Part shown: in pieces, positions 1 through 64,000 of the stretch
How the letters are laid out: each line of letters opens with the position of its first letter
Numbering within the stretch: position 1 is the stretch's first letter
Source: Rosa chinensis
Lineage: Eukaryota; Streptophyta; Magnoliopsida; Rosales; Rosaceae
Assembly: GCF_002994745.2 (NCBI RefSeq)
Contig: NC_037089.1
Coordinates: 16,076,141 to 16,140,140 of the forward strand
Direction of reading: 5' to 3'
Length of the DNA stretch: 64,000 nucleotides
The notes under the pieces: model-generated
Databases searched by the model: none
Seen by the model: the letters and a program-made list of their open reading frames with translations, nothing else
Told to the model about the DNA's origin: nothing
Translations under genes and position numbers: made by a program

Positions 1-348
1 GGGATGAAATCAATTAGATCTCGTAAGCTAGGACTCTGATTTCATAGTCGGAGTCTTGTTTTTCTTTTTTGTTTAATATACTTCGATCCAAAAAAAAAAA
101 AACTTTATAACTCATTTACGACATGCTTGAAAAGTAAGTCGTAAAAAACTAGTAAAATAACTCATTTACGGCACACATATTGTGCACGCCGTTAATAGCT
201 TACTAAATTTACAGCACACATAAGATGCATGTCGTGAATGACCCGAATAAAGACATTCCGAAAGCACACATGAAATGTGCACTGTAAATGACTATCATTT
301 ACGGCACACGTAAAATGTGCGCCATAAAAGACTGATTTTGTTGTAGTG
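1..348. mobile_element. Right terminus of a CACTA-like (En/Spm) DNA transposon
   Basis: The segment ends at 348 with the inverse of CACTACAACAAAA, a typical CACTA terminus. Inward of it lie about five diverged, quasi-palindromic subterminal units of the type TTTACGGCACACRTAAA followed by its approximate inverse (near 115-150, 162-196, 207-240, 262-291 and 296-328). Arrays of subterminal repeats are the transposase-binding regions of CACTA elements. No transposase is visible and the left end lies outside the window, so it may be a non-autonomous copy. The family call rests on the terminus and the repeat array only. Confidence 0.6.
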
Positions 349-959
349 ACCACACGAATCAGTAACTCAGTGACTATTCTAATTTCAGACTCTAGGAAAT
401 ATAAGCTTTTGCTTTCGAACCAACAACAATGGAGCCCATCCTCGTCCTCGGTTTCGGGTCCTGACATCATCTTCAAAGTCGTCGTCGACTGTGGTTCGGC
501 TTCGCTTGACGTCGTTCTCATCTTCCTCGAAATCTGGGTCCAAAATTCCAGCCACTTATGTTGTCAAGGTCGAGAGGTTGAGAGGTAGAGATATTCAAAT
601 AGGAATCGATTCTCTGCTTTGGTGCTGGCTTTCATGATTTAATGGGTCTCCGAGATCCTTTAGGTCGAGAACAATGGAAAGAACAATGGCTGCTAATAAT
701 CTTTAGGTCGAGGGATATAGATAAGACTCTTAAGTTTTTCACCCTTGGAGAGTTGAATTGGACTCTTAGAATCGGGCTTGTGACTTGCTAGGCAAAATGG
801 GCTTCTGGCATATTCTATTGTCTTGTGTAATAGAAAATAACAATTATAAAATATATATTTTAGGGCGGGCCGGGCTGGGTTTCATTTTCATGGCACATAC
901 CCTACCTTATTTGAGAAAGGGTTGGACCGGCCAGCCCTAATGGAATGACACGGCCAAGC
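349..959. other. Unassigned intergenic stretch
   Basis: Short ORFs here (for example 346-588 plus and 192-521 minus) resemble no family I know. A CG-rich patch at about 863-960 with repeated GGGC/GGCC words precedes the decayed LINE and may be its 3' tail or an older repeat. I see no gene. Confidence 0.4.
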
Positions 960-2073
960 TGGTTTAGGGCCGAAGGGCCAAATGATGAGGCCTAACGGAA
1001 GATATGCCTAACCTGAAATGAGTGAAAAGATGTCATATAAGACTTACAATCATCCATATGCCCAATTTCATATTTGTCCTCCATATTGTGTTGTAAAGCT
1101 GTAACAATAAGGGTGCAGTCACTTTCGAGTTCAATATTACCCAAATTCTGGTGGATAACCAAAAGGAGGCAGCAGAAGATGCATACAGGAAACAACGAGC
1201 AAGGGCTGCCAAGCACTGCCCATCCTCATCCCAGATTACCACTGCCACACCACCATCACCAAAGTCAACTTGGAAGCTACCAACTTTCAGTCTTCCAGTG
1301 GGAGGAGTCTGCCATTTGGCTCTTTCCCTCCTTCGTTTAGTTCCTCCAGAAACATGTACCCATGATATTCATCAGGAAACTTTGTCGCCCATTGAGCAGC
1401 TTTCATAGCACTGAAGAAACTTCCCTTCCACATAACATATATTGTTGTTCTCTGACCACACCACCCATAGTGCCATAAATAAAGCACATGTTTGGCTATT
1501 GTTCATCCCATCAATAACATTCAATACCCATTCCGATCCATTACATGTAGGCACCTCCTTAACATTAGGACCCACTGAAGTACATTCCCAAAAGCAACTT
1601 GTGACAGTGCAGTCTCTAAACAAATATAGCTCATCCTCAATAGAAAGATTGCAAAAAACACAATTAGCATCTGGGATACTGACCTTTTTAAGAAGTGCAC
1701 ATCTTATCAGTAATAAACCCCGCAATAGCTTCCAAATAAAGACTCATACCTTTGGAGGAATATTAGCCCCCCGTACTTGTTTCCATTAGCTTGTCAGGAT
1801 CCCAAACGAACCCAAGGAGCTGCCAGCAAGGGTCGTTCTAGCCTCATCAAGTCTAGCAACATGGTATCCATTCCGGATTGCAAATAAGCCTTTCTATCAT
1901 AATGTCAAACAAGATTGTCATATGCCCCTCTTAGACTTAAGGGAATACTTGCTATAACACTAACTTCATACGGTGTGAACAGTGCCTCCAAAGGAACATT
2001 CCATTCAAATTCACCTTCTAGGATCAGGTCACTGACCTTCAAGTCTTCCAGGACCACCACCGGTGGGGTGAAT
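960..2073 (-). mobile_element. Decayed LINE, 3' part (zf-RVT and RNase H-like regions)
   Basis: Read on the minus strand, 1372-1725 encodes the Cys/His reverse-transcriptase-associated zinc-binding region (CVFC, then ELYLF, then W/C residues). The segment 992-1216 carries an RNase H-like stretch (LESDCTLIV, later VRHIF). Frameshifts and stops break it. The coding sense runs on from the LINE part at 7389-8690: the sequence on the two sides of the copia insertion joins without loss apart from one copy of the 5-bp target duplication. This is therefore one LINE split by a later insertion. It is non-functional. Confidence 0.75.
2069..2073. repeat. Target-site duplication TGAAT, left copy
   Basis: TGAAT here matches TGAAT at 7389-7393 exactly and flanks the copia element 2074-7388. 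Confidence 0.9.
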
Positions 2074-2235
2074 TGTTAGCGTGAGTCAGAGCTTAACGTT
2101 AGGAATAGAATATATTGTAATTATTTCATAGTTAGTACTTACCTGTTGTATTCCTGTAATCTCCTTTATATACCTCCACTGTGAGATGAATTATATATCA
2201 GAAAATTCATTCTCTATATCTCGTCTTATTTGACT
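2074..2235 (+). repeat. 5' LTR of the nested copia element (162 bp)
   Basis: Starts TGTTAGCGTGAG and ends ATTTGACT. It aligns end to end with 7227-7388; I count 7 mismatches in 162 positions (about 96% identity) and no indels. It is followed at once by TGATATCAGAG, a primer-binding site for initiator tRNA-Met (consensus TGGTATCAGAGC with one change). The outer 3' dinucleotide is CT instead of the usual CA, in both LTRs. Confidence 0.92.
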
Positions 2236-3122
2236 TGATATCAGAGAAAAAATCTGAGAGGACTTTGTCTCTTATTTTCTACTTTTAATTTTCCTAGTTA
2301 GAGGAATTAATTAAAAAACTCCATTGTTAGGGTTATTGTTTCCTTCACAGCGTTACTCTCCCGTCGTTATTCCTCTTGCATTGACATCTGTCCAAGAACG
2401 ACTAGATCGTCTTCTTCTTAGACTTCGACATCATCAGACCAGCCACCTTCATCACCTGTCCAGGTCGCGTCTTGCTCCTCCAGACCCAACTTTCTGCTTG
2501 GGTACTAGCACCAGAAAGTCAACGCCAGGTCGGCTTCTAGGTAGGCTTCGTCTTCTCCAGATCAGTTTCCTCCACCGCGCCGTCCGGCCGTTTATTCTGT
2601 CCTGTGACATCATCAGCAGTTTGGGTTCACATCAGAACCGATCAGATTCAGAACCGTCGACCATTTTCATCTCTTGCTCAGAACAGATTCGACCGATCAA
2701 GCTCAGACCCGTCGGTTTCCTGTTCATCACGTTCCTAGGCCGTTGTGTGCCCTCTATCGCCGAGACCCGTCGGCCCTTGCTCTGCTTCTCCGGCCGTCGC
2801 TCAATCCCGCAGTCGGCCCTCTCTCTGTTTCGCTGGCAGTCTCTCAATTCCGCCGTCGAGCTTCTACTTTAGTTCGCTCAGTCCAGGCCATCAGTTTCTC
2901 CTATTCAACGTCAGGGAGAGCTCAGACTAGATCTGATTGGGTATTTTCTTTCCTCTAGAACCCAGTCAGTCCTCAGTTTCACCTCAACCCGTGCAATAAC
3001 TCTAAAATATATATATATAGATATTGTTACACGTTGTGTTATTGTTACTTCTAGAATCTCTTGTCCTTTTTATTCCGCTGCATACTCTGTGTTTTTTGTG
3101 ATTTTGCTACTATATTGTTGCA

Positions 3123-3749
3123 ATGGGTGGTGATGAAAGTGAAGGTCAGAGTTCCAGAATCAATGAGGTCCAAAAGGTTGAGGTTTTTGTTCGAAGTTCA
3201 GATGGTGGTTCTTTTGGGGGTACGAAACTTAATGGGACCAATTTTCGAACGTGGAAGAAGATTATGTTTGTCCACCTTCGTGGCATACACAAGATGGGGC
3301 ATGTGACAGGAACAACCAAAGCACCTAGTGAGGAAGATCTTGTGTGGTACCAGAAGGAGAAGGAACTTGAAAGGGTTCATGTATGAGAGCTTGATGAGAA
3401 GCATAGCAGTGCCAAGGGAGAATTGCTCAGAATGACAGATCCTCCTAGTCTGAACACAGCTTTTACATACATCCGCAAGGATGAGTCTCAGCAGGAAAGT
3501 GTCAAGCATGCACAGGTTGAAGTATCTAGCCTAGCCATTCAGGCCAAGTCACCAGCACCTTTCCTTCAGCAGCATAATTCAGTTCCACTTCATCAGCATA
3601 ATTCAGTTCCACTTCATCAGCAAGGTCTTCCACCGGGCTTCACCAACCGCCCTCGTCCTCAATACTCTTATTGCAATGACCTTGGACATGTTCAAGAGAC
3701 TTGCTGGAAACTAAATGGGTACCCCAAAAAAGAAAGGTTATCGTCCTAA
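3123..3749 (+). pseudogene. Copia gag remnant with broken zinc knuckle
   Basis: The N-terminal half (3123-3386) has the plant copia gag start, with LNGTNFRTWKK for the usual L.G.NY..W. A TGA at 3384-3386 follows. The same frame resumes with the C-terminal part (3387-3749) that carries PPSLNTAF and the zinc knuckle. The middle of gag (the W-rich region expected before the knuckle) is absent, so the gene is internally deleted. In the knuckle the first Cys of CxxCxxxxHxxxxC is Tyr (YSYCNDLGHVQETC), so zinc binding should be lost. A second frameshift near the A-rich run at about 3724-3736 separates gag from the downstream frame. Confidence 0.85.
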
Positions 3750-3804
3750 GGCGAAGGCAGCTGCTGTTCAGTTGGTCCAAGAACCAGATTTCTATGGCGT
3801 GGCT

Positions 3805-4178
3805 TGACAGGATCATCATACAGCAGGTGGGGCTGCTCCTACAGCCTCTATAGCTGGTCGTGGTAAGATTGGTATGGCTTTAAAGGTTTCTAACTTTGTT
3901 GGTTCTGATACATGGATTATTGATTCTGGTGCCTCCAATCATATGACTTATGATAAATCATATTTTACTGAATTGTCTTCCCCACCAGTGTCCTATGTCA
4001 CCAATGCCAATGGTGAGGCTTTTCCTGTGTTAGGGTCAGGGTCAGTGCGTATTACTCCCACTTTAGGACTACATAATGTGTTATATGTGCCTAACTTGTC
4101 TCATCACTTGATATCTGTTCCACAGTTGAATACTGAGTCTAAATGCTCAGTAACCTTTTATCCTATATATATATATAT
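3805..4178 (+). pseudogene. Copia aspartic protease remnant
   Basis: The active-site motif DSGASNHMT is present at about 3921-3947, followed by the hydrophobic LYVPNLSHHLISV typical of copia proteases. A TGA at 3805-3807 lies upstream in the same frame. The frame is lost at a TA microsatellite (4164-4178), after which the integrase frame continues in another phase. The protease was normally part of one gag-pol polyprotein; here it is cut off from both neighbours. Confidence 0.85.
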
Positions 4179-5231
4179 GTGATTTTTCAGGATCTTCTCA
4201 CCAGGGAGTTAATCGGTCAGGGGTATCTGAGAGGCAGGTTGTTCCATCTGGATCAGACATACGCAGGGGAGAAACCAGGAGCACAGTCCCGTGCCGCTTT
4301 GACTTTGAATTCTGACAAGCTAAGTGAAATTTGGTTGTGGCATCGCCGTTTAGGGAATCCATCTTTTAGTCTTATGAGAAAAACCATGCTTACTCTGTTT
4401 ATTGGTGTGGATGAGTCTGCTTTACATTGTGAAACATGTGTCTTGGCCAAGAGTCATCGTGCTACTTATTCTCCTAGTGTTTCTAATAAAAGTGTTATTC
4501 CTTTTGAGCTTATTCATTCTGATTTTTAGGGACCTTCTAGAGAACCCAATGTGTCCGGTATGAAATATTTTGTGTTGTTTATTGATGATTGTAAGAGATT
4601 GTCATGGGTTTCTCTTCTTAACACCAAAGATGAAGTCTTTCCAGCTTTTCAAACTTTTCGTACTCTTGTTCAAACACAATACCATAGCACCATTAAAGTC
4701 CTTCGTTCTGACAATGGGGGAGAATATGTTAATCATGTTTTCCAAGAGTTTTTCAAAACCCATGGGATTGTTCACCAAATCACATGTCCACAAACACCAG
4801 AACAAAATGGAGTGTCTGAAAGGAAAAACCGTCATTTACTTGATATGGCTCGTGCCTTTCTCTTTAGTGCTCATATGCCTAAGTATCTTTGGGGCGATGC
4901 TATCCATGCTTCCTCCCATCTTATCAATCGTCTTCTATCTAGTGTCCTTCAGGGAAGAATTCCATTTGAGGTTCTTGCATCTCATGTCTCCTTACCTTCA
5001 TTTCATAATCTTCCAGCTCGTGTCTTTGGTTGTGTTGCTTTTGTCCATATTCCTAAAAACCAGCCGTCTAAGTTGGATGCCCGAGCGCTTAAGTGTGTGT
5101 TTGTGAGCTATGGAGGTTATCAGAAAGGGTACAAGTGCTATCATCCACCAACCAGAAAGTACTATGTCACTATGGATGTTACTTTCTTTGAGGACATGAG
5201 TTATTTTTCCTCCTCAGATACAGCTCTTTAG
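4179..5231 (+). pseudogene. Copia GAG-pre-integrase and integrase remnant
   Basis: The pre-integrase region has LWHRRLGNPSF and the HHCC-type zinc finger (HRRLGN then CETCVLAKSH). An in-frame TAG at 4527-4529 falls between it and the integrase core. The core keeps the DDE signature: FIDDCKR, then RSDNGGEY, then PEQNGVSERKNRH. The downstream region has RVFGCVAFVH and ends at an in-frame TAG (5229-5231). Apart from these stops the frame is the same as that of the RT region. Confidence 0.88.
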
Positions 5232-7232
5232 GGGGAGAATTCATATTTTGAAGAGCTGTATCATGGAGAAGGGGAGGAATCAGAAAGTGGAGAAGGAGGT
5301 ATTTTGACGGATCCAGTTGAGAGCATCAGCTCATCACCTCCAGAAGCAGAAGCTCCAGACATCCAGACACCAGTTTCAATCACTGAAAATGCAGTTGAAG
5401 ACACAACTGCCCCTCCTGCCATCACTTCTACCCCTGACCCACAACTTCCTAGTACTGAAGATCACCCATTTGAGGCATGTCCACCCACTGGTACTAGCAA
5501 TAGTGAGTATAATGTTGAGCAATATGTGTTACCAAATAGGACCACTCGAGGTCAATCAGCCAAAAGATATGAACCTACTCTTACTACCAAATCAAAATAC
5601 CCAGTAGCCAATTATATGTCCACTAGGAGGTTGTCTAAATCATATGAATCATTTGTGAATCAAATATCTGCTGTATCAATACCTAATAGAGTGCAGGATG
5701 CATTGGGGGATCCAAAGTGGAGGAAGGCAATGGAGGAAGAGATGGAGGCGTTGCAGAAGAACAATACTTGTCAACTTGTGCCTCCACCACAAGGCAAGAA
5801 GGCTGTAGGTTGTCGTTGGGTTTTTACTGTGAAACATAATGCAGATGGATCAGTGAATCGGTACAAAGCACGCCTTGTAGCAAAGGGGTTTACTCAGACG
5901 TATGGTATAGACTACGATGAAACGTTTGCTCCTGTTGCCAAGATGAACACTATTCGGGTTCTGCTATCATTTGTTGCTAGTTTAAATTGGCCACTCCGAC
6001 AGTTTGATATCAAGAATGCTTTTCTTCATGGAGAGTTAGCTGAGGAAGTGTACATGAGTCTTCCACCTAGGTATGTAGTTGCTTCTCCTGGTGATTTTGT
6101 ATGCAAATTGAGAAAGTCTCTGTATGGTCTCAAACAATCGCCTCGTGCTTGGTTTAGGAGATTTTTACAGTTCATGACAAAGGTTGGTTATAAACAGAGC
6201 AACTCAGATCATACCTTGTTCCTCAAGCATCAACAAGGGAATGTAACAACTCTAATTATTTATGTGGACGATATGGTAATCACCGGCAGTGATACTGTTG
6301 AGATGGATAAACTGCAGAGACAGCTAGCCTTTGAGTTTGAGATGAAGGACTTGGGTGAACTTAAGTATTTCTTAGGAATTGAGGTAGCCAGGGGGAGAGA
6401 AGGGATCTACCTGTGCCAGAGGAAGTACGTTCTTGACTTGTTAACAAAAACAGGTTTGTTGGATTGCAGACCTATTGATACCCCTATTGAGCAGAATCAT
6501 TGTTTAGCTGAGTATCCAGATTAGGTACCTACTGATCGAGCTCGCTATCAGAGGTTAGTTGGGCGCTTGATTTATTTGGCTCATACTAGACCAGATGTTG
6601 CATATGCAGTGAGTGTGGTGAGTCAATTCATGCATAACCCAAATGAGAGTCACATGGATGCTGTTATGAGAATTTTAAAGTACCTGAAGTCAGCTTCAGG
6701 AAGGGGAGTATTGTTTTCTAAACACAACAACATCCTTGAGGTTTGTGGCTTTACAGATGCAGATTGGGCTGGAAATATTACAGACAGGAGGTCAACATCA
6801 GGTTACTTTACCTTTGTGGGAGGTAATTTGGTTACATGGAAGTGTAAGAAACAGAAAGTTGTGGCACGATCTAGTGCTGAGGCCGAGTATAGAGGTATGA
6901 CTCATGGAGTGTGTGAATTGCTGTGGCTGAGAAACATGTTATGTGATCTGGGTTTCAAACTCAAAAGTACTATGCAATTGTATTGTGACAACAAGGCAGC
7001 CATTGATATATCACAGAATCCAATACAACATGATCGTACTAAGCATGTGGAGGTTGATCGTCACTTTATAAAGGAGAAGCTAGATGCCAAAATTATTAGC
7101 TTTCCTTTTGTTCCAACTGAAGAGCAACTTGCAGATATACTTACCAAAGGAGTTTCCAGGAAGGAATTTTATGACTCACTAAGCAAGTTGGCATGGTTGA
7201 TGTGTATGCGCCAACTTGAGGGGGAGTGTTAG
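5232..7232 (+). pseudogene. Copia reverse transcriptase and RNase H remnant
   Basis: The RT has the copia landmarks in order: WRKAMEEEMEAL, VGCRWVFTVK, YKARLVAKGFTQ, FDIKNAFLHG, KSLYGLKQSPRAW and the catalytic IIYVDDMVITG. An in-frame TAG at 6522-6524 separates RT from RNase H (6567-7232), which keeps FTDADWAG, SSAEAEYRG and YCDNKAA. The last residues stop five bases before the purine tract and the 3' LTR. RT itself (5304-6524) is uninterrupted. Confidence 0.9.
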
Positions 7233-7388
7233 CGTGAGTCAAGGCTTAACGTTAGGAATAGAATATATTGTTATTATTTTGTAGTTAGTACTTACCTGTT
7301 GTATTCTTGTAATCTCTTTTATATACCTCCACTGTGAGATGAATTATATATCAGAAAATTCATTCTCTATATCTCGTCTTATTTGACT
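7227..7388 (+). repeat. 3' LTR of the nested copia element
   Basis: Pairs with 2074-2235; same start (TGTTAGCG) and same unusual CT end. TGAAT follows at 7389-7393. Confidence 0.92.
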
Positions 7389-8690
7389 TGAATAGTCTGA
7401 ACCGAATCGGCAGTGGTAACCACGGGTCTTGCCACACAGCAATTTTATCACCTTTGCAAACCCTAAAACGTATACCTTTTAGTAACAAACTCTTGCCATG
7501 CCTGATACTCCTCTAAGTGTAGGAGGCTCCCTTTGGTACTTCAGCTTCAAGAAAACCACAGGAGGGGAAATACTTCACTTTATATAATCTAGCGATCAGT
7601 GAGTTAGGGGATTGGAGGATTCTCCAACCTTGTTTTGCAAGTAAAGCCTGGTTAAACTGAACCATATTACGGAACCCTAACCCACCTTCTGATTTAGGCA
7701 CACACAAACATTCCCACGCCAATCAATGGATTTTCTTCTCTTCAATGTTATCTCCCCCACCAAAATCGAGCCATTAGCCTGTGCATCTCAAAACACAGAT
7801 GTTTGGGGAGTTCAAAGCATCCTATAACATAGGTAGGGATGGACTGCACAACTGCCTTCAGCATCACCTCCTTACCTACCGCACTTGAAGTTTTTCCTCT
7901 CAATTCTTGTGTGCGCTTCCTGACTCTCTCAGTGAGAAAATTAAAGGCCTCCACCTTTGAGTAGCTCAACTCGATGGGTACTTTTCGTGTTTATCTACAT
8001 GAAGCACCTCCAAAATAGCAGCTAGGTCATCTTGCTTGCCTCGCCTCACATTCTTGCTAAACGATATGCAACTCTTCTGGTAATTTATGAGTTGTCCTGA
8101 GGCTTTTTCATACCGCTGAAATATCTCCGTCAACATATAGTATTCCTCCATTTCCGCCCTGAAAAAAATGAAGGAGTCGTCCGCGAAAAATAGGCGAGAG
8201 ATTGGAGGGGCATCTGTACAAATCTTGACTCCATGAATTACATCTGCTTCTTCAGCTTTCAGGATCATTTTGGATAAGGCCTCAACACAAATGAGAAAAA
8301 GATATGGTGATATTAAGTCACCATGTTGTAGCCCCGTAGGAGGAACAATGTGACTCTTGGATCTCCGTTAATGACAAAGGAGTAGGACACTGTCTGAACA
8401 CATCTGAGCACCCAAGCTATCCATCTCGAACTGAAACCCAACTGCACCAACACCTGCTCAAGGAAGGTTCATTCAACCTTATCATATGCTTTGCTCATAT
8501 TGAGTTTCAAAGCACCAAAACCAACATTTCCTCTTCGACGATTCTTCAGAAAATGGGATATCTCAAAAGCCGCTAAAAAGTTGTTCGATATTAGGTGGCC
8601 TGGCACAAAGGCGCTTTGGTAGGGTGATATGATGTCCTGTAGGAGTGGCTTTAACCTGGTTGAGATAACCTTCGGCGGGGCTCCCTTTAT
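7389..8690 (-). mobile_element. Decayed LINE, 5' part (reverse transcriptase)
   Basis: On the minus strand the RT runs from about 8680 to 7513. Visible motifs are AYDKVE (followed by a TGA in place of Trp), the catalytic box as FADDS (8170-8190) and the thumb-region motif GKEVMLKAVVQSIPTYV (7850-7900). After that come WECLCVPKSEGGLGFRN and the region that leads into the zf-RVT part. Frames shift at least twice. The endonuclease and ORF1 are missing, so it is 5'-truncated, as is common for LINEs. Confidence 0.8.
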
Positions 8691-9893
8691 ATAGGCAAGA
8701 GGATGTGGTGGAGTGCGCTAGGACCCGCGCCAGCTGTTGCTGAGCAGGGATCTCCTTGCGTTGGGTTATGATCGCATGAACTCAGCCATATGCTGGTTCC
8801 GTGGACATATTTAAGCTGGGTGAGTTTTTCTAGCAAAACAAATGGACCTTTTGGATAATAAAAGCTAGGCAAAAAACTTCATTCGTGGAAAACCTGTTGT
8901 TTTCAGGGACAAACAACATATATAGTTATACTGAACACCAAAATATACCTCATCTAATTTTTTTTTTTTTTTTTACTGGCTGCATCTCTAACTGCAACTG
9001 TGTTAAATTATAATCGATGCACGTATATGTTATTGTTGTATTAACATAACATTTTAATCTTATGATAAACTTTTTTTTCTTCCGATGTATGGATCCATAC
9101 TCCATCGTTTGGAATTAAGCAACCTAGTTGTTTATCGTTAGTTATTTTCTATTTGTAGAGCATAACTTAACCAATATAACATTTGCTCCAATATCTTAAA
9201 CTGAAATCTATCCGTAACTACTTTATCAACAAGTCAACAATTAGAGACATCTCAAATAATTATTTACAAATTTGTTGGTATCTTTACTTCGGACCAGAAA
9301 ATCTTGAAACCCTTATACGTATATACCTTCGCATAGTTTGTGAATGTTATTATTCAGTTCGAGATTCTACAGGGTAAAGTGCTTTAATCATATATAAAAG
9401 TAACAATTCAACGTCTTCACGACATGAGAACCATATTTCTTGTCATACAAATGAAAGTAGATTCTAAAGAAAAAAATCATTCAAATTACTGATGTAAATC
9501 AATTTCGTCTACCGTGCCATGCACAGAGGATGTGAATCACAGTTTTTGGAACGTACGTAAGAATAAGAATCGCAAGTATCGTCATTAATGAAGTACACTA
9601 TTCAACAAGTATCGCCACAATATACTCGCATTTTAGTGGTAATAATCGCATTCTAGCTCTTCATTGTATGATAGAATATATTGGTGAATTAGAAGTGCAG
9701 GTCTGATCAAGGCTATGTGATTAATTCGTAATTAGTAGTGTATTCCACTTTATAGTTGTTACGTTCTTCAGCCCACCTGCTGCGTAGTATTAGGCCCACT
9801 AACAATTACCGGGTTATGTAATGTTAATGGGGCTTGATTAGGAATATGGTTGCAGAATAGTAAGTAATTAATTAGCGTTTACTAGATCAGTCA
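8691..9893. other. AT-rich intergenic DNA upstream of the tRNA gene
   Basis: No coding signal is convincing. The ORFs at 8687-8872 (minus) and 9183-9377 (plus) show no family resemblance. Confidence 0.4.
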
Positions 9894-9903
9894 GCGGGGA
9901 TAA

Positions 9904-9941
<38 letters not shown>

Positions 9942-9966
9942 AGGTGTTCGATCCACCTTCACCGCA
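9894..9966 (+). tRNA. tRNA-Phe (anticodon GAA)
   Basis: The 73-nt sequence folds as a cloverleaf: 7-bp acceptor (with the G5-A68 mismatch that I recall from plant tRNA-Phe genes), D arm, anticodon loop CTGAAGA with GAA, variable AGGTC, and a fully paired T arm (AGGTG/CACCT) with loop TTCGATC. Box B is intact. In box A the usual TAGCTCAGTTGG reads TAACTCAGTTGG, which also breaks the first D-stem pair (A10-C25). The gene has no intron. A T5 tract at 9985-9989 is a plausible RNA polymerase III terminator. Activity could be reduced by the box A change. Confidence 0.9.
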
Positions 9967-9984
9967 ATTAAAAAAAATTTGCAC

Positions 9985-9989
9985 TTTTT
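9985..9989 (+). terminator. Pol III T-tract after tRNA-Phe
   Basis: TTTTT lies 19 nt after the tRNA 3' end, the usual stop for RNA polymerase III. Confidence 0.55.
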
Positions 9990-10035
9990 AAGAAAAGAAA
10001 AGCATTCGCTTTTATGATGTGTACTTTCTTTTGGG

Positions 10036-10100
10036 TCCACCTTCACCGCAATGAAAGTAAAATTGTTACTCTTTTATGACCTTTTTTTTTTTTAAATGAC
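10036..10100 (+). repeat. Partial duplicate of the tRNA-Phe 3' end and its flank
   Basis: Positions 10036-10052 repeat 9952-9968 exactly (17 bp, TCCACCTTCACCGCAAT). The following AAAGTAAAATTGTTACTCTTTT resembles the flank of the real gene. No 5' half is present, so this is not a second gene. Confidence 0.7.
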
Positions 10101-10200
10101 ATTGGCGTGATATATTGAAAATGTACATAACATTACTATGGCTACTTAATTCAAAATGTAAAGCTATGGTATGTTAACATTTCTCATACATCAACTATTT

Positions 10201-10357
10201 TTACCACTTTAAGGACTCATGTTACCACTTTGAGGACTAATATTACTGTTTTGAGGACTCATGTGGTAACTAAGAAAATTTACCACTTTTAAGAACTCAT
10301 GTTACCACTTTGATGACTAATATTACTATTTTGATGACTCATTTTATCACTTTTAAG
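10201..10357 (+). repeat. 21-bp minisatellite in a higher-order repeat
   Basis: About seven units of the type TTACCACTTTGAGGACTCATG are laid out as three units, a 16-bp spacer (10264-10279), then the same three variants again and a partial seventh. The order of variants (units ending CATG, AATA, CATG) is repeated on both sides of the spacer, which points to a block duplication. Confidence 0.75.
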
Positions 10358-13300
10358 GCAATTGTATGCATATCATACGTTAACACATTGTAGAATTTTC
10401 CTAATTCAAAACCAAATAATTGTTATGAAATAACAACACTTTTATATAAAACAAAACTTCTATATAATCCTACGAGATATCTATTGAAGTTTACCTGTTG
10501 TTGATCATTTGTTTTGCAATAGTTGATATAATGCATGTTTGGAAACTCGAGTGTATAAAAAAAAGACCATGATGATCGGTGCCAAAGTATCCACACTTCA
10601 TTGTATATATTATTAGTGAATTTTCCTTGACTTACTAATTGAATATTAATCTAATGATAAATTTATTATAAGGTCATCAAATGAGTTTTGAAGTTCAAAT
10701 TTATTTTACCGAAACCTTCTCGATGTATAAGTCTACGATTGAAGTTTGTAAGACCGGTCATCCCACCTCATCGATCACTCATCACACCATGCCAAGCCAT
10801 TCTTCAATATGTCAACATTATAATTCGTCAAATAAAGACACAATGGATGGAGAACTCATCCCTCCCATTTCTTCTTTAATAATTTTTTTTTTTTTGATTA
10901 TATGAGTTAGGTTTAGATGTGCCTAATATAAACATATGATCAATTGTTTTTTTAACTCAGTTAAGCCGACTAAATGGAATGAAAGGAATTAAACTAAATA
11001 ATTGCAAAAACTAGCACAGTGAATGTACCTTCTAGGTATTATAAAACATTTGGTTTACATCCTTGTCCTCTTGTAGGAAGAAAAACTGGTTTCTTGTAGA
11101 GAAACTTTCTTCACACACAAAACCAATGTTTATGTTATGCTTAGCAATAGAAATGCATCAGGTGCGGTTTTGGGGGTGCTTAGCAATAGACATTTCTGAG
11201 ATATATAACATTTCTGAGTATAATATAGTTCAGATGACAGATCTGATGTGCTATTTCTCCTCTTCCTGGGCTGTTTTGGGCTCAAACCCTGATGCAGCTT
11301 GATTTTTTGTTTCTTCCTTGGCTATTTCCACTCTTCCAAGCTTGCTGTTCTTAACCTTTTCTTTTTATCCTCTAATAAAACATTTATGCAAGTTTTTAAA
11401 TTTTTATTCTGTTTCTTTCCATTAAGAGCAAGATTGAGACTTTCACATTTTCACATTAGACCTCTAAATTTTCAAAACCGGCTCTGATTTACATATCATA
11501 ATAATATTTAGTAATGAAAGAAACTGAATTTTCAGATGCTTCATTAAAACGCGTGTATGAGTGTTAGAGTTTAACTAAATTGAAATTTTACTTATGATCT
11601 CTTTCTAGCTTCACTTTCATATGGTTTCTTTCATTAATTTTATACACATAAAATCGGTTGTTTCTAATTTTTAGCGCGTATTTTGAAGAAAATCATGAGC
11701 TCGTTAATAAGATAATCTTTTCATGATCAACTAACCGAAATTAAACTATGTCAATAGCACATGACAAATTCACAAGTTTAAATTTTTTTTTAAATTGCAT
11801 GGGATGCACTTTCATGCAGCAAATTATCTCAAGGCTAGGTCAAGGTCTGCATCCTCACACTAAAAGACAAATAAACCCTCCAAATAGCAAAAGGTACTAC
11901 TACTACCCTTTGAATATTAGCAAATCCAAAAAGTGGTGAAAGCAGCTTTGTGATTTGTAATTGAATCAGAAACTATTATTAAATTCAAATAAAGTTGTTA
12001 AGGACGTAATCAAATCTTAAAAAGCTACCCTACACTAATCCCCATATGATAGATCTCTCTTTGGTTTTTAGTCAATTTGACACAACCTTTTTCTTCATGA
12101 AGATCGGAGAGAGAAGAAACCATATATACGAAAAACTGACCAGAAGGCAAATCCAGTCACATGTGTATTATAAAGTCAAGTTCTATTTAGGTAGAGATCT
12201 CAATGCCTCAATGGTATCAAACAAACAATAACAGTAACATTAATGATAGTCATAATAGTAATAGTAAACTAATGATACTGATTAAGGAATATACTAGAGA
12301 CGATTAAAAGAAGCATGAGAAGTAGCTAGTTCAGATTTACATGTTTGCAAAAAAGGATGATCAAGTTATGAATACTACCAGTCCAGAAGATAATTTAAGA
12401 CTGTACTCGAAGATCAATGCAGATCGATCCTAAAACTTCGAAATGTGTTTCTCCAATCACAAGTTAATTCTCTTTAGAAACTCAAAATTGATGCAGATAT
12501 CGGACCCTCAGATTTGAACCTCTCCAAATCTCCTCTATAAGTCTCTCTTACTCTCTCCAGTCGTATGCAGGGGGCGAAGATATAAACTGCACAAGAAAAT
12601 AAATAAAAAAGGGAACTCATAGATTAGTAGCCGTTTGATACGATTCATTTACTTTAAGTAGCAATGCCCTACTCATATGATCACATCATATTCTCGATCA
12701 ATGCAAAATTTAAGATAATCAAGAAAACATTATTGCCTGACTTTATATCATTATCAAGAAAAAGACATTATACTTTGATAGTAAAAAAAAAAAATGTATA
12801 CGTATACGTATAAACACATTATCATATCATAAACTTTAAACGCAAGCTTTGTCAATGAAAAGAGTTATATCAAACTAAAACACAAAGAAAACCTCACACT
12901 CCCTTCAAAAACTTGGTAAAACCCTACAGTATAACTAAGAGCAATACATGACTGTTTTCTCCGTAGGTGTTTGAGAAACAAAAGTAGCAAAGCCAAAGTC
13001 AACAAAAAGCACAAAGCAGGAAGTTCCAACTGTTATGTGAAACAAGGGCAGTCTTGTCTTTTACAAAACTGAGTAAGAACAATGTCAGTGTATACAGTAG
13101 AGATCATCATGATATCCGATTGCCTTAAAAACCCCTCCATCTACCCTCATTTAGTCCAATAATGATGTAGCTAGTAGTATGAGTCAAACTCAATAAGGAC
13201 ATGTTTTTCTATTTTCCACAATTGAATTGGACCCTCCGTCCTTTCCATCCCCATAAATGTGTCCTATTATCTCCACAAACCAAAGCATCACATCACTGGT

Positions 13301-13698
13301 ATTTATTTTTTCTGACAATAAACATTATGGCAAAGCAAATATTCATCAAGAGGAGAAAGGGATATCACCAAACTGTGCAAATGAAACCCTCAGATGCTAT
13401 GTTAATGATGGAGAAGCTAGTGGGGGAGGGGGGGACATCCCATACTCTGTGAAAAGACAATAATTCTCTTTAACCAAACCAAACCTCCCCCTCTGCTCTA
13501 TGCAATAAAGAGTAGGTTTTGGCCCTCACCATTTTGCCTCCTTCTTGATAAAACAAACCCCAGATTTACAGCATTAATAAATGTGCGGAATTAATAGGAA
13601 AATAGGGAAGCAGAAGGAAAAAAGAAAGCTTACCCAGAATGAAGCTTTGTTTAATGAAAAAGCGGGGAAAGGCAAAAATGGAGCCGGAAGTAAAACAT
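10358..13698. other. AT-rich intergenic DNA, downstream of the LBD gene
   Basis: No gene seen. Several short ORFs (10681-10905, 11063-11302, 13201-13452) have no recognisable content. The last 150-200 bp before 13699 are the likely 3' UTR of the minus-strand LBD gene. Confidence 0.45.
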
Positions 13699-14649
13699 CT
13701 AACAAGATGGGCCCACACTCCTACTTCTGCCATCCTCGCCTTCGACCTTCTGCGGCAGTAGCTGCGGTGGTTGTTGTTGCTGCGATTGCTGCTGCTGCTG
13801 CGGTTGTTGTTGGGATTGAAGCAAAGCCTGAAGCTGGAGATGGTGGTGGTGGTGAGGTTCTTGTTGTTGCTGTTGTGGCTGAATCTGATAAGGGTTAGGA
13901 TCAAAGCCCAGAGCCAAAGCAGGTGAGATGTTAGCATTATTAGCTGCTGCTGAAGTAGGACTCATCTGAGTCAACCCAGTCCCAGTGACCGAGTCGAACC
14001 CACTGTTAAACCTCAGATGATGCGGCGGTTCTTGACTATGCAATGCTCCCTGTTTGTTCTGCTCAAAGCTTCTCAACATCTCCTGCTGCTCCCTCGCTGC
14101 CAGAAATTGCTGAGCCTCGAAAATCTGCTGCTGTTGCTGTTGTTCTCTCACCATTAACTGCCCACCGCTGCCGGAGGCTGCTCCGGTCGGAATGCCCATC
14201 ATCGGCGACATGTTGTACGGCACAACCACCGAGGAAGAGGAGGCATTCCCGCCGCCCTGAATCTGCTGCGGCATGTAAGATGTCGGCTGAAGAATCGAGA
14301 GCATGGCCTGCGGGCCCATGTAAGTAGCCAGCTCCTTTCTGGCATTGTATAGATCGAGCTGGACTTGCTTCAATCTCTGCTGAAGAATAGAAATGAGCCC
14401 CACGCAGCCGTAGACTGGGTCGCGGAGACGAGCCTCGGCCTCGTAGGCCAGCGAGTTCACCGCGTCCTCGCGCTGCGTGGCGCTCAGCTCGTTTAGAATC
14501 TTGGCAACATTGCTGGCCCCAAACACCTTGTGAACGTTGGCAAATTTCTGCGGCTGGTCCGGCGGGAAGTAAGGCGCAAACACGCACTCCTGGGTGCACT
14601 TGCGCCTGAGAAATTTGCAGGCTGCGCACGGAGAATTTGACGACGACAT
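13699..14649 (-). CDS. LBD36: LOB-domain transcription factor, LBD36/ASL1-like
   Basis: This single-exon ORF encodes 316 residues. The LOB domain covers about residues 6-107. It has the Cys block CxxCx6Cx3C (C8, C11, C18, C22) that binds zinc and DNA. The GAS block follows (KVFGASNVAKIL, then DAVNSLAYEAEARLRDP), and then a leucine-zipper-like coiled coil (ISILQQRLKQVQLDL). This places it in class I LBD. The start PCAACKFLRRKC and the stretch ELATYMGPQAML match LBD36/ASL1, a paralogue of AS2 that affects leaf and petal shape. The C-terminus (residues 160-316) is low complexity, rich in Gln and His, and is normal activation-domain-like sequence for this group. The ATG is preceded by an A-rich context on the minus strand. 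Recognition as LBD is firm; the exact orthologue is likely, not proven. Confidence 0.93.
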   Translation of the reverse strand: MSSSNSPCAACKFLRRKCTQECVFAPYFPPDQPQKFANVHKVFGASNVAKILNELSATQREDAVNSLAYEAEARLRDPVYGCVGLISILQQRLKQVQLDLYNARKELATYMGPQAMLSILQPTSYMPQQIQGGGNASSSSVVVPYNMSPMMGIPTGAASGSGGQLMVREQQQQQQIFEAQQFLAAREQQEMLRSFEQNKQGALHSQEPPHHLRFNSGFDSVTGTGLTQMSPTSAAANNANISPALALGFDPNPYQIQPQQQQQEPHHHHHLQLQALLQSQQQPQQQQQSQQQQPPQLLPQKVEGEDGRSRSVGPSC

Positions 14650-16030
14650 TTTTTTTGTTTACTCTTTTTTTTTTAACCTAATCAATCAACTGCAGCAGAG
14701 AGACCCCCATATATATAAAAATCGATTAAAACCAATCCAAGTCAATGTTGATAAATTTGATACAAATGCAAGAGAGACAAATGGACTCTCCACCAAGGAC
14801 AAAGAAACTTAGAGAGCTAGCTAGAGAGGGAGAGAGAAATAATTTTTTTTCTTTTTTTATTAATTAAAAGAAGCATTGAAATGAGGGAGAAATCAGAGAG
14901 GCAGATGCATAGCGGATTCAGGGAAGCTTCATTGAATATTTTCTCATGGGTTTTAGAGAAAACAAGGTGTTGCCATTAAGAGCTTCTGTTAATCTAATGG
15001 TATTAAAAGAAAACCGACCTGGTACCTATAACAAAACAGTACCTTCGAGCCAAAGCAAAAGGGGAGCTTATTTATATTCACAAAAATTATAAACAAAATA
15101 AAAGTTTTCGATTTTCTGAAAACGAAGTTAAGCGAATCGTTGAGAATCTCTGAATCTGACGGATGAAAAGATCGCAGATACGGCCAAGGATACAACAATG
15201 GCTTCCTTTACACTGTGAAAAGAGACATATAGAGCTAGAGAGAGGGACAGTGGAACGGAAAACAATGAAACGGGAGCTAATTTCTGTCAATTTCCAGAAA
15301 TACAAACTAAGACATCAAAAAAGCGTCAAGAACAAGTTCACTGTGGTAACTTCATGCTCACGAAAAATGCACCCAGAAACAAAAACAGAAAATATCTTTG
15401 GGCACGGATCTTTCTAGATCCGAGTAAAACGAAAACCAATCTCCGAAACCGATTCGGAAAAATCCACAGCAGGTACTCACAATCGCCGCGTGAATAACCG
15501 CACAAGAAAGATTTGAGTTTTTCAGATTTCAAGACTTACGAAAAGCCCGAAAAAAAAAAACACATAAACAAAGACGAGAGCATGATCAATATCCTGACCT
15601 TGTGGTTATTCAGTTGCTCTTCTTGATCAGAGTCGACCCCTCCGCTTTCTCTCTCTCTCAACCGAGCCCTCAAACTCCATGAAACAAGACCTGCAACACC
15701 CAAAAAAAAAACACGAGGGCTGAGGAGGCGACGGGAGCGAAAACGGCGACGTTTGGGAGGCGGAAGAGAATGACGGAGACCTCGACGCGACGATTCAGGG
15801 TTCGAGAGCTGGGAGAGCGCTCGATCCGATCTTCGAGTTTCAGGATCCCAACAGAAGCAGAGAGAAAAACGAAAAGATTTTATTGTTTCCAAAGGGAAAA
15901 AAATGTTAAAAATGAAAAACCAGAAATGATGAGGGAGAGGGAGAGGGAGAGGGAGAGGTTTTACCATGGCGACGACGTCAAATTGTTTATATGCGTCGAA
16001 TCGCGAGCCGTTGAAATTCGGAAGGGGTCG
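14650..16030 (-). promoter_or_regulatory. LBD36-like 5' UTR and promoter region, possible 5' UTR intron
   Basis: No protein-coding gene is visible between the LBD start and about 16030. On the minus strand a good acceptor (CTCTGCTGCAG, near 14690) lies 40 nt above the ATG and a donor-like GTAAGT lies at 15534-15539, so an intron of about 850 bp in the 5' UTR is possible. A (GGGAGA)n run at 15931-15958, which is a CT-rich tract on the coding strand, is the sort of sequence often found near plant transcription starts. All of this is inference. Confidence 0.35.
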
Positions 16031-16706
16031 GGGTGACCGTTGGATGTGAATTTTTTTTTTTTGGAAATATTTATATGGGATTGCCATTACTGTCCCTTTA
16101 TAAGGACATGTTATTCTGGGCAACCCATTTAGTGCCCTCTCTGAGTTTCCTCTTTGTCCCTGTACTGTCCTCTGCGTTTAATGCCCGATGGTGCCCTTGT
16201 TTGGACGCTTTCACTGCCTTCGCTGTCAATGCAAGAGGGGTAATGACGTAAATGTCCTCGTTTGTGTTATGGTAATTTTTTTGGCTATGGTAAATTTGAT
16301 AGTGTTATTTTTTTATTTGATTATTTGGGATATGATGATTAGAAAGTCAAAGATGAAATTGTTTTAGTTAAGGAATCCTAGATGACAATGTGTTTGGGGC
16401 AATTGCTATTAATATTTTGGGGCCATTAATGAGGGAAATCAATTTTGTAATTAACAAAGAATTTATTTAAATTATGGCAACTAGATAAGCTAACAATCCA
16501 TTTCAATTTAATTTTGATAGCTCATAATTAATCCTTTGATTAATTGCTATGATGAGTCCTGAATGTAAGAGTAACATGTTATGTATCTATCTGTTAATTG
16601 TTACTCAAAAGATATTAGAGCTGCTGTGTATATATAAGGTTTCTGAAAAAAAAAAAAAAGAGGCATTCATTATAGTAAACATATACTAACAATTGCGCTG
16701 CGTAAT

Positions 16707-16988
16707 GTATAGCCTTTTTTTTTTTGAAATTAGGTAAATAAATTTGAAATTGGCATATATATACTAACAATTATACGCCACACAAACGTAACATTATAAA
16801 TTCTTACTACTATATGTAGAGGAGCGAGTTTGTAAGTGAAACGAAATGTATAGCAATTTTTTGTGAAATTAGGTAAATAAATTTTAAATTAGCGTATACA
16901 CTAACAAGTATACGATGCACAAACTTATTATTAGTACTATAAACTCTTACTATCCGTAGAGGAGCGGGTTTCTAAGTCAATCGAAAGG
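16707..16988. repeat. Tandem duplication, period about 141 bp
   Basis: Two diverged copies, 16707-16847 and 16848-16988, share GAAATTAGGTAAATAAATTT near the start and TAGAGGAGCG followed by GTAAGT/CTAAGT near the end. Part of an earlier copy (ATATACTAACAATT) is visible just upstream at 16681. The unit has no coding content. Confidence 0.7.
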
Positions 16989-17083
16989 TAGAAATAGCAA
17001 GGTCATAGAGATCTCTTTGCTGATAAAAGCTCATCAATGTTACATTTAAAAAATAAAAATAAAAATAAAAAACTCATCAGTGT

Positions 17084-17087
<4 letters not shown>

Positions 17088-17115
<28 letters not shown>
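17088..17115. repeat. (AT)n microsatellite, left of the copia relic
   Basis: About 14 AT repeats abut the LTR at 17116. The matching tract is at 20041-20066, so the element inserted into an AT microsatellite. Confidence 0.9.
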
Positions 17116-17119
<4 letters not shown>

Positions 17120-17309
17120 AAAGTAAAATGACAATTGGAATTGGTCTACTCATTTCATTCATAACCCCTTTATATAGGGATAGGATCACAACGGAAATAT
17201 CAATTACATTGATGATACTAAATGCTGATTGAGCTGTGATTTGTAATTGCTTAATTCCCTCTTCGTCTGTTTCTTTGACGAAGGCACATAATGTGCTTTT
17301 CCTTTAACA
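17116..17309 (-). repeat. 3' LTR of the copia relic (194 bp)
   Basis: On the plus strand it starts TGTTAAAG and ends CTTTAACA, a perfect 8-bp terminal inverted repeat. The purine tract of the minus-strand element (plus-strand CTCCCCCTT) follows directly at 17310. A partial second LTR copy is at about 19955-20040. Confidence 0.85.
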
Positions 17310-20040
17310 CTCCCCCTTGTGCCAAGTCAAAGACGAAATGGTGCATGAGTTGTTGCCTCACTAAAAACCTTGCCAAGTAACAATAAAAACCCTGTGGGGC
17401 AAAAATAAAACTTGGTCGAAGGAAAAGAGCACAACGCACCTTCTACATTTGAGAATGACATGTGTGTGTTAGACTCCCCCTGATGTCTACACCTCCCCCT
17501 GATCATTACATTAATCAAGTGAGCTTGGAAAGTCTTCGCATTCCTATGCTTTTCACATGTTTCTCAAATGTGGCCTTAGGCAGTGATTTGGTAAACAAAT
17601 CTGCCACATTCTCCTCAGACCTTACTTGATTCACTTGAATCTTGAGAAGGGTCTGTTGTTGCTGATTGTAGAACAACTTTGGAGATATGTGTTTTGTGTT
17701 ATTACCCTTAATATAACCTAGCTTCATCTGTTAGATGCAAGCTGCATTGTGTTCATAAATGCAAGTAGGCTCCTCAGTGGTAGAACTCAAACCACTAATC
17801 CCTCAAATATGTGCAATGATATTTCTTAACCATACACACTCACGAACCGCCTCATGTACAACAATGATCTCTGAGTGGTTTGAGGAGGTAGCCACAAGGG
17901 TTTGCTTGGTTGATCTCCAAGATATCGCCGTGTTCCCATTGGTAAATACATAACTAGTTTGGTAACGATCTTTATGTGGGTCAGAGACTTACCCAGTATC
18001 AGCAAAACCGACCAAAACGTCATTTGGCGTTTTTAGTGTAGGGAGTAGCGCTTTCGCCATCAACATTTCCTTTAGGGATTGTAGTTCCATCTACGGTCCC
18101 TCTTATCTCTCTGTAGGGAAAGAACAGTCTCAAGTCAATGGTTCCTTTTAGGTATCGAAAATGTTCTTGATACCATTCCAATGACGCTGCGTTGGCGCTG
18201 AGCTAAATCTAACTAACAAGTTCATTGAGAATGCAATGTCGGGTCGAGTACATGCCTAAGTACAATAATGCGCCTATTGTACTTAGATAGGGAATTTCAG
18301 CTCCCAACACCTCTTCGTCATCTTCCTTTGGACGAAATGGATCTTTCTTTGCATCCAAGTTTCGACCGATCATGGGAGTGCTAGCAGGATGTGCTTTGTC
18401 CATATTATATCGCCTGACTTTTGGACATATGCAGACTGGTGGATTAGTATTCCACAAACTCAGTTGTTCTAGTTCAAGGCCTAGATAGAATCGAGTTTTC
18501 CCAAGATCCTTCATCTCAAATTCGGATTTCAAGTAGCTCGCGGTTTCTCTTATTTCATCAAGAGTACCTATTATGTTCATATCATCTACATATACTGCTA
18601 CAATTGCAAATCCGGAACTTGTTTTCTTTATGAATACGCAGGGGCATAATTCATCGTTCTTATATCCCTTCCCAATCAAGTAGTCACTTAGACGGGTATA
18701 CCACATCCGCCTGGATTGTTTTAATCCGTAAAGTGAGCGTTTCAACCTAGTTGCAAACGCACTCCGTGGTTTAGAGTCTCTTGACTTGGGTAATGTAAGG
18801 CCATCAGGCACTTTTTTATATATCTCTGAATCTAGATCCCCATAGAGATATGCAGTAACCACATCTATGAGCTGCATTTCCAGTCCTTTGGAAACTACTA
18901 AGCTAACTAAGTAGCAATACGTTATAACTTCCATTTTGGGGGAGAATGTCTCCTCGTAGTCAATTCCAGGGCGTTGTGAGAAACCTTGCGCCACAAGGCC
19001 AGCCTTGTACCTTAGGACTTCATTCTTCTCATTACGCTTTCTGACAAAGACTCATTTATGTCTTACACGCTTTACACTTGGTGGGGTTAGCACTACCAGA
19101 CCAAATACTTGTCTCTTTATCAGAGAATCTAATTCTACCTGGATTGATTCATTCCATTTAGGCCAATCTGCTCTTTGTTGACATTTTTCAACAGAGCGTG
19201 GTTCGATATCATCGTGCTCTATGATTCCTTGAGCAACAGTATATATCATCAATGTGTATGGAAGATCTTTCTATCAACTCATACGTACTCTCGTAATCCT
19301 TTGAGATTTCTTTGTTCTCTGGAATCATTTCAAATATCGGAGCGTCCTCCAGTATTGATTCATGGACATAACTATAATCAGAGATAATCTCATGAGAGGG
19401 ATTCTATACATTGATGATTGGTTTGTGCCTTACTCACCCTTTTCTTCCTTGGGTGAGTGTCAATCGAACCAAGTGACCTCCCCCTCTTCCTTGGGGAGCC
19501 ACAGCCTCAACCACACCTCCACTTAGTGCGGTTGCAGTGCCTCTATCTGCGGCACCGTGCCCCTTGTTGGGGATTTCTAACCTTGCAGGCACATTTGCAG
19601 CTAGTATATGTGATCTCGTCGCTTTTACGATATCAGTAAACGCATCAGGCATCGAATTTGCTACGTTCTGAAGATCGATTATTCTTTTCACTTCACTTTC
19701 ACTTTGTGAAGTGTGGGGATCAAAATGAGACAGAGTGGGGACAAACCACGACAATTCCTGTCGTTCCCTTGGAAAATCCTTTTTCCTATCTCCCCCTAAC
19801 GACGGGAAGACTGTCTCATCAAAGTGACAATCCGCAAATCTAGCGGTAGAGAGATCGCCTGTTAAGGTTTCCAAATAGCGTATAATTGTTGGAGATTCGT
19901 ATCCAACATAAATACTTAATCGTCTCTGAGAACCCAATGTAATTGAGAATGATCAATGTAATTGAGTTGTGATTTGTAATTGCTTGATTCCCTCTTCGTC
20001 TGTTTCTTTGACGAATGCACATAATGTGCTTTTCCTTTAA
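17116..20040 (-). mobile_element. Internally deleted Ty1/copia relic
   Basis: Minus-strand order is truncated 5' LTR (20040-19955), post-integrase region (19937-19434), RT (about 19080-18209), RNase H end (17727-17515), then 3' LTR. RT keeps GIDYEETFSPKMEV, VVTAYLYGDLDSEIY, LKRSLYGLKQS and AVYVDDMNIIG. gag, protease and integrase are gone. The 5' LTR breaks off at a TCAATTACATTG repeat and continues straight into the VGYESPTIIRYLE region, so one deletion removed half the LTR plus the 5' two-thirds of the interior. Its pol is close to that of the element at the right edge of the window, but the LTRs differ. Confidence 0.85.
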
Positions 20041-20042
20041 TA

Positions 20043-20066
<24 letters not shown>
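20041..20066. repeat. (TA)n microsatellite, right of the copia relic
   Basis: Mirrors 17088-17115. The last two bases of the LTR (CA) are missing where it joins this tract. Confidence 0.9.
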
Positions 20067-20073
<7 letters not shown>

Positions 20074-20130
20074 TTGAAACTAATCATTCGTAATTAGTTA
20101 AGTGTGCTCAATCTTTTCATGCTTCTTCTA

Positions 20131-20385
20131 TAAGAGCAATTCCAACAGCTTCTCTATATTTTGATTCCCTATAACTATCCATATTTTGGGGAAAGTGAGG
20201 AAAGAGAAAATCAAATTCACTATATTTACAGCAATCTCTAAAATTTTAAGGAAGAATATGGAGATTTTAGAGATTGCTGCAAAATAGGGAATCTGTTAGA
20301 GTTGGAAAAGAAAAATATGCTAAAGATTTGACTTTTGCTTTTCTATTATACGAAAATTATAGGAAAGCTATTGAAGTTGCTCTAA
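20131..20385. mobile_element. PIF/Harbinger-type MITE (249 bp) with TAA target duplication
   Basis: The element 20134-20382 has imperfect terminal inverted repeats of about 28 bp (left GAGCAATTCCAACAGCTT, right the inverse of GAGCAACTTCAATAGCTT). It is flanked by TAA on both sides (20131-20133, 20383-20385), the 3-bp duplication of Harbinger elements. A second inner palindrome (CAGCAATCTCTAAAAT and its inverse, near 20230-20275) makes most of the element one long hairpin. It has no ORF. Transcripts could yield small RNAs (inference). Confidence 0.85.
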
Positions 20386-23300
20386 GTATTTAACTATTTA
20401 CTAGATGTTCACCAAATACTTATTTTAAATAAGTCTAATCTATTTTACGTACCTTTGAACTTGATGGTAGTTAAAAGGGCATTTACGTAATTGGAGAGTG
20501 GACCTTGGTGGCCAGTGGCAATAGTTATCACCATCCCCGGCCAAAACAGTACGTCCGGATACCATGCGCGTTAACCTCATCGTCCAATTTTACCAAATTA
20601 CCACTCCCCCCTCTCGCCTTCGTGATTTGACAGTTGTCTCTTTCAAAAACACTCAGACCGGAGGGGAAGGGCAAAACAGTCAAACCGTTTTTCCCCTTTC
20701 TCGATTTGCTCATTACTGCCCCTCTTCTTCAACCTTCCTTGCATCAGCGACGCACGAGCCCCCAGACAGAGACAAATACAGACGGGCTCATCAGTCAGGT
20801 GGTGTGGTATGGGCTGTAGCACCACCGGCAATTGCCGGTCACAACCTTCCGTACCACGACCCCCACTGGATACACGTGTTCACTGTCGATCGTTGTTGAA
20901 GTGACGGAACCTTAAGCTTCCCCCTAGGGACTGATGGGTTCGAGCCTCCTCAGCCGTCAGGCCATGTCCACCAGCCACCGGCTAATCACGTCGCTTCACT
21001 TATCTACCGCCCAACCGGTCAATCATGCCCCCTCTGGCCCTCTTTTTCTCATTTAATTATTCAGTAGTTTCGAATTAACGTGTTCGACAATCTTGTTGAT
21101 GTATGTAGCGACTATGATCTTATCTTAATTTATTCATTTTTTCTAATTTTTCTTTCCTTCCATCCCCTTATATAGGCTGTTGGCGTCTCGCTGATTCTAA
21201 TTACACATACGTGATTGTCTCGAACTATATAATAATTAGGCCTCTTCCTACCAAATTAATCAGCGGCATTAGGGTGTATACGAGTCTATATAAGTCAGCG
21301 TCAGGCTGGCCCCGGCACTATAACCTGGTTGGTCTAATTTAAGCATGAACAGTGTGCCACGTGTTGGTTTTGATACGGTGGTAGGCCTTTACTTGTTTCG
21401 TGAGTAGTGTGACCTAACCCATCAATTTTCTATACAACCCTAGGAAGCGAGAGCGACTCTATTCACACTTAAACTATTACTCACAAATCACATTCACATT
21501 GTAGTTGTACGAGCACATATACTAATATACAAGCTTAATCACACGATTAATTAATCTAAAGAAAGTACGAGCGTACTTAGAAGCATATGGTTTTTATTTG
21601 ATTAAAAGAACTAATATTTGATAAATTAGTACCTAATTCAACGTAAGTGATCGGTTTTAGAAGTGAGAAAACAATATCATCAAATCAAATCGAATCACTA
21701 CAGTGATAAACAAACGTGTGAAAACAAGTTTTCTTCTTTTCATGTCAATTATGTTTGATATATACTAGATCAAAGTGTATGTATGATAATTTTGAAAATA
21801 TCATTCCATCAAGTTTCTATAGCTTCCAAATTTCAACAGTGGATCAAATAATTAAGCATGCAACTAATTAGATTGGATTGAAAAATTTGAATTTAATGAA
21901 CGCTATGTTATCCCCAGTCAATTATGTTGTGTTTGAATTTAAAAGGGACTGTGATTTTCATACTCATCAAATCCTTGTCGAATGAACATTGAATTATTTT
22001 AAGTAAACGATTATGACATTTATCTTCAAAAAAATGATTTCATTTAGCACACAATCTCAATCTTCTACTTTTGCGAGGAATTTTTCATATATCACGGCTG
22101 CAAAATGATTAACAAAAAAATCTGTAAATTATTTCATAACGTACGTAATTATGATCAAGGGAGCGCAAATGATCTTCTCTCGTTTAGATTGAATATGTAA
22201 ATATGTCACGTCTAAATACTGAACGTTTCAAACTGCGAGTACTGTCATTCTTTTATCCAAGTGAATATATAACCGATCGATCGAAAGCATATCTTTTCAG
22301 AGAAAAAGACCTATCAAATCATAACCCTAAGAGTTTGAGTGTTTGACTAGCTCAGCTAGCTATTGATCGATCGAACAGGGATTGCAATAGTGAATATCCC
22401 CAGGTGATGGAAGCTGCCTAGCCTCATCACTCATGCATGCATATATAATATATAATAGGTAAAACAGTTAAACGCAGCGTCCCACATCATCACCCTCTGT
22501 GCAAACCAACGCTATTGCGAGCCCTATTGTACGTGTACGTAGGATCGATCACTTCTCTTTAACGGGACGATACCTTGCTAGTCAGAGCGAACGTGGTGTC
22601 AGTCGAGTGGTGGAAACGATGAGGGTGGGGCCGGTGAGAGGGCGAGGTAAGACAAAATGGAGGGAGGAGAGATGGCCAGTTGTTGTGGTGGCATGGTCAT
22701 GCAAACCAGACCAGACCACTGAGAGAGACAGAGGGAGAGGGGAAGGGGGTCTCTGCCTGAGCCTGAGCCTGAGCCTGAGCCTGAACCTGAACCTGAGGCT
22801 GAGAGTGACTGCATATGCGCCCAGAGACAAGAGGCTAGTCCGGCCTTTCTGCCTGTCTGGTGTGGGTTTGGTTTGTGCAGTGTTACAGGACGCGTTTGTT
22901 GAGCAATTGCGTGCAGAGGGTTCAATTTCAATTAATGTTTATGCGTACCATCAAAGACCCATTCTGTCCCTCCTCGTCTCTTTCCGCCCTTTTGTCCTCA
23001 TTTCTCAGCTGTTTTTCCTTTTCTATGGCAATCATAAAAAATAAGGGCCGTTCTAGTTAGATCTCAAAATATCCAAACATCAACTCCAATTTTTTTTCAA
23101 TTATTAATTGACTTTATCAACTTATATGAAAAGATAAATAAGGACAAAGAGAGATAAATGAAAATTAAGTAAGTAAATAAATAAATACTATTCTTACTAA
23201 ATATAACATTCAATTAATTTTTTTTTCTCCCGATATTTCCTTATATTGCCTATATAGTTTTATAATTTACTTAAAATAATTAAGTAAAAATAATCATTTC

Positions 23301-24120
23301 TATACATGACCCATCATTTATTATAAAGGTAAATTCAAAACAATTTGATTTGAAATTTTCTTAAACTAAATTAATTAAATATTATGATATAGTTATTACT
23401 CGATCTTCCAACCCAAAACTTTTGAAATCCTTCTTTTAGCAAATTCACAGGGGTTCCAACAACATATCAAGATAGAGAACCAATTATCTAATTAATTTTG
23501 GTGGAGAAAAAACATACTCATAAGAGATAACTGTCATGTGATTTTGATTCATTTTTCTTCTGGTGGTTGAAGATAGAAATAAAAAGTAGTATAACAAATT
23601 GTTGTATAGCATGTTCAAGAGCGTTTTGGTAAAAATAAGGAGGTCTACTTAGCTTTTCAAGTATTCTAAAAAACAAATTAGAGGTGTACTACGTATGGGA
23701 GGTCCAAATAACAATTTTGGAGGTCTAAGTAGAACCACTCAAAAAATAAAAATCTTCTCTTTCTGCTTTCTTGTCCTTATTTCTCACCTCCTTTTCCTTA
23801 AATATGGAAATTAGAAAAACTTCAATCACGTACAATTTTCTTTACTATTTGATCAATTTGCTAGTATAAAATATTGGAGGAGACCATTATGCAGCTTTTT
23901 AGGGTTGATTTGTTGTCTACTTGATACCAAATACGTACATATAATCTCGGCTTCGTAACCAAAATTAATCAGCAATTGATGGAGTTCATGAGCCAAATTC
24001 TTATAAATACATAGACAATGTCCTCATTTTCTCTTATGAGATTCATATTCTCATATTTAAGTAGTTAACGGTTATATATTTTGATTATTTTCAAATTAGA
24101 AGATGTAGGATTGAGTACCA
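20386..24120. other. Intergenic DNA with a GC-richer island, no confident gene
   Basis: 20460-21050 and 22490-23050 are less AT-rich than the surroundings and carry overlapping ORFs in several frames (for example 22499-23044 plus and 22599-22931 minus). None has a recognisable domain. A hexamer run (GAGCCT)n with variants lies at about 22755-22802. The island may be the promoter or 5' region of an unannotated transcript. I cannot support a gene. Confidence 0.4.
22755..22802 (+). repeat. (GAGCCT)n hexanucleotide repeat
   Basis: About eight units, the first five perfect (GCCTGA), then GAACCT variants and GAGGCT. Confidence 0.85.
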
Positions 24121-25360
24121 TTTTATTAAGGAGTAAAACCCACCACTAGGGTCAAAACTTTTCTTCACTGGACAAAATGATACCCAACTTTCAAAAGTGA
24201 TCAAAATGATATCTAAATTTTTAAAAGTGATCAAAATGATACCTAAATTTTTAAAAACAAATCAACTTGATACCCAACTTTCAAAAGTGATCAAAATGAT
24301 ACCTAAAGTTTTAAAAACAAATCAATTTGATACCTCAGTTTATTTTTTAGGGCTAAATACTAGTTACTACTCTGTGGTTTAGGTCCAAAATCAATTCAGT
24401 CCCTGGACTTCTAATTTCAATAAAAACACCCCTGTATTTTCAATTTTGATCTAATAGGTCCAATTCATTAATATTCTGTTATGAGTTCAAGTTATAGTTG
24501 GATTATTTGTTGAAAAACTATTTATTTAATAGATTTCTAATAGTATGACTCACTCCAAAATTGACTATGCAGGCCACCTCAACACCACATCATAAAACAT
24601 AGGCCATATATGAGCCACGTCAATAAGTTAAATGACTCAATTGTCTGAAGACTAACAAATTGGACCTATTAGTTCAAAATTGAAACTGCAAGGGTGTTCT
24701 TAATGAAATTAGAAGTTTAGAGATTGAATTGATTTTAGACCCAAACTACGTAGTAGTCAGTATTTAGCCTTTTTTTTTTAACTTCTTTGTTAAATCAAAT
24801 GCAAAATCAAGCACAAAAATTGAAGTTATTTGTGGTCAGAGGGCCATCAATCATCTATAACCCAATCTTCTTCTTCTATAGAATTAAAAAAAAAATATTC
24901 CATTCAATTTCAATTCTACCATCAATCGTAGAAACAAATAAAGTTCGGATGTTTCCCAACTTCTAAAGAAACAAAGAAAAATGGGAAGAGAGAGAGAGGC
25001 AGAGATAGAAGAAGAAGAAGAGAATTAACAAAGTAAAATAAAAAATAATTGAAAAATAGTTTTTTGTGTAAAATATTATTATAACCCCATAAAATACTGC
25101 ACCACACGTGATCAATTTTAACAAAAAGTTACAAAAAATTAAACCGAGGTATCAAATTGATTTGTTTTTAAAACTTTAGGTATCATTTTGATCACTTTTG
25201 AAAGTTGGGTATCAAGTTGATTTGTTTTTAAAAATTTAGGTATCATTTTGATCACTTTTAAAAATTTAGGTATCATTTTGATCACTTTTGAAAGTTGGGT
25301 ATCATTTTGTCCGGTGAAGAAAAGTTTTGACCCTATTGGTGGGTTTTACTCTTTTATTAA
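24121..25360. mobile_element. Mutator-like (MULE) non-autonomous element with 9-bp target duplication
   Basis: The element 24130-25351 has terminal inverted repeats of about 210 bp (24130-24338 against 25141-25351). The outer ends are GGAGTAAAACCCACCA and its inverse. It is flanked by TTTTATTAA on both sides (24121-24129, 25352-25360), a perfect 9-bp duplication typical of Mutator-like insertions. The TIRs hold tandem modules of the type GATCAAAATGATACCTAAA, each repeated three to four times per arm. There is no transposase. A second TIR element sits inside at 24351-24769. Confidence 0.88.
24351..24769. mobile_element. Second TIR element nested inside the MULE
   Basis: Inverted repeats of about 115 bp: GGCTAAATACTAGTTACTAC at the left, and the inverse ending GTATTTAGCC at the right. 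Shared inner words are CCAAAATCAATTCAGTCC and TCTAATAGGTCCAA. The flanks are T-rich (left TATTTTTTA, right TTTTTTTTTA), so a 9-bp duplication with one change is possible but not certain. Long TIRs and no ORF suggest another non-autonomous MULE. Confidence 0.75.
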
Positions 25361-27812
25361 AGAAGTGAAATTCACACTCCTAATTTTACAATACACACTC
25401 TATGTTTTTTTTTTTAGTACCTCAACATTACATTTTTACAATCTACACAACAAAAGAAAATGACTTGAAGATATTGAAAAAATAAATATGGAGTGTGGAT
25501 TGTAAAATGAGGAGTGCGAATATCACTCATATTTTATTATAGTGAATTGTAAAGCGGACTAGACAGATAGACAGATGACAATGGTAGTGAAATGTAATCG
25601 ACCCTACTACAAAATTTCTACTTTATTAGTAGCATATATTTAAAATCTGATTCAACCTCACTTGACAAGAGACGTACAATAACCCAATAGACTAGAACTA
25701 TGACATGAATTCGAACTTCTCCAATATAAGAAACAAACAAAAATTCGACAGCTTTAATGCCACAGAACACGTATATATAGGTAGGCTCAACTAGTGTCGA
25801 TGGATCGAGAATGTGAAAATCACTATCATAAGAAAGCCAAAGACGAACATTTCATTCAAGTTGTGTTTCTACGGTGTCAGAGAGCTCCTTGCAGTAGGTG
25901 AGAGCATATATTTCCTTTCCCAGGAATCCGATGTGTTATAGTAAGAGGTTAACACGTAAGAGATAGCAGTGCCCTAGTGTGGTCAATTATAGAACATTAG
26001 AACATATTTTGACCAGCTAGCTAGTTATTTCAAGTCGATATAATAGTATGGAATGAATGCATAGCTAAAAATGTACCAAATTAACAAAACTTATGGAGTG
26101 TATTAGTAATTTAGTATAGAATAGCCGATGTACACCTTTGTATTTGTTACTCTTAAATTGTTAGATGGTGAGATACAACTTTGTATTTGTGGCGTACACA
26201 CTTCTCTAGGAGCGATGAGTCCATGAAATAAACTCTATCGGGGTCCCTTTCATTGAATTTCCTACAGTAGAAATTATTAATTATTCTAGTACCGGGCATA
26301 AGATAATTCAATATTTCAACGTACGTTGTTATTTCTTAAGTGTAATATTCCAACACTAATGGGATTGAAAAATGCAGAATTATCATTTTCAAGTAGATTG
26401 TGGCATTGTGCAATCGACATGTCTGGATGAAAATGATGCTAGTTCTCCATCACATTTTAGGGAAAAAAAAATTTTGACAATCCAGATGACTTGGGCAAGT
26501 TAACTTTTGTAAACCATCATCAGGAATGAAGTAAAGTCAAAAGTTCAAAACAGTGATCCATTCATTGGTAAAACAATAAATGGCCGTATGATGAAAATTT
26601 ATAGCGGAGTTATATATGTACAACGATAAGGGGTACAATCAATCATAGTCACTACTTTCACAAAATAACGAGTTTGAAAAATAAAAGAAAAAATCATAGG
26701 TATACCGTTTATATAATACATAAATAAATATCACATCACAAAATTGATGAGTTATACGTGCACTCTAATGAAATAAGAGTATACATTGCTGGAAAATCAA
26801 AAACGACTAGGCTAGCCAATTTCGAATCTTTCTTAATTGGTTCTTATAGTATATAAAGTAGCTAGCAGGTTTACAAAACGTATGATCAACTCCAAAACCA
26901 AGTGCTATAGTATGCACAAGTGAAATCTAGGTAACCCATTAATCCATCATTGCGGCTAAGCTTAGCTTCTTCTTCACTTTGCAGTTTATAACTTTATATA
27001 TTCAGTCCGCGAGTCCAATCGCCTGGTTTTGCCAAGTGAAAAAAGCTTGGACTTCACGATTTGGAAAGGCATGGAAAATTGGTGTTAAATGTGGATGTGG
27101 ATTAGGCCACCTTGGTGGTCTCAGCTCTCCAGAATCAAGATGATCAACCACCTGAAAATATATTCAAATATTCAATCTCACAGTAGTAACAGTAGTATTA
27201 AAATTAGGGCAACATGGACTTTGTTGGATTTCCAGGCCACCCCTGCATGCATATCAACCATTCTGTCGATGATCGATCTCAAACCTTTTTCTTTATTCGC
27301 CTCCTTTTTCTCGATCTTCTTTCCCCCATTTAAATCCCTTTTGCTGCTTGACTTTTTATTATTAGTCACGTGCATCGATTTGACATGGAATGCCAATCAA
27401 TTGTTAAAGTTTTCTCTGTTGATTGAATTCAACGACCTGGAAATGGTGGCATTTGTATGAATATTATTTGTGAGATTTATATGCCATGATAGTGTTCAGC
27501 AAACCAAAGCAACTTTTTCTCCTATTCGTTAATGATTTTCCAAGTTATGTATGTTTCTCTTTCCCATGTAAAATTGACCAGGTTAAGGGGGTCCGTCGGC
27601 AACGATGTGAACAGAAACTTTCCTTTTTGATATACAAGTATGTCACTTGTTTAAGCGAAAATTATTCTATGCACATATAGAGTATTAAGTATTACATCAT
27701 GCTTTTAAAGTCTAATTGTCGGTGTGATCCAACCATTATCGACTTTTGCCTTTGACTCACAGTCATGTCATCATGATCAGTACCCTGTTGATGTATGGAA
27801 TAAGCTCCGTTA
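25361..27812. other. AT-rich intergenic DNA
   Basis: No gene seen. The ORF at 27089-27460 has no family resemblance. Confidence 0.45.
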
Positions 27813-29081
27813 AAGCAAGTCCACCGGTGCCTTCTTGACCAGTCGCCAGCTGGGCAAAGGTGATCGAGGTGGTGATCGAGGTGGAGAAAAAATGGCTTTC
27901 ACTGGTGGAAAAATGACTGGCCAAACCTTGACTTTTGGTGACCGAGGCCAAGAAAAAGGCCAAGCCCCTGACCAATTTCTTGACTAAAGCTCGTCGGTTG
28001 CTAGCTCGGCAACAGCTCCAGGTCGTGGCTAACGTCAGCAACTCGGTCGAGAGATCTCTGCACGTCGATGCCAGTCTTCTGTCTCGTAGCGGAGAAGACG
28101 CCGGACCGCCAAGCCGATGCCACCCAAAACATCAATTTCACCAAAACTCGACTATAATCGAAACCAAGTATATGAATGTGTAGAGCGTGAAGAGAAGATT
28201 AGTGTCTATACCTCATGCATCAACAATGGTGATCGGAGTAGCCGGAAAAAGCATAAACCCAACTGCGGTGTCTATACCTCATGTGCTCGATTCTCCCCCC
28301 TTGCTCCATTTATGGCTGAGCCGTGACCGGGAAGAAGTCGGCGATGACGAGCCGAACCCAATGCGGTGGTCCGCAGTCTTTTTACTGCCGGAAAAGGAAT
28401 TTTTGGTCGGGTCTTCTTTCGGGTAGCAAGGTCATCGCACCGGTCGAGGGTTCTAGCGGGTTTGACCTGATCTGACCCCATTTATTAATTTTGGGCGGCT
28501 CAGATGAATCATTAGAAGATTCGACGGTCCTGATCGCACCACACCTATTTTCTTTTTCATTTACATGTTTTCCAAAATTTCAAAACTTCCGAAATGCATA
28601 GAAATTAGTTTGAGTATCCAAAATATTCCTCAAAAATTCTCACGGACTCGTCGCATCGCATACTTTATTATCGAGTCAAAAAAGTACAGATTTCACGATG
28701 TGAAAAATTCATATAAATATTCCCGAGTATTCAATTAATAAATATGTGTATATATAACGGTAATAAAAAAACGGTAACAAAAAAATTGTAAAAGATTTAA
28801 AAATAAAATAAATTCTATGTCTTATTTTATTCACTTAAAATAATTAATAATTTTGTTAGTAGGTTATCCATAAATCTCCATTATTACCATCTATTTACAT
28901 CAAATATATTTCAATTTTACAATTTAAAAATAAAATAAATAAATCAATGAACAATAACTGACTGGTCAAGAAACAGAACTGGTGGAAACTCAAGCCTAGT
29001 GACATTGAACAGTTCCTTGACTGGTCGACCCCTTGACTTTTCGACCTTGACATTTACCCCCAACGGGTGGACTTGCTCTTA
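27810..29081. mobile_element. Non-autonomous TIR element, PIF/Harbinger-like
   Basis: The ends 27813-29078 are short inverted repeats, AAGCAAGTCCACCGGTG at the left and CGGGTGGACTTGCTC at the right. Both sides are flanked by TTA (27810-27812, 29079-29081). Near both ends GACCAGTC / GACTGGTC words recur. The interior is GC-rich to about 28500 and AT-rich afterwards. The ORFs inside (27935-28183, 28187-28426) show no transposase or gene homology that I can see. The short TIR makes the class less certain than for the MITE at 20134. Confidence 0.6.
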
Positions 29082-29827
29082 GTCTAAAGTCGATCAATGA
29101 AGCGTGTGCATTAGTGTGTAATGCTTTTGTAGGAAAACTCGATGATAAAACTTCTTATATAAACCAGACAAAAGAGTGTATGATCCTTAACATCGAGAAG
29201 GCTCCAGCGAAAAAGAAATAACGACACAACCCACATCTAAGAGACATATGCCCAAGTGGCCCGGCCTCATAGGTCCAATCCAAACCAAAAGTCACCTACA
29301 ATTGAACCCAAGGGATAAAAAATCGTGTCATTTGTTTGTCAATCTATCAAAAAAAAAAGAATCTTTGTAACTTGTTTATTTAAAAAGTCAAATTATAATG
29401 TATGTAATTTTACACGCACGATTCATAAAAGATAGGTAATTTTAAGAGTTGCAAGTGATGAACCTGTTTATTTAGTTTAAAAGGATTATCAAATTCAACC
29501 CGAACCAGACATGACCCATTGACAATCCTAAATACAGCACGGGATAACACCAATTGTTGCATGTTTCTCACCTTCACAAAAACGCCTCCATTAAAATAAT
29601 GTTAATCTAAGTAATGACTCTTTAAGAATGGATTAACCATCTTCCTTTCAAAAACAAAAGTAGTGTGGCCCAAAGTCCAACCCAAGAAAATTAAAAAAGA
29701 AATGTGACCATGAGGAACTCAGCTCCTTCAACCGAGAGTTAAACCCAATATAGGCCCAAAGCCCTTAAACCCCACACAAAACCCTCGTCGAACAACCCAG
29801 AACGAAAACAACAACAACAAACCGAAA

Positions 29828-31511
29828 ATGGTGAGGTGGTGGCGCTCAGCCGGCGGAGGCCTCCGGTCGCTTCTGTCAAACCCTCCCTCCGCCTCACACC
29901 CCTCTCTCCAATCCCAAGCTTCTCTCTACCACACCATCCAAGCCATCCCCAGAGAGTTCACCGGAAACCGAATCTCAGCCAAAGACAGAGCCCAGGGTCG
30001 AATCCCCGCCGTCGTCTTCGCTCAGCCTCCACCGGAAAACAGCCCCAAGCCCACCGGCCGGTACATCGCCAGAAAACACTTGCTGACCACCGAGAGGAAG
30101 CAGATTCAGGCCATTCTCAACTCCATTGAGCTCCCGTATTTCTGCTCCACCACATTTCCGCTCCAGATCCGAGCCGGGTCCGGGTCGTCGGTTCTGCTCG
30201 AATCCGGAAACGTCCTACCTGTCAAGGCAAGCCCCCATCCTGTTTTTGATAAGAAATTGTGAAATTTATGTCGGATTTTAAAATTGGGATTGTGAAATTG
30301 TGATTGTGTAGATTCATAGGGACGAAGAGAGTGGGAAGATACTGAATTTGGTGTTTGTTTGGGCCGATGAGGGCTCCGAGTTGAAGGTGGATGTTCCGGT
30401 TACTTTTAAAGGTGAAGATGTTTGCCCAGGTCTCAAAAAAGGTAAAATGTCTTTTACCACACAATGTTTAGCTATTACCATGATCAATAGTTAGAGTGTT
30501 AAAACTTGTAAAATGGTGTTATACACACTTGCATGTATATATTGAAGTTGGATTATTGAGTGATAGGTAGCATATTAGGCAGGAAGTGATCTTTATCGTC
30601 TGTGTATCTTGAACTGTTAGAGTGTTAGGTATAACAAAACACAAAACTGCAGCTACTTTTGGTGTTTAAAGTGTCCGTGCTTAAAAGCTTATCATTGTTT
30701 TAGTTCCTAGGATGTGGTGTGACAGGAGCATTAACTCTGAGAAGTAAGAGAGAAATAGTGAAGGGGAAGAAGAAATGGATGTAGAAATTTGGAAGAATAG
30801 GCAAGAAGAAGCAGGGAATAAATGAGAAGACAGAGAAGTCTAGAATTTGAGAAGCTGGTGTTGTATTTAGCTAATCAAGTGTACATCTAGTGGAGTGCAA
30901 TGGACGATTAGTTTTTGAGACTCGAACTATGAAAGTTACAAAAAAAAAAAAAACTGTTAATCCCCTGGTTAAGTAAACCCCTAAACTATGCTAAGAACTT
31001 AAGTGTCAAGATAAACATGAAGAAAATTCATCAAGATGTGAAGGTGCAGGGGTCGAATCTAATCCGAATCCTCTTGTTTAATGCATAATGTTGATACTGC
31101 CTTTAGTTCTTCATTAGGCTCTGTATAAGGGGGGTTATACTTGGTCGCTACATGCATGTTAGAGAAAGATTATATGTAACTGGCGTATCATTATCATGCA
31201 GGCATTTAAAGTTGTTTGTAGATTAATTATTGCTGGTCTTTATGCAACACGAACACTGATTATGACTTGTTCATGCCAAAACAGGCGGCCACCTGAACAA
31301 AATTAGAACAAGTCTAAAGTACCTTTGCCCAGCCGAACATATTCCTCCCAAAATTGAGGTGGATATCAGCAATCTAGATATAGGAGATAGGGTGTGCCTT
31401 CCAGATGTTAAGGTTCATCCATCCCTGAAGCTTCTGAGCAAGAACGATGTCATGCCTATATGTAAGATAGTTGCAACTAAGTTGGAAACCCCAGAACCGG
31501 CAGGAGTTTAA
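29828..31511 (+). CDS. Ribosomal protein bL25 family, probably mitochondrial
   Basis: Three coding exons, 29828-30226, 30312-30441 and 31285-31511, give 251 residues. The N-terminus MVRWWRSAGGGLRSLL is Arg-rich and lacks acids, so it looks like a mitochondrial presequence. The L25/TL5 domain follows: residues about 53-60 (RIPAVVFA), then ARKHLLTTERKQI, then GNVLPVK, NLVFVWADEG, VPVTFKGEDVCPG and PAEHIPPKIEVDISNLDIGD. bL25 binds 5S rRNA on the large subunit. Intron 1 (30227-30311) starts with GC (AAG|GCAAGC) and ends TAG. That is the GC-AG class, needed because a GT three bases into the PVK codons would delete conserved VK. Intron 2 (30442-31284) is GT-AG. Length is normal for the plant family. 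Organelle assignment is inference. Confidence 0.9.
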
Positions 31512-32829
31512 GCACAATCTTGAAAGCTTTGTAACCGAATTTGGTAGCAAGAATCACAAGAAGTTCAAGAATAAGCTTTTATTTCACTAGGCTACTGATT
31601 GAGGTGGTGTTATGAGATTCTCATGTAGGAGAGAGTTTGACATTGTTGTTTAGATCATAAATTATTAATCAGACACAAGTTGGGTCCTCTTTTAGCACTT
31701 CGAATAGAATCATTTGCTTTCTCTGCTTTTAGCTTCAGTTTAAGTGCTTATCAGGAGTTTACCACGGCATATATGAGCAAGTTTCATTCGCGTTTCTGCC
31801 TCTATTATCATATTTTCACAGTGAATCTGTCATTTCATGTTTCCATCAAATTCTGTAGTTATGGAAATGCTTGCAGCCGGAGCCTTTTCTTTTATTGGTC
31901 AATGTTGAGCTTTAGGCTGATATTCCGTTTAGGCTGATATTCCGTTTCGTGTTATTCACGTTGGATGGTGTATGTTTGATGTAAGACATGTAACGTCATG
32001 GAATTAGAATATTTACAGATCCAGCAAGAGAATTTTATTACGTATCTACCATAGCAAACCGAGCCGACACTATATTCATTCCTTTCTCTCTTTCACAATA
32101 ATATCTTGAATTATTTGCGTCTACTATAGCAAACCCAGTCACACTATAATCAGTTCATTTGTGTCTCCATCAATATACATTATAGGATTGTAAGCCTAAG
32201 ATTTCCAGGGGAGAAGAATCAAGGGAAAAGAAAAGTCATTTTGACGAGAGATGGGTAGACTAACACATCTCCCATGAAGCTTCACAACACTTTCTCAAAG
32301 ACTCACAGTCAACTTCTCAATGTCAAGCCGTGGGAGAAAAATTTAGCCAATCTTACGGCATCAGCGCAACGACGTTACAGCTCCTAATCGTTCATTAAAA
32401 GCCTTCTGTTAATGATTAATGCATTTCGCATTGCATGGCTAACGGGGTCTAGCTAGGGTTCGTAATGCTCTTAAGGCGAAAGATTAGCCGTTTGATTACG
32501 ATGATCACCATCAAACACATTGTGGCCGTACATCTGTTCAATCACTGTAACTAACCATTTGCATGAGTAACTAACTTTGTATCATGCAAAATAATCTGAC
32601 AGGCGCAATAACGGAAATAACGGACGTAACAAAGAAATGGGAAAATTTTGCAAAGGAGAACCCAAAGACACGTTAAAAGTGTGCTGTTAATGGAGGCGCG
32701 GCGAACTTGACTTGGGGTTGAAGAGGAGAGATATTGACCTCTCAATTTTTATGAAGGCAACAGCAACGCACACACCACCTTCCCGTTCGGCGTGGGATTA
32801 AAAACTGAGATTTTGTAGCAAACCGCGTT
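31512..32829. other. Intergenic: bL25 3' UTR and MAPKKK5-like promoter
   Basis: No ORF of note. A 17-bp tandem duplication (AGGCTGATATTCCGTTT) lies near 31914-31947. Confidence 0.45.
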
Positions 32830-32953
32830 TCTCTCTCTCTCTCTCTCTCAAAAAAAAAAAAAACCAACCAGAACGACACCGTCTTGTGCCGCCGGCGTCA
32901 TGGCCTCGTCCTCCGGAGAAGATCCATTGTAATGATCAATGCTAGCCACAACC
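32830..32953 (+). promoter_or_regulatory. MAPKKK5-like leader with TC tract and two uORFs
   Basis: A (TC)n run at 32830-32849 is followed by an A13 run. Two upstream ORFs precede the main start. uORF1 is 32900-32932 (10 codons, MASSSGEDPL). uORF2 is 32932-32970 (12 codons); its ATG overlaps the stop of uORF1 (TAATG) and it ends inside the main coding sequence in another frame. Translation of the main ORF would need leaky scanning or reinitiation. Regulation is inferred. Confidence 0.6.
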
Positions 32954-35900
32954 ATGCGTTGGTTGCCTAGCTTTGCTTCCTCATCATCATCTGCTTCGTC
33001 TTCGTCGCCAAAAAAGAAGGCCAGGGAGGACGGCGGGTGGATTTTCCGGTCGAGGAGGAAGGCCGCGCAGTCGAGGAAACTGCTCAATTTGGGGAGAGAC
33101 AATGACGGTGGAGCTATAACCAAATGCTCCAGCGCGCCGGGGTCGGAATCCGCGCTGGCCAGTCCGCAGCCGCTTCCTTTGCCGGAATCGGCCATCCGCC
33201 GAGAGACGAGGTGTTCTCGCTGTAAGTCATGGGGACATGAGAACTGCTTCCTCTCCCCGGCTCCCAGGTAAATAAATAGATTTCCCAATTTGATTTTCGA
33301 GAAAAAGCTATTCTTATTTGCTCATTGATTGCACAAAAAAAAAAAAGAAAGCAATTTTTTCTTTGAATTTATATTCTTTAAATTTGTGTTCAATGGATGC
33401 GTATATTATCTTGGCTCGTTTTGGAGGAACAAATGATAAATGGTACGGAGATTGTTAATTTACAAGCACCTCAGATCTTCATATTGGTGTGATTGCATAA
33501 TTTGTTGCAGATTTTAGCTTTAGAAAGTTTCATCATTTGTACATATGCTGATGACTTATGCTATGAGTTTGGTGTTGAAAATGTGTTTCAGTGTGTTTTC
33601 TTGGCGAGACACTCCAAAGAATAACGTTCGAGTACGTGAGACAGTGTCGTCTAGGAGGAAGAATCAAGATCGAAATCGTTTACAGATCCCTGAACATGAC
33701 TTCAGGCTCGATGTTCCTGTTAGAAGTGCACCCACTAGTCCATGCGCAAGTCCTAGATTCAGCCCACGCAGACCAAGTGCTGCTGATTTGTGGGCTCCGT
33801 CCAGAAATCAAGTCTGGTCTGCACCGGAGATGACTACTAATGATATGACTCAACCTCCCCCTGCCTCATCAGATGTATTTAGTAATGAAAGTTCCCCTAT
33901 AAACAGTCCCACGGCTAGAAGTCCCCTTCGACCCCCACAAGCATCATCCCCATTGCATCCCCGGCTAGAAGTCCATCCATTGCCTCTGCCTCCTGGAGCA
34001 AGCCTTCCTTCACCTAGTGTACCATCACCACAACCTCCACTCACACCTAAGCCAGAGCCCCAGCCGATTAAAGGGCAATGGCAAAAGGGAAAGCTTATTG
34101 GTCGTGGCACCTTTGGCAGTGTTTATGTTGCTACCAATAGGTACATACAGTTCCTTGTACAGGTGATGATAGCTCTTCTTTGCTTGCGGTAATTGCTGAT
34201 TAACTTTTTTGTTTTTGTTAACAGAGAAACTGGAGCTTTATGTGCAATGAAGGAAGTTGAACTACTTCCTGATGACCCGAAATCAGCAGAGTGTATAAAG
34301 CAGCTACAGCAGGTTATTATCCAGTATCTTTCACATTTTTCTAAGTATGCATAGCCAATGTTTTTACCTTGTGACTTGTAGGTTTAGCTTCCCTGGATAA
34401 CTTTTTCTAGATTATCAGTTGAACCTCTGTCGTATCAGTATGTCGTATGGATGCTTTCAGTTTCTTGCACTTCTCAACTTCTGAGTTGTTTGTGTAAATT
34501 GCTTATTGGACTAGAAATATTGGTTTTGTATGCTGGTAAAATCTGCATATAACTATTTCAGAAATAGGGATGTAGACATTAGATGAAATTTCTACATACA
34601 TTGTATTAAAGGATGTATTCTGCTAGGTTGTCACTGTGGTTATTACTCATACCATCTTTTTATCAGGAAATCAAAGTCCTCAGCCAGCTCAAGCATCCTA
34701 ATATTGTGCAGTACTATGGAAGTGAAATTGTGAGTAACGTCTGCTTTTATATTAAGCATCCAGGCTCATGTTCTTCCATTGGACTACTCCTGAAACAAAA
34801 TACAAAATACTTTCATGTATACGCAGGTTGAAGATCGGTTTTTTATATATCTGGAGTATGTTCATCCTGGTTCTATTAACAAATATGTTCATGAACACTG
34901 TGGAGCCATGACAGAAGCTGTTGTTCGCAGTTTTACTCGCCATATAGTCTCTGGGTTGGCTTACTTGCACAGCACAAAAACAATACACAGGTACTCTCAG
35001 CATAAACATAAAGTTTTTCTAGCAAAATTGGAATCTGAGATTAGACTTGATGTAGCAAATAAAAACAAGTCATTAACCTATGCCCAATTTTTGTCATTTT
35101 GAAATAAGCAAGATTTGTTTTCGGCAAAAGGGCCTATAGCATTGTGCTTTGGGTCAATTTTAATGCATATCATTTTTGTTTCTTTTGATAGGGACATCAA
35201 AGGGGCTAATTTGCTTGTGGATTCATGTGGGGTTGTCAAGCTAGCTGACTTTGGAATGGCCAAACATGTGAGTTCTGGTTCTTTCTTCACTCATTTTCTT
35301 AGGTTCTCATTGATCATACCCCTTTTGCTCCTTGACATGTTATCGAGTTGATGTCTCTTTGCATTATGCCATTGTATTGCTTTGTAGGATATGTTAATTA
35401 CTATGATCCTGCGCTTACATAGTTTCAATTACTTGTTGTGTAGCTTTCAGGACATGTAGGGAATCTTTCCCTAAAGGGAAGTCCATACTGGATGGCTCCA
35501 GAGGTAACCTTTTCTAATCAATATGTTGTGTGTAGAGGGCTATGCGTCCTATGCTTTCTGATACTGATACAGTTTTTATCCAACAGCTGATGCAATCTGA
35601 GATGCATAAAGATAACAGCTCTGATTTGGCTCTTGCTGTTGATATATGGAGTTTGGGTTGTACTATAATTGAAATGTTCACAGGAAAACCTCCATGGAGT
35701 GAGTATGAAGGGGTAAGCACATTATGTATTTCTATAGTCATGAAACTTTTCTTCTTGTGCTTTGAACGAGGCTAGTCAGTTGTTTCATTGTTTGTGTCCA
35801 AGGTCTAATTTCTTGTCAAACAGTTGAAACTCGTAATGTGCCTAGTGAGATGCTGGGTCTGACTTTACCTAATCCTTTCTAGTTTGGCCTCTTGACCATT

Positions 35901-36416
35901 CTGAATGATATATTCTGGTTCAAGTTGCATGTATATATTGTTTTCTGACTGCATCTAAACCCCCTTTGAATGCTAAACTCTTGTATATTAATGCAGGCTG
36001 CAGCTATGTTTAAAGTTATGAAGGATACTCCACCATTTCCAGAAACATTGTCACCTGAGGGTAAGGACTTCCTTAGGTGCTGCTTCCAAAGAAATCCTGC
36101 TGAGAGGTCAACTGCTGCAATGCTATTAGAACATCGATTTATAAAAAACTCCCAGCTGCAGGAAGTCCCATCTACGACCTATAATGCCTCTAATGGGATG
36201 AATTTCTTGGTAACTATAAGGCCTTGCCACCCCACTTGTTTAGTTAAATTGTAGTCATTGGCGAAGAAAATTCAATTGTATTTATTTGTTTTACAGTCTG
36301 TGTTATGTTGACAGGAAAGACCCCAGACTCCAATTGAACTTGAAAGAAGACTTGATAGTTCATTGATGATTCCCAGCATTGGCATGCAATTAACTACGGG
36401 AAAGGCGGCTCTCTGA
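32954..36416 (+). CDS. MAPKKK5: MAPKKK5-like MEKK-type protein kinase
   Basis: Ten coding exons (32954-33267, 33592-34140, 34225-34312, 34667-34729, 34827-34990, 35192-35267, 35444-35503, 35587-35712, 35997-36209, 36315-36416) splice to 584 residues with all phases consistent. The start MRWLPSF matches Arabidopsis MAPKKK5, so I chose this ATG over the in-frame one at 32939. Residues 1-270 are disordered and rich in Ser/Pro ([17 protein letters not shown] is conserved). The kinase starts at about residue 270: [11 protein letters not shown], Lys297 in [11 protein letters not shown] with D394, DFG at 412-414, MAPE and GTIIEM-type helix F. All catalytic residues are present. In Arabidopsis MAPKKK5 passes chitin signals from PBL27 to MKK4/5 and MPK3/6. 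The C-terminal tail after the kinase is shorter than the Arabidopsis one (716 residues in total there). Confidence 0.93.
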
Positions 36417-37642
36417 GTGGTAAGATTTGCACTCTGTATACTCCATTTGCATACTTGGACCACAGATGAGTGCATTCCGCATTTCGTAATTGCCAAGCCT
36501 TGCATTCTGCCGGATCCAACTTCTTGCAAAATCTTCTCTTCAGTGACAATCTCCTTCTGAAACCTCCGGTTTAAACAGAGTCCAGCTCCATTATCTTCCC
36601 TTCATCCTGCCTTTAAGGCGCGTCCCAGAATACATCATCTAGCTTGGCTTGCAATCAAAACACCACCCTTCTGCAAATGCTCTGTGTGCTGTGTCAGACC
36701 ATGGTGCTGAAAAGTAATGCGGCATTTTCAGAAGACCGTATGGGAAGGGAAAGGATTACAGCTGCCTTTGGTCTAAAGAGAAAGCGGCTCCCGAATTGTA
36801 GGCTTAACAGAAGATTGATGTTGTGGTAGGTGATTTCCAGCCATAGAGTATTACTATAGTAGGTTCTTTCCCTCATCCTATTTCGATGGTGGAAGTTTCT
36901 CTTTCTGTGGAAATTAGAAGCAGCACTTTTTGTACACCACATAACTAAGTTTAGAGCTTCAGCAGAAGAACTAGTCTTTTGACAAGGCCTTCTGAAGGTC
37001 ATATACAATGCTTTCACTTCATGTTCAATTGTTGGAGTAAAAAATTTAACGTCTGTATAAGATGGGCTCAAATGTGACATGGTTTTTCAGTTTCTGTGTT
37101 TCTTTCTTTTTGCTTCATCGTAGACGATTTTGTTTCCGCTGATATATGCCAAGTCGATGGAAGAGACCATTTAGTTTTATAATCCTTTTGTATTTACCAG
37201 ACAGTCATTATGTTCAAAAGTTTCAAACCCTTAGAACTCCAAAACTTAGAGTAACCAAGTACAGTAAATATTTTTGACTTGAGCGTTGCGTAGCTAAACT
37301 TAAAAGCCCCACACCAATTTAAAGCTACTTTTAAGAAGGGAAAGCGATGACATACTGAAAAACACAGGAAAAAAGGAAGAAAGATCAAAGGAGGTCTACA
37401 TGATATTAATTATTAAACCATATACCAATTGACTTGACTCATAAGTTACCAACCACTATCATCGATCTCTGCCTCGCCTGACCACCAACGGGAGCAAGCC
37501 AGGCAATTTGATCCGCCGCTATATCGTCTAACTGCGACGGAGTTTCAAAACAACTTGAATCCAAGTGTCCTGTGAAGTACTCAAACCTCCATTGCCTGCA
37601 GCAGGATTGGATCTTCTGAATGTGCAGGGAACAAGGAATAAG
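36417..37642. other. MAPKKK5-like 3' UTR and spacer to the CRK gene
   Basis: No gene seen. A 23-bp stretch at 37323-37345 is identical to coding sequence of CRK exon 1 (38029-38051). Confidence 0.45.
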
Positions 37643-40600
37643 ATGAAGGACACATTGGTTTCAACAATAGACATAGAGCAGGAGGTCGAGGGAATTGAAG
37701 AAAATCAACCTGACATTAAAGGTAAATGCGAAGTACATGAACCTCCATCCCGATTCTTCAAGAGGCCGTTCTCAGTTCCTTCACCAGCAAAGCATATGAG
37801 GGCGCTTCTAGCAAGGGTGCTGGGGTTTTTTAAGTGGAAGGAGCAGGGTAGCATGACAAGGCTTCAGAAGAGTTTCGGGTATGTGACTGGAGAACAGGTT
37901 AAGGAGCTTGGAGAACAGGTTGAGGGCGGAACGGGGCTAGATAAGAGCTTTGGGTTCTCAAAGAATTTGATTAAAATGTATGAGCTTGGAAGTATGGTTG
38001 GGTTCGGGCATTTTTCCTACACTTGCATAGCTACTTTTAAGAAGGGAAAGCTTGAGGGCCACCATGCTGCTGTCAAGGTCATCTCCAAAGCCAAGGTTTG
38101 CTACCTTCGATTCATTTGTTCTAGTGAAGTTAAATTTACTATTGTGGGTTCTATCTATTTTGAGGACTACTACTTATGCTAAATACTGTCCATTGGCTGT
38201 TCAAATTGGACCTTGGACAGACCAACCGATCTCTACTTTTAATGACTGTGATAATTTTGTACGAAAGACAAACTATTTGGTTTTATGATCTTATAGTTTA
38301 TACCAGAAAGAGGTCATGTTTTATCTGCAAGGATGGTTTTCTCACCATTATTTGCATCAGTTTTGTGATATTAGCCAAGTTCTTCTTGCAAACATAACTT
38401 GGGTCAGGGGTATTCAAACTGCTGCATCCTCTTTCATTATGTTGTTCGGACATGCAGTTTTCGTTTTATTCTAGTGCATTTGTGCCATTTGTCTGGTAAT
38501 TTGTAGAGTGGTATTTCCATGACTCATATCTTATTTTATGGTTTTGATGTATGTTTCTTTTGACAGATGGCTACTGCTATTGCCATTGATGATGTGAGAA
38601 GGGAAGTAAAGATATTGAGGGCTTTGAAAGGACATAACAATATAGTAAAATTTTATGATGCATATGAAGACCATGACAATGTCTACATAGTGATGGAGTA
38701 AGGAACAAAGGATTACGTGATTCAATGATGGGATCCATCACTTTCTTGTATAATTTTTGTGTTACTGGACTTGAACATTTCCCATATTTTTCAGATATTG
38801 TGCAGGAGGGGAGCTCCTAGATAGTATACTTGCAAGGTATTTCTTCAGTGGCTGCTAGATATGAATGAATGCATCTTGAATCCACTTGAGGGACTTGGAA
38901 GCAAGAAATTCATGTGAAATAATGTTTGAAAGTCATCGATCACCAACTGATGTAATTTTAAGATTTTTTTTTCTTTTCTTTCCTGCAGGGGTGGGAAATA
39001 CCCCGAGGATGATGCAAGGACCGTCATGATACAAATATGAAGTGTTGTGGCATTTTGCCACCTCCAGTGTGTGGTTCATAGGGATCTTAAACCTGAGGTA
39101 CATTGCCTTCTTGATTGAAATTTAATCGTGCAGGATGTCAGAAATACTGGCGAATATGATTGTTAATTTGTTTTACTTAATAACCTGTTCAGCAATATAC
39201 AGCAACATATTGCACAGTTGCACTTATTTTTTTTCCTCCAAATATTTGCATTCTTTTCTTTTCATGTACTCATTCAAGTATTCTTAATTACCGGATCAGA
39301 ATTTTATGTTTATATCGAGTGATGAAGATTCACAGATGAAGGCTATAGACTTTGGCTTGTCAGATTATGTCAAACCTGGTTGGTCAACTCTTCTTCAACA
39401 CATGGACTATGGACTTGCTGTTTTATATCTGTAAATTTGGTCAAAGTTTTCATATGAATTATATGTGCAGATCAAAGGCTTAACGACATTGTTGGTACTA
39501 AGTACCATGTAGCCCCAGAAGTTCTACATAGGTCTTACAGTACAGAGGCTGATATGTGGAATGTAGGGGTGATTGCTTATGTTTTATTGACTGGCACCCG
39601 TCCATTTTGGGCTCAAACTGCATCTGGCATTTTTCGTGCTGTTCTGAGAAGTGATCCAAGTTTCGATGAATCACCTTGGCCATCTCTGTCTACTGAAGCA
39701 AAAGATTTTGTTAAGCGCCTATTGAATAAAGACCATCGAAAAAGAATGACTGCTGCTCAAGCTCTACGTGAGTCCCTCATACACTCCAAACAAATGTTTC
39801 ATCATGTTTATAGTTCAATGTGTCACCCACTGCTTTCTATTGCAGATCATCTCTGGCTTAGAAACTATAATGATCTTAGAGTTCCTCTGGATATTCTAAC
39901 ATTCAAACTCATGAAGGCTTATATGCATTCATCAACTCTCCGGAAATCTGCTTTAGGGGTGTGTATATGATAGTATTTTCAATTATAAGTTTATACCGAC
40001 ATTGTTCTGGGGTAACTATTAGAAGTTCTTATTCCTTCAAGTTTGTTCTTGCTAACCCTTTCAAGTATCAATTTTACATGATCTTTTTTTTTTTTCCTCG
40101 TTTCCTTTTTCATAACTTCCTTTAGTTCTCTCAATGTTGGCTTTTTGGCAGGCTCTTTCCAAGACATTGACTCCGGAAGACCTTTCTTATATGGAGGAGC
40201 AGTTTGAACAACTGGAACCAGACGGCAGTGGCACAATAGGCTTAGAAAATATTAAAACGGTTGGTTTCCTTCAGTTTCTCTTTACTTACTAAAATCAACC
40301 TACTGTTGGTAATGCTCCCGAACTTTTTTTATTGTCAGGCCTTGATGAAAAATGCAACTGATGCAATGAAAGAGGGACGATATGAGGATCTTCTAGCATC
40401 AGTAGGTGCCTTGACTATGGTTGTGCAGTTGATTAACTAGTATGTTGTTATCTCTTATTAGATCCTTGTTGCCTCTTTGGTAGCTTAATGCATTGCAATA
40501 CAGAAGAATGGCGTTTAAGGAATTTTGTGCAGCCACATTGTGTGTCCACCAACTTGAGGCTCTTGATCAATGGGAGCAACAATCTCGTTATGCCTATGAA

Positions 40601-41001
40601 CTTTTTGATAAGGATGGCAACAAGGTTGTTATCACGGAGGAGCTGGCTTCGGTATGTGTGCATATGGATTATATTTGCGTCTTTCCTATACCTTTTGTTG
40701 AATCCTTCTACTATTGGGTTGCTTTCTGCATCTACTTGATTCACTTTCGCCTCTCTCATGGAGCCATACTTTAGTTGATATTATTGGTGAGCTTTGAACT
40801 AACAATAAATTCTTGCGCAACATGTATGTGTGTACATTTTTGCAGGAGCTTGACCTCGGCCCTTCTGTCCTTGTTCATGCTTTTCTTCGTGATTGGATTA
40901 GGCAAACTGATGGGAAACTTAGTTTCGTTGGGTTTGTCAAGTTGTTGCATGGGGTTTCTGGCCGCACCTTGCGAAAGGTGAATGATAGTACGTTGCAATG
41001 A
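37643..41001 (+). pseudogene. CDPK-related kinase (CRK), interrupted by one premature TGA
   Basis: Eleven coding exons: 37643-38095, 38567-38697, 38795-38836, 38989-39097, 39300-39378, 39471-39767, 39846-39958, 40152-40259, 40339-40401, 40484-40651, 40846-41001. All introns are GT-AG and phases agree, giving 573 codons. The kinase has FGFSKN, a glycine loop GFGHFSYTC (third Gly is Ser), AAVKVI, HRDLKPE, AIDFGLSD and [10 protein letters not shown]. The degenerate EF-hand region with [24 protein letters not shown] and VSGRTL follows. This is the CRK order. The TGA at 39038-39040 (codon 226, after TVMIQI, 24 nt before FCHL) cuts the protein before the HRD loop. The usual MG(x)C myristoylation start is missing: the frame upstream has no ATG before 37643. 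It may be a young pseudogene, a truncated allele or a base error. Confidence 0.85.
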
Positions 41002-41021
41002 GATTCAAGAACTAAAGGTTT

Positions 41022-41255
41022 TGATAAAGTAATCTGGGGTTCACATCTAAACCAATTGGCAATAGATGGAGTGACCCAAACCCTTATAAACTCATAGGCA
41101 ATGTCCCGTTTTTTCCCATGTGGGATGTATATATTCTTAACACGCCCCCGCACGTGTGGCGAATTTTTAAGCCATACACGTGGACAACTTTTGGGTGACG
41201 TGGAGCCCGTGTGGCAGTTAGGCATGCACACGTGGGTAACCCGCTCTGATATCAC
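41022..41255 (-). mobile_element. Partial TRIM element just after the CRK stop codon
   Basis: The LTR-like part 41022-41142 (121 bp, TGATAAAG to CTTAACA) aligns along its full length with 49631-49751. The internal part follows: the purine-tract side GCCCCCGCACGTGTGGC and, near 41240, the primer-site side CCCGCTCTGATATCA (inverse of a TGGTATCAGAG-type site). The second LTR is not recognisable beyond 41256. It begins 20 nt after the CRK stop, so it lies in that gene's 3' UTR. Confidence 0.7.
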
Positions 41256-41569
41256 GATAAACAGTGACAAACGTGGCCCGTGACCCATCATTGTACCGAT
41301 ATTGTCCCAACTTAACCACCCGATAGGTGATGGGTTCATTCATTAATTGATTTACCAATCTTCTCTCCAATTTTGGACCTAGTTTGAGTTCATTAAATTG
41401 GCCATCGGAAATTTCGGATTGGATTATTGCCAAGTGTCCGATGTGGGCCTTGGATTGTTATGTGATTGGTCAAGTTTCTAATATGGGACTTGTGACCCGA
41501 TTTCCAATGTGGAATTATGTTTGTCAATTAATTCCACATGCATACCTAGAACTATGTTGCACGTGCCCG

Positions 41570-41735
41570 TGTTGGAGAGGAAAGATCCCACATTGAAAAA
41601 GTGACAAAATATGATATAATTTATAAGTGGGTGGCTCTTACTTAATTGTACCGAGACCTTTTGTGATTAAAATCCATAAGCAAAGTTATATTATATTTTG
41701 TCACTTTTCCAATATGTGATCTTTTCTCTCCAACA
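41570..41735. repeat. Solo-LTR-like or foldback element, 166 bp
   Basis: Starts TGTTGGAGAGGAAAGATC and ends GATCTTTTCTCTCCAACA. The inverted arms are about 50 bp with few mismatches (41570-41620 against 41685-41735). TG...CA ends suit an LTR; long inverted arms suit a foldback MITE. No target duplication is seen. The span 41256-41569 between it and the TRIM holds further repeat-like sequence without genes. Confidence 0.5.
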
Positions 41736-42667
41736 GATTTGCCATGCTGTCTTGAGTCTTTACCAATGAAGCAATATGTGATTAAAGTTTGATGAAGCTC
41801 AGATGGAATGCTTAGTAAAGTAGTACTAGACTATAGACTGGCCAGACATGCCCACGATTATGTGGTATCATTCTCTCTCCCTGTATCTTTCTCTCTGCTT
41901 TTATGCTTCCTGCTAAGTTTGACAGAAGCTCACAAGTTTTAGTACTATATTAGTATAGTACCACACCATATTGTGATTTCGTATATCCATCCTAAATAAA
42001 AAACTTCCAACTGAAGTTATTTCTTAAATGACTTCCAATATGTATGCCACATTGATACTTTAATTTCTTGGTTCTCATAATTTTCCGCTTATTTTGCAAA
42101 CTTTATATTGTTATACAGACGAGAGAGTGGAGATAAACACTAAACATAATTGATGGTATTAAACTATTCATTGATTTTGCAAAGCTTGTTTCGCATTGAT
42201 ATATGTCAACTTGATGCTATTAAGAGTCTAGCTGCTTGATGTGATTCTTTGCAACCCTTGTTCTCTTTGATTACTTGGATGGATTAATGTACTCCAAAGT
42301 TGAAAGAGCAATAATGAAAACATTTCCGGCCGAATTTTTTCGTTGAAACTTGAAACAGACACGACCGAATGCTCTAAAATGACTAAAGAGATCCAATGAT
42401 TTGGAGCATATATATTTAGTCGTTGACTTGTCATTTTTCAAGTATACACATTATGAAATGAGTTTTGGACAACTCGGAAGCGCGTGGACTGTAGCTGCTT
42501 CGAAACTTCCCACTGAAGAATAACATTGTGTTGTGTAGTTTTTCTTGACCCTGAGTCCCGGACTGCCCTGTTTTCCTTTTTTGTTTTTGTTTTTGTGGAA
42601 GAGTTTCGATCAGTTGAAGAGTTTGCTTCATTAGTTTTATTTCAAATCTTGTTGTGAAGACTCAACA
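41736..42667. other. Promoter and 5' UTR region of the RPW8-kinase gene
   Basis: No ORF of note. T- and GT-rich stretches (TTTTTGTTTTTGTTTTTGTGG at about 42578-42598) occur near the presumed leader. Confidence 0.4.
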
Positions 42668-44994
42668 ATGGCCGGAGGTGAGCTTGTTGCAGGGGCAGCT
42701 CTGGGATTACCATTTAATATCCTGTATGATGTGATTAAGGAAGTGATGAACAAGACTACAATGTTTAAACCCCTTCTCGGAGATCTCAGCTCCACCATGG
42801 AATCGTTACAACCACTGATCACTGACATAGCCAAGCACAACAGGGACTTGGGACGTCCAGAGGAGGAGCTACAAAGTTTCAAGAAGCAAATGGAGAACGG
42901 CGCAGAGCTTGTTCGAAAGTGCTCCAAGGTTGGTTTATGGACCAGCTACAAGAAATATGGATACGCCAACAAGTTAATGGACCTAGACAAATCTCTCAAC
43001 AGATTGTTGGCTATACTCAGCGTGCAGGGAATAAGGGCCGGGATGGAGACCTTGGTGGTGGTGAAGGAAACACTGACTACGGTGAGGAGAATTGAAGACA
43101 ATGGTGTTGGTAAAGAAGAGACAGTTGTGGTGCATAATCTGATCGAGTTTCAAAAGGGAAAGCTTATTGGGAGTGGCCCGTTCGGACCTCGCTATGTTGC
43201 CGGCAATAGGTATGTACATACAGATCTATGTAGAGCTGATGATAACGTACAGTTTCTACTTCCTTCGTAAAAGTGATCGATTAGGGTCTAATTTTCTTAT
43301 GTAACAGAGTAACTGGAGCTTTATGTTCAATGAAGGAAGTTGACTTATCTCCCAATGGCTCAATTTCCGCAAAATGTTTAGAGACGGTTTGTATGCATAG
43401 AGATGGCTTTCTACCTTTCCCCATATAGAATTAGCTTCATTTAGTGTGTTTTACTAGACTGTCGCGTGGTGCTAGCTTCTTTGAATGTATGAGTTTGTGG
43501 ATGATGCTGTGTGTTAGGATATCACTAGGCTTCTTAGCTGATGCTTCTTTTTACAGGAAATTAGAGTGCTCACCAAGCTGAGGCATCCTAACATTGTGGA
43601 GTTTTATGGAAGCCAAATGGTGAGTGGTGTGCTCCTTCACGTTTAGGCATTTCCAACATCATGTTTGTCCATTGGAATATTATGCCTGAAATGAATCGTA
43701 TATACTTTCGTGTATATGCAGGTTGGTGATCGATTTTATATATATCAGGAGTATGTCCACCCTGGCTCTTTGAGCAGATATATGAATGAACGTTATGGAG
43801 CCATAACAGAATCTATTGTTCGTAATTTTACTCGGCAGATAATGTCTGGGTTGGCTTACATGCATAGCGAACACATAGCACACAGGTAAAATCACATGTT
43901 GATAGAATCTCATGTGTCACCCTCTGCATGAAGTTTAATAATCTAGGAAAAATGGAATTTGATGCTAGATTTGATGTTGCAAATAAGAATAAGCACTTCA
44001 CCTTTTTTGGATCTGTAAGTATTTATTATATTTTTCGGTTGATATATATAGGAGCATCAAAGGGGCTAATTTGCTTGTCGATTCAAGTGGAATTGTCAAG
44101 CTAGCTGACTTTGGGATGGCACGATTAGTAAGTACTAGATCTTTAATTTCTTCATTCTCAACTCTGATGATCTTCTATTTCTTTGGTTAGCAGATTGATT
44201 CATTCACTGATTACAGTATAGTTGTTGCCATTTCGCGTAGCTTTCAGGGCATGAAGGGAATACATCTCTAGAGGGGGGAAATCCATACTACTGGATGGCT
44301 CCAGAGGTAACTGTTTCTAACCAGTGTGGTTGTCTAGGATCCGGGCTATGTTGCCTGTATATAATACACACGTACCAATACAATGTTCTTCCTGTAGTTA
44401 ATTATTTCTGGGAGGCAGAGTCTTGCTGCTGATATTTGGAGTTTGGGTTGCACAGTTATTGAAATGCTGACCGGAAGAGCTCATCAGAACGCATATGAAA
44501 GTGTAAGCACATCATGTATTTAACCATAAAACTACTTATTACATCTTGTTCTTTGAATGTAGTCAAATATGTGAAGGTCCAAAGGTCTAGTTTCTTGTTG
44601 ATATAGTTGATGCCTTGAAGGTAGCAAGTGATCAGATACTGTTCATCCTTCTAGGATATACTTGGTCCTGTAAAATTCGGTAAAATCTAGCTCTTCATTG
44701 AATCTAGCTCCTTTGATCTGCCTATCGAGTCTTGACATGGATACGAGTTTCGTGTGACACATTCTACACATCATGAAATCTCCTACCGGTTTTCTAAAGT
44801 CTATTATATCAATGCAGATGGAAGCCTTGTTTAAAACTTCTAGTGGGAATGAGGATAATCCAGAGCTTCCGGGAACATTGTCATTGGAGGGCAAGAATTT
44901 CGTAGAATGCTGCTTGCGAATAAATCCTGCAGATAGGCCTACTGCTGCCATGTTATTAGAACATCCATTCTTAACAAGTTCATCCAGGGGATGA
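42668..44994 (+). CDS. RPW8-domain / MAPKKK-type pseudokinase fusion protein
   Basis: Eight coding exons (42668-43209, 43308-43386, 43557-43619, 43722-43885, 44052-44127, 44241-44306, 44398-44502, 44818-44994) give 423 residues in an open frame, all GT-AG. Residues 1-130 are an RPW8 domain: ELVAGAALGLPFNILYDVI, then LGDLSSTMESLQPLI, then GAELVRKCSKV and KKYGYANKLMDLDKSLNRLL. The first helix is hydrophobic, as in RPW8 proteins. Residues about 163-415 are a MEKK/MAPKKK5-type kinase: QKGKLIGSGPFGPRYVA, Lys190 in CSMKEVDL, HPNIVEFYGS, DFG at 302-304 and YYWMAPE. The HRD motif is HRS (Ser284), so phosphotransfer should be lost. Exon 1 holds both the RPW8 domain and the glycine loop, so the fusion is not an annotation artefact. 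Exons 3-5 equal in length exons 4-6 of the MAPKKK5-like gene. The tail after the kinase is absent. Function is unknown; an immune scaffold or decoy is my inference. Confidence 0.88.
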
Positions 44995-44999
44995 ATTCC

Positions 45000-45780
45000 A
45001 TCTAAACAGAAGTGCCTTGTCTTACTAATTGGCAAAAGCAATCTGTGTTTTTTTTTAATTTTTCATTTTTAGTACAGTGGATGGCCAGAGGCCCAAAACA
45101 ATAAGAAATGAGTTCACATATCTCTAGAACAGGCCACTCCAGTGGCATGAGCAAATAACCAAGTTTGGTTTAAATTGTATGGTTTGAGCACTACTCTACA
45201 GATTCAGCATAAAACAACTATGGGCCTATGGCTAGCCGTTACTTAGGTTATAGGGAAACTGTCCATTTATCCAATTTTGAGCTACATTAACCTCACTTAC
45301 CCAAGTATCTTATAAGATTTCTCACTTACCCAACAAATTACATATTTTTTGCCCTAATACCCAATTAAATATTTTTTTTAATTACTTTTTGTATATTTTT
45401 GAGACAATTTTGCGCTCCCTCTATTTGTCAACTTCACTGGACTCCGGTCAACGGGGGCCCGACTCAGGTCACCGGTTTCCAGATTCTGGTCAATGGCCGC
45501 CGGATTCCTTTCATCATTTGCCGGAGATCTTATAGGTCATTGGAGGATATTATTGCCCCCAAATAAAAAAGTTATTGCCCCCCAATAAAAAGTTTATTGG
45601 GGATCAATAATTAGTAAAAAATGAAGATGTTTTTAATTTTAAAACTTTTAGGAGGTTTATCCAAATAAATAATCTTATTATTGCCCCTAATAATACCCAA
45701 TAATCATATTATTGCCTCCCAATAATTTTATTACTACTCCCCAATAATTTTTTGAATAATATTGTCTTTTGGAAAGATCC
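45000..45780. repeat. Repeat family with ATTGCCCCC words
   Basis: 45230-45780 has GGTCAACG/GGTCACCGG-type words, then units of TATTGCCCCC(C)AATAAA. It resembles 55430-55930. No coding content. Probably a dispersed transposon-derived repeat; class unknown. Confidence 0.45.
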
Positions 45781-46890
45781 TATTAATTCGAAAGACCTTA
45801 TTTTAAAAAATGCAAAAGAAACTTGCTGGTTGGAAAGTTGCTTTACTTTCTCGAGGTGGTAAGCTTACTCTGATCAAAGCCAATCTTTCTAGTTTACCAA
45901 ATCATGTCCTCTCTTGCTTTAAGTGCCCTAATACTGATACTTCTGCTTTGAATAATGAGTGTAGAAAATTCTTTTGGGGCAATGATCATTGTTCTCCTAT
46001 TGCTTGGTCTCAAGTTTGTACTCCTAAAGAGAAAGGTGGTCTAGCTAGACATTAGATCTTCTGCTCATTTTAATAAGGCAGCTCTAACTATGTTAGGATG
46101 GAAAGTTCTTACTGACCATCACAATTGATGGGTTAAAATTGTTCGAGCTAAGTATCTGAGAAGAATTCCTTTTGGACTGCTAAGAAAACTGCTTCTTCTT
46201 TCTGTGCTTGGAAAGGTGTTCTTGATTCAAGACCTGTACTTTCTGACGGTATTAGATGGATTGTTGGTGATGGTAGACATAATAATTTTTGGCTTTTTAA
46301 TTGGATCCTGCCTTTTCCTCTGATTAATTTTATTCACGAGAATCAAAGACATGCTATCAATACAAATGACCTTGTTTCGGATTATATATCTAATAATACT
46401 TGGAATGTGCAAAAGCTTAATGCTGTTCTTCCTTCTGATATAGAAGAGAAAATTATTGCTCTTCCTCTCCCTTATTTTTATCAGGAGGATAATATGATTT
46501 GAGGTCCTACTGGGAATGGTAAATTTACTATTAAATCTGCTTCCAATCTTCTTGTTCAACGTACTGTTGCTCATTCAAAAAATAAGTTACTTCTGAGGAT
46601 GTGGGAAACTAATTTGCCTCCAGCCTGGCAGATGATAAGAAATAAACTCTCTACAAGAGATAGAATTTTCTCAAATCTGTATATTGATAGAAGCTGTTCT
46701 TTTTGTCATTCCCAAGTTGAGGATTTGGATCATCTCTTTTTACATTATCAGTTCACTAAAGAAGTTTGGAAGTTGACTTTTCCTAGTTTTTCTATGCATT
46801 CTTGGAATCAAGGTTTTGTTAACTGGCTGGATTATCTTTCATCTTTACATGATCAGAAGCGGTCTACTTATCTTGAATGTGATTAGTTCA
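45781..46890 (+). mobile_element. LINE fragment (end of RT and zf-RVT)
   Basis: 45810-46055 encodes the end of the LINE reverse transcriptase (QKKLAGWKVALLSRGGKL, then CRKFFWG, WSQVCTPKEKGGL). 46599-46886 encodes the zinc-binding zf-RVT region (RIFSNLYIDRSCSFCHSQ, HLFLHY). The frame is broken between them. Both 5' and RNase H parts are absent. Confidence 0.82.
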
Positions 46891-47610
46891 TGTTTGGGTG
46901 GAGGTGGAAGCCGGGTTTAGTTGACTTATTTGGCTATATTAAAAAATGATTGAATGAAGAATTTTTTTGTTTGTTTGTTTAAATTCAGCTTTTCTAGCAG
47001 AATATTCTTTTTGGAAGCAGTTTCTTTTAGAATTTTAGTCAACGCAAACATCATTATATGGAAATTTCCATGAGGAATGTTAGGTTGCCTCTCCTTTCAA
47101 TTGTGCAATGTGTAATTTTTGAGATCATCATCCAAGGAATAGAAAACAATCGATCAAATTAGAAATCCTTTTGTCTATTTACTTGAATAACATATTGATG
47201 ATTGTAATAATTAAATTTCAGAGTAGATGATAGTAAATAGACAATTCTATTCATATATAGGCGGAAAATTTAATATCTTTTCTCCACCATATTAATTACA
47301 TGGATATGGCCTTTTCACCCATTACTAGTAGTGGTCCACGTTAAGTCTCGAGCAATCCAAGCAAGCATTGACATACTTTAGCTAGTGACTTTTGATTTGG
47401 ATGGATTTCCATTTGGTGAAGAATCAAAATGAAGAAAGCAACATTATTGCTAAATAAAAAGACGAATCCCTTTTGGCCTCGTCACATATCTTTCAATTCT
47501 TTAAAAAGCTAGCAGCCAATCTGTTTCCTACTAGTGCTTTCACGTGGTTGAACTCATTATAACATTATATCTTCTTCTTCTTCTAGTATCCATCAGAGAG
47601 AAACAGAGAG
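46891..47610. other. Spacer and promoter of the small Cys-rich gene
   Basis: No ORF of note. A CTT repeat (47570-47585) lies about 30 bp before the start codon. Confidence 0.4.
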
Positions 47611-47877
47611 ATGGAACCTCCACAAGCACAAGCCATAGAGACTTCAACCACCTACCAAGAAGATGAACAGGACAAAGTCATCAACGACTGGTACTCGATT
47701 ATCGATTAATTTCTTGTTTATTTTTTTCATTCTTTGATGATGAACTTGCTGTATCATATTGCTTATACAATTTTTTTCTTCCTTTTTGTGTATGTATCTG
47801 TGGATATATGCAGTTGCTCTTGCTGCTTTGACTGCACCGAGACCATTCTTGATTACTTGTTCTGCGGTTTCTGTTAG
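47611..47877 (+). CDS. 47-residue Cys-rich small protein, two exons
   Basis: Exon 1 is 47611-47690 and exon 2 is 47814-47877, joined through a GT-AG intron of 123 bp (CTG|GTACTC ... ATGCAG|TTGC). The product has a hydrophilic, acidic half (TTYQEDEQDKVIND) and a C-terminal Cys-rich part: CCSCCFDC at 27-34 and FCGFC at the end. That is seven Cys, two of them the final residues of the CGFC tetrad, with a short hydrophobic ILDYLF between. Small Cys-rich, membrane-associated stress peptides of plants (CYSTM-like) have this general shape, but I do not recognise the family. The unspliced frame ends 32 codons in. Without RNA evidence it is a prediction. Confidence 0.55.
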
Positions 47878-49305
47878 ACATGTGGATGACTACAAGCTTA
47901 AATTAACTTGTTCCTCTTTCACTGTTCATATTAGTGTATCAAACTTGATGCTTTATCTTTAAATTTGAAGTTTATTTTCTTCTTTCTTTGATGATGATTC
48001 TTTTGTAATACCCTTTTGATCTAATTTTGAGTATTGGAATTTCTGGGATGTGTTTGTGGAATTGGAACCGGTTCTAGATTCTGAATTCCTAGCTTGAAAT
48101 AGCTTTACTATATAACTAGCTGGCTTCTATAGAAGGCATATCCCATCAGAATCTGCGATCATGTCATTGATTTGGTTTGTTGATGCTGAGAAAGAGGGAC
48201 TAGCTAACAGTCAATTACAAGGTTCAATGTCTAACGTCTCAGTTGTTGGGGGTTAACTTTGACTCGGGCCTCTTGGTGTTGTGTGCCATGTTGTAACGTA
48301 ATTGCAGTAGGATTAAGATTCGCAGAAATCCTGGAAAATTTCAAAATTTTAGAGCAATTATGAAGAATAAATGAAATATCGGATACATGATTATGTAAAA
48401 AAGGAAATGATCAAGTTAAGTCTTGGGGAACCCAAAATCATGGTGAGAAAAATCTGGGTAAATTAAAAGCATATCAAATCAACTAAGCAGGCTGAATCAA
48501 GCTCAATTCGAGTGTATCAGAACATATCAAGAAAAATCTCAATAAATGCGAATCATATATTTCTATATCCAGCAAATCTACACACACGAGTTCTAACGCT
48601 CAACTCATGTTGTGTGCTTGAATCATTGCATTGTAACTGTTACTCAATAAGCAACCGTGACAAAATGAAACTTGGGTCACCATTGTTGTCAACAACAACT
48701 AAACTTATCATAGTATAAGAAAGATATCTCGGATCCAAGATATACCAATTGGGGCTCCTAATTAATAGATAATGAGTTACAATAAAAACAAGAAACTTAT
48801 AGTGGAAAAATGTTGCAATGAACTAGATTTATCCTAACTTAGCAATCCACTCCTACTTCCCCACTGGCATTGGTGATCTGTGACATACTTGATCGTCAAA
48901 GTCCATCCATCTTTGTTTGCTCGAGTTCATGATACATTTTACTATTCCACATTATAGTGCGTGAGTATGCCTATTCCACTATTGGCATAATATGCACCAT
49001 GTTGCGTGTATAATTGGCACTTTCAGCACCACGTCCAGGCTAGACCTACCCAGTTAGAACAAAAATACATCACCATATCACTTATAGTGCATTTACAAGT
49101 TTCTAGTGTCTCTCCCACTCTCCTTAGAGAACATATATAATTGAACTACATGTGCTTAATTTCATGCACTTTTCTGCCTATAAATAAGCATCAGCCTTTA
49201 TTCAAAAAAAAAAAAAAAAAAAAAAGCGACTTTACTTACACTAGTACTTGTCACACATTATTAGCCAGTGATAATATGATTAGAAACTTTGTTCACTTTC
49301 AACAA
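47878..49305. other. Spacer between the small gene and the peroxidase relic
   Basis: No gene seen. A 21-base A run at 49205-49225 lies shortly before the peroxidase start. Confidence 0.4.
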
Positions 49306-50953
<1,648 letters not shown>

Positions 50954-50974
50954 AATAACTATATTAGTGTGGTT

Positions 50975-50979
50975 GTAAG
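50975..50979. repeat. Target-site duplication GTAAG, left copy
   Basis: Matches 53282-53286 exactly. Confidence 0.9.
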
Positions 50980-51656
50980 TGATGCAGTCGGATTGATAAC
51001 TAGGTTTACCAGCAATAAACCTAAAATAAAGATCTTAAAATAAAGATTCTGGAGTCCACCAGAGATAAAAGAGAAAACTCTCAATTTTGATTGATAATAT
51101 AATAAAAAATCGTTTTGCAGCCGTTTAAGGTTGCTTATATATGGGAAAAGAAACCCTAGGGCGACTAACAATGAAATCCTAAAGCCCACGGATTAAAACA
51201 AAACAAATCCAAAATAAACTAGAAAACCTAAAATAAAAAGAATGTAAAACTAGCCTAAAAATCTTTTGATCAAAAAAAAAAAAAACTAGCCTAAAAATAT
51301 TAAATCACGAATCGGATAATTAAGACTATACATTTTGGCCTAAATCTGATAGGGCTCACTAAATAGGGCTCACTAAAGTGAGTCTTGAAGATCTCGTCGT
51401 TCCCATTATGGAAAGGTATCATGCGTCTCAAACGGACATTCTGGCCAAAAGTTAGTCAAATCTGATTCAAATCAAAACCTGACTTTTCGCACGAGAAACC
51501 CGAAAAGTCCAAAACCAAATCTTCTTGAATATTCCAGCGGCTAGTAACCTGATTACACGTGAGTTACCTATTTTCCAATCACTTTTCTTGATTCTACGCC
51601 GCTTCTTTACTTTTATGGTTTTTCGGCTAAACTGGATCCATTCTCGTCATACATCA
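50980..51656 (-). repeat. LTR of the TR-GAG element (3' in element sense, 677 bp)
   Basis: Runs TGATGCAG to TACATCA. It aligns with 52670-53281 along its whole length but is longer because of three small duplications or insertions: AAGATCTTAAAATA, a run with AAAAAAAAAAAAACTAGCC and GGGCTCACTAAATA. The purine tract (inverse TTCTCCTCCC) follows at 51657. Confidence 0.9.
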
Positions 51657-51872
51657 TTCTCCTCCCACTATGAAAGAACTCGCCCTCGAGTTCCTCTTGA
51701 ATAAAGGACAAGAATAGGGAGACAAAAGACCTGAGAAAAAATTAGACAATTGAACTTGTAGATTATTGGCCGGATCTTCTGCATACTCTGATGGCACAAT
51801 CATGAACCCAACGCCAAAGATGAGTTTGTCATATGCATTTTGGCTTTCATAGGCAACCTTAGTATATTCTTC

Positions 51873-52619
51873 TCAGCTCTCAACGTTGCATTCTTGAATG
51901 ACATCTGGTTCTGAATGATTTATTTCAGGCTCGAAAACTTCTTCATTATTAATAACCATGTCAACACGAGCAATTTCATATTTAATCTCTTCTTCATCAT
52001 GGATGATTTCTTGTGGGGCTTCTTTTGTTGAAAAATTTTCTATCTTCTCTTCAGTTAAACTATTACTCTCAACAGGCAAAGCAAACTCTTTGGACTTTAA
52101 CTTATTCTCAAAAACCTTAGGAGGATAATTCTTGAAACAAAAATCTCTAGGCAAAAAATTTTCGTTAAGAAGACCTTTCATCTTCCTCCATGTTCGAACA
52201 CGCTCTTTTCCTTGCCTCTGACGAGAACTCTGCAATTGATCCCACCAATAAGCAGCATCTTTTTTTAGCTTCCGAGAAACCATCTTAGCTTGCTTGTATT
52301 TTGGAACCTCTATGATCTCAAAGAATCTATCCACTTCAACCTGCCAATCCAGAAAATCCTCCATGCTCATGTGACCAGAAAAGTAAGGAATATCAGCCTT
52401 AGTTATGAGATCCTCGGAATCATAATTAATATCACCTCCACCACCACGTGGAGCTCTAACTCGCTGGCCTCCTTCCCCGCCTCTATTCCGATTATTGTTG
52501 TTGTTGTTCCTCTCACCCAACAATCCACGAATTTCTCCAATTTGATTATTCATGGAATTGATGGCAGCAGTAAACGCTGTTGTAAGAGCTTCAATATCTG
52601 ATTTCGTAACTTCACCCAT
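51873..52619 (-). CDS. Gag protein of the TR-GAG element, 248 residues
   Basis: The ORF reads from ATG at 52619 (MGEVTKSDIEALTTAF) to TGA at 51873. Residues 40-60 are Asn/Arg/Gly-rich. The retrotransposon gag domain follows (DIPYFSGHMSMEDFLDWQ, KYKQAKMVSRKLKKDAAYWW, ENFLPRDF). The C-terminus is acidic and long, and no CCHC knuckle is visible. I chose the inner ATG because the longer frame runs into the LTR. Uninterrupted gag suggests it was mobile recently. Confidence 0.85.
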   Translation of the reverse strand: MGEVTKSDIEALTTAFTAAINSMNNQIGEIRGLLGERNNNNNNRNRGGEGGQRVRAPRGGGGDINYDSEDLITKADIPYFSGHMSMEDFLDWQVEVDRFFEIIEVPKYKQAKMVSRKLKKDAAYWWDQLQSSRQRQGKERVRTWRKMKGLLNENFLPRDFCFKNYPPKVFENKLKSKEFALPVESNSLTEEKIENFSTKEAPQEIIHDEEEIKYEIARVDMVINNEEVFEPEINHSEPDVIQECNVES

Positions 52620-52669
52620 TGCTACTAAGGCAAATAAAAGAGACAGGGAAGACCTGCTCTGATACCACC

Positions 52670-53281
52670 TGACGCAGTCGGATTGATAACTAGGTTTACC
52701 AGCAATAAACCTAAAATAAAGATTCTGGAGTCCACCAGAGATAAAAGAGAAAACTCTCAATTTTGATTGATAATATAATAAAAGATCGTTCTGCAGCCGT
52801 TTAAGGTTGCTTATATATGGGAAAAGAAACCCTAGGGCGACTAACAATGAAATCCTGGGCTTTAGGGATTAAAACAAAACAAATCCAAAATAAACTAGAA
52901 AACCTAAAATAAAAAGAATGTAAAACTAGCCAAAAAATATTAAATCACGAATCGGATAATTAAGACTATACATTTTGGCCTAAATCTGATAGGGCTCACT
53001 AAAGTGAGTCTTGAAGATCTCGTCGTTCCCATTATGGAAAGGTATCATGCGTCTCAAACGGACATTCTGGCCAAAAGTTAGTCAAATCTGATTCAAATCA
53101 AAACCTGACTTTTCGCACGAGAAACCCGAAAAGTCCAAAACCAAATCTTCTTGAATATTCCAGCGGCTAGTAACCTGATTACACGTGAGTTACCTATTTT
53201 CCAATCACTTTTCTTGATTCTACGCCGCTTCTTTACTTTATGATTTTTCGGCTAAACTGGGTCCATTCTCGTCCTACATCA
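52670..53281 (-). repeat. LTR of the TR-GAG element (5' in element sense, 612 bp)
   Basis: TGACGCAG to TACATCA; GTAAG follows at 53282-53286. Confidence 0.9.
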
Positions 53282-53286
53282 GTAAG

Positions 53287-53892
53287 ATGAAGCTGAAAGA
53301 GTAGTATCATGCATTTCACTTTCAAATTGTTTTCGGATATTGCTCCAGAACTAATTCTCAATTTCAAACAAGTGAGAACTTTTTCATACTGCTCGAGGAG
53401 TGACTCTCGAATTCAATGTTAAAAAAGGTTTGGAGTTCAAATCTCATCTCCTTATTCTTTGTTGGGAATTAAACAAACTCCCATTCTACATACATTCTCA
53501 AACTTTCACATACCTAGTAGAGTTATTATTCTTGTCGACCTCTGTTGGGATAATCTCAATAATTAGTTAATTCCTTACCTGTCACTAATTCCATCTTAAA
53601 AGAAACTAATTGCAATTATCCAAGTTTGTCTTAGTGGCCTTGAGACTTGCCAAAAGAAGCTGTCTTCATGGTTAGCTAGATGTAAAATGAATGTATGATA
53701 AACATCCAAGTTTGTTCTATTGATGATCTCCCTGACCCTATACTAGTTGAAAGCTTGTCTTGAGTTCTTGACTTCCCTACGAGTCTGCTGTTCAATGCTA
53801 GTGTGTCTCCAAGAGTTGGCTTGGTCTCATCTCCGATCCCTTTTTTATTCGCTGCTTTCTACATCTCCAAAGTTACAACCAAAAGCCCATCA
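53287..53892. other. Intergenic DNA
   Basis: No gene or repeat recognised. Confidence 0.4.
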
Positions 53893-54052
53893 TACGCGCT
53901 CTGATCTTTTCCGATACAGTGCATGAAAGGAAATTCTTTCCTATTTCCTCCGAGTTTATGGTGCCAAAAAAGTACGCGCTCTGATCTTTTCCGATACAGT
54001 GCATGAAAGGAAATTCTTTCCTATTTCCTCCGAGTTTATGGTGCCAAAAAAG
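53893..54052. repeat. Perfect 80-bp tandem duplication
   Basis: 53893-53972 and 53973-54052 are identical (start TACGCGCTCTGATC, end GCCAAAAAAG). No difference is seen over 80 bp. Confidence 0.95.
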
Positions 54053-54259
54053 TACTGGTCTGACTTTAGTTATCTAGTTATCTCCTTTGTTTTGAAGTTG
54101 CTTCTGAAGAAGGTGATCCTGTTGTGTTAGGAGCATATAATGACGTGGCATTGTGCTGCGCAAACCGGCATTACCTTTTTATACAATGTTTCACGAAGCT
54201 CGAGTTTTGTGTTATTTATATCATGGAATGCAACATATGTAATGTTTGCAATGTTCTAA

Positions 54260-54420
54260 AAATCGGGCTAGGTGGCCGCCTAGGCGCTAGGCGTCTCCAC
54301 CCCACGCCGTTCCGATTTCAGCCTAGTCGAGAGAGCTAGGCGATGAGGAGAAAATCGGCTAAGCGGTGCTAGGCGGGAGCTAGGCGGGAGCGATTAGGCG
54401 ATTTCACCCCTTTTTTTTTT
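54260..54420. repeat. CTAGGCG-rich dispersed repeat
   Basis: At least seven CTAGGCG / CTAAGCG words in 120 bp (54275-54403), some in opposite orientation. This resembles a low-copy transposon end, but the class is unknown. Confidence 0.4.
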
Positions 54421-55199
54421 TCTAGACTGAAGCCAATTTATCCCAATTCCCAAATCGAAGAATCGAAGACAGAACCCTATCATGAACTAAGTCGCCGTTT
54501 TCACGTTTTGAACCAAAACTGGAGTCGCCCTCTCTCAGTCTCTTTCTCTCAGAGACTCAGAGTCTCAGTCTCTCCCTCTCTCTGCTGTCCGGCCGCACGA
54601 TTCACAGGCTCTCAGCGGCTCAACCTCTCTCCAACTGTCGGAGACCCCGGTGACAATGAATTTCTGGGTTTTCAATGATTCAATCGAATTCGGAATCATG
54701 ATTCTCACAATCTCATGAACTCATTATGGGTTTTCACTTTCCAGTCATCACTCATTCACTCTTGGTTTGCTTCTTCGACTCCTCCTCAAGCTGTCAAGCC
54801 ACTCCTCAAGCAGCAAACTTTGGTTCGATTTATGGGTTTTTGTCTTTCAATTTTTCAAACTTTCAATCAAATTTCTGGATTTCATTGTTCAATCTCACAA
54901 TTTCTGGGTTCACACTTTTCAGGGCTTTCTGGGTTCGATTTCTGGGTTCAAGGCTTCAAGGAGTTCAAGCTCGGTGATTCTGCAATACATTGTGAGTCTT
55001 GTTAAGTTGCTGGAATGCTGGGCATTGAGTCATTGTCTCAAAGTATCAAACTGTGAATGTTTTGTACTTGTGTATCTCTTCTCAAGTTTTGGATTTTGGT
55101 GTTTTTGATTCACGATTGTTGGAGGCTTGGAGCTGTGTTGGACTTTGCTTACTGAGTTACTGTATTGTTTTCAGATAATGATATTTAGCCTCTGTTTTG
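54421..55199. other. Intergenic DNA with open frames, no gene recognised
   Basis: Overlapping ORFs at 54715-55005, 54726-54977 and 54767-55108 read in all three plus frames. Their composition (F/S-rich) is that of pyrimidine-rich DNA. No domain seen. Confidence 0.4.
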
Positions 55200-55400
55200 G
55201 GAATTGAATGTTTTGATTAATTGAATTGCAGCTTGTTTTGGCCTCTGTGAATTTGATTAATTGAATTGCAGCTGGTTTTGGCCTCTGTGAATGACTGAAT
55301 AGGAATTGAATGTTTTGATTAATTGAATTGCAGCTTGTTTTGGCCTCTGTGAATGACTGAGTGGGAATTGAATGTTTTGATTAATTGAATTGCAGCTTGA
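55200..55400. repeat. Tandem repeat, unit about 62 bp
   Basis: Three to four copies of a unit with GATTAATTGAATTGCAGC, then TTGTTTTGGCCTCTGTGAAT, then GACTGAGTGGGAATTGAATG. The second copy is short. Each unit contains TTGCAGCT, an acceptor-like motif. Confidence 0.8.
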
Positions 55401-55429
55401 CTGGCTTACTGCCTATGCTCAGTTTTTAA

Positions 55430-56850
55430 TTAATTCTCTCTTACCCAAAACACTCTAAGGAGGTCTTCCCTAATACCCCATTAATTTTTTTTTTAATTTT
55501 TTAATACCATTTTACCCTTACCCCTTTGTTACTTAGAGAGAGAAACCATGGGAGACTTCACCGGCGTCTGGTCATTGGCCGCCGGAATTCGGTCAACTTT
55601 CGCAGGATTCCGGTCACCAGCTACCGCCTACCGGAATTTGCTGAAAATCTCACCGGAAAGTTTTTTTGCACCCAATAGACCTCTATTGCCCCCCAATAGA
55701 CGTCTATTGTCGCTAATGGACGACTATCAGCCATGTATTGCCCCCTAATAGACGTTTATTGCCCCATAATAGAACTTTCGGTAGCCGGAATAAGAACTAA
55801 TCTTCCTAAAATTAGACAGATAAAACTTTGATTAAAGAAAAAACGAAGAAATTATATCAATTTTAAAACGTCTATTGCCTCCCAATAGACGTCTATTGCC
55901 CCCAATAGACGTTTCGAGGAAGATAGACGACTATTACCCCATTAGTTCATTACTCATTTAATCATACTTTCTTTTCTTCTTGCCTCGGCCAATGGACTAT
56001 GGGCATGTCGTATACCATGATCTAACAAGCTACCTAGGTATAGCTGCACAGAAAATCTTAAAATTTCAATCAATTTTGGAAACAAGTTCTTATTCTCTTG
56101 ACATACAAACACAATTGCTCTATCCTCTTCTCCCAATTTAGATGCCTACCAATGTGGTGGACCTAAGCATTAATAGCATTGCCACCCAAAGCAGCCGGAA
56201 TTGCTTGCATCTGGACAAGTGTGGGCATCTCATAACTTGCATCCTCTACACCCATTTGAATTTGTCTGCACCATGACAACCGCGCAATTCGACTCAAATT
56301 GCTCAAATCTAACAAGTAAGGAACAAATAACAATAACAGATCACCAGAAAATACCATCATAAAGTGAATTTTACCTAAGAATAGTAGCAAACTTTAGATT
56401 AGGCTACCCATTTCGGCGGCGGACCCAAACCAAGGAACCACCGACGCATCAATGTCATTGTTACCAAACTCACCGGAGCTCAAAGTCGGCGCTGGAGCTA
56501 GATAAATCCAGCGTAGAAGGCGCAGAGGTCAGCGTCTCAGACATCAAATGCAGGGTGGAGATCGGAGGATTAAGATGAAGAGGTCAAGGTCATGGACGTC
56601 AGGGTTCGGACCTCGTCGACGTTGTCCTCGTCGGCGTCGCTCCAAGAGGAGACGCACCGTTGCTGAGAGAGAGGAGAGAGAGATCTGGGAGTAAGAAAAG
56701 AGAGAGCGAATGGCAGTGTGTTATTTTTTAATTAATCAGAGCCCAAAATCGACTTTTTGTCTCTAAATGGGTGAATGAGAATAAAAATTTCTTACTAGGT
56801 TAAGTGGGAGTATCTTGACCTAAATTTGGGCATTGGGTCAAGGACCCTTA
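55430..56850. repeat. Repeat with ATTGCCCCCAATAGAC units
   Basis: 55675-55920 holds at least six TATTGCCCCC(C)AATAGACGT units. GGCCGCCGG and GGTCACCGG-like words match 45440-45520. The stretch at 56760-56840 (TTCTTACTAGGTTAAGTGGG) is an inverse relative of the left margin near 55440 and of 45280-45310, so this may be a TIR element with captured sequence. Two ORFs (55954-56136, 56163-56390, minus) show no family. Confidence 0.45.
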
Positions 56851-57189
56851 TTAAAATAATGCGGTTTAGGACGAAAGCTTTGGAAAAGCATTGTTATCAT
56901 CTGTCATATGTTATCAACTTATCATCATTCACATGATACAAATCAATAATGATTGAACCTTTTTTTGTTTTTAAGGACGATATAAGAGCTAACTCAGCGC
57001 CCTTATATGAGTTTATTAACAAGAAAAACAAGATACATAGCAAGGGAGGCTAAACCAAACCTTGCCAAGAGAAAATACAAAATTGCAAAGTATAGAAGAT
57101 ATCTAAGATCCTTTGAGAAGCGGGGGATTAGGCCAAGACCGCTTCCAAAACAAACATAGTACTGAAAGACAAGAAAAATAGGCACTCCT
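56851..57189. other. Spacer before the LINE fragment
   Basis: No gene seen. Confidence 0.4.
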
Positions 57190-58160
57190 TATCTTTCATG
57201 CTGTTTCCACCCATAAAAGTAAGGCAACCCTTCCACTATGAAAAACGATAATTTGGAAAACCCAAATAATCAACTTGTAGAAACTTGTGGAGCTCATTAG
57301 GAGGATTATCATACCAAGTAAACATTGTGTTTGAGATTCCCAGATTTGCCATCTTGTCAGCTAAAACATTACCTTCTCTAAAAATATGACTACATCGAAA
57401 ATTCATTTCATGTACTTTAGATAGACAATTGCGCCAACAAACTCTTAAATTCCATGGAGGAGAAAATGATCTAGAAGAGAAGTAAGCTACCACACTAATA
57501 GAATCACTTTCCAACCATAAATAGAACCACCCTCTAGCATAGGCAATTTCGATAGCCAAGATGCATAAAGTTCAGAATAGAAGGAAGAATTCTAGCCAAT
57601 GACTGACAAAAACTCCCTAAAAAACCACCTCAGGCATCTCGACATACACCCTCGCAAGCTGCCGAGCCTGGATTGCCTTTCGCCAAACCATCAGTGTTTA
57701 CTTTGACCCAAGGAAAAATTGGCCATTTTCAAAAAAATGGTGAATTTTGGGAGCCTTACCACGTTTAGGAACAATTCCAAGAGAAGACAATAATTGGGCA
57801 TCCAAAACACCCTTACAGTGACCAGGAGCAAACAGACTAATTTGACAAATCCATGCCAAAATTGAACAACACATAGTAGAAATGATAGGGAGACGATTAA
57901 CAAACTTGAGCCTATTCTGAGCCTTCCATATTGCCATAAAAGTAAACATGCCAGTTGCTAGCCACAAATTAAAGAGTTGAGAAGAGAAAGGCTTTTGACA
58001 ATATCTCACCCAAAAGTTCAACAGAGAGTCAACAGAAGAAAAAGAAGTTCCTAATTGAGCAGCCAACCATCTCCAAACCCGTTGGGCAAAAGGACAGTGT
58101 AAAAATAGATGTAATGATGATTCCACAGAATAATAGCATAAGGAGCTTGAAGTCATTTAT
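57190..58160 (-). mobile_element. LINE fragment (zf-RVT and RNase H domains)
   Basis: On the minus strand 58156-57698 encodes the zf-RVT region (ESSLHLFLHCPFAQRVWRWL, then MAIWKAQNRLKF). 57559-57236 encodes an RVT_3-type RNase H (LESDSISVVAYF, then HIFREGNVLADKMANLG). The RT is absent. It belongs to a different lineage from the LINE at 960-8690. Confidence 0.85.
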
Positions 58161-58704
58161 CATTTCAAAATGACACAGATTTACCATTCCCAATCAACCA
58201 TCGACAATTTTAAATAAAATGAGAAGCAATTGATCGGAAGCCTGGCCAAATGATTGAACTTTGCTATTGACTATTGTTGATGATTTAGCTTGTTAATTTG
58301 GTGCATGAAACAACTTTTTCTAAAGGTTTTCTCTCTGTATCTTTTAGCATTTCTCGTTCTTCATTACATAGTTGCTCTTCAAAGTCTGTTACCTTTTTTT
58401 TTGTGGCGAAACAAACTATATCGTTAATAGAAAAAAGAACAATAAAGACCGGACAAAGGAGCCTAAAATTACATACCGCAAAGGAAAAGCAAACAATTAA
58501 GTCCAAACTACATACACAAACAAAAGTAAAACTCTGCAGTAAACCAGACGAATCCATAACCACCCAAACTCATTATCTGCAAGAAAGATAACGCTGAAAC
58601 AGCGTCAGCACCGCCACAAAAGGAGCAAAAGCAGCACGATCCGGCTCATTCCCTCTTTGCTCGCTTGAGGGAGTTCATGATCTTGTACGACTTAATTTGA
58701 TATT
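58161..58704. other. Intergenic DNA left of the right-edge copia element
   Basis: No gene recognised; the ORF at 58298-58591 has no family resemblance. Confidence 0.4.
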
Positions 58705-58911
58705 TGTTGAAGGAATATCGATTTAGTGTGCCTTATCAAACTAGGAGTAGCAATAGGAGAGAAGGTTCTAGATTTCCCAATCCTACACGGATTGGTATTC
58801 CTTGTAACATTAGAACTAGCACTTTATAATCCCTATATATAGGGCTCCTATTCTCAATAATAAACACACATCTCTCTCATCAATCTCTCTCAAATACATT
58901 ATACTTAAACA
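58705..58911 (+). repeat. 5' LTR of the right-edge copia element (207 bp)
   Basis: TGTTGAAGG to CTTAAACA with a TATA-like TATATATAGGG at about 58834. The primer site CGTTATCAGCACGACTC starts at 58912, the site used by a known group of plant copia elements. The 3' LTR is beyond the window. Confidence 0.8.
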
Positions 58912-58979
58912 CGTTATCAGCACGACTCTAAGCCGCAAAGCAAAAACCAAAAACAAAACCCGAATTCCTCTTCATCAAA

Positions 58980-59045
58980 ACTGCCCCGCGCGCGCCCGTG
59001 CGCCTACTGCTGCCCCCCGCGCGCCCGTGCGCCTACTGCTGCACC
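58980..59045 (+). repeat. CG-rich tandem repeat in the copia leader
   Basis: Two copies of a unit like CCGCGCGCCCGTGCGCCTACTGCTGC of about 30 bp (58985-59043), followed by looser GCGCACACCTGCGCA words to 59090. Alternating CG/GC dinucleotides could adopt Z-DNA (inference). Confidence 0.7.
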
Positions 59046-59641
59046 GCGCACACCTGCGCATCCTACTTCCCTGCGCACACCTGCGCACGCTGCTGCTCCG
59101 CCTACGTACCCGTGCACCTGCAGCCCTACACCACTGCTGCTGCTCCTGCAGTTTGCCTCCGCTGCTCCTGCACCACTACTACCACCGCAGCCCCTGCTGC
59201 CCCGCATTCGCTGCACGCCTCTACTAGGATTGCTTCGCTCCATCACGCCTGCATCGACACACGCGTGATCCAAATACAAGTAAGTATTCAAAAGAGTAAG
59301 TTTTGAAGTTCCTATAATTCGGAATTTATATTTCTTCTTCTTTTCTCGGGGACTTGAAAACCTCCCTTCTTCTACATCCCACCTTTCTTATAACGTGGGT
59401 TCGATCATTGAAAAGCAGAATCGTGGGGATTCACGCAATTAACGAACTAAGAGCGTTCATAAGACTTCGGACTAAGAGCGTCCGCAAGCATCGATTTATG
59501 ACCTTATAAACATCATTGTTTCGGTCTAATCCAATTTTCTTGGAAATCGATTTCTTGGTAGCATAGCTCGGAAATCTTAATATTTAGTTGTCGTGGAAGT
59601 TTTAACTCCGAAACTAATATATTTCTTCTTCTTACTTCAGG

Positions 59642-60739
59642 ATGTCGAAACTTGACTTTCCTGCACTTACCTCAACTGGCTCGGAATATCATAGTTGGGC
59701 CACGGATGTTGAGCACCATCTCACTTCAAAAGGGATCCTACCCTTAATTCAAGCTCCTAATCCTACTCTCATATTTGAACGTACGGCTACGAATAATGCC
59801 ACCGCCCTCATCTTGATGAGGCGCCACATGGATAAATCACTCCGATTGGAGTACATGGCAATCAAGGATGCTAGAGAATTATGGGTTGCGCTAGAAGAGC
59901 GATTTGGTAATATCAAGGATACCCTCCTCCCTGACTTGAAAGTTCAATGGGGCAATCTACGATTCGCCGACTTCAAGTCTGTAGCTGAATATAATTCAGA
60001 AGTTCTACGCCTCAAAACCATGTTGGGGTTCTGTGGACAACCCGTCACAGAGCAAGAACTAATTGAGAAAACTCTCTCCACCTTCCCCGTCTCAGCAATT
60101 TTGCTCTCAAAGCAATATCGAACGGAATTTGATACTAGACGGATCACGAGATTTCATCAGCTCATTACTGTGATGTCTGTAGCTGAAAAACATGATAATA
60201 TCCTCGTGAGAAATTATAATTCAAGGCCTATCGGAACTAAGAGCGTTCAGGAGGCGAATTATAATCATGCACGCAAAGGAGGGCGTAAGGAGCGGAACCC
60301 TAACAATAAGGGACATAACGGACGTTTTTGTCCATATAACCGCCCTACAAAGGAAGGAAACCGCCATAATGGAGCGGGAACACGTGGCAACAAAAGCCAA
60401 CGTGGGAGAGGGGGACACAAGGCCTCCGGCCATAGGGGTGGCGCCAATGTCCAACACGGACGCCAATCTCGTCCTCATGCACAAGATGCATCTCAATTCA
60501 AGGGAGGAAATCGTAATGATGCATGCCATAGATGTGGATCTATTGAACATTGGTTCAAGCAATGCAATGCAAGCAAACAATTGGCTGCACATTACAAGGC
60601 ATATAGAGAATTTCGAGAACATGAGACCTATCTTGCCGAAGATGTAGAAGAAGAAGGTGATGATGCACACGCCAATCTCACCATAGCGGACTTCAAATCT
60701 GACAAAGAATTGCACAAGGATGCTGCAGATTTTGATTAG
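59642..60739 (+). CDS. Copia gag protein, 365 residues, apparently intact
   Basis: UBN2-type gag: LDFPALTSTGSEYHSWATDV at the start, LRLEYMAIKDARELWVALEE, then IEKTLSTFP. A basic Gly/Arg/Asn-rich stretch (residues 205-290) leads to the zinc knuckle CHRCGSIEHWFKQC. An acidic tail follows and ends with TAG. The ATG lies one base after TTACTTCAG, which looks like a splice acceptor. No stop interrupts gag. Confidence 0.85.
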   Translation: MSKLDFPALTSTGSEYHSWATDVEHHLTSKGILPLIQAPNPTLIFERTATNNATALILMRRHMDKSLRLEYMAIKDARELWVALEERFGNIKDTLLPDLKVQWGNLRFADFKSVAEYNSEVLRLKTMLGFCGQPVTEQELIEKTLSTFPVSAILLSKQYRTEFDTRRITRFHQLITVMSVAEKHDNILVRNYNSRPIGTKSVQEANYNHARKGGRKERNPNNKGHNGRFCPYNRPTKEGNRHNGAGTRGNKSQRGRGGHKASGHRGGANVQHGRQSRPHAQDASQFKGGNRNDACHRCGSIEHWFKQCNASKQLAAHYKAYREFREHETYLAEDVEEEGDDAHANLTIADFKSDKELHKDAADFD

Positions 60740-61118
60740 TATAGTCCTTTACTTTTCCAAGAATCATGTAATGGCAATTATGCCTTAAATCAATAAAATG
60801 ACTTATTGTATTAACTTTTTCCCTCTAGGCGTACTCAAGAGTACTTGTGATGTCTAGGCAAGGTTTGATCTGAGAGAACGGTTTTAAAAGTGAGCAACGC
60901 TCCACCAAAATCTCGCCTTACCTTACCTGGTCACAACCAAATTGAAATTACCGAACGGATTAAGTGACTACGATTTGTCTACTATTTGATTTTATATTGG
61001 ATTAGATTTTAGTCAAGAAACTTTGATGTAATCATTGGCTATCATTAATAAAGTGTCGACTTATTTTATCCAAATGTCTTGGACATAATATTCTAAATTC
61101 GAACTTTATTTTTTCAGT

Positions 61119-64000
61119 ATGTTTCCCGGAGAGCTCGAATGCCTCGTGGACAGTGCCACTACACATACCATCCTTCGAAATAGACAGCTATTCCTATGGA
61201 TGGCGCCTACTCGATCTTCTGTGACTACGATGGCTGGACCATCTCAATTGATTCATGGTCGAGGACCAGCTCAATTTATGTTGCCTAATGGCACTACTTT
61301 GAATGTCACCGAAGCTCTTTATGCTCCTAGGGCAGGAAGAACCCTATTGAGCTTCAAAGATATAAGAGCCAATGGTTTTCATGTGGAAACACATTGTGAG
61401 AATGGACAAGAGTTCCTTTGCATCACCTCTAATGACTACGGACATAAACGAGTATTAGAGAAACTTATGTGTCGCTCTAGTGGGTTGTATGCAACCACTA
61501 TTCGAGTCATTGAATCCAACCATGTCATGAGAGATGATTTATGGGATTTCGACACGTATAGGCTTTGGCACGACCGTTTGGGACACCCAGGTCGTGACAT
61601 GATGATCCGTATATTAAAGACTTCACACGGACATCCCTTTTTCAGAACGAAAGGAAGTAAAACTCGAATTTTGGATCAAGGAGGAGCACCTGCGCCTCAC
61701 GGCGCCTTTCCCCCTCAAGTCCGGCCATCCCCGGTCGGCGCCGCCATCCCCCTGCGGCCCAAGGGTGGCCTTGACGCCACCCCTGCTCCCTTGACTCCAA
61801 TTTTTACTTCTCAGGTCCATTGTGACTTCATGGCTCAACCAAAATCCTCATTGGTTGTTTCCAAAGCCCATCATTCGTTCTGCAAAGCCTGCTCTTTAGC
61901 AAAGTTAGGATCGAGACCATCCTATGCAAAGGACACCAAAGAAAATATACCATTCTTACAAAGAATCCAAGGTGATATTTGTGGACCTATTCAACCACCA
62001 TGCGGACCATTTAGATATTTTATGGTGTTGGTTGATGCATCGACACGCTGGTCACATGTCATGCTATTGTCCACCAGGAACGCTGCATTTGCTAAACTCC
62101 TAGCACAAATAATTAAGTTACGGGCTCACCACCCTGATCATCCCATTAAGTCTATAAGATTAGACAATGCTGGGGAGTTTACATCAAAGACTTTTGATGA
62201 TTATTGCATGTCCATTGGGATTGATGTTGAACATCCTGTTCCTCATGTTCATACCCAAAATGGTCTCGCAGAAGCCACCATTAAATGACTACAAATGGTT
62301 GCTCGAGCATTGGTGATGCGCACCAATCTCCCTATTTCTGCTTGGGGCTATGCAATATTGCATGCAGCTGTGCTTATTCGTCTGAGGCCCACTGCCACTC
62401 AACCCTTCTCTGCGTCCCAGATGGTTACTGGGTATGAGCCTGATGTCTCACACTTACGCATATTTGGGTGTGCAGTCTATGTGCCTATTGCGCCGCCACA
62501 GCGCACCAAAATGGGTCCTCAAAGACGATTAGGCCTTTATGTTGGATATGATTCTCCAACAATTATCCGCTACATAGAACCCTTGACAGGCGATCTCTTT
62601 ACCGTTAGATTTGCGGATTGTCACTTCGATGAGACAGTCTTCCCGTCGTTAGGGGGAGATAGGAACATAAATGTTCAACAGGAACGACAGGAATTGTCGT
62701 GGTCTGTCCCCACTATGTCTCATCTTGATCCCCGAACCGCACAGTCAGAAATTGAAGTGAGGAGAATTATCGATCTTCAGAACGTAGCAGATTCGATGCC
62801 TGATGCGTTTTCTGATATCGCTAAAGTGACAAGATCACACATACCTGCTGCAAACGTGCCTGCAAGGATTGATGTCCCTAAAAGTAGAGGACATGACGCC
62901 AACTCAAGAATGCATGAGCATGGCGCCAACGTCTCACCTCTCAATGATGGTGACGTTATGGCTAGGCCCACGGCTCCCGCAAAGAAACGCGGGAGGCCCA
63001 TAGGTTCGATGGATTCTCGCCCAAGAAAGAAAGCTAGTTCGGCACAAAACAATCCATTAATCATCGATGTAAATAATCCATCTCATGAGAATATTCCGGA
63101 TTATGGTTATGTCCAAGAGACATCATTGGGGGACGCTCCAATGTCAGAACCAACTCCAGAGAATAGAGAGATCTCCATAAATTACACTAGTGTACATGAG
63201 ATGATGGATAGAAATTCTATGGCGATTGATGATGCATTTGCATATCATATTGCAAAAGGAATTATAGAATATGATGATATCGAACCTCGCTCTGTTGAAG
63301 AATGTCAACGAAGAGCGGATTGGCCTAAATGGAAAGATGCGATCCAGGTTGAATTGGATTCACTAACAAAGAGACAGGTATTTGGGCCTGTAACGCAGAC
63401 ACCCCCAAATGTAAAACCTGTTGGCCATAAATGGGTCTTTGTTAGAAAGCGTAATGAGAAAAATGAGGTTGTTAGATACAAAGCCCGCCTTGTGGCGCAA
63501 GGTTTCTCACAACGCCCTGGAATTGACTACGAGGAGACATATTCTCCCGTAATGGACGTTATAACGTTCCGCTACCTTGTCAGTTTGGTAGTTTCCGAAA
63601 AACTTGACATGCAGCTTATGGATGTGGTTACAGCATATCTCTATGGGGATCTAGATTCAGAGATATATATGAAGGTTCCAGATGGACTTCAATTACCCAA
63701 ATCAAGTGGCTTTAAACCACGGAGCGCGTTTTCAATAAGACTAAAACGCTCACTATATGGATAAAAACAATCCGGACGGATGTGGTATAACCGTCTAAGT
63801 GACTACTTGATTGGGAAGGGATATATTAACAATGAAATATGCCCATGCGTGTTCATTAAAAGAACAAGTTCCGGATTTGCAATCGTAGCAGTTTATGTCG
63901 ATGACATGAACCTAATTGGAACTCTAGATGAGTTGAAGGAAACTGCTAAATACTTGAAATCCGAATTTGAGATGAAAGATCTTGGGAAAACACAGTTTTG
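61119..64000 (+). pseudogene. Copia pol, two nonsense mutations, cut by the window edge
   Basis: Protease LVDSATTHTIL (the usual DSG/DSAT form), then GAG-pre-integrase LWHDRLGHPGRDMM. Integrase has HCDFMAQ..., FCKACSLAK, DICGPIQPPCGP, VDASTRW, RLDNAGEFTS and HTQNGLAEATIK, so the catalytic residues are present. A TGA at 62286-62288 follows directly. RT starts after 63295: DWPKWKDAIQVELDSL, YKARLVAQGFSQRPGIDYEET, VVTAYLYGDLDSEIYMKVP. A TAA at 63762-63764 breaks it at LYG; the frame continues with VYVDDMNLIG at 63894-63923. The window ends in the RT palm. Confidence 0.88.

Follow-up and report, generated by a model that had tools for sequence, protein, structure and literature searches.

We describe in Rosa chinensis an intact gene that encodes an RPW8 domain, of a kind associated with immune cell death, joined to a protein kinase domain of MAPKKK5 descent whose catalytic aspartate has been lost, and the same fusion is conserved in Argentina and Rubus. 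We propose, with a probability of roughly 0.4, that its product works in the manner of MLKL, known as a cell-death protein of animals, though built from other parts, the RPW8 bundle acting as executioner and the pseudokinase as latch and bait. The window, that is, the whole stretch of 64,000 nucleotides analysed, corresponds to C2:16076141-16140140 in the 515-Mb rose genome.

Gene structure and domain composition

The gene (42668-44994, forward strand) consists of eight exons (exons 2 to 8 are given as in the exon table, the Arg175 codon from a residue comparison):

42668..43209, forward strand: exon 1, identical to P0001, with the RPW8 domain (residues 5-139, positions 42680-43084), a short linker and the glycine loop
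43190..43192, forward strand: codon of Arg175 (V175R; the glycine-loop Val of MAPKKK5 changed to Arg)
43308..43386, forward strand: exon 2, with the retained VAIK-type Lys190
43557..43619, forward strand: exon 3, 63 bp, the length of its MAPKKK5 counterpart
43722..43885, forward strand: exon 4, 164 bp, the length of its MAPKKK5 counterpart
44052..44127, forward strand: exon 5, with the catalytic loop HRS (Ser284 codon at 44053-44055) and the retained DFG; 76 bp, as in MAPKKK5
44241..44306, forward strand: exon 6
44398..44502, forward strand: exon 7
44818..44994, forward strand: exon 8 and stop codon

All introns run GT..AG, and the open exons encode 423 amino acids followed by a stop codon that ends at 44994. 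The predicted product agrees at every residue with the Rosa chinensis database entry P0001, whose label is putative MAPKKK, STE-STE11 family. The initial annotation had seen here one intact gene combining an RPW8 domain and a MAPKKK-type kinase, with exon 1 open from the RPW8 domain through to the kinase glycine loop, and the Pfam search of the 423-residue translation agrees with it. RPW8 matches residues 5-139 (112 bits, E = 2.2e-32, far above the curated cut-off of 30.4 bits for PF05659) and Pkinase matches residues 161-417 (196 bits, E = 1.2e-57, also far above its curated cut-off). The joint lies within the single open exon 1, where the RPW8 domain passes through the short linker into the glycine loop. 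The protein stops six residues past the Pkinase match and therefore lacks a long C-terminal tail.

At E values up to 1, Pfam returned only RPW8, kinase-type families and DUF7792 (below its cut-off) for the fusion. Neither NB-ARC nor LRR was found within that limit, which sets the protein apart from RNL helper NLRs, and there was no match to the HeLo, DUF1221 or MLKL_NTD families by which plant MLKLs are recognized. Compared with PDB sequences, the RPW8 part hits the CC domain of At5g66900, a solved structure (1.4e-5), and, more weakly, ADR1 (0.089). AlphaFold2 gave a pLDDT of 38.7 for the full-length fusion, too low for fold comparison, and a helical but unreliable model of the RPW8 part (pLDDT 45.6).

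That an error of assembly or gene prediction merged two genes is hardly credible. Related models do show an insert resembling a retained intron and a short C-terminus, but the joint lies inside one open exon and recurs in Argentina P0002 and in P0124, which are separate sequences of different source.

Loss of catalytic residues

The catalytic-loop pattern was recognized in 120 of the 124 proteins compared and reads HRD in 115, HRS in three and HRN in two. Among these 120 kinase-bearing proteins, HRS (D284S) is confined to the three fusions P0001, P0002 and P0003. The glycine-loop Val is present in 113 of 117 pattern-matched proteins (seven of the 124 were unmatched) and is replaced by Arg in P0001, P0002, P0003 and P0124, the four fusion sequences that show the loop. 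Altogether, ten sites that are invariant in 26 sampled MAPKKK5s have undergone the same change in each of the three fusions, V175R and D284S included. The combination of HRD, DFG and glycine-loop Val that characterizes MEKK-type kinases is thus absent from the fusions, the kinase is very probably dead, and the earlier suggestion of a working MEKK that relays signals fits poorly with a catalytic Asp replaced by Ser in every fusion with a kinase.

Lys190, Glu208, Asn289 and Asp302 (the Asp of DFG) are retained in all three fusions, the DFG motif being complete in two and reading DFA in Argentina. Since Lys190 and the DFG Asp are kept, the domain may still bind nucleotide or have weak activity. 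An active MAPKKK directed by RPW8 as sensor or localizer would agree with these four residues and with the Pkinase score of 196 bits, but wherever sequences of this fusion (type A below) show the site, Ser stands in place of the catalytic Asp and Arg in place of the glycine-loop Val, and we consider such a kinase very unlikely.

Orthologues in Argentina and Rubus

Searches for relatives recovered the same domain order in other genera, a check that the initial annotation had proposed. Argentina anserina P0002 (382 aa) is the same fusion, with RPW8 at 2e-32 and Pkinase at 4.5e-50; its gene model ends short of the last exon. Rubus argutus P0003 (327 aa) holds the kinase half, and its start Met aligns to rose residue 126, within the end of the RPW8 match. 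A further sequence, P0124 (192 aa), was found with a 174-residue query spanning the fusion joint and carries the source tag 'lgn', which we take to denote the Logan assembly of public reads. It contains a full RPW8 domain (2e-33) and the glycine loop and then runs into an intron; it is therefore genomic and no proof of transcription. The 56 residues that P0124 shares with P0003 agree save for three small differences, and from this we infer that P0124 is exon 1 of the Rubus orthologue and P0003 a 5'-short model.

Both domains appear in the Pfam column only for P0001 and P0002 among the best 120 of 3408 proteins (E <= 0.001). The one Fragaria RPW8 match, P0123, is without a kinase and says nothing on an absence of the fusion from Fragaria. 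The pseudokinase state probably predates the split of Rosa, Argentina and Rubus.

Origin of the kinase half

A MAPKKK5 gene lies on the same strand 6 kb upstream of the fusion, and DNA similarity between the two genes starts at the fusion joint:

32939..36218, forward strand: MAPKKK5 (P0050, HRD intact), likely tandem parent of the kinase half (tblastn, exon table, DNA matches)
43151..43343, forward strand: first stretch of DNA homologous to MAPKKK5 (34082-34260), starting at the fusion joint (blastn, 72%, E = 6e-21)
43942..43993, forward strand: intronic stretch homologous to a MAPKKK5 intron (35018-35069; blastn, 81%, E = 2e-7)

The kinase domain of the fusion is 63% identical (160/254) to that of the window's MAPKKK5 and about 55-60% identical to MAPKKK5s of many plants among the matches listed. 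The exons of the two genes agree in order and intron positions, and three are of equal length (63, 164 and 76 bp). Identity, intron positions and homologous DNA together give the kinase domain its MAPKKK5 descent. The glycine loop had been called nearly identical to that of the neighbour; this was overstated, as FQKGKLIGSGPFGPRYVAGNR and the MAPKKK5 stretch are alike at 15 of 21 positions and the Val to Arg change is among the six differences. Since the DNA homology covers intronic stretches, the kinase half looks like a DNA copy and not a retrocopy. Neither the N-terminal region nor the C-terminal tail of MAPKKK5 is present, and the kinase half is likely a partial tandem copy.

In the kinase tree the fusions form one clade (100/100, the bootstrap being not fully settled), with a stem of 0.24 and tips of 0.22-0.25. 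The AU test rejected neither a grouping of the fusions with five Rosaceae MAPKKK5s (p = 0.447) nor one with Rosa MAPKKK5 (p = 0.454), and three control groupings were likewise not rejected (p = 0.108, 0.131 and 0.194). Because the tree leaves the attachment point open, descent from the neighbouring MAPKKK5 rests on the tandem position, the intron positions and the DNA matches.

Constraint on the two halves

The RPW8 half is better conserved than the kinase half (about 90% against 73-75%): the RPW8 part of Rosa is 89.9% identical to that of Argentina and 89.2% to P0124, and the kinase part is 75.4% identical to Argentina and 73.1% to Rubus. The MAPKKK5s of Rosa and Prunus are 94.3% identical. 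Over 201 kinase columns, with 26 MAPKKK5s as reference and columns gapped in any fusion dropped, the three fusions differ among themselves at 24 of 110 MAPKKK5-invariant sites and at 47 of 91 variable sites (p = 1.5e-5). When the fusion coding sequence was simulated neutrally at 0.27 changes per site (half of the Ks to MAPKKK5, equal branches being assumed), none of 1000 runs stayed free of stop codons, the mean being 9.4 stops; at lower divergence 3 (0.15), 12 (0.10) and 107 (0.05) of 1000 runs were stop-free. The dead kinase half is still under constraint and does not look like a decaying relic. The pairwise Ka/Ks between the fusion kinase and MAPKKK5 is 0.45 (NG86) or 0.50 (YN00) over 258 codons. 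Because MAPKKK5 hardly changes, the value on the fusion branch must be higher, so that the kinase half has indeed undergone a degree of relaxation or diversification since it was fused; evolution as fast as these ratios indicate is also what relaxed constraint would yield.

The RPW8 part might be functional alone, as in RPW8-only proteins, with the kinase half a slowly decaying passenger. The lower identity of the kinase, its long stem and tips in the tree, the lost catalytic Asp, the Argentina model that stops before the last exon and the broken state of the other rose RPW8-MAPKKK5 joint (see below) would all suit such a passenger. It is nevertheless unlikely, given that the Rosa frame is open across eight exons where no neutral run at 0.27 was, that variation within the clade avoids the MAPKKK5-invariant sites and that the kinase has been retained in three genera.

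Constraint on the kinase fold would also be expected of a dominant negative or scaffold, in which RPW8 is a mere anchor at membranes and the dead kinase titrates or scaffolds MKK4/5 and RLCKs, tuning the MPK3/6 cascade; the parent, an immune MAPKKK, suits this role too. We regard it as rather unlikely, as the RPW8 half is conserved above the kinase half, beyond the need of a plain anchor, and the C-terminal region of MAPKKK5 which, according to the available text of PMC12170986, is phosphorylated by RLCKs is missing from the fusion.

Relation to known systems and possible mechanism

Like plant MLKL (AtMLKL; PMC9950082, PMC10951266, as described in their available parts), the fusion has a C-terminal pseudokinase, assigned here by sequence, and in front of it a putative four-helix domain of cell-death type. 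Plant MLKL has HeLo/DUF1221/MLKL_NTD, whereas the rose protein has RPW8 (PF05659) and a MAPKKK5-derived kinase. Pm13 of Aegilops longissima unites a four-helix domain and a kinase in one resistance protein, but, in the available text of PMC10951266, the domain is MLKL_NTD and the kinase has all key conserved residues, where the rose protein has RPW8 and a kinase that is very probably dead. The RPW8 domain is shared with RPW8/HR proteins and the RNL helper NLRs NRG1 and ADR1; unlike in the latter, a pseudokinase replaces NB-ARC and LRR. With MAPKKK5, of MEKK/STE11 type, the fusion has in common a kinase domain (63% identity) and its intron positions, but it has RPW8 in front and is without the MAPKKK5 N-terminal region, C-terminal tail and catalytic Asp.

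The pairing of the two domains is not wholly new. A survey by Zhong & Cheng 2016 (PMC5039405) names an RPW8-Pkinase_Tyr architecture in strawberry and, in its available text, terms the kinase domain strawberry-specific. This is the same domain pair, known here from the survey's description, which in that text gives neither kinase family nor catalytic state nor conservation. The part available of PMC6778783 also describes protein kinase domains as unusual components of strawberry resistance genes and reports many clustered RPW8 genes. The initial annotation's view that this is not a described family is thus right in part only: the available text of PMC5039405 has nothing on MAPKKK5 origin or kinase death, and MAPKKK5 descent, conserved catalytic loss and three-genus spread of an RPW8-kinase fusion were not found in the accessible parts of the open-access literature searched.

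The MLKL-like reading would run as follows. Within an exon, an RPW8 domain came to stand in front of a partial MAPKKK5 tandem copy, whose kinase would have become a pseudokinase by the time Rosa, Argentina and Rubus diverged. The RPW8 four-helix bundle would act on membranes as a cell-death or channel module, with the dead MAPKKK5 domain as its latch and bait. When a MAPKKK5-targeting pathogen effector, or a MAPKKK5 partner, bound or modified this putative decoy, the bundle would be freed to oligomerize. In pattern-triggered immunity, MAPKKK5 is a phosphorylation target of PBL27, BSK1 and PBL19 (PMC12170986, available text); because an RPW8 bundle is joined to a dead MAPKKK5 domain, the fusion would be an MLKL layout with an immune-hub-like bait, and it may have a part in immunity. 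We also count PMC6684095, in its accessible part, among the support for an MLKL-like mechanism. A wider proposal, that the rose family rebuilt an MLKL-like executor from a helper-NLR-type RPW8 bundle and a killed MAPKKK5 serving as latch and effector bait, perhaps with repeated RPW8 capture, seems to us somewhat doubtful.

If the MLKL-like reading is true, the layout of four-helix death domain plus kinase-like latch arose apart from plant MLKL and Pm13, from other domain families, and such a separate origin would allow the latch idea to be tested on independent parts. It would also mean an NLR-free guarding of MAPKKK5, with bait and executioner on one polypeptide. The fusion gene is a concrete candidate for rose and bramble resistance work.

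RPW8 donor and genomic neighbourhood

The rose genome gave 114 RPW8 matches (rows, not genes), of which 106 are above the cut-off, and 46 of the 114 rows, by hand count, lie at C2:15.50-16.05 Mb, before the window. This dense array (C2:15495770-16047067) contains frames with and without an NB-ARC P-loop and ends about 29 kb before the window. Its last member (C2:16046636-16047070), which has a P-loop, shares 53% identity with the RPW8 domain of the fusion and lies about 72 kb away from it. Classified by frame, 41 sampled rose RPW8 domains comprise 20 with an NB-ARC P-loop, one with SH3 and 20 others; the eight nearest to the fusion in the BLASTP list come from NB-ARC P-loop frames in seven cases and from an SH3 frame in one. 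A tree of 46 rows (these 41 domains, mainly the top-scoring of the 114, and five fusion sequences, the window copy L002 being left out) placed no rose domain as a clear sister of the fusion's RPW8. The donor was probably close by, in the RPW8/helper-NLR array near MAPKKK5.

When the genome was searched with the full-length fusion protein (101 matches; 99 of 1759 candidates scored), an RPW8 domain running into a glycine loop was found only in the fusion gene itself among the matches listed. Three other RPW8 rows reach residues 161-176, and no glycine-loop pattern is present in the six frames of their stretches.

MAPKKK5 is AT5G66850 in Arabidopsis (PMC7696906, PMC10445769, available text). In locus number it is close to At5g66900, and the window holds an L25-like gene (slightly below cut-off) and a LOB-domain gene. 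We take these two to be AT5G66860 and AT5G66870, and At5g66900 to be NRG1.1. If these locus identities are right, RNL genes have been near MAPKKK5 for a long time, and with such proximity an RPW8-MAPKKK5 fusion would come easily.

Possible traces of mobile DNA also occur in the window. An imperfect inverted repeat (41570-41735; 71%, 172 aligned bases) upstream of the fusion is perhaps a small mobile element. Reading of the open frames shows a reverse-transcriptase-like remnant just 3' of the fusion (45807-46886) and Copia-like polyprotein frames at 3387-7232 and 59618-63764.

Other RPW8 fusions

A second type of joint, type B, is seen in P0121 (254 aa) and P0122 (253 aa), where RPW8 (2.3e-25 and 8.5e-26) is followed by the MAPKKK5 proline-rich linker and a glycine loop that is canonical in the former and altered in the latter; both sequences run into an intron that, compared by eye, resembles that of rose MAPKKK5. 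Rose carries a broken type B copy at C7:60461500-60469500 (L087/L095), with internal stops and 76% identity to P0121 residues 39-250; its kinase matches reach only the next exon within the 8 kb examined. This second joint rules out that the rose RPW8-MAPKKK5 fusion is single-copy; type A (as in Rosa, Argentina and P0124) is present once in rose among the matches listed. The broken relic shows that RPW8-MAPKKK5 fusions can be short-lived.

The RPW8 tree places type A (Rosa, Argentina, P0124) and type B (P0121, P0122) in separate subclades by forks of 80/83 and 88/83, neither strong, and a single clade of both is not rejected (AU p = 0.083). These results are compatible either with one old fusion or with two separate ones, and repeated capture of RPW8 domains by MAPKKK5 is possible.

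Between MAPKKK5 and the fusion lies a gene (37559-41000, forward strand; Pkinase match at 39482-39769) that we take to be CDPK-related-kinase-like. Its start matches tail repeats of nearby RPW8 proteins (43%, 8e-10, L039; 53%, 5e-9, L027), the RPW8 domain itself gave no tblastn match in region 37559-41000, and an apparent in-frame stop, TGA at 39038-39040, was read by eye. By these matches the gene looks like another, broken RPW8-to-kinase joint. An open frame elsewhere on C2 (L006, C2:61320273-61323662, positions 1300-2235) encodes RPW8 (1.1e-29) followed by SH3_1 (4.4e-6, above cut-off).
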